A stretch of 23,752 nucleotides of DNA, from the IMG/VR virus record IMGVR_UViG_3300048588_000146, positions 1-23,752 of that record; one strand, given 5' to 3'. The position numbers were made by a program, and so were the translations under genes. Source of the stretch: a virus. Of this stretch, positions 1-23,752 are shown in pieces; positions within the stretch are counted from its first letter, which is position 1; every line of letters begins with the position of its first letter. The notes under the pieces are model-generated. The model searched no databases. It had not been told where the DNA came from and saw nothing but the letters and a program-made list of their open reading frames with translations.

Positions 1-10
1 GCAATCCACA

Positions 11-81
11 GCGAAGAGGGTGATGCTTCTTCGCACATAGTCAGGGAATGAACCCCGCCGGCGCCGGCGGGGTTTTATTTT
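11..81 (+). terminator. Hairpin followed by strong rho-independent terminator
   Basis: A 7-bp hairpin (GCGAAGA at 11-17 with TCTTCGC at 28-34) precedes a perfect 24-base palindrome at 51-74 with a CCCCGCCGGC-type arm, followed by a T-rich tract at 73-81. This is a canonical intrinsic terminator on the plus strand. It closes whatever transcription unit lies left of the window and isolates the promoter at 87-116. The hairpin-then-terminator layout recurs at 2972-3045 and 13758-13849. No gene is visible in bases 1-50. Confidence 0.85.
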
Positions 82-86
82 GCGGC

Positions 87-127
87 TTGACAAAATGTCA
101 ATGGATAGCTTATGCTATCAAATGACA
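87..127 (+). promoter_or_regulatory. Sigma70-type promoter with overlapping operator dyad
   Basis: The -35 box is a perfect TTGACA (87-92) and the -10 box is TATGCT (111-116), 18 bp apart. The start would be near 123. A large dyad, 96-109 against 114-127, has 14-base arms matching at 12 positions around a TTAT centre: outer TGTCA/TGACA and inner GATAGC/GCTATC. It covers the -10 box. A smaller dyad, TGACA-AAA-TGTCA (88-100), covers the -35 box. This is the layout of a repressible phage promoter. The small protein at 147-437 is a natural candidate for the autorepressor, but that link is inferred. Confidence 0.75.
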
Positions 128-146
128 TGAGCGGAGGTGATCACGA

Positions 147-437
147 GTGGCGAAAAAGGTGAATGACGCAGTTCTCCAGAAACTGAAACAGCAGATCAAA
201 CGCGAGCAGCCCGCGGACAAGAGAGACATGATCCGTGTTGATCCCGAGCTTGATGAGGCCATCGAGGCTTACATCAACGAAGTAAAACGCAGTGAACCAA
301 GCAGCAAGATCGACCGTGGCGTGTTTTGGCGCACGGCTGCACGGGAGTATCTGGGGCTGACCCCAAAAGTGAGCGCCGGCGCAAAGGCAAGGGCTGAAAC
401 CCAATACATCCCCATTGAGGAACTGGTGCCGGCGTGA
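147..437 (+). CDS. Small ribbon-helix-helix-like protein, possible autorepressor
   Basis: This 96-residue protein starts at GTG 147. An exceptionally strong Shine-Dalgarno, GGAGGTGATC (133-142), matches the 16S rRNA 3' end almost fully at good spacing and fixes the start. The N-terminus is lysine-rich. Residues about 27-72 read as a short strand (MIRVDPEL), a helix (DEAIEAYINEVKR) and, after a longer loop than usual, a second helix (DRGVFWRTAAREYL). That order resembles ribbon-helix-helix DNA-binding proteins. The gene is the first after a promoter covered by inverted repeats, so a regulatory or nucleoid-type role is plausible. I do not recognise a specific family. The gene is probably real because of its RBS and promoter; the function is tentative. 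Confidence 0.75.
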   Translation: MAKKVNDAVLQKLKQQIKREQPADKRDMIRVDPELDEAIEAYINEVKRSEPSSKIDRGVFWRTAAREYLGLTPKVSAGAKARAETQYIPIEELVPA

Positions 438-452
438 ACTACATGAGGCAAT

Positions 453-530
453 AAAAAAAGTCCGCTCGACGCATCCTCCTCAGGAACAATCGATTGGACT
501 TTCTAGGAATGATCACAGGGCATGTGATCG
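453..530 (-). ncRNA. Candidate antisense-oriented small RNA with own promoter and terminator
   Basis: On the minus strand, TTGACA (plus 566-561) and TAGTAT (plus 542-537) are 18 bp apart, predicting a start near 530. The transcript would contain a perfect 7-bp hairpin, GATCACA/TGTGATC (plus 511-529, 5-base loop). It would end in AAAGTCC/GGACTTT (plus 502-457) followed directly by a run of T residues, the form of an intrinsic terminator. Inner pairings TCGA/TCGA and TCC/GGA are also possible. The result is an RNA of about 78 nt in the gap between two plus-strand genes. The target is unknown. The same dyads could instead act as plus-strand leader hairpins of the initiator gene. Confidence 0.45.
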
Positions 531-581
531 CTTGTAATACTACTGCAACATTCATGCAGGTGTCAAGATCGAAAACGGCCC

Positions 582-600
582 TGTGACCACAAAGGTCACA
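582..600 (+). promoter_or_regulatory. Inverted repeat over the initiator ribosome-binding site
   Basis: TGTGACC (582-588) and GGTCACA (594-600) form a perfect 7-bp dyad around a 5-base loop. The likely Shine-Dalgarno of the initiator gene, AAAGG (591-595), lies in the loop and right arm, so the RNA hairpin could hide it. The same DNA lies just upstream of the minus-strand -35 box at 561-566, so it may also be a protein-binding site. Its half-sites resemble the GATCACA/TGTGATC dyad at 511-529. Confidence 0.45.
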
Positions 601-604
601 AACA

Positions 605-1963
605 TTGGAGCAGGATCGAGGCTGGCAACCCGGCGTTAAAGCCCGGTTGCTGTATGACCATCTCGCCCGCATAGCAGGCCCACCCAGGCGGCTGACATCG
701 AACGGCCGCAAGCTGGCCGCGGACGCCGGCTGCGCCTACTCGCTTGTCGTGAAATATCTCGGCGAGCTGGAGGAGGCCGGCTGGCTTCAGCGCGTCCGCC
801 ACAAACACGGCGACACCGAATACGTGCTCACCCGGCCAGAACTGGCCAACGCAACACCTGAACAGGCCGCTTCAATGCGCGCCTGCAACCCGCCATCATC
901 CACGGTGATGGTTCCCTCAACTCCGGCCACCGACGCGCCGGCTGATCCCCAGCACTCCCCAGCATCCTCGGCATCCTCAGTGCCGCCCGCCGGCCAAAGC
1001 GAAGGCTCAATGGACAAGGTTCAAAGTTCAGATTTCTCCATAAACAGCAGCGAGGAAATGAACTTTGAAGAATCGCCCAGCCTTCAAAGTTCACTCGAGA
1101 AAGTTCAAAGTTCAGATTTGGGCATAAAAAATGAACTTTCAACTTCTCAAAGTTCAGAATTGAGCATAAGAGCGCCGGAAAGCGGCCTCAAAGTTCAAAG
1201 TTCAGAGTTCAAAGTTCAAAGTTCAGCCAATGCATATGTACCACCAGTACGTACAGTACTTATTAAGCAGCAGCATGCATTGCTTGCTGCAAAAATGAAC
1301 TTTGAACCCCAAAGGGACGTTCCGCTTTCTGGCGCTGAAAGTTCAGAACCGCCCACCAACGAGGGTGGGGCAGCGGACACCCTGACAGACGCGCAGAAAG
1401 TTCAACTCAAAGTCATCGCCGCGCAATTCCACAAGCGCCTTTTGCAGCTCCTGTCCGAATACAACATCAACGGCCGCAAGCGCACCGAACTGGCCGCGCA
1501 GATCTGCAAACTCGTGGCCGACAACTTGCACCCCGAGCGATACGAGCAGGTGCTGGCCGATGTGAAAGCCGGCCTCGAACAGGCCAAGAAACGCCAGGCC
1601 GCCGGCCTGGTGACAAACGCTGAAGCCGTCGGCGTGCGGATCCTGATGGACTACGTGGCTACCGGCCAGCTCACGCTGTTCGATGTGCCCCCGCCGGTCG
1701 CAAAGCAAGGGGGCAAGCGGGGCGGCAGAGGCCGCACCTTTCGGCGCGAGCAGGTGCCGCCACACCGCGGGCCGCAAACTGAGATCGATGCGATGCGGCG
1801 CAACGCCGAGCAAGCCCGGCTGCGCGGCGAGCATGACAAGGCAGCCAGGTGGCTGGAGAACGCCGCGAAACTGGAAGCACAACTGGCAACCCAACACACC
1901 AACCCACAATCTACGATCCGAGATGAACGTTCACAACCTCAAGCCCTACCAGATCAACCATGA
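605..1963 (+). CDS. Phage replication initiator (lambda O-like organisation)
   Basis: This 452-residue protein is read from TTG 605; AAAGG at 591-595 supplies the RBS and an in-frame stop lies only seven codons upstream. Residues about 12-78 form a winged-helix DNA-binding domain (RLTSNGRKLAADAGCAYSLV, then LGELEEAGWLQRV). Residues about 80-255 are low-complexity, serine-rich, and contain recurring KVQSS and MNFE peptides. These are the translation of DNA iterons lying in the gene. Residues about 262-350 form a helical domain, followed by a basic GGKRGGRGR tract and a charged C-terminal helix. An N-terminal origin-binding domain, a linker encoded by the origin, and a C-terminal partner-binding domain is the plan of lambda O-type initiators. 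That class suits the architecture; no close family member is recognised. The end overlaps the next gene by 41 bp. Confidence 0.75.
   Translation: MEQDRGWQPGVKARLLYDHLARIAGPPRRLTSNGRKLAADAGCAYSLVVKYLGELEEAGWLQRVRHKHGDTEYVLTRPELANATPEQAASMRACNPPSSTVMVPSTPATDAPADPQHSPASSASSVPPAGQSEGSMDKVQSSDFSINSSEEMNFEESPSLQSSLEKVQSSDLGIKNELSTSQSSELSIRAPESGLKVQSSEFKVQSSANAYVPPVRTVLIKQQHALLAAKMNFEPQRDVPLSGAESSEPPTNEGGAADTLTDAQKVQLKVIAAQFHKRLLQLLSEYNINGRKRTELAAQICKLVADNLHPERYEQVLADVKAGLEQAKKRQAAGLVTNAEAVGVRILMDYVATGQLTLFDVPPPVAKQGGKRGGRGRTFRREQVPPHRGPQTEIDAMRRNAEQARLRGEHDKAARWLENAAKLEAQLATQHTNPQSTIRDERSQPQALPDQP
1016..1405. repeat. AAAGTTC iteron array, probable replication origin
   Basis: The 7-mer AAAGTTC or its complement occurs 14 times exactly and twice with one change. 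Direct copies start at 1023, 1086, 1100, 1107, 1149, 1190, 1197, 1211, 1218, 1338 and 1397. Inverted copies are at 1060, 1133 and 1297. Variants are AAGGTTC (1016) and AGAGTTC (1204). Five units are in perfect tandem at 1190-1224. Between the tandem block and the 1297 copy, 1227-1296 is relatively AT-rich and carries small dyads (AGTAC/GTACT at 1246-1260; GCAGC/GCTGC at 1267-1290), a candidate unwinding region. A 7-bp unit is out of phase with codons, so selection on DNA rather than protein is the simpler explanation. Confidence 0.8.
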
Positions 1964-2255
1964 ACGGCGCGCCCTCATCATCGAATTCATCGAAACCTAC
2001 TTCGTCAACAACTGCCGGCCGCCCAGCCTGCGCGAGATCGGCAGCGCCACGCAGATCCCCTCGACGAGCCACGTGCGGCACTACCTGCGCGAGCTGGTGA
2101 AGGCCGGCGACCTGGCCCTCCTCGGCAAAACCGGCGCGCGGCAGTTCGTGCCGGCGTGGGTGCCGGATGCCTTGAAGGCCGCGCATCAATCGCGGCAGCG
2201 CATTCACACGCAGCGCGAACAGATCTCGCGCGGCCAATATCAACACAAAAGCTAA
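1923..2255 (+). CDS. LexA-type winged-helix DNA-binding protein without protease domain
   Basis: This 110-residue protein starts at ATG 1923, inside the end of the initiator gene (41-bp overlap, different frame), suggesting translational coupling. No strong Shine-Dalgarno is visible. Residues about 14-62 read IIEFIETYFVNNCRPPSLRE, then IGSATQIPSTSHVRHYLREL. This closely follows the LexA N-terminal winged helix, whose pattern is a helix, 'PPSxREIG', then 'STSxVxxxLxxLexxG'. The C-terminal autopeptidase domain of LexA is absent. What follows is a short basic, glutamine-rich tail. It therefore cannot self-cleave and would act as a plain repressor or replication accessory factor. The DNA-binding class is fairly sure; the target sites are unknown. 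Confidence 0.8.
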   Translation: MNVHNLKPYQINHERRALIIEFIETYFVNNCRPPSLREIGSATQIPSTSHVRHYLRELVKAGDLALLGKTGARQFVPAWVPDALKAAHQSRQRIHTQREQISRGQYQHKS

Positions 2256-2257
2256 CC

Positions 2258-2467
2258 ATGGCCAACACCATCAACACGTCTTCCCTCACCGTCAAGCGCG
2301 TTGCAGGCGGCCGCGCCTGGTATCAGGTGCTCGACCGCGACGGCAACGAGATGAGCTCGGGCTGGCAGCGGATCGCCTGGCGCGGCGAATGGATGCAGGG
2401 CGGCAACGCCGCTGCGAAGCCGGCAAAAATCGCGAAGAAGCGGGTTGTATATAGGACAAAGTCTTGA
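2258..2467 (+). CDS. Small basic protein of unknown function
   Basis: This 69-residue protein starts at ATG 2258, two bases after the stop of the winged-helix gene, in the same apparent operon. The first half (LTVKRVAGGRAWYQVLDRDG, then GNEMSSGWQRIAWRGEW) looks like a compact beta-rich fold. The tail is lysine- and alanine-rich (KPAKIAKKRVVYRTKS). No family is recognised. The tight spacing to its neighbour and its reading-frame character support a real gene. A nucleic-acid-binding role would fit the basic tail but is only a guess. Confidence 0.6.
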   Translation: MANTINTSSLTVKRVAGGRAWYQVLDRDGNEMSSGWQRIAWRGEWMQGGNAAAKPAKIAKKRVVYRTKS

Positions 2468-2690
2468 ATGGCTGTAGAAAGTGGCTGTAGAACAACCGTT
2501 CTTCTCCGACTATCCAACAGACGGTCCTCCTCCAGGGTCGCCGCCGGCGTGGTCATGGAACCCGCCGGCGGCAAACTTCACAGATCGATGATTGACTCGA
2601 TGATTGACGGGAGCGAGTCTCCTTCTTGGGTTGGGGTGCCAGCGCAGCTGTTCGGGTCGGCTGCGCTGGCGCCGCGTTACGAACGAGCAC
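2468..2690. other. Structured, probably non-coding gap
   Basis: An open frame of 76 codons starts at ATG 2468, but its composition looks non-coding and the DNA is dominated by repeats. GGCTGTAGAA occurs twice (2471-2480, 2484-2493). A 10-bp hairpin pairs 2540-2549 with 2563-2572. TCGATGATTGAC is an exact tandem duplicate (2585-2608). A second hairpin pairs 2635-2648 with 2660-2673: 14 pairs with one G-U and an 11-base loop. No T-tract follows either hairpin, so these are not ordinary intrinsic terminators. The stretch may be a structured leader for the gene at 2691 or a separate RNA. Confidence 0.5.
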
Positions 2691-2945
2691 ATGAGTAACA
2701 CACCACAGATCGACGATGCCGTTACGAATGTCATCAACCATTTGATGCGCAGCCCTCGCATGCGCGCTGCATCGATCGCGCTGTCGCAACGCATCAACAT
2801 GCTGGATGCGCTCGAGCAGGCCGGCTTCAACATCAACAACGCAAGCGTGACGGTGCTGTTCGACGGCAAGGTGGTCACCAGCATCGTGCGGCCGGATGAC
2901 AAAACCGAGCTTCGCGGCGGCGGCGCCGTGCCCTTTACCCGGTGA
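2691..2945 (+). CDS. Small conserved-looking protein of unknown function
   Basis: This 84-residue protein is read from ATG 2691 just after the 2635-2673 hairpin; the Shine-Dalgarno is weak. The first 50 residues are predicted helical (DDAVTNVINHLMRSPRMRAA, then a leucine-containing helix). The second part is strand-like (NNASVTVLFDGKVVTSIV) and ends GGGAVPFTR. No family is recognised. It is the last gene before a hairpin and strong terminator, so it probably closes the early replication and regulation unit. It looks like a genuine small phage protein. Confidence 0.6.
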   Translation: MSNTPQIDDAVTNVINHLMRSPRMRAASIALSQRINMLDALEQAGFNINNASVTVLFDGKVVTSIVRPDDKTELRGGGAVPFTR

Positions 2946-2950
2946 GGGGA

Positions 2951-2956
2951 TATAAT
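2951..2956 (+). promoter_or_regulatory. Possible -10 box of a terminated leader
   Basis: A perfect TATAAT lies five bases after the stop of the preceding gene. No convincing -35 box is present 16-18 bp upstream, so it would need an activator or a phage factor. Transcription from here would run through the hairpin at 2972-2987 into the terminator at 3007-3045. Confidence 0.3.
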
Positions 2957-2971
2957 CACGAAACAACCGAA

Positions 2972-3045
2972 CCCCGCGCATGCGGGGCGTGACTGAAGCA
3001 GTGTCTGCGCGGTCATCTCGAAAGAGATGGCCGCGCTTTTGTTTT
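2972..3045 (+). terminator. Hairpin plus strong rho-independent terminator
   Basis: A hairpin, CCCCGC/GCGGGG (2972-2987), precedes a near-perfect terminator. Arms 3007-3019 and 3024-3036 pair over 13 positions with one G-U wobble and a GAAA tetraloop, then TTTTGTTTT (3037-3045). It separates the early module from the membrane-protein cassette. Its tail, TTTTGTTTTCCC, closely matches that of the terminator at 13811-13849. Confidence 0.9.
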
Positions 3046-3048
3046 CCC

Positions 3049-3092
3049 GTTGATCGCGAGTTGATCGAGAGCGGATCGAAAGCTGGACGAGA
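3049..3092. repeat. Four 11-bp tandem repeats in front of a gene start
   Basis: Units are GTTGATCGCGA (3049), GTTGATCGAGA (3060), GCGGATCGAAA (3071) and GCTGGACGAGA (3082). The first two differ at one base; the others match the second at 8 of 11 positions. The period is one DNA helical turn, so bound proteins would line up on one face. The array fills the space between the terminator and ATG 3092, and the last unit includes the A of the start codon. Confidence 0.55.
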
Positions 3093-3385
3093 TGAACAAC
3101 ATCCTGACCGTGCGCGGCGAAGCCTGGAACCCTGCGTGCATCGACTGGACGCCCGTGCAGCCGGCCCGGCATTACACCGGCGGCGTGCAGATCGCGGCGC
3201 CGTTCACGGTCCAGCGCGCCGACGGCACCGTCCTCGAAGGCCAGGCCGACGACTATCTCTTCCTCGACGAGCACGGCGAGCTGCTGCCAGTCCCTCGAAG
3301 CATTGGCCTGCTTCTGTTCAAGCCGATCATCAAGGCGATCGAGCAGGAGCCGGCCGAAAAGGAGCAACCCTCAAATGACCGCTGA
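3092..3385 (+). CDS. Small phage protein with a 'DDYLFLDEHGELLPV' motif
   Basis: This 97-residue protein starts at ATG 3092. The core (VQRADGTVLEGQADDYLFLD, then EHGELLPVPR) resembles the recurring 'PGDYLV...GE.YPV' segment of small phage proteins of unknown role, but the key PGD is ADD here, so the match is weak. The N-terminus is strand-rich and the C-terminus is charged (EQEPAEKEQPSNDR). It is first in the cassette downstream of the terminator and overlaps the next gene by 11 bp, implying co-translation. Function is unknown. Confidence 0.65.
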   Translation: MNNILTVRGEAWNPACIDWTPVQPARHYTGGVQIAAPFTVQRADGTVLEGQADDYLFLDEHGELLPVPRSIGLLLFKPIIKAIEQEPAEKEQPSNDR

Positions 3386-3671
3386 ACTTCTGTCCGCCAT
3401 CGCCGGCATCCTGCTCAGTCTGGCCTTCTCATACATTCCCGGCATTTCCGACTGGTTCGACCAGCTCGACCCGACGCGCAAGCGCCTGGTGATGGCCAGC
3501 CTGCTGTTCGTGGCTGCGCTCGGCGTCTTCGGCCTGGGCTGCGCAGGCCTGATCGACGCCACGTCCTGCACGCAGGCCGGCGCGTGGTCGCTGGTGAACG
3601 CGTTCGTGGCCGCCCTGGTGGCCAACCAGGCCACATATCTCATCACCCCAAAGGTGGGTGGGCAGGGCTGA
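3375..3671 (+). CDS. Two-TM small membrane protein, holin candidate
   Basis: This 98-residue protein starts at ATG 3375, inside the end of the previous gene. Hydrophobic segments lie at residues about 3-21 (LLSAIAGILLSLAFSYIPGI, amphipathic), 37-56 (VMASLLFVAALGVFGLGCAG) and 70-90 (WSLVNAFVAALVANQATYLI). A short charged linker (DPTRKRL) separates the first two. Size, hydrophobicity and position at the head of a run of membrane proteins fit a phage holin. I cannot assign a holin family from sequence alone, and no endolysin is recognisable nearby. Two cysteines (C61 by the second segment, C69) could be paired. The membrane location is confident; the holin role is an inference. Confidence 0.7.
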   Translation: MTAELLSAIAGILLSLAFSYIPGISDWFDQLDPTRKRLVMASLLFVAALGVFGLGCAGLIDATSCTQAGAWSLVNAFVAALVANQATYLITPKVGGQG

Positions 3672-3677
3672 TCAGCT

Positions 3678-4193
3678 GTGGACGCGTTGACTCTCCTTCG
3701 GGTTCTGCGCGTCGCGCTGTGCATATGCGTGATCGTCGTGGTTGTCGCGCTGGCAGCGCGCCGCCGCATCGAGTGGTGGCAGGTGACCTGGCTGCTGATC
3801 TTCCTCCTCAATCAGCTGGCCTTCACAGCCTATGTGCTGGTCGCCGGGTATTTCAACCAGCTCGACATGGTCTTCACGCAATTGTGGCGCGTGCTGCTCG
3901 ACCTGCACGGGTCGTTCGCCATGCTGATGTTTCTGCTGGTGGTGTTGAAAGGGCAAAGGAGCGATGGGCACAGGCACCGCAGGCGTGCTGACGCTGGGCG
4001 ATCTCCTCGGGCTCGTGCTGACCGGGGTGCTGATTCTGATCAGCCTGATCTCGATCTATCGGCGGAATGGGAATTCCTCGACTGCACAAGATGCCCGGAT
4101 GATGTCCGGCGCCTGGCAAACACTGGTCCAGGAGCAGCGCCGCGAGATCGCCATTTTGCGCGAACTCGCGAGCTTGAGAGGCGAGCAGCTTGA
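3678..4193 (+). CDS. Three-TM membrane protein with an overprinted C-terminal tail
   Basis: This frame gives 171 residues from GTG 3678, six bases after the previous stop. Residues about 8-27, 36-59 and 78-93 are three membrane helices (ALCICVIVVVVALAARRR; WLLIFLLNQLAFTAYVLVAG; FAMLMFLLVVLKGQRS). After residue 95 the frame overlaps the next gene by 230 bp. The tail there is arginine-rich and low-complexity, as expected of a shadow frame. Either the protein carries a long overprinted extension or an indel has destroyed a stop near 3946-3963; a TGA lies at 3946-3948 in the neighbouring frame. Role is unknown; it could be a second holin or antiholin. Confidence 0.6.
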   Translation: MDALTLLRVLRVALCICVIVVVVALAARRRIEWWQVTWLLIFLLNQLAFTAYVLVAGYFNQLDMVFTQLWRVLLDLHGSFAMLMFLLVVLKGQRSDGHRHRRRADAGRSPRARADRGADSDQPDLDLSAEWEFLDCTRCPDDVRRLANTGPGAAPRDRHFARTRELERRAA

Positions 4194-4440
4194 GCGCGCC
4201 CGGATCGAGCCGGCCACGCATGCGCAGGCCGAAAGCATTTACGAAACGATCCGGGATCTGGCGGAGGCATTCTCGGTCGACGAACTGGACACCCTCATGC
4301 TGAGCATTGACATCAAGCCCGACTCGATCCGCGGCGACACCATCGAAGAGCGCGCCCGCGAACTGGTGCTGGCCGCCGATCGGCGTGGCCGGCTCGAAGC
4401 GCTGATCCGCAGCGCGCGACGGGAGCGACCGCGCACGTGA
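3964..4440 (+). CDS. Membrane-anchored protein with an effector-associated-domain-like (death-like) C-terminus
   Basis: This 158-residue protein starts at ATG 3964 behind AAAGGAG (3955-3961). Residues about 8-31 form one membrane helix, followed by RR (inside-positive). Residues 45-100 are charged and helical, probably coiled coil (QEQRREIAILRELASLRGEQ). Residues about 93-156 are the striking part: LAEAFSVDELDTLMLSI, DIKPDSIRGDT, RARELVLAADRRGRLEALI, RSARRERP. This follows the pattern of the small helical effector-associated domains common in Chloroflexota and cyanobacteria. There they sit at the ends of caspase-like, TIR, NTPase and WD40 proteins of immunity or cell-death systems and pair adaptor with effector. 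Here it is on a short membrane protein in a phage cassette. The domain match is from memory of the family pattern; the exact subtype is not assigned. Confidence 0.75.
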   Translation: MGTGTAGVLTLGDLLGLVLTGVLILISLISIYRRNGNSSTAQDARMMSGAWQTLVQEQRREIAILRELASLRGEQLERARIEPATHAQAESIYETIRDLAEAFSVDELDTLMLSIDIKPDSIRGDTIEERARELVLAADRRGRLEALIRSARRERPRT

Positions 4441-4444
4441 GGCC

Positions 4445-4464
4445 GGCATTTCCACGGAAATGCC
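4445..4464 (+). other. Intergenic hairpin
   Basis: GGCATTTC and GAAATGCC form an 8-bp stem with a CACG loop directly after the stop of the EAD-like gene. There is no T-tract. It may protect the mRNA end or attenuate read-through into the next gene, whose RBS AGGAG is at 4475-4479. Confidence 0.5.
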
Positions 4465-4483
4465 AGACACACACAGGAGACGC

Positions 4484-4867
4484 ATGGGAAATCGCAAATC
4501 TGCCTTGATCGTCGTTGTCGCGCTCGCGCTGATCGTCGCCGGCGTCTCCATGGCGCGGGCAAAGCCATATCCCGATCTGCCCGACACGCCGGCCTACACC
4601 AGCCGGTATGGGGTCATCGACGACCTCGTGGCGCTGCAGAACCGCATCGATGCGCTCGAGCGCGACAACGCCGCGCTGCGCGAGGAGCTGCGCGAGGCGC
4701 GTGACCAGGCCGGCGCGCTCGTGCTGCTCAGGGCGCACGACATTTCGCAGCGCGACACGATGGTTGCTGATGCCTGGCAGGCCTGGCAGGCGGCGCGTGT
4801 GGAAGACCAGAAGCGGATCACGAGCCTGGAATGGAACGTGAATCGCATCTGGGAGATGTGCAGGTAA
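4484..4867 (+). CDS. Membrane-anchored coiled-coil protein, spanin-like topology
   Basis: This 127-residue protein is read from ATG 4484, which has AGGAG four bases upstream; an in-frame ATG at 4460 lacks an RBS. Residues 6-24 are a hydrophobic anchor or uncleaved signal (SALIVVVALALIVAGVSMARA). Residues about 48-85 are a strong coiled coil (LQNRIDALERDNAALREELR). The rest is helical and tryptophan-containing. One N-terminal membrane helix plus an extracytoplasmic coiled coil is the topology of inner-membrane spanins (Rz-like), and its place beside holin-like genes fits. No sequence family is recognised, and spanins require a diderm host, so the role is uncertain. Confidence 0.65.
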   Translation: MGNRKSALIVVVALALIVAGVSMARAKPYPDLPDTPAYTSRYGVIDDLVALQNRIDALERDNAALREELREARDQAGALVLLRAHDISQRDTMVADAWQAWQAARVEDQKRITSLEWNVNRIWEMCR

Positions 4868-4911
4868 CTCAGGCAAGTAATTCTGGAGGCAACTCAGGAG
4901 GCAAAAACAAC

Positions 4912-5841
4912 ATGAACAAACGACTTACGGGGATCTTCATCGCGCTCGTTCTGACGCTGTCGCTCGTGCCGGCGCGGGCGCAAACGCCGCCGGCGTTCGA
5001 TCCGCGCTACGACCTCAACAACGACGGCGTGCTCGACATCCGCGACGTGAGCGCACTCACAACATTCGTGGAGGCCAACTACGGCGCCACGGCGCAGGAA
5101 CCGCCGGCGACCGCAACCCCCACGCCGACCGCAACGGCAACCCCGCATGCGCACCCGACGCAAGCCCCTGGCGCGCTCGGCGCGTGTGGTGAATCCATGA
5201 GCGCCTGGCATCCGCCGGTTGTGGACGGTTGTGCCACGGGCCATGAGCATGGCGATGCGCCGCCGGCGTGGGTGATGAGCGCGAACACGCCGAAGCCTTT
5301 CAGCCAGTCCAGAGAATCGCACGTGGGCTACAAGGGCGTGTTTGCGCGGCACTCGTCCGGCGCCGAGTCATATTGGATCGCGCACATTCTCTCGACCGCG
5401 CCGGCGCGCGCGCATGGCGACCACGACTATCAGCTCTGGCTGAAAACGACCGATGGCAAGGTGTATTACTGGGACGGCCTGCTCTGCTTTGCCAACCCAT
5501 GCGCGGGCACGCCGCCGCTGCGAACCTCAGACACCGGCGAGCGGCCGATCATCCTGGCGCAACGGGATGCAGGGTGTGAAACCTGGTATGGCCGGGCCGA
5601 GCGCGGCATCGTCGATGTCGAATGGGTGATCTGCGGGCGCAACCAGCATTTCGACCTGAGCCAGTCCAGCGGCGTCGGCACCCACAGGACGATGGGCTGG
5701 ATCTTCTATCAAAACCGCTTCAGCGGCGAGGTTGGGCAGTCGCTGGCGCGCGACTGCCGGTTCGAATTTGGATTCTGCCGCCTGCAGTTCCTCGTCAGCG
5801 CGAAGGAATATCCAAAAACCGGCGTGATCATCCCCAACTAG
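4912..5841 (+). CDS. Secreted protein with dockerin-like calcium loop and Chloroflexota-type HEHGD domain
   Basis: This 309-residue protein starts at ATG 4912 behind AGGAGG (4896-4901). Residues 1-24 are a classical signal peptide ending PARAQ. Residues about 29-62 contain YDLNNDGVLDIRD, a dockerin or EF-hand-like calcium loop (DxNxDGxxDxxD). A threonine- and proline-rich linker (63-90) follows. The remainder is a cysteine- and aromatic-rich domain with GCATGHEHGDAPPAW near its start and tryptophan-rich strands later (YWIAHIL, YQLWLKTTDGKVYYWDG). I associate this domain, from memory, with secreted proteins of Chloroflexota of unknown function. In a phage it may be a host-derived moron, an envelope-acting lysis factor or a surface protein. 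No peptidoglycan hydrolase motif is visible. Confidence 0.75.
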   Translation: MNKRLTGIFIALVLTLSLVPARAQTPPAFDPRYDLNNDGVLDIRDVSALTTFVEANYGATAQEPPATATPTPTATATPHAHPTQAPGALGACGESMSAWHPPVVDGCATGHEHGDAPPAWVMSANTPKPFSQSRESHVGYKGVFARHSSGAESYWIAHILSTAPARAHGDHDYQLWLKTTDGKVYYWDGLLCFANPCAGTPPLRTSDTGERPIILAQRDAGCETWYGRAERGIVDVEWVICGRNQHFDLSQSSGVGTHRTMGWIFYQNRFSGEVGQSLARDCRFEFGFCRLQFLVSAKEYPKTGVIIPN

Positions 5842-5881
5842 TGACAGCAGGCCGGCGCGTCACGTGGCGCGCCGGCGTTGA

Positions 5882-5891
5882 CAGGAGTAAA
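5882..5891 (+). promoter_or_regulatory. CAGGAGTAAA ribosome-binding box
   Basis: The 10-mer CAGGAGTAAA lies six bases before ATG 5898. The same 10-mer precedes three other structural genes in the window (14502, 14922, 17713). Confidence 0.7.
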
Positions 5892-5897
5892 GACAAA

Positions 5898-6335
5898 ATG
5901 GCAGTAAGACTTTCGACAGGCACACGAAACAAAGCCCTTGACAGCGGCTTGGCTGATGCGTTTGACTCAACGGGGCGCATCAACATCTACACCGGATCGC
6001 AGCCAGCATCGGCAAACGACGCGGCGACCGGCACATTGCTTGGCACGCTCACCCTTGCGTCTGACGCGGTGACGGCGGGCGCTTCATCCGGCTCTATCTC
6101 GTTTGCGACGATCACCAGCGACACCAGCGCCGACGCGTCAGGCACGGCGGGATGGGGGCGCATCTATCGCACCGGCGACACCGCGCCAGGATCGAGCGCC
6201 GGCACGTCAGACCGGCGCATCGACTTTGCAATCAGCACCAGCGGCAGCGATGTGAACTTCGATTCCGTTACCTTCGTCGCCGGCGGCACGATTGCGATTA
6301 GCTCACTTAGCATCACATTACCATCGGGCGAATAG
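5898..6335 (+). CDS. Phage structural-type protein ('MAVRLSTGTRN' family)
   Basis: This 145-residue protein starts at ATG 5898, fixed by the CAGGAGTAAA box. The opening MAVRLSTGTRNKALDSGLAD followed by INIYTGSQPASANDAATGTL is a recurrent pattern in phage genomes, found near tail or head genes and usually annotated hypothetical. The rest is rich in glycine, serine and threonine and looks all-beta, with a terminal GGTIAISSLSITLPSGE. It shares its RBS box with the capsid, decoration and tail-tube genes, which suggests strong late expression as a virion component. Precise role is unknown; it leads the surface-protein cassette. Confidence 0.7.
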   Translation: MAVRLSTGTRNKALDSGLADAFDSTGRINIYTGSQPASANDAATGTLLGTLTLASDAVTAGASSGSISFATITSDTSADASGTAGWGRIYRTGDTAPGSSAGTSDRRIDFAISTSGSDVNFDSVTFVAGGTIAISSLSITLPSGE

Positions 6336-6343
6336 GCTAATAC

Positions 6344-8017
6344 ATGAATGCTGTAGTAGCTGCAACTGCCAGCAATTCATATTCGTCAGCAACATCGTCA
6401 CCCAGCGCAACGATGCCATCGGGCATTGTCGCGGGTAGCCTGTTGCTGACGAGTTTGATGCTTGACGCGGGCAGTGATTTGACCATCACGCCGCCGTCGG
6501 GATGGACGCTCTACACCCGCGCCAACAACGGCACAGGGTCATTCCTGTGCGCGATTTTCTATCGCATCGCGGATGGCAGCGAAGGGAGCAGCTATTCATA
6601 CACGCTGGGCAGCAGCGTTGTTGGCTCTGTTCAAACGATACGCATCGCCAGCCACGATGCGACATGGGAAGACGCCACGCCGACGCAGAACACCGGCTTG
6701 TCAGAGTCGATGGGCTACTACGGCGTTACAACCAACACCGCAAACGCGCTTGCCATCGCCTATGTTGGCGTTGACTCAACATCCAACGTCCCGACTGCAC
6801 CCAGCGGATTCACCAGCGAGAGCAGCGGCAACGGCTCCTCTCGCGGCTGGCGCATTTCGTCGCTGGTCGTTTCGTCGCCTGGGTGGATAGGCAACAGCTA
6901 CGTATCGACGCAAGGATCGACGCGCCACTGGGCGACGATCATGATTGCGATCAAGCCTTCCAGCGGTGCGGCAACCTACACCGGCTCAGGCACACTGACC
7001 ACGCCGGCAGTGACGGCCAGCGGCAGCGGCACGTTTACAGAAGCATCGACCACCTACACCGGCAACGGGTCGCTATCGTTGCCAGTCGCAACACTCGCCG
7101 GCAGTGGCACGTTCACTGCGCCGGTTTACTCAGCAACAGGCACACTCGCCGCGCCGGCTATCACTGCGTCAGGGTCAGGCACGTTTACCGCGCCGATATA
7201 CACGGGTAGCGGCGCATTGCAATCGCCCGCGTTGACCATCGCCGGCACAGGCACGCACACAACGCCCGCATACACCGGCTCTGGCACGCTTGCCCTTGCG
7301 CCGATCACTGCAACGGGTAGCGGGACATTCACCGCCCCAACGTATACAGGCAGCGGCACGTTGAATGCGCCGGCTGTCACAGTAGCCGGCACGGGCGCAT
7401 TCGCCAATGCAATCTACACCGGCACAGGCGCAATGTCGTTGCCGGCGGCTACTGTGTCGGGCGTCGGCACATTCACCGCGCCAACGTATACGGGTAGTGG
7501 ATCACTAATCGCGCCGGCGCTTGACCTTGACGGTTCGGGCGCATTCGCAAGCGTTATCTACAGCGGCGCGGGTGCGTTGACATTGCCCGCCGTGACTGCA
7601 TCAGGCAGCGGCACATTTACAGCACCCACCTACACCGGCACGGGCAACCTGACGATTGCCGGCCCAACGATTGCCGGCGATGGCACGTTTACAGGCGTGC
7701 CGGCTGGCAGTGGTGTGCTAGTCGTGCCGGCGTTGACGATGACCGGCAGTGGAACGTTTACGGCTGGCACGGCGACGGGCAGCGGCGACATTGAAGCGCC
7801 GGCGCTTGTGCTGAGTGGGGCGGGGTCGTTCACCGCGCCGGTATACACCGGCTCAGGCGCGTTAGTCATGCCCGCCATGACGATGGCAGGAACGGACGTG
7901 CGGGCGGCCTACATCACACTCTCGCCGCGCATCAGGCCACACACGATCACGCCCGAAGACAGACAACAAACACTCACGCCGCGATTGCGCCGGCACACTG
8001 AGACGGTGACGAGGTAA
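6344..8017 (+). CDS. Repetitive virion surface protein, fibre or adhesin candidate
   Basis: This 557-residue protein starts at ATG 6344, eight bases after the previous stop, with no clear Shine-Dalgarno. Residues 1-211 form a beta-rich domain (LTITPPSGWTLYTRANNGTG, FYRIADGSEGSSYSYTLGSS) of a kind seen in phage and environmental surface proteins. Residues 212-517 are 13 tandem units of about 24 residues on the pattern YTGSGTLxxPAxTxxGSGTFTAPx. Residues about 518-557 form a basic tail (LSPRIRPHTITPEDRQQTLT) with two further short repeats. It lacks a signal peptide, consistent with a virion part rather than a secreted protein. A tail fibre, head fibre or decoration role is plausible; I cannot decide between them. 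Confidence 0.75.
   Translation: MNAVVAATASNSYSSATSSPSATMPSGIVAGSLLLTSLMLDAGSDLTITPPSGWTLYTRANNGTGSFLCAIFYRIADGSEGSSYSYTLGSSVVGSVQTIRIASHDATWEDATPTQNTGLSESMGYYGVTTNTANALAIAYVGVDSTSNVPTAPSGFTSESSGNGSSRGWRISSLVVSSPGWIGNSYVSTQGSTRHWATIMIAIKPSSGAATYTGSGTLTTPAVTASGSGTFTEASTTYTGNGSLSLPVATLAGSGTFTAPVYSATGTLAAPAITASGSGTFTAPIYTGSGALQSPALTIAGTGTHTTPAYTGSGTLALAPITATGSGTFTAPTYTGSGTLNAPAVTVAGTGAFANAIYTGTGAMSLPAATVSGVGTFTAPTYTGSGSLIAPALDLDGSGAFASVIYSGAGALTLPAVTASGSGTFTAPTYTGTGNLTIAGPTIAGDGTFTGVPAGSGVLVVPALTMTGSGTFTAGTATGSGDIEAPALVLSGAGSFTAPVYTGSGALVMPAMTMAGTDVRAAYITLSPRIRPHTITPEDRQQTLTPRLRRHTETVTR
6977..7894 (+). repeat. 13 tandem 72-bp coding repeats
   Basis: The region encodes 13 degenerate units, most of exactly 24 residues, each starting YTGSG or a variant and containing PA and GTFTAP. 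The period stays in frame. Divergence between units is considerable at DNA level, so the array is not recent, but copy-number change by recombination is expected. Confidence 0.85.
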
Positions 8018-8019
8018 AC

Positions 8020-8340
8020 ATGGCAAACAACGAACCGGAGTTCTATATCCCCGATGTGCGGGAGTTTTTGACTGGCGATGCGTGGCCGTTTCAGATTGCG
8101 AAGTCGCGCTATGAGACCGGCGCGACACTCACCAGCCCATCAGCAACCGTGAAGCGACTGAGCGACGGCGCGGATGTGACTGCAACATTCTGGCCAGCGG
8201 GTAGTGGCAGTGTTGGCGCGTCGCATGTGCAGTGGTCGGCGTTCACAATGGCGGCGGCGGGTGACTATGAGATTCGCCTGTCGGTGTTGGTCAGCAACAA
8301 CAAGCGGACGGACGTGCTAAGGGTGAAGGTGAGCGCATGA
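8020..8340 (+). CDS. Small beta-sandwich phage protein
   Basis: This 106-residue protein starts at ATG 8020, two bases after the preceding stop, with GAGG upstream. The pattern is a charged N-terminus (EFYIPDVREFLTGDAWPFQI) followed by alternating strands (ATLTSPSATVKRLSDGADVT; GDYEIRLSVLVSNNKRTDVL). This resembles Ig-like accessory proteins of phage tails and baseplates, such as the N-terminal domain of BppU-type proteins, though the resemblance is only structural in feel. It is translated with the repetitive surface protein, so it may be part of the same virion structure. Confidence 0.65.
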   Translation: MANNEPEFYIPDVREFLTGDAWPFQIAKSRYETGATLTSPSATVKRLSDGADVTATFWPAGSGSVGASHVQWSAFTMAAAGDYEIRLSVLVSNNKRTDVLRVKVSA

Positions 8341-8498
8341 GGGAGTGCATTGCGGGTTGCGCAGTGCGGCATGCGATTCGGGTGCTCCTGCGGCGGGCGC
8401 GGCGAGCTTTCTGGCAGCCGCGCCACACACCACTCGAATTGCCGCCCGACGATCAACCCGCAATGCCAGCGCCCGGGTGCCGGCGGGGTGGGCGCTGA
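8337..8498 (+). CDS. Possible small arginine-rich ORF
   Basis: An ATG overlaps the previous stop as ATGA (8337-8340) and opens 53 codons, MRECIAGCAVRHAIRVLLRR and onward, ending at TGA 8496-8498. The overlap and the lack of other content in 8341-8500 favour a gene. The arginine- and cysteine-rich, GC-driven composition is also what a random frame here would give. No family is recognised. Confidence 0.3.
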   Translation: MRECIAGCAVRHAIRVLLRRARRAFWQPRHTPLELPPDDQPAMPAPGCRRGGR

Positions 8499-8505
8499 CG
8501 TAATT

Positions 8506-8519
8506 GTATACGCGTATAC
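8506..8519. promoter_or_regulatory. Perfect 14-bp palindrome upstream of terminase
   Basis: GTATACGCGTATAC is a perfect palindrome in a short AT-richer gap before the terminase genes. TTGAC is then repeated 10 bp apart (8528, 8538). Candidate roles are an operator for late transcription or a recognition site for the terminase small subunit (cos or pac). Sequence alone does not decide. Confidence 0.5.
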
Positions 8520-8537
8520 GATTTCGGTTGACTTAAC

Positions 8538-9062
8538 TTGACAGCTAAAAAAGGCAAGAAACCTGCGCAGAAGAAGCGCGCAAGGCCGAGCCGGCGGCAG
8601 GAACGCAAGCCGGCTTGGCGCGAGATATTTCTGCGCGTGTATGCGCAGCGCGCCAACGTCGGCGCTTCATGCCGGACTGCCGGCATTTCTCGCACGCTGG
8701 CCTATGAAACGCGCAAGGCTGAGCCGGATTTTGCAAAGCAGTGGCAGATCGCGCGCGCTGAAGCCGTTGAGCGGCTGGAAGAAGAAGCCTGGCGTCGGGC
8801 GCATGACGGCGTGAAGAAGCCGGTGTATCAGCAGGGCAACCTGGTCGGCCACATTCAAGAATACAGCGACACGATGCTGATCTTCCTTTTGAAGGCCAAC
8901 AAGCCGAAGAAATATCGTGACAACTTCAAGCATGAGCACGCCGGCACGCTGGACGTGAACATTCCGCAACTCGATGAAGCACTGAACCGCATCTATGGCA
9001 ATCCTGACCCTGCCGGCGAAAGCGCGACCGACAACGCGCCCGACACCGGCAACGCCGCTTGA
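8538..9062 (+). CDS. terS: Terminase small subunit
   Basis: This 174-residue protein is read from TTG 8538. The start is uncertain because no clear Shine-Dalgarno precedes it, but no in-frame ATG exists before the DNA-binding domain. The first 25 residues are very basic (TAKKGKKPAQKKRARPSRRQ). Residues about 28-65 form a helix-turn-helix (ANVGASCRTAGISRTLAYET). Residues about 109-128 carry YSDTMLIFLLKANKPKKYRD, a hallmark of phage terminase small subunits. The protein recognises viral DNA and brings it to the large subunit. The next gene starts 68 bp before this one ends, typical of terminase pairs. Confidence 0.85.
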   Translation: MTAKKGKKPAQKKRARPSRRQERKPAWREIFLRVYAQRANVGASCRTAGISRTLAYETRKAEPDFAKQWQIARAEAVERLEEEAWRRAHDGVKKPVYQQGNLVGHIQEYSDTMLIFLLKANKPKKYRDNFKHEHAGTLDVNIPQLDEALNRIYGNPDPAGESATDNAPDTGNAA

Positions 9063-10434
9063 GCGTTACCTTGAGGCCGGCCGGCTGGCTGGATGCCCGG
9101 CGGACCAGATGCAGCACCTGATCCGTGCCGGCGCCGTGCTGCAGCCTCGCCAGCTGGAGGCTAGCGCAGCGGCGAGGCTGTGTGATCATGCCGGCGGCCC
9201 AACTCGCGTGGGATATGGCGGCGCGCGCGGTGGTGGCAAAAGTCACTGGGCGGCGGTGCAGATCGGCGCGGATGATTGCCAGCGGCAGTCGGAGTTGAAG
9301 GTGCTCTTCCTGCGCAAGGTGCTGAAGTATGCGCGCGAGAGCTTCAATGACCTGCGCCGCGCGGCATATCGTAACCTCCAGCACAAATACAACGAGAACA
9401 GCGGGCGCGTTGAATTCAAAAACGGCTCGCAGATCGTGCTGGGTCATTACAAAAACGAGTCTGACATCGACAACTACCTCGGCCTGCAATATGACGTGAT
9501 CGCGATTGAAGAAGCGAACACGCTCACGGCGAAGAAGAAACGCGACATCTATACCTGCCTGCGCACTTCAAAGCCGAACTGGCGGCCCCGTGGCTACGAG
9601 ACGACGAATCCGGGCGGGGTGGGGCATGCGGACTTCAAGCGCCAGTTCATTGAGCCCTGGCGCCGGCAGCAGCAGACCGAAACGCGATTCATCGGCGCGA
9701 CAGTGGACGACAACGCCTTCGTTAACCGTGAATACAAAACCGAGCTGGAGAAGCTGAGCGGCTGGCAGCTGCGCGCTTGGCGCTATGGCGACTGGGACAT
9801 TGCCGCCGGCCAGTATTTCTCCAACTTCATGCGCGACGTGCACGTGGTGCAGCCATTCCGCGTGCCTGACAACTGGCCGGCGTGGATCGCCCTGGACTAC
9901 GGTTTTACGCACTTCACCGCGGCGTATGTGTTCACGAAGGACAGCGACGGCAACATCTACTGCATTGGCGAGCACGCAGAGCGGCAATGGGTTGTGAAGC
10001 GGCATGCAGAAGCAATCAAGCAGCTCGCGTGGCGCGCACTCGGCAACTGGGAGCGCGTGAGTTACTGCGTGGCCGGCGCGGACATCTTTGGCAAGCGCGG
10101 CGCAGAGCGGACGGTGGCCGAACAGTATGCCGACGAGGGAATCGTGTTCGATCGCGCAAATGACGACCGCATCAGCGGTGCGACGACAATCCTGAACGAC
10201 TTCGGCGACATCGAGCGCGGCATCCAGCCGAGGCTGTTCATCTTTGACGCGTGCCCGCGCCTGGTCGAATGCATTCCCGCCATGCAGCACGATCCGCACC
10301 GGCCGGAGGATGTGCTGAAGGTAGACACGGACGACGACGGGGTCGGTGGCGACGACTTCTATGACGCATTCCGATATGGGCGCATGGCCGGCGAGCTCGC
10401 CGGCGGCGCGATTGCAATGAGCTATCTGAGGTAG
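8995..10434 (+). CDS. terL: Terminase large subunit
   Basis: This 479-residue packaging motor starts at ATG 8995, overlapping the small-subunit gene by 68 bp. The N-terminal ATPase has Walker A GGARGGGKS (75-83), Walker B VIAIEEA (168-174) and a coupling motif TTNPGG (203-208). The C-terminal RNase H-like nuclease shows acidic residues in WIALDYGF (D301), GADIFGKRG (D363) and GGDDFYDAFRYG (D453/D454). It hydrolyses ATP to pump DNA into the prohead and cuts concatemers. Length and motifs are complete, so it should be functional. A start slightly further in is possible because the first 20 residues are proline- and threonine-rich and lie in the overlap. Confidence 0.97.
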   Translation: MAILTLPAKARPTTRPTPATPLERYLEAGRLAGCPADQMQHLIRAGAVLQPRQLEASAAARLCDHAGGPTRVGYGGARGGGKSHWAAVQIGADDCQRQSELKVLFLRKVLKYARESFNDLRRAAYRNLQHKYNENSGRVEFKNGSQIVLGHYKNESDIDNYLGLQYDVIAIEEANTLTAKKKRDIYTCLRTSKPNWRPRGYETTNPGGVGHADFKRQFIEPWRRQQQTETRFIGATVDDNAFVNREYKTELEKLSGWQLRAWRYGDWDIAAGQYFSNFMRDVHVVQPFRVPDNWPAWIALDYGFTHFTAAYVFTKDSDGNIYCIGEHAERQWVVKRHAEAIKQLAWRALGNWERVSYCVAGADIFGKRGAERTVAEQYADEGIVFDRANDDRISGATTILNDFGDIERGIQPRLFIFDACPRLVECIPAMQHDPHRPEDVLKVDTDDDGVGGDDFYDAFRYGRMAGELAGGAIAMSYLR

Positions 10435-10445
10435 CTATCTGAGGT
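10420..10445. repeat. Exact 13-bp tandem duplication at the terminase-portal junction
   Basis: AGCTATCTGAGGT occurs twice back to back (10420-10432, 10433-10445). The terminase stop TAG (10432-10434) spans the junction, and the second copy supplies the GAGGT of the portal ribosome-binding site. It looks like a recent slippage event that separated previously overlapping genes. Confidence 0.8.
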
Positions 10446-10451
10446 GAGCAC

Positions 10452-11969
10452 ATGACGCAAGTGAATCCGGCAGAGCTGGCCTTCGCCGCATGGCAGGCGG
10501 ATGAAGAGAAATATCGCCAACGCGAGGTGGTGACCGCCCGCGCATATTACGAGGGCGCGCTGGTGGTGTGGGCAACCGAGCGCATCAAGAACCTGCTCGG
10601 CCTGCAGGCTTCGGCGGATGTGAAGATGAAGGTCAACATCATCCGCCCCATCGTCAACGCGCTCGTCGAGCGCATGGCGGTGAAGGGCTTTCGCGTGACG
10701 GTGCCGACGGCTGAAGCCGGCGACGATGAAGGCAGGAGCGATGCCGCTGTGGCCGTGCGCGCATGGGCAGAGCGCGTGTGGAAGCTCAACGCGATGGACA
10801 TCAAGCAGGACGACATCGCCATTGACACCGCCAATGAAGGCGAGGCGTTTGTGATCGTCGACTGGGACGAGCGCAACACCCGGCCGCGCTTCACGCCGCA
10901 CCCGCGCTACACCGACCCAACCGTGAGCAGCACGCAAGCCGGCGACGGCAAGAACCCGCGCGAGACCGGCGAGGGTGACGGCTTCGGCTGCAAGGTGTTC
11001 TATGAGAACGATGACCCCAACCAGGGCGTGATTCGCGCGTCGAAGCGCTGGCGCGAGGAACTGGGCGCGGGCAAGAGTAGGTTGCGCCTGACGGAGTATT
11101 ACCCCGACCGCATTGAGAAATACCTTGTCGAAGGGCCGAAACTCACGCCGATCCGGGATGAAGGTGATGCGACATGGCCCCTGTCATGGGTGGACGGCGC
11201 CGGCGAGCCGCTGGGCGTGCCGGTGTTCCATGCAACCGCGCCGGACACGCGCCCGGGCGCGATCGATGCATGGGGCGTGCAGGACGCGATTGTGCAGGCC
11301 TTCATCGACCTGCTTGCCGGCAACCGCATTGCCGCGTTCCGCATTTTCAAGGCCTTCGGCTTTTATCCCACCACTGATGGGCTGGACCCGAAAGCCGACC
11401 GCTCGAACTGGCTTAACCTGGAGCCGGGCGCAATCATCGGCACGCGCATGAAGGGGCCGAACGATGCTGCATTCGAGCCGATTGACGGCGCGTCGCCGGC
11501 GGCGTTCCTCGACACGCTCGACAAGCTGATCTACTACGCGGCAACGACCACCGACACGCCGCTCTCACGCTTTCAGATGACCGGCCAGGTGGCGAGCGAA
11601 GCCACGCAGAAGGAATACAAAGAGCCACTGATGGCGCGCATCATGCGCCTGCAGGCGCGCATCGGCGCGATGTGGTCGCAGGCGTTCACCATGGCGCTCA
11701 AGCTGGAACGGCTATATGGCGACTCATCCCTCGCCGAAAACGCGATCTTTGAAACGCAGTGGCAGCCGCTGGAGAAGCGCAGCATTGAGGATCTCGGCAA
11801 GGAAGCAGCGGCGAAGAAAGCCAGTGGCGTGCCCGAGGAAACGATCTGGCGCGAGGTGTGGGGTTACAGCGAGGAGCAGATCGCGGCGATGAAGCGGGAA
11901 CAGAGCTATATGCAGCGCCAGGCGATTGCACAGATGGCCTTGGGTGCGCAGAACATCAACAACGGCTAA
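10452..11969 (+). CDS. Portal protein (SPP1 gp6-like family)
   Basis: This 505-residue protein starts at ATG 10452 behind GAGGTGAG (10441-10448). It forms the dodecameric ring at the capsid vertex through which DNA passes. The pattern fits SPP1 gp6-type portals: an N-terminal helical part (ARAYYEGALVVWATERIKNL), VNIIRPIVNALVERMAVKGF, ANEGEAFVIVDWDE, a central crown and stem region (GVQDAIVQAFIDLLAGNRIA), TTTDTPLSRFQMTGQVASEA near residue 375, and a C-terminal helical part. It follows terL directly and precedes the MuF-like gene, the usual order. Length is typical. Confidence 0.93.
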   Translation: MTQVNPAELAFAAWQADEEKYRQREVVTARAYYEGALVVWATERIKNLLGLQASADVKMKVNIIRPIVNALVERMAVKGFRVTVPTAEAGDDEGRSDAAVAVRAWAERVWKLNAMDIKQDDIAIDTANEGEAFVIVDWDERNTRPRFTPHPRYTDPTVSSTQAGDGKNPRETGEGDGFGCKVFYENDDPNQGVIRASKRWREELGAGKSRLRLTEYYPDRIEKYLVEGPKLTPIRDEGDATWPLSWVDGAGEPLGVPVFHATAPDTRPGAIDAWGVQDAIVQAFIDLLAGNRIAAFRIFKAFGFYPTTDGLDPKADRSNWLNLEPGAIIGTRMKGPNDAAFEPIDGASPAAFLDTLDKLIYYAATTTDTPLSRFQMTGQVASEATQKEYKEPLMARIMRLQARIGAMWSQAFTMALKLERLYGDSSLAENAIFETQWQPLEKRSIEDLGKEAAAKKASGVPEETIWREVWGYSEEQIAAMKREQSYMQRQAIAQMALGAQNINNG

Positions 11970-11972
11970 CCC

Positions 11973-12959
11973 ATGGCAACACCACACGAACGCGCAGTGA
12001 GCAACGCCAGCCGCACAACTGACCGGCTGGGGCGGCTGTTTGATGCGCTCGGCCATGCGTCAAGCCGGCGCGGGGTGTTTCGCGCTTACCGCACGGCACT
12101 GGCTGCTTTGCGCGGCAATCTGGATAGCATGGCCAGCGTGAATGACACATTGGCACAGTTGCGCCGCAGTGTTGAACTAGAAGCCAGCTCGCTGCTCACA
12201 GACGCACTGGAACTGGGCATCGAGGCCGGCCGGCGTGACGCCGATTACAACGGGCTGGTGATCGATCCGGCCAATGACATGATCATCCCGCCGGATGCGC
12301 TCGCGGCAATCCTGGCGACGGTTGACGCGCAGGCGATCGGGGTTAAGGGCTTGCTGCTGTTGGGGCAAGGGGATGAGGCGCAGATTGTCGGCAATGATGA
12401 GCAAGCCGGCATCCTCACGCCCGCGCCGGTGACAGTGAACGCGGCGCGCTGGATTGTCTTGCTTTCGATGGTTGCGCATGACGTGGTGGTGCAGCGCTCC
12501 ATCGTCCGCGCAGAGTTGCCGCCCTATTTACGTGATGAAGGCGTGCGGGCCGTCAGCGCAGCTGCGCCGGCGCTATTCGGCACCCGCTTCGAAGGCTACG
12601 ATTTCGCGCAATTTGGCATCGGGGCGCGGGTTCGCGAGGTGATGCGCGAATGGGGCCGGCAGGTTGTGGCAGTCGTTGACGAGCGCACAACGCCATGCTG
12701 CTTGAACGCGCATGGACAGTGGCAGGCGATGGGTGACGACTTCGTTTTGACCGCGCAGCCGCGCTATGCAGACAGGATGCCGCACCCGCCGTTTCATCGT
12801 TGGTGTAGGTCTGCAACGGCACTCGTGCAGCGGCAGTATGCGGCTGACGACTTAACAGCACGGATGCGTGAAGCAGCCCGGGCGGAGTTGAACGCTAGGA
12901 CGAAGAAACCACGCAGGCAAGTGATCAACCCGGCGAATGCGTTTAGCAGGAGGGCATAA
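11973..12959 (+). CDS. MuF-like minor head protein
   Basis: This 328-residue protein starts at ATG 11973, three bases after the portal stop. The C-terminal third carries the Mu gpF-type signature: VVDERTTPCCLNAHGQ (residues about 234-249) and MPHPPFHRWCRS (269-280), with C242, C243, H275 and C278 as likely metal ligands. The N-terminal two-thirds are helical. Proteins of this family are minor capsid components delivered or positioned near the portal and needed for head assembly or infection. No toxin domain is fused after the MuF region. The final 40 residues are basic. Confidence 0.9.
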   Translation: MATPHERAVSNASRTTDRLGRLFDALGHASSRRGVFRAYRTALAALRGNLDSMASVNDTLAQLRRSVELEASSLLTDALELGIEAGRRDADYNGLVIDPANDMIIPPDALAAILATVDAQAIGVKGLLLLGQGDEAQIVGNDEQAGILTPAPVTVNAARWIVLLSMVAHDVVVQRSIVRAELPPYLRDEGVRAVSAAAPALFGTRFEGYDFAQFGIGARVREVMREWGRQVVAVVDERTTPCCLNAHGQWQAMGDDFVLTAQPRYADRMPHPPFHRWCRSATALVQRQYAADDLTARMREAARAELNARTKKPRRQVINPANAFSRRA

Positions 12960-12965
12960 GGGCAG

Positions 12966-13163
12966 ATGGACGAAGCAACACGCAAGGCGCTTGAGGATGC
13001 ATACAGCCAACTCATGCGCGCCGCGAAGAATATTCGCCGGCTACTGGATGGCGAGACATCGCAGCGGCTCGCGCAATGTGATCTGCATCATGCCAGTATT
13101 GCCGGCGTGATGTTGCCGGATATCGTGCAAAAGCCGGCGGACGCGTCGAGCCGGCGCGACTAA
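12966..13163 (+). CDS. Small helical protein of unknown function
   Basis: This 65-residue protein starts at ATG 12966, behind AGGAGGGC at 12949-12956, six bases after the MuF-like stop. Residues 1-30 are helical and charged (EATRKALEDAYSQLMRAAKN). The rest includes DLHHASIAGVMLPDIVQK. No family is recognised. The close spacing in a head-gene operon and good RBS support a real gene. Confidence 0.65.
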   Translation: MDEATRKALEDAYSQLMRAAKNIRRLLDGETSQRLAQCDLHHASIAGVMLPDIVQKPADASSRRD

Positions 13164-13174
13164 TGTGATAGCAC

Positions 13175-13726
13175 ATGAAGAAATTCATTTTGTTCATCGT
13201 TGTCATGTTGCCGATCACTGCCGCGCTTAGCATGGGTGCCGGCTTCATCTACGCCGGCAATCTTCGCCGCGCACCCGCCATTTCCGTGGAAATGTCGCAA
13301 CCCGCGCGTGTGTTCCAGCCTCTAGCCACACAGGCGCCAGCGCCGCTGAAAGACGAGATTGGCTCAAGCTTGTATGTGTTGCAACTTCAGGATGCCATCG
13401 TGAAGTGTGCCGAGGCGACTGCGCAGTTCTACATCGCCGGCACTCTAGGGGGCGATGCGGTGATGATCAATATTGAACAGGCGCTACTCGCATTCGATGC
13501 GTGTGCTGCCGGCATCCGAAAGTCTACGCCGTCGGCGGACATGATTGACGTGCATGCAGATGCGCTCGAGCTCGCTGATCAAATTGAGCAGCTTACGAAA
13601 ACGGTTCGTGCCGGCATGCGTGGAGAGGATGGTGAATGGGTGAGCAAAGCCAGCGCAAATGTCAAAGAGATTCGCCGGCTGGGTGACTCGATTGCATTGA
13701 AGATGGACGCCTTAACGGGAAAATAG
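13175..13726 (+). CDS. Membrane-anchored or secreted helical protein of unknown function
   Basis: This 183-residue protein starts at ATG 13175. Residues 1-29 are a signal anchor (KKFILFIVVMLPITAALSMG, then AGFIYAG). A proline-rich segment follows, then helical stretches (LYVLQLQDAIVKCAEATAQF; DVHADALELADQIEQLTKTV). Two cysteines (about 80 and 111) may form a disulfide. It lies between head genes but has a membrane anchor, so it is probably not a capsid part. A superinfection-exclusion or envelope role is possible but unsupported by motif. It is the last gene before a strong terminator. Confidence 0.7.
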   Translation: MKKFILFIVVMLPITAALSMGAGFIYAGNLRRAPAISVEMSQPARVFQPLATQAPAPLKDEIGSSLYVLQLQDAIVKCAEATAQFYIAGTLGGDAVMINIEQALLAFDACAAGIRKSTPSADMIDVHADALELADQIEQLTKTVRAGMRGEDGEWVSKASANVKEIRRLGDSIALKMDALTGK

Positions 13727-13757
13727 TTGTAAAATCCCAATCAATCAAATACGCGCC

Positions 13758-13849
13758 CGTTCATGTGGCCGGTGAGCCGCCTGCATGAACGAAGCGAACG
13801 CCGCTAATCAGCGCCGCTCGGAGTGATTCCGAGCGGCGCTTTTGGTTTT
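13758..13849 (+). terminator. Long hairpin plus strong rho-independent terminator
   Basis: An extended hairpin pairs 13758-13768 with 13781-13791 (11 pairs, two of them wobbles) and continues with CGG/CCG around a TGAG loop. A perfect 12-bp terminator stem follows (13811-13822 with 13828-13839, loop GTGAT) and then TTTTGGTTTT. A weak -10-like TAAAAT is at 13730-13735 with no good -35. The layout copies that of 2951-3045. It separates the portal module from the scaffold and capsid module. Confidence 0.9.
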
Positions 13850-13886
13850 CCCCTCGCAGGATGCGCGGGGATAGGTGAGATGCCGA

Positions 13887-14495
13887 ATGAGTGATCAGAA
13901 CAACCAGACGATGACCGAAACGCAGACACCAGCCACCCCGCCGACCGAGGGCGAGACCCTTCGACAGGCTCAGGGCGAGACGCCCCAGCCACTCACGTGG
14001 GACACATGGCACGGCAGCCTGAACGACGAGCAGCGCAAGTTGATCGAAGCGCGATTCAACGAAGACACAAAAGCGCTGAAGGGCGCGCTCGACAAGGAGC
14101 GCGACGAGTCGAAGACGCTCGCAAAGCAGATCAAGGACCTGCAAGGCAAGGCCGAGAAGGGCAGCGAGCTGGAGAAGGCCTTGACCGATTTGCAGGCACA
14201 ACTGGCCGCCGCGACGCAGGAGAAGGACTTCATCCTAAACGCGCCGGCGAAAGGAGTGAGCAACATCAAGGCAGCCTACAAGCTGGCCGTGGCCGATGGG
14301 CTGATCGACGCGAAGGGTGAAATCGACTGGGACGGGTTGAAGGGAGCGTATCCCGAATTGTTTGTGCAGCCGAAGCCGGCGACGCCACCGCCGCCGAACA
14401 CCAACGCCACGAGCACGAGCAAGGGCGTGGAGAAGAACTACGGCGGGCTGTCGCTGACAGAAGTTGCGCAGCGGTATGGCATTCGAGCGGGCTGA
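13887..14495 (+). CDS. Capsid scaffolding protein
   Basis: This 202-residue protein is read from ATG 13887, which has AGGTGAG (13873-13879) at good spacing; GTG 13875 in frame is inside that RBS. The N-terminus is threonine- and proline-rich. Residues about 45-120 are a long charged coiled coil (LIEARFNEDTKALKGALDKE; IKDLQGKAEKGSELEKALTD). Residues 120-150 hold IKAAYKLAVADGLIDAKGEI, and the end is a short conserved-looking LTEVAQRYGIRAG. This is the plan of phage scaffold proteins, which guide coat assembly and then leave. Its place upstream of the decoration and coat genes agrees. Residues 25-31, LRQAQGE, come from a short repeat insertion. Confidence 0.85.
   Translation: MSDQNNQTMTETQTPATPPTEGETLRQAQGETPQPLTWDTWHGSLNDEQRKLIEARFNEDTKALKGALDKERDESKTLAKQIKDLQGKAEKGSELEKALTDLQAQLAAATQEKDFILNAPAKGVSNIKAAYKLAVADGLIDAKGEIDWDGLKGAYPELFVQPKPATPPPPNTNATSTSKGVEKNYGGLSLTEVAQRYGIRAG
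13948..13981. repeat. Dispersed-repeat fragment flanked by a 10-bp direct repeat
   Basis: AGGGCGAGAC occurs at 13948-13957 and 13972-13981 and brackets CCTTCGACAGGCTC. The unit resembles the short 'CTTCGACAAGCTCAGG' dispersed repeat found in many bacterial genomes, often mistranslated as 'ALSLSKG' on one strand or 'LRQAQG' on another. It is in frame within the scaffold gene's flexible N-terminus. Confidence 0.6.
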
Positions 14496-14501
14496 CCGCT
14501 C

Positions 14502-14511
14502 AGGAGTAAAC
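14502..14511 (+). promoter_or_regulatory. CAGGAGTAAA ribosome-binding box
   Basis: The exact 10-mer lies four bases before ATG 14516 and decides that start. Confidence 0.75.
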
Positions 14512-14515
14512 ACAC

Positions 14516-14899
14516 ATGGCAATCACTTTGCCTTCCGATTTGACGAAGATCCGCCCGCTGGAGGGCGCAATCATCCGTCGACTGACCGCGGGCACCGGCG
14601 GCGTGACCGAAGGCGCGGTTGTGGTCGATGGCGCCGATGGCGTCTTGCTCGCCGATGGCAACGCCGGCAACAAGCTGGTGAAGGGTATCGCCTTGAAGGC
14701 AGCCAGCGCCGGGCAGGTCGTGCCGGTGGTGGTGTTCGGCCCGGTGGGCGGCTATACCGGCTGCACCGTTGGCGCTGCGATCTACCCCGACGACACCACG
14801 GCCGGCCTGGCGACGGAGACGGCTTCGACCTACAAAGTTGCGGTGGGCACCGCCGAGACGGCATCCATCGTGTTTGTCAAGCCTGGCTACATCCCCTAG
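14516..14899 (+). CDS. Head decoration protein (DUF2190-like)
   Basis: This 127-residue protein starts at ATG 14516 behind the CAGGAGTAAA box. It is glycine-, alanine- and valine-rich and looks all-beta, with TAGTGGVTEGAVVVDGADGV, LVKGIALKAASAGQVVPVVV and STYKVAVGTAETASIVFVKP. The pattern of a controlled-value 'VxG.AL.AASAGQxVPVVV' segment and its place between scaffold and coat genes match small phage head decoration or stabilising proteins. Such proteins bind the outside of the expanded shell. The family label is by pattern, not search. Confidence 0.75.
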   Translation: MAITLPSDLTKIRPLEGAIIRRLTAGTGGVTEGAVVVDGADGVLLADGNAGNKLVKGIALKAASAGQVVPVVVFGPVGGYTGCTVGAAIYPDDTTAGLATETASTYKVAVGTAETASIVFVKPGYIP

Positions 14900-14921
14900 T
14901 GGCGATGTGAGTCATTTTTGG

Positions 14922-14931
14922 CAGGAGTAAA
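14922..14931 (+). promoter_or_regulatory. CAGGAGTAAA ribosome-binding box
   Basis: The exact 10-mer lies six bases before the major capsid ATG 14938. Confidence 0.75.
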
Positions 14932-14937
14932 ACAACA

Positions 14938-16053
14938 ATGGCACTTCTTGGTGGACGCGATTCCCGCGACCTGGTCGTGTGGACGGGCGTGGATGCAGCT
15001 GAGCTGCGCAAGTTCACTTTGCAGGACGGCACCACGTTTGAAACGGTGGTCGGCCTGCTGGATGGCGCGCTGACTGCACTCAACGCCGAACTGAACGCCG
15101 ATCCGCTCTACAGCGGCCTGATCGGCGGCGTGACGGACAATCCCGAAGTTTCATATCGTATGGGCGCGCCGAACGCCTTCAGCGATTACGACGAATACAC
15201 CCGGCCCGATCCGAATCGCGCCGAGGTGGATGGCCACATGCTGCCGTTGAAGGCAGCCGACTACGCGCTGCGCTGGACGTGGGACTACCTGCGCAAGGCG
15301 TATAGCGCGCAGATCGACGCCGACATTCTCGACGCCGTGCAGGCGTGCCGCGACGTTGCGCGCAAGCGCACATTGGGCCGGCTGATCAAGCGCGCTGACG
15401 ACAGCGGCAAGGCCAACGGCCTGGGCACCGGCGGCTACTCGGTGGGCTTCGCCACGGCGGCAGCCAACACCAATGTCGACTATGCGCCGCCGGCGTTCAA
15501 CGGCACCACGTTCGACACCAGCCACGAGCACTACGCGGCAGCCGGCTCTTCGCTGACCTCTGCGCAGATGGTGACGAACATGAAGAACCTGCGGCAGCAT
15601 GGCCACGCGGGCCCGTTCGACCTGCTCATCAGCGAGACAGATGAGGCGACCTTCCGTGGCTTCACAGACTTCATCGCAGCGACAGATCCGCTGATCCAGT
15701 ATGGCGCATCGAGCAACACGGTGAACCTGGCCGGCGGCTACATCGGCTACCTCACCGCCTCCATGGCGCGCGTGCGCATCGCCCCGGGATTCCCGGCGAA
15801 CTACACGTTCATGTTCAAGAACTACGGCGCCGGCTCGCAGCGCAACCCGCTGCGCGTGCGCGTGCAGAAGGGCGCGCCGGCTCGCTGGAACTTCATGGGC
15901 ATGCCCGATCCCCGAACGGGTGGCGTGTCGCCGGCGAACCCACTGGGCACGCTGATCCTGTGGACGGAGTTCGGCGTGGGTGTCGGCCCGGATCGCACCA
16001 ACGGTGTGGCACACCGCAGCAACGCCTCCTGGGCGGATGGCACAGTGAGCTAA
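14938..16053 (+). CDS. Major capsid protein
   Basis: This 371-residue protein starts at ATG 14938 with a strong RBS. Position after scaffold and decoration genes, size and composition fit an HK97-fold coat protein. Features include an early helical arm (TFETVVGLLDGALTALNAEL), a DEYTRPDPNRAEVDGHMLPL segment, the long central helix (RKAYSAQIDADILDAVQACR), a loop rich in glycine and alanine (GLGTGGYSVGFATAAANTNV) and later strands (GPFDLLISETDEATFRGFTD; MARVRIAPGFPANYTFMFKN). It assembles into the icosahedral shell. I infer the fold from context; no cleaved protease or delta domain is fused. Confidence 0.88.
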   Translation: MALLGGRDSRDLVVWTGVDAAELRKFTLQDGTTFETVVGLLDGALTALNAELNADPLYSGLIGGVTDNPEVSYRMGAPNAFSDYDEYTRPDPNRAEVDGHMLPLKAADYALRWTWDYLRKAYSAQIDADILDAVQACRDVARKRTLGRLIKRADDSGKANGLGTGGYSVGFATAAANTNVDYAPPAFNGTTFDTSHEHYAAAGSSLTSAQMVTNMKNLRQHGHAGPFDLLISETDEATFRGFTDFIAATDPLIQYGASSNTVNLAGGYIGYLTASMARVRIAPGFPANYTFMFKNYGAGSQRNPLRVRVQKGAPARWNFMGMPDPRTGGVSPANPLGTLILWTEFGVGVGPDRTNGVAHRSNASWADGTVS

Positions 16054-16062
16054 GACGAGGCC

Positions 16063-16431
16063 ATGAGCTTTACCTACAACCTGGCCACCGATACCGGCAA
16101 GGTCCGGCTGGAAGTCGGCGACGTGACGAACGGCGCCGGCGTTCGGCCGGACGGCAGCAACCTGGAAGATGAAGAGCTTGCAGTGTGGCTGACCCGCGAA
16201 GGCTCGGTGATGCGCGCTGCAGCTGCGGCGTGCGAGGCGTTGAGCCGGCAATGGGCTGCTGTGGCGAACACCAGCAGCGGCCCGCTGCGCGAGGACTCCG
16301 GCGAGGTGGCCGGGAAGTGGGCGCACCGCGCAAAAGAGCTGCGCGATGCGTATGGCCATGGCGATGCAAATGCGATCGCTGGCGTGATCGCTGGCGGCTT
16401 CACTCGTGAAGATCCTGCGGGCGATGAATGA
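16063..16431 (+). CDS. Head-tail connector (gp6/gp15-like adaptor)
   Basis: This 122-residue protein starts at ATG 16063 behind CGAGG. Its opening, SFTYNLATDTGKVRLEVGDV, followed by GSNLEDEELAVWLTREGSVM and a helical region (RAAAAACEALSRQWAAVANT), is characteristic of adaptor proteins that dock under the portal. It is first of four neck and tail-completion genes joined by 4-bp start-stop overlaps, which indicates tight translational coupling. Confidence 0.85.
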   Translation: MSFTYNLATDTGKVRLEVGDVTNGAGVRPDGSNLEDEELAVWLTREGSVMRAAAAACEALSRQWAAVANTSSGPLREDSGEVAGKWAHRAKELRDAYGHGDANAIAGVIAGGFTREDPAGDE

Positions 16432-16790
16432 CGATGAGCAGCGCGACATTCTCACGGCAATTAAACGTTGAGGCATCGACGCGACGCCCGCCGGCAATGG
16501 TCGGCGGCAAGCGCGGAGATGCGGTAGAGCATTTGCCGTTGGTGCATGTCGCGCCGCTTACGCCGGTTTCAATCGAAACCGCGCAGCGCGTCGGACTGGA
16601 CTCACCCTACAACCTGCTCCAGACGTTCACAGACGGCGACGTAGACATTGCCGACGGCGACGAGCTGACCCCGCAGAGCGGCCGCTATGCAGGGCGCGCA
16701 ATGGCAGTCAAGCGCGTGGTGCGCTTGTCGTGGGGCGTGATGGGCAGGATTGAACGCCTGCACATCCTGCTTGAGAACCTGCGAAGATGA
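16428..16790 (+). CDS. Head closure-type neck protein
   Basis: This 120-residue protein starts at ATG 16428 in an ATGA overlap with the adaptor gene. It has basic N-terminal residues (RPPAMVGGKRGDAVEHLPLV), a central beta-rich part (TPVSIETAQRVGLDSPYNLL) and ends MGRIERLHILLENLRR. Size and place between adaptor and gp10-like genes match head-closure or stopper proteins that seal packaged DNA. The assignment rests mainly on gene order. Confidence 0.7.
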   Translation: MTMSSATFSRQLNVEASTRRPPAMVGGKRGDAVEHLPLVHVAPLTPVSIETAQRVGLDSPYNLLQTFTDGDVDIADGDELTPQSGRYAGRAMAVKRVVRLSWGVMGRIERLHILLENLRR

Positions 16791-17248
16791 TTAGCGTCAC
16801 CATCGAGAACATCCAAGAACTGCAAGCCCGCAATCAGGAACGATATGCGGCGCTTACGCCTTCGGGTGCGCTTGGTGAAGCTGTGAAAGTCACGGCGGCA
16901 GAGTTTCAGCGGTATGCAATCGCTGTAACGCATGTCGGGCGCTACATCCAAAGCAAATCAGGCAGATGGCGCTATGCCCGCGCACATGAGCCAGGGCGCG
17001 GCGGCGGGGCGTTGCGCGCATCGCATCGCATCGACTACAGCGAGACAAGCGGCACAGCGACGGCAACGATCAACATTGACGCCGGCACGGTGAACCCTCT
17101 CACCGGCAACAAGCCCAGCGTCTACGGCGTGTATGAGCATCGGCGCGGCGGCGAACATGCGTTCTATGCGCGTGCGGTGCGTGAGCGTGGCGCAGAGGCC
17201 CTCGCAAGAGGCGCGGCTGTGTTGCGCAGGGGCGTGGTGACGCCGTGA
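16787..17248 (+). CDS. HK97 gp10-like neck/tail completion protein
   Basis: This 153-residue protein starts at ATG 16787 in an ATGA overlap. The N-terminus is helical (ISVTIENIQELQARNQERYA). The centre has TGTATATINIDAGTVNPLTG type strands following a basic glycine-rich loop. The C-terminus reads SVYGVYEHRRGGEHAFYARA then VRERGAEALARGAAVLRRG. The 'YxxxxEHRRGG.HAFYARAVRE' segment resembles the conserved 'YA.yvEfGT...p.PFmrpa' end of gp10-type tail-completion proteins. Gene order supports it. Confidence 0.75.
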   Translation: MISVTIENIQELQARNQERYAALTPSGALGEAVKVTAAEFQRYAIAVTHVGRYIQSKSGRWRYARAHEPGRGGGALRASHRIDYSETSGTATATINIDAGTVNPLTGNKPSVYGVYEHRRGGEHAFYARAVRERGAEALARGAAVLRRGVVTP

Positions 17249-17709
17249 GTGTTGCCAACCGGAAATTGTGGCGTGCTGCGATTGCCAGCGACCTTGAAAC
17301 CGCGCTTGTGCCGGCGTATGCCAACGCGCTCTATGCGGGGCAGGTGGCAACGTTCAACGGGGCGTCGCCCGTCGTGGTTGTTTCATCCGCCGGCAGTGAT
17401 CGCGCTGAAAACGATTCAACGCAAAAGCATGCGTTGTTTATCAATCTGGATGTGTTTGTGTTGTATTCGGACTCTGTGAATGGATTTGATGAGACGGACG
17501 CAGAGGACAAATTAGACGACATTGAAGCGGCCATTGCAACGTGGGTGAAAGACAACGCCACACGCCAACCGTCTGTAAATGCAGTGGGGTGGACAGGGCT
17601 TGAGTATGCCGGCAGAACAAATGCCGACATCGGGCCGGCCTCACTCGGCGGGCAAGACTACCGCTATGAGCAAATAGGGCTGCGCGTCACCATCGAAGGC
17701 GCAGTGTAA
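17245..17709 (+). CDS. Tail terminator-type protein
   Basis: This 154-residue protein starts at GTG 17245 in a GTGA overlap with the previous gene. It opens with NRKLWRAAIASDLETALVPA. The middle, STQKHALFINLDVFVLYSDS followed by DAEDKLDDIEAAIATWVKDN, and a closing strand GGQDYRYEQIGLRVTIEGAV match the alpha-beta plan of small tail terminator (gpU-like) proteins. It would cap the tail tube and join it to the neck. The call depends on both pattern and its place directly before the tail-tube gene. Confidence 0.8.
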   Translation: MSVANRKLWRAAIASDLETALVPAYANALYAGQVATFNGASPVVVVSSAGSDRAENDSTQKHALFINLDVFVLYSDSVNGFDETDAEDKLDDIEAAIATWVKDNATRQPSVNAVGWTGLEYAGRTNADIGPASLGGQDYRYEQIGLRVTIEGAV

Positions 17710-17712
17710 CAA

Positions 17713-17722
17713 CAGGAGTAAA
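17713..17722 (+). promoter_or_regulatory. CAGGAGTAAA ribosome-binding box
   Basis: The exact 10-mer lies three bases before the tail-tube ATG 17726. Confidence 0.75.
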
Positions 17723-17725
17723 CAG

Positions 17726-18394
17726 ATGTTTATCTCAGGCAAAGATGCACGAATCTACCTTGCGCCGGCGGATGCTGACACAGTGGCGTCTACGGCGTAT
17801 TTCGACTTTGACAAGATGGCGGTGAACTGGGCAGTCAACCAGCAGAAGGGGACAACCCAAGTGCCGGTCTACGGCCAGGCCGATGTAACCCTCGCCGGTT
17901 ATTCGTCATGGTCTGTGTCGGGGCAGGTTTATCTTGACCTCACCTCAGGCCGCTTGACTCGCGTTGCCGTGACGAACGGCGGCACGGGCTACACGTCTGC
18001 ACCGACTGTTTCGTTCAGTGGCGGTGCGGGTTCGGGCGCGGCTGCTACGGCTGTGATCGACACCGCCGGCTCTGTGCGCTACATCGTCATTACCAACTGG
18101 GGCAGCGGCTACACGTCTGCGCCTACTGTGTCGTTCAGCGGTGGCGCTGGCTCTGGCGCGGCTGCGACTGCGACCATCAACGACTACAGCGATGAAGTGC
18201 TGGCCGACCTGTATGCGGCTTCACAGGTGAAAGTGAAGATTGCCTTGATCGGCATCACCACATCATCGAAGAAGCCCTACTACGAAGGCACGATGGTGCT
18301 GAGCAGCAACAACATCGCCATTCCCAGCAATGGCGCGGTGGCATTCACCATCAGCGGCAGTGGAAGTGGCGACATGACACGCGGCGAGTTCTAA
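17726..18394 (+). CDS. Major tail (tube) protein with inserted duplicated domain
   Basis: This 222-residue protein starts at ATG 17726. N-terminal residues 1-75 (MFISGKDARIYLAPADADTV; VPVYGQADVTLAGYSSWSVS) and C-terminal residues 152-222 (DEVLADLYAASQVKVKIALI; YYEGTMVLSSNNIAIPSNGA; SGSGSGDMTRGEF) give the tube-protein pattern. Between them, residues 78-111 and 118-151 are two copies of a glycine-rich motif (VTNGGTGYTSAPTVSFSGG, then AGSGAAATA). This motif is common in phage and environmental surface proteins and here would project from the tube as a decoration. The tube-building fold is intact on both sides of the insertion. Confidence 0.85.
   Translation: MFISGKDARIYLAPADADTVASTAYFDFDKMAVNWAVNQQKGTTQVPVYGQADVTLAGYSSWSVSGQVYLDLTSGRLTRVAVTNGGTGYTSAPTVSFSGGAGSGAAATAVIDTAGSVRYIVITNWGSGYTSAPTVSFSGGAGSGAAATATINDYSDEVLADLYAASQVKVKIALIGITTSSKKPYYEGTMVLSSNNIAIPSNGAVAFTISGSGSGDMTRGEF
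17957..18178 (+). repeat. Tandem duplication of a 120-bp coding unit
   Basis: Two copies of a 40-residue unit lie in frame in the tail-tube gene. The protein segments GYTSAPTVSFSGGAGSGAAA are identical in both, while synonymous sites differ, so the duplication is old and protein-level selection has kept both. Confidence 0.85.
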
Positions 18395-18418
18395 CCCATC
18401 TTTCTCCTTCTTTCGGTT

Positions 18419-18452
18419 GCTATGCCGGTGCGTGTGGATGCGCCGGCATAGC
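18419..18452 (+). other. Strong hairpin after the tail-tube gene
   Basis: GCTATGCCGG (18419-18428) pairs perfectly with CCGGCATAGC (18443-18452), and four further pairs with two wobbles extend the stem to a 6-base loop. No T-tract follows. It may stabilise tail-tube mRNA or reduce transcription into the following genes, which are needed in smaller amounts. Confidence 0.7.
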
Positions 18453-18463
18453 GGGGCAAGTGC

Positions 18464-18751
18464 ATGACGCAAGAGAATTTTGAGTATCGCGTGCCAGATG
18501 CAAACGCGCCCGATTTCCTCGCCATTCTGCAATCGCTTGAAGCGATGACGGCGGCGCTGCGGCGCGTTGAATCAGCGGCGAAGAAAGGGCAAATGCCGGC
18601 ATCGGCTGACATTCTCGCGCTGGCTGATGTGCTGGTGTTCTTCTCAACTGACACCGACAAAGACGCCGTGCGTGAGCGCGTGCAGAAGTATTCATTAAAT
18701 GATTACATCAAAGCGGTGAGCGCGTTGATGCCGGAACAAAAGCCGGCCTAA
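18464..18751 (+). CDS. Small protein in the tail assembly chaperone position
   Basis: This 95-residue protein starts at ATG 18464, after the hairpin. It is mainly helical (APDFLAILQSLEAMTAALRR; DILALADVLVFFSTDTDKDA) and ends YSLNDYIKAVSALMPEQKPA. Its position between tail tube and tape measure is where gpG-type tail chaperones are found. No second chaperone frame exists before the tape measure gene and I see no usable slippery site, so the usual -1 frameshift product is probably not made. Chaperone role is inferred from synteny only. Confidence 0.65.
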   Translation: MTQENFEYRVPDANAPDFLAILQSLEAMTAALRRVESAAKKGQMPASADILALADVLVFFSTDTDKDAVRERVQKYSLNDYIKAVSALMPEQKPA

Positions 18752-18755
18752 CATC

Positions 18756-21431
18756 ATGGCAAACGGCGACACGCAAGAAGTCAAGCTCGTTGTAACCGGC
18801 AAAGACGTTAGCGGCAAACAGACTATCAAGGATGTTGCTGATACCGTCAATGAGGTTAATCAAGGTCTGGGTGGCGTTGCAGCAAGCGGCGTAGCGGCTG
18901 AGGCCGCGTTAAACGGCGTGGCAATTGCGGCGGCGGCGGCGCTTGGCGTGTTGGGTGCGATTGCGATTGCCATTGGTAAAGTCGTTGAATTCACTCTTGG
19001 CGCAATTGAAGCGCAGCGGCAGTGGGGTGAACAGATCGACGGCATCCAACGCCTGACGGGTCTCACGGCTGAGTATGCCAGCACGCTTGCGACGATTGGC
19101 GAGATTGCCGGCGTCAGCACGCAAGAAATAGAAGCGATGGCGCAGAATCAGGCGCGCATCTTCTATCAAGCCAACATCATCCAGCAAAAGGCCGCAGAAG
19201 ACACCGCGCTTGCGCGTGAGCGTGCCGAGCAGCGCGTCGCGGCATTCATCGAACAAAACGAGAAGCGCATCGCCGACATCAAAGCGGCCAGCGAAGAACG
19301 GCTGCAAGGGCTTGCGGAAGACACGGCAGAAGCGCGGGAACGATTCGCGCAACAGGAACAGCGTGCGGCAGAGCAGAACGCAGAGCGCCGCGCCGAGATT
19401 GAACGCGCCACAAATCAACGCCTCGCAGACCTGAACGAATCGCACGCCGAGCGTGTGGCGTCGTTGCAACAGCGCATCATCGAAGCCAGCCAGCAGCGCA
19501 CCGAAACCGTAGAGCGCGACGAAGAACGCCACACGGCGCGGGTTGGCGACCTGCAGGAACGGCTGGCCGAAACGCAAGCCGACTACCAACGCAAAGCGGA
19601 AGAACGCACCGACGAATACAACCGACGGCAAGCGGAAGCGGCGCGGCATTTAAACGAGCGATTGGTAGAGCTGGCACGCCGGCGCGACGATCAAATAGCC
19701 GATTCACAGGAACGCGCTGCGCAACGCAGTGAAGACCTCGCACGCCGGTATCAGGAGAAGATCGAAGCCGCAGAGCAATCAATCGAGGATTTGCGCGAGT
19801 CGTTTGCGCAGCGGCAGGAAGAACGGCAGGAACGCCTCACGCAGCGGCTTGAATCGCTGGAAGAATCCGGCGAACAGAAGCGCATCGCCACACAAGACCG
19901 CATCAACCGCGCATCGAATGAATTTGAAGCGCGGGCGATTCGCGCTGAACTGGATGCGTTCAACAAACAGCAAGCCGAGAAAGCCGCAGAGATCCGCAAG
20001 GCCGCAGAGGATGAAGAAGCAAAGCAACAGGCGGCATTTGATAAACGCCTTGCACGGCTTCAAGAGCGCATCGACAAAGAAACGGCTGAGTATGCGCGGC
20101 AGACGGCAGAGATCAAGGCCGAACTAGAGAAGCGCGAGAAAGACGCGCTTGAAAGCGCGCAGCGGCAGACAAACGCGCTGATTGAAGAATCCAGCCGGCG
20201 CGCATTGGCAACGGCTGACCAGTTGGCACGCGAGAACGCCGAGGCGCAGCGCGTCAACGCTGAACGGCTGGCCGACATTCAGAAGCGCATCGAATCAGAG
20301 AACGCCGAATTTTCAAAACAGACTGGCGTCATTCAGCAAGAGAACAACACGCGGCTTGAGGCGTTACAGGCTGCGCTTGAGAAAGAACAGGCCGCCTACC
20401 AAAAGCAGACGGGGCGCATACAGGAAGAATCATCACGCCGGCTTGACCAGCTGGCAAAGAGCTACACCGAAGACCGCGCCAACGCACTGGCCGCGCTGGA
20501 TGAACAAATCGAAGACAACGCGATTGCGCAAGCCAAGATTTTGCAAGACACGCAGAAGCGCATCGACGATGCCAACGCATCCTACATCGCAAGCGTGCAA
20601 ACGTTGGGGCAGGAACTTGACCGGCAGTTGGCACAGATCGCGCAGACCGCGCCGCCGGCGGTGCGTGCCATTGAAAAGCTAGGGTTGAACTTTGACGAGT
20701 TGAAGAAACTCAAGCCCGAAGACCAGCTAGACGCAATCTTCAAAGCAATGGATAAGTTGCCGGATTCAACCGAGAAAGCCGGCCTTGCAACGGCCATATT
20801 CGGCGCGAATGCAAAAGATGTGAGCAAGCTGGCGGAAGTGTATTCACAAAAGACACTGCCTGAGTGGATACAAAAGACCGAAGACCTGAACAAACTAATG
20901 AGTCAGGACAGCGTTGACGCGGCGGTGAAGATGAGCGAACAGCAGCGCATCTTGAGAATGGACTTAGAAAGTGTGCGGCTGGAAGTGGGTGAGAAGCTGT
21001 TGCCCAAGTGGAACGACCTCTTGACCGCGTTTGACAAGTTTTGGCAAACGTCGGGGCCGGCGGTGGTTGAGACAGTGGGCAAGATTGCAGACGGCATCGG
21101 CTCAATCATCGACACCATCACGCGGCTGATTGACACGCTGAATAGATCAGGGCTGGGCGGGTTGTTGGGCATCGGCGGCAATTCGCAATCGCTTGCGCAA
21201 GCCGGCGGCATTGGTTCGCTCGGCAATAGCTTGATTGGCTATGCGGGCGTGGCACAGGCCGGCATGTTGTTTGGGAATCAGATTGGCTCTGACATTCGCG
21301 GCGGCGTGCCAGTGGGCGACATGATTACAAACAACTGGAATCTCACAGCACAGATAGCACAGAACACAGGCCGCAGCCTTGAAGACACTGTTCGGATGCT
21401 TTCAATGTTATTCGGCGGGAGTAATCGCTAA
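18756..21431 (+). CDS. Tail tape measure protein with giant coiled-coil insertion
   Basis: This 891-residue protein starts at ATG 18756, four bases after the preceding stop. Residues about 50-85 are hydrophobic (GVAIAAAAALGVLGAIAIAI). Residues 90-135 (WGEQIDGIQRLTGLTAEYAS; IGEIAGVSTQEIEAMAQNQA) and 641-695 (KLGLNFDELKKLKPEDQLDA; EKAGLATAIFGANAKDVSKL) read as the two halves of a conserved tape-measure core. Between them, about residues 140-635 are an unbroken, highly charged coiled coil built from repeated R/E/Q/A-rich units. The C-terminus is glycine-rich with hydrophobic stretches. The protein sets tail length and passes through the tube during infection. By the usual 0.15 nm per residue rule the tail would be about 130 nm. 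Confidence 0.93.
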   Translation: MANGDTQEVKLVVTGKDVSGKQTIKDVADTVNEVNQGLGGVAASGVAAEAALNGVAIAAAAALGVLGAIAIAIGKVVEFTLGAIEAQRQWGEQIDGIQRLTGLTAEYASTLATIGEIAGVSTQEIEAMAQNQARIFYQANIIQQKAAEDTALARERAEQRVAAFIEQNEKRIADIKAASEERLQGLAEDTAEARERFAQQEQRAAEQNAERRAEIERATNQRLADLNESHAERVASLQQRIIEASQQRTETVERDEERHTARVGDLQERLAETQADYQRKAEERTDEYNRRQAEAARHLNERLVELARRRDDQIADSQERAAQRSEDLARRYQEKIEAAEQSIEDLRESFAQRQEERQERLTQRLESLEESGEQKRIATQDRINRASNEFEARAIRAELDAFNKQQAEKAAEIRKAAEDEEAKQQAAFDKRLARLQERIDKETAEYARQTAEIKAELEKREKDALESAQRQTNALIEESSRRALATADQLARENAEAQRVNAERLADIQKRIESENAEFSKQTGVIQQENNTRLEALQAALEKEQAAYQKQTGRIQEESSRRLDQLAKSYTEDRANALAALDEQIEDNAIAQAKILQDTQKRIDDANASYIASVQTLGQELDRQLAQIAQTAPPAVRAIEKLGLNFDELKKLKPEDQLDAIFKAMDKLPDSTEKAGLATAIFGANAKDVSKLAEVYSQKTLPEWIQKTEDLNKLMSQDSVDAAVKMSEQQRILRMDLESVRLEVGEKLLPKWNDLLTAFDKFWQTSGPAVVETVGKIADGIGSIIDTITRLIDTLNRSGLGGLLGIGGNSQSLAQAGGIGSLGNSLIGYAGVAQAGMLFGNQIGSDIRGGVPVGDMITNNWNLTAQIAQNTGRSLEDTVRMLSMLFGGSNR

Positions 21432-22315
21432 TGGCACAGAACGGCGAAACCTTCCAACTCATACGCGGCGCAACGACGCTCGACATTAGCGACCTCGTTA
21501 AGTATCACGTGATCGAGTTTGATGGATTCGGCATGTCGCCGGTTCGTCGTCTCACGCAGCGCGGGCCGCTTCAAAACGGTGATACCGATGTGGGCTTTCG
21601 ACTCGACCCGCGCACGATGCGCATCAGCGTGCAAGCCTACGGCACGACTGCCGCGCAGTTTCACAGCCGGCGTGAGGAATTGCTGCAACTACTCAAGCCA
21701 GGAACGGACGCCGTAAAGCTGTGCTGGACGCTAGGCGATGGCACACAGCGGCAGATTGATTGTCACATTTCGGGCGGGCTTTCACTCGGCACATCAACGC
21801 TGCTTAAAAACAACTTCCGAGATGTGATTGAGTTGCGCGCAAGTGATCCTACATGGTATGACCCGAACGGCGGCTCATTGCAGTTTGCGCAGACCGGCGG
21901 CGGCACGCCGATGCCTGTCCCTGTTCTGTTCCCGCTGACCTTTGGCGCGTCAACGCTCAACGGCGCGGCAGTCATCAACCTGAGCGATGCGAATGCGTGG
22001 GATACCTTTCCCATTATCTACGTCACCGGCCCTGTGACCGGCCTGATTCTGACGAACACGGCGACGGGTGACAAGCTGGACTTTACCGGCGCGACTGTCG
22101 GTAGCGGCGTGACCTACACCATAGATTTGCGCTACGGCTACAAGACAGTAATCGACTCAACCAGCACGAATCGCATTAGCCAGATCACAAGCGATTCAAA
22201 CATTGCGACGTGGCGACTTGTGCCAGGTGCGAACAGCATCACGGCAACCGGCACAAGCATTGACGCAAATACACGGATTTACATTCAATACAACACGCGC
22301 TTTATTGGCGTGTGA
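21431..22315 (+). CDS. Distal tail protein (Dit-like)
   Basis: This 294-residue protein starts at ATG 21431, which overlaps the tape measure stop (TAATG). The N-terminal half (FQLIRGATTLDISDLVKYHV; GMSPVRRLTQRGPLQNGDTD; MRISVQAYGTTAAQFHSRRE; LLQLLKPGTDAVKLCWTLGD) matches the phage tail-family N-domain that forms the distal ring. The C-terminal half is a beta-sandwich (IIYVTGPVTGLILTNTATGD; GVTYTIDLRYGYKTVIDSTS), common in Dit proteins. It would join tube, tape measure and receptor-binding apparatus. The stop is directly next to the end of the opposite-strand endonuclease gene. Confidence 0.85.
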   Translation: MAQNGETFQLIRGATTLDISDLVKYHVIEFDGFGMSPVRRLTQRGPLQNGDTDVGFRLDPRTMRISVQAYGTTAAQFHSRREELLQLLKPGTDAVKLCWTLGDGTQRQIDCHISGGLSLGTSTLLKNNFRDVIELRASDPTWYDPNGGSLQFAQTGGGTPMPVPVLFPLTFGASTLNGAAVINLSDANAWDTFPIIYVTGPVTGLILTNTATGDKLDFTGATVGSGVTYTIDLRYGYKTVIDSTSTNRISQITSDSNIATWRLVPGANSITATGTSIDANTRIYIQYNTRFIGV

Positions 22316-23155
22316 TTACCTGTGATGGCGAACACGTTTAACCCCCGCAACGCGCCCGCCATGCCGGAAGTTTGGATTCCCAGCACCGGCATAGATGCGC
22401 TTGTCATGTGCGGCGCGGCATTCGCGGGAGCAAAAGCGGCGGCGCTTAGTTTCGGATGGCTTAATGTGAAATTCGCCGCCGCACTCAAGACACTTTTTGG
22501 CAAGATTGGCGGGGCGGGTGAGTGGATGTTTGGCAAGGTATGCGGCGCGAGATTTTGGGGCAGTGTAGCCTTTGTGCGACGGGCGTTCACCACGCACAAC
22601 CTTTGCAATTGCGCTGAAATCCAAATGATTGTCAACCGCAAATTGCAAAAGGTTTTTGCCGTTGATTGTCTCGCCAGTAGGCGAAACAAGTGTGAATTTT
22701 TGCGCGTTCATCCCTTTACGATCAAAAGATCGCACGGCAGCAATAATGCGTGCCATTCCTTCTGGGGAAATAGTTTTCTTTTTGCCGGTGAGAGCAATAG
22801 ACATTCTTCGCCGCGCTTCGTCGGTGTGCTTCATGCCCAGTTGAGACGCAGCGACCAAACGCGCATTGTAAACAGCGATGCCGGATTCTTTGAATCTGTC
22901 AAGCCATTGCTGTTCAAGGGTAAGACATTCTTCCGGTGCGCAATTTTGCAGGGGGACAAATGCAAATGCACTTTCGCCGTATTTGTTCCATGCCGCTTGA
23001 AGGTGTGGCGTGCGGTGTTTGTTGTTTCTGAGCAAATACCAATGCTCGTAATGTCGATGACGCAAACAACGCGCCGCACTGCCAACATAGCGGGCTTGGT
23101 TGACAACATTCAAGATCATGTAAATGCCGGATTTTGTCGTGTCTATGTGTCCCAT
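22316..23155 (-). CDS. GIY-YIG homing endonuclease
   Basis: This 279-residue protein is the only convincing minus-strand gene. Residues 10-12 are GIY and 23-25 are YVG (YIG variant), followed by the expected arginine and histidine-rich helix (CLRHRHYEHWYLL) and a late glutamate (LEQQWLDRF). Residues about 106-125 (LGMKHTDEARRRMSIALTGK) resemble NUMOD3 DNA-binding motifs. Residues 152-195 (FTLVSPTGETINGKNLLQFA) resemble an intron-encoded nuclease repeat. The C-terminus has four cysteines (CLECGGEF and FCSRECRAAHD) and NPNFRHGG. It would cut a related phage genome at this locus and spread by repair. It looks intact, is richer in A and T than its neighbours, and sits exactly between two tail genes. 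Confidence 0.92.
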   Translation of the reverse strand: MGHIDTTKSGIYMILNVVNQARYVGSAARCLRHRHYEHWYLLRNNKHRTPHLQAAWNKYGESAFAFVPLQNCAPEECLTLEQQWLDRFKESGIAVYNARLVAASQLGMKHTDEARRRMSIALTGKKKTISPEGMARIIAAVRSFDRKGMNAQKFTLVSPTGETINGKNLLQFAVDNHLDFSAIAKVVRGERPSHKGYTAPKSRAAYLAKHPLTRPANLAKKCLECGGEFHIKPSETKRRRFCSRECRAAHDKRIYAGAGNPNFRHGGRVAGVKRVRHHR

Positions 23156-23166
23156 CTCTAAACACG

Positions 23167-23195
23167 ATTATAGTCCAAATGGAGACTAAAAACAA
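23167..23195 (-). promoter_or_regulatory. Promoter of the homing endonuclease
   Basis: On the minus strand, a perfect TATAAT (plus 23172-23167) follows TTGTTT (plus 23195-23190) at 17 bp. This is 11 bases before the endonuclease ATG, so the mRNA leader would be very short. It allows expression independent of the phage tail operon. Confidence 0.5.
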
Positions 23196-23752
23196 TGGCT
23201 GAATTCTCGCGCTTTCACACGACCAACAACACCGGCGACGGGCCTTCTGCCGGTTATAGCGCAGCAAACTTTCAACAGTTTATCCGCGAAACGTTCATTA
23301 CAAACACAGCAGCCGAGGGTGTGTTGTATGGAGTGGGTAATAATCTGGCGGTGACTGCCGCCGCGCCTAACGTTGCAGTGAACACCGGCGCGGCACTTAA
23401 CTACGGCGTGTATTACGGGAATGATGCGTCTGTTAATGTAAACATTCCGACGCCGGCCAGCGCAACGCGCATCGACCGCATTGTTTTGCGTTATTCGTGG
23501 AGTGCGCAGACCGTGCGCATTACGCGCATTGCCGGCAGTGAGGGCAGCGGGTCAGCGCCGGCCATGACTCAGACGGCTAATACCACATGGGACATCCCGC
23601 TTGCGAATGTGTCAATCACAACGGGCGGCGTGATAACCGTCACCGACCAGCGCACGTATGTAAAGCACCCTGGCGTCTATGGTTGGCTGAATCAGGCAAA
23701 CACATGGACGGGCAACCAAACCATCAGCGGCACGTTGATTGCAACGCAGCAT
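23195..23752 (+). CDS. Tail-fibre or baseplate-type protein (partial, runs off the window)
   Basis: At least 186 residues are encoded from ATG 23195, with GGAG at 23181-23184; the frame is open to the last base. The opening (AEFSRFHTTNNTGDGPSAGY, SAANFQQFIRETFITNTAAE) is followed by a strand-rich domain (GAALNYGVYYGNDASVNVNI; RIDRIVLRYSWSAQTVRITR). The visible part ends QANTWTGNQTISGTLIATQ, the start of a fibre-type repeat in which 'WTGNQTIxGxL' phrases introduce trimeric shafts. It follows Dit and the endonuclease, where receptor-binding proteins are expected. The family of the N-terminal domain is recognised only by general pattern. Confidence 0.8.
   Translation, partial: MAEFSRFHTTNNTGDGPSAGYSAANFQQFIRETFITNTAAEGVLYGVGNNLAVTAAAPNVAVNTGAALNYGVYYGNDASVNVNIPTPASATRIDRIVLRYSWSAQTVRITRIAGSEGSGSAPAMTQTANTTWDIPLANVSITTGGVITVTDQRTYVKHPGVYGWLNQANTWTGNQTISGTLIATQH

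Follow-up and report, generated by a model that had tools for sequence, protein, structure and literature searches.

A candidate replication origin of AAAGTTC repeats inside the initiator gene of a probable Chloroflexota phage

How does the gene for a putative replication initiator come to carry sixteen copies of one short DNA word in its middle, and does the segment that holds them serve as an origin of replication? The question is raised by a 23,752-base stretch of DNA (henceforth referred to as the window), which is the IMG/VR virus record IMGVR_UViG_3300048588_000146 and probably a fragment of a virus genome. A first-pass annotation of the window had proposed that AAAGTTC-type 7-mers form an iteron origin embedded in the initiator gene and that this type of repeat is undescribed. 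We find that the segment at 1016-1403 is probably the replication origin of a tailed phage, located inside its own initiator gene, and that its repeat type has precedents. To our knowledge, the origins of phages from uncultured phyla such as Chloroflexota are almost unmapped. The features on which the argument depends are collected in Table 1.

The downstream genes of the window encode the small and large terminase, portal, head, major capsid, tape measure and tail proteins. Since relatives of the terminase TerL, at 51-53% identity, sit in two Chloroflexota genomes, the host of the virus probably belongs to this phylum. Elsewhere in the window, the minus strand at 22316-23155, opposite to the other large genes, encodes a free-standing GIY-YIG homing endonuclease with a weak NUMOD3 motif (both by Pfam matches), and a long ORF at 6344-8017 is built of the degenerate repeat YTGSGTL..PA.T.SGSGTF..P and probably encodes a tail or surface protein in which the number of repeats varies. 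The first two thirds of the tape-measure gene (18756-21431) encode a long Gln/Glu/Arg-rich coiled coil, and known tape-measure families match its product only past residue 618.

Table 1. Features of the replication region in window coordinates, with counterparts in L180, the locus of the related virus described in the text
Feature	Position	Strand	Basis, counterpart or remark
Promoter-like TTGACA-18-TATGCT, upstream of ORF 147	87..116	+	L180 counterpart TTGACA-18-TATAGT
Small ORF (ORF 147), 96 aa	147..437	+	67% identical in L180; position that cII holds in lambda
Predicted short antisense RNA, ~79 nt, 3' hairpin and T-run	452..530	-	Between ORF 147 and initiator gene
Inverted repeat GATCACA-N5-TGTGATC, operator-like	511..529		Sequence; imperfect in L180
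Leftward promoter-like TTGACA-18-TAGTAT	537..566	-	L180 counterpart TTGACA-16-TACAAT, 4950-4923 (11/12)
Inverted repeat TGTGACC-N5-GGTCACA, directly before initiator start codon	582..600		Nearly kept in L180
Initiator (O-like) gene	605..1963	+	PHROG matches, AlphaFold2 models, L180 homologue
Iteron array	1016..1403	+	14 exact and 2 one-mismatch AAAGTTC; 13 forward, 3 reverse; in linker-coding part of initiator gene
Least stable 50 bp of the whole 23.7 kb window, candidate unwinding element	1123..1172		Nearest-neighbour stability scan; inside array
Five abutting heptamers AAAGTTC AAAGTTC AGAGTTC AAAGTTC AAAGTTC	1190..1224	+	Identical in L180 5583-5617, AGAGTTC variant included
A+T-rich segment with GTACGTAC and GCATGC words	1225..1290		Between tandem block and last reverse repeat; words kept in L180
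LexA-type DNA-binding domain gene, no peptidase half, 110 aa	1923..2255	+	Overlaps initiator gene end
Small ORF (MANTINTSS...RTKS)	2258..2467	+	Homologue at same L180 place (by eye); last recognisable gene of shared module

The word AAAGTTC occurs 15 times in the window as an exact match, and 14 of these occurrences lie at 1023-1403 (11 forward, 3 reverse). When one mismatch is allowed the array comprises 16 copies, located at 1016 (one mismatch), 1023, 1060 (reverse), 1086, 1100, 1107, 1133 (reverse), 1149, 1190, 1197, 1204 (one mismatch), 1211, 1218, 1297 (reverse), 1338 and 1397. The sixteen copies, their coordinates, their presence on both strands, the tandem run of five and their location in the linker of a winged-helix protein had all been described in the first-pass annotation and were recovered here; the middle unit of the tandem run is AGAGTTC. 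Every copy is followed by A (16/16) and 13 of the 16 are preceded by T(C/G), and the core of the array is T(C/G)AAAGTTCA, somewhat longer than 7 bp. The further claim that the repeats are not due to chance was borne out as well: shuffled windows contained AAAGTTC 1.43 times on average and 6 times at most compared with the 15 observed, local shuffles of 1000-1420 gave a mean of 0.056 and a maximum of 1 compared with 14, and shuffling the order of codons in the repeat zone gave no more than 3 copies. When synonymous codons were resampled according to the zone's own usage with the protein fixed, the mean was 4.2 and the maximum 10, and 14 copies were never reached in 5,000 draws. The copies fall into two forward codon phases (7 and 4 copies) and two on the reverse strand, and a single repeated peptide is therefore inadequate as an explanation. 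Together with the resampling, the multiple codon phases indicate that the repeat is a property of the DNA; the repeats are accounted for neither by chance nor by the protein sequence. Many of the spacings between copies equal 21, 41-42, 63 or 84 bp, which is suggestive of helical phasing, although this is confounded by codon phase and the 7-bp register and was left out as evidence.

The protein encoded by the gene that carries the array consists of a winged-helix N-domain (residues ~10-76), the repeat-bearing linker (~138-265) and a helical C-domain (~265-360). The AlphaFold2 model of the N-domain is a winged helix of the order H-E-H-H-E-E (mean pLDDT 76), and its matches in the PDB are many and generic winged helices, including 4pql ('N-terminal domain of DNA binding protein') and 4pt7 ('Structure of initiator'), which we take to be RepA_N-type plasmid initiators. 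The C-domain was modelled as four helices, and structure comparison of this model gave no convincing or informative match. In PHROG, the N-part of the window protein hits profiles annotated as 'replication initiation' and 'O-like' at E=7e-4 to 1e-3. For phrog_391 the values were 7e-4 in the window protein, a weak match confined to the N-part, and 5e-5 in its homologue from the related virus; for phrog_270, whose matches cover only the DNA-binding N-part, they went down to 1.6e-7 (the best, in the homologue). Neither of the two initiators had a match above cut-off in Pfam, and PF06970 (RepA_N) matched neither of them.

The homologue is encoded in the 56.9 kb virus record IMGVR_UViG_3300048597_000631, at the locus L180 (our loci L181, L212, L213 and L222-L224 are from the same record). 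The N-domains of the two initiators are about 70-74% identical and the C-domains 45%. The first-pass annotation had raised the absence of the repeats from relatives that keep the protein as an outcome that would count against it; L180 keeps both the protein and the array, whose 12 exact and 3 near copies occupy the corresponding part of the gene (L180 5395-5706) in both orientations, and 12 of the 16 exact AAAGTTC words in the 56.9 kb of the L180 virus lie inside this array. The inter-copy sequences AGATTTGAGCATAA and AGCGCC.GAAAGCGG are kept too. Where residues match between the window and L180, the same codon is used at 38 of 42 positions (90%) in the repeat zone. The corresponding counts are 43/63 for the winged helix, 31/58 for the C-domain and 66/87 for the LexA-like gene that follows; the difference between the repeat zone and the rest (140/208) is significant in this single pair of sequences (Fisher p=0.002), as is that between the repeat zone and the winged helix alone (p=0.009). 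It is difficult to see why silent sites should be more conserved in the disordered linker than in the folded domains unless the DNA itself has a function.

L180 was the sole initiator relative detected. With the window protein and its L180 homologue as queries, no relative was found among the INPHARED phages, and a plasmid search returned one partial, low-identity match to the repeat/linker part, in Streptomyces. Profile searches for prophage copies gave only weak winged-helix matches for the N-domain (over 400 + 158 + 29 Chloroflexota genomes) and only LexA-like proteins for the LexA domain (in Chloroflexota). A 21-nt pattern of the iteron unit was found in viral contigs in that of L180 and as three single matches, taken as chance, and no copy of the initiator was detectable in the TerL relatives.

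The resemblance between the two viruses is restricted to the replication region. When 29 window ORFs were compared with the L180 virus at E<1e-3, the matches were ORF 147, the initiator and the LexA-type protein, and one further ORF matched over a short stretch; at the same threshold the two viruses had no terminase, portal, capsid or tail protein in common. Since only the replication module is common to both, the iterons and the initiator would move as one block, and they appear to travel together between otherwise unrelated virions, as expected of a replicon. The LexA-type protein, at 81-83% identity, is the best conserved of the module, whereas ORF 147 has no Pfam family above its cut-off. 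No gene for a P-like helicase loader or a helicase was recognised beside the initiator gene, and the LexA-type domain gene comes next instead. Upstream of the initiator, a hairpin followed by a T-run lies 30-110 bases beyond the leftward promoter-like site, and the hairpin is nearly identical in L180, where promoter and hairpin together occupy 4834-4950 (folding z of -3.6 in the window and -1.9 in L180). These features predict, in both viruses, a candidate antisense RNA that resembles the OOP RNA of lambda in place and size. Rfam gave no family, and a search with the conserved hairpin as a DNA pattern retrieved only the contig of L180, with matches in Chloroflexota at chance level.

As for a site of opening, the 50-bp segment with the lowest duplex stability in the window was found inside the array; the orthologous block in L180 (5454-5503), again inside the array, ranks second in instability within the 10-kb L180 locus. 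The suggestion that GC skew would mark the region did not hold: cumulative GC skew has its minimum near 8 kb and not at the array at 1.2 kb, and the position of the origin is thus unsupported by skew. An origin within an O-like initiator gene is nevertheless favoured by the winged-helix N-domain, the matches to O-like families, the array kept in L180, the constraint at the DNA level, the unstable stretch and the lambda-like gene order. It also counts against an origin that abutting 7-bp units are shorter than the footprint of a winged helix, and not every copy could therefore be occupied independently.

We considered whether the array could have another basis. A functionless heptamer tandem repeat of bacterial type might have entered an unconstrained linker and spread there by slippage and inversion. 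Three AAAGTTC units in succession are indeed found in at least 118 stretches from many phyla, and are common without any link to replication; genomes chosen for holding an AAAGTTC repeat contain from tens to 177 occurrences of AAAGTTCAAAGTTC compared with 0-12 of the reversed control word, and one Chloroflexota genome contains 22 compared with none. Some bacterial arrays have both orientations (9 forward and 2 reverse in L075), and the first five exact forward copies of the phage array keep a 7-bp register. However, bacterial AAAGTTC arrays elsewhere are mostly one-stranded, and a neutral array is expected to change its copy number, whereas the five-unit block is identical in L180. Two viruses that are otherwise unrelated also have the array at one and the same place in the gene, and both the AGAGTTC variant and the sequence between copies are conserved; the codons of the array are more conserved than those of the folded domains. 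We therefore regard a functionless repeat as unlikely. Descent of the phage array from a bacterial heptamer repeat that was later exapted as iterons is possible, and fits both this account and an origin.

It is also conceivable that the repeats are operators, bound by the initiator, the product of ORF 147 or the LexA-like domain with the effect of regulating cassette transcription or titrating the regulator. Two small genes, one of them for a DNA-binding domain, flank the initiator gene and are conserved with it, and operator-like inverted repeats lie upstream at 511-529 and 582-600. Yet the array is situated several hundred bases inside the gene, distant from the promoter-like sites, and an origin accounts better for its copy number, the unstable stretch within it and the O-like N-domain, which makes operators a very unlikely main role, even though autoregulation could exist alongside origin function. 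That the repeats serve the protein, with the recurring peptides KVQSS(D/E)FSI and MNFE as functional binding motifs, we consider extremely improbable: the peptides do recur and are conserved in L180, but AAAGTTC yields different peptides in its two forward and two reverse-complement phases, synonymous sites in the repeat zone are conserved, and the array is lost when synonymous codons are resampled.

An origin inside the initiator gene invites comparison with known replicons. In lambda O, the N-terminal DNA-binding domain precedes the linker encoded by the iterons, and the lambda iterons are longer than the units of the window and run in one direction. The initiator gene of lambdoid phages has iterons and an A+T-rich tract at its centre, with 4 iterons in lambda itself and 6 in Stx phages (PMC7466680), and a 77-nt leftward, self-terminating OOP RNA is encoded between cII and O (PMC3349717). 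The window follows the lambda layout (PMC3349717, PMC7466680), with a small gene, a predicted leftward self-terminating RNA and an O-like gene with internal repeats in this order. In contrast to the 4 iterons and separate A+T tract of lambda, its short units number 16 and lie in both orientations, and the stretch of lowest stability is part of the array itself; moreover, a LexA-type domain is encoded downstream where no P gene was recognised, and the similarity of the protein to O-like families is weak and confined to its N-part. The weak homology to O and the lack of a recognisable P-like gene keep us from assigning the window to the lambda O-P module proper.

Plasmids of the RepN/RepA_N group (pLS32, pAD1 and pCF10) carry iterons in the repN coding sequence and have an initiator with an N-terminal helix-turn-helix domain (PMC4490491, PMC9743546); the pAD1-type iterons are 7-8 bp long and given as TAGTRRR (PMC4490491, PMC9743546), and an A+T-rich region is said to be missing from these plasmids (PMC4490491). 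The window resembles them in its short iterons within the initiator coding sequence and in an N-domain that matches 4pql and 4pt7 among many winged helices, but differs in its phage context, its repeat word and the absence of a RepA_N Pfam match. With the STRR-type heptamer repeats of bacterial genomes it has the identical tandem word AAAGTTC in common, although these are mostly one-stranded tandem runs, whereas the window copies are mostly spaced, lie on both strands and are conserved in a gene. In one Acidobacteria genome of many contigs (L032, G005), which holds 177 occurrences of AAAGTTCAAAGTTC, a forward run and a reverse run are often 40-250 bases apart, a pattern that resembles paired inverted heptamer arrays flanking something.

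In L145, a phage whose terminase is related to that of the window, a different gene shows weak similarity to phage replication initiation proteins (E=1e-4), and its linker contains six GCATGC palindromes at L145:4387-4469 in steps of 11, 11, 11, 33 and 11 bp; these repeats resemble another in-gene origin with helically phased short repeats. A dense CAACTGC repeat in L157 was also considered as an array within an initiator and was rejected, as its gene is DNA-methylase-like. Given the lambdoid, RepN/RepA_N and L145 cases, an in-gene origin with many copies of a short unit is not a new kind. The claim that the repeat type is undescribed thus had to be given up, since in-gene iterons of 7-8 bp are described for pAD1/RepN-type plasmids (PMC9743546, PMC4490491) and AAAGTTC is widespread in bacterial genomes. 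What appears to be specific to the window virus, judged from its sequence, is the AAAGTTC word, the 16 copies on both strands, the cassette with a predicted OOP-like RNA and the probable Chloroflexota phage as its carrier.

By analogy with lambda O and RepA_N, an origin at this site could work as follows. Cooperative binding of the initiator's winged-helix N-domain to the T(C/G)AAAGTTCA repeats would lead to opening of the A+T-rich DNA within or next to the array (1123-1172, 1225-1290), and the host helicase or its loader would be recruited by the helical C-domain. The repeats would be tolerated in the linker because the linker has no fold to keep. The upstream antisense RNA and the flanking small regulators would probably set the level of the initiator, and the initiator, iterons, antisense RNA and two small regulators would constitute one replication cassette that moves between phages. 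A fuller history, in which a mobile cassette of Chloroflexota phages acquired its origin when a common AAAGTTC tandem repeat was taken into the linker and made into two-stranded, high-copy iterons read by the initiator, with an OOP-like RNA that evolved apart from that of lambda, is put forward as a doubtful scenario.

Overall, a putative origin, the protein that would read it and a probable control RNA can here be named from sequence and could be moved as one 2.4-kb block. That exactly this block is common to two unrelated virions makes it a clear case of replication-module exchange, and the repetition of the lambda order in a distant lineage bears on whether an in-gene origin with an upstream antisense RNA is a recurrent solution.
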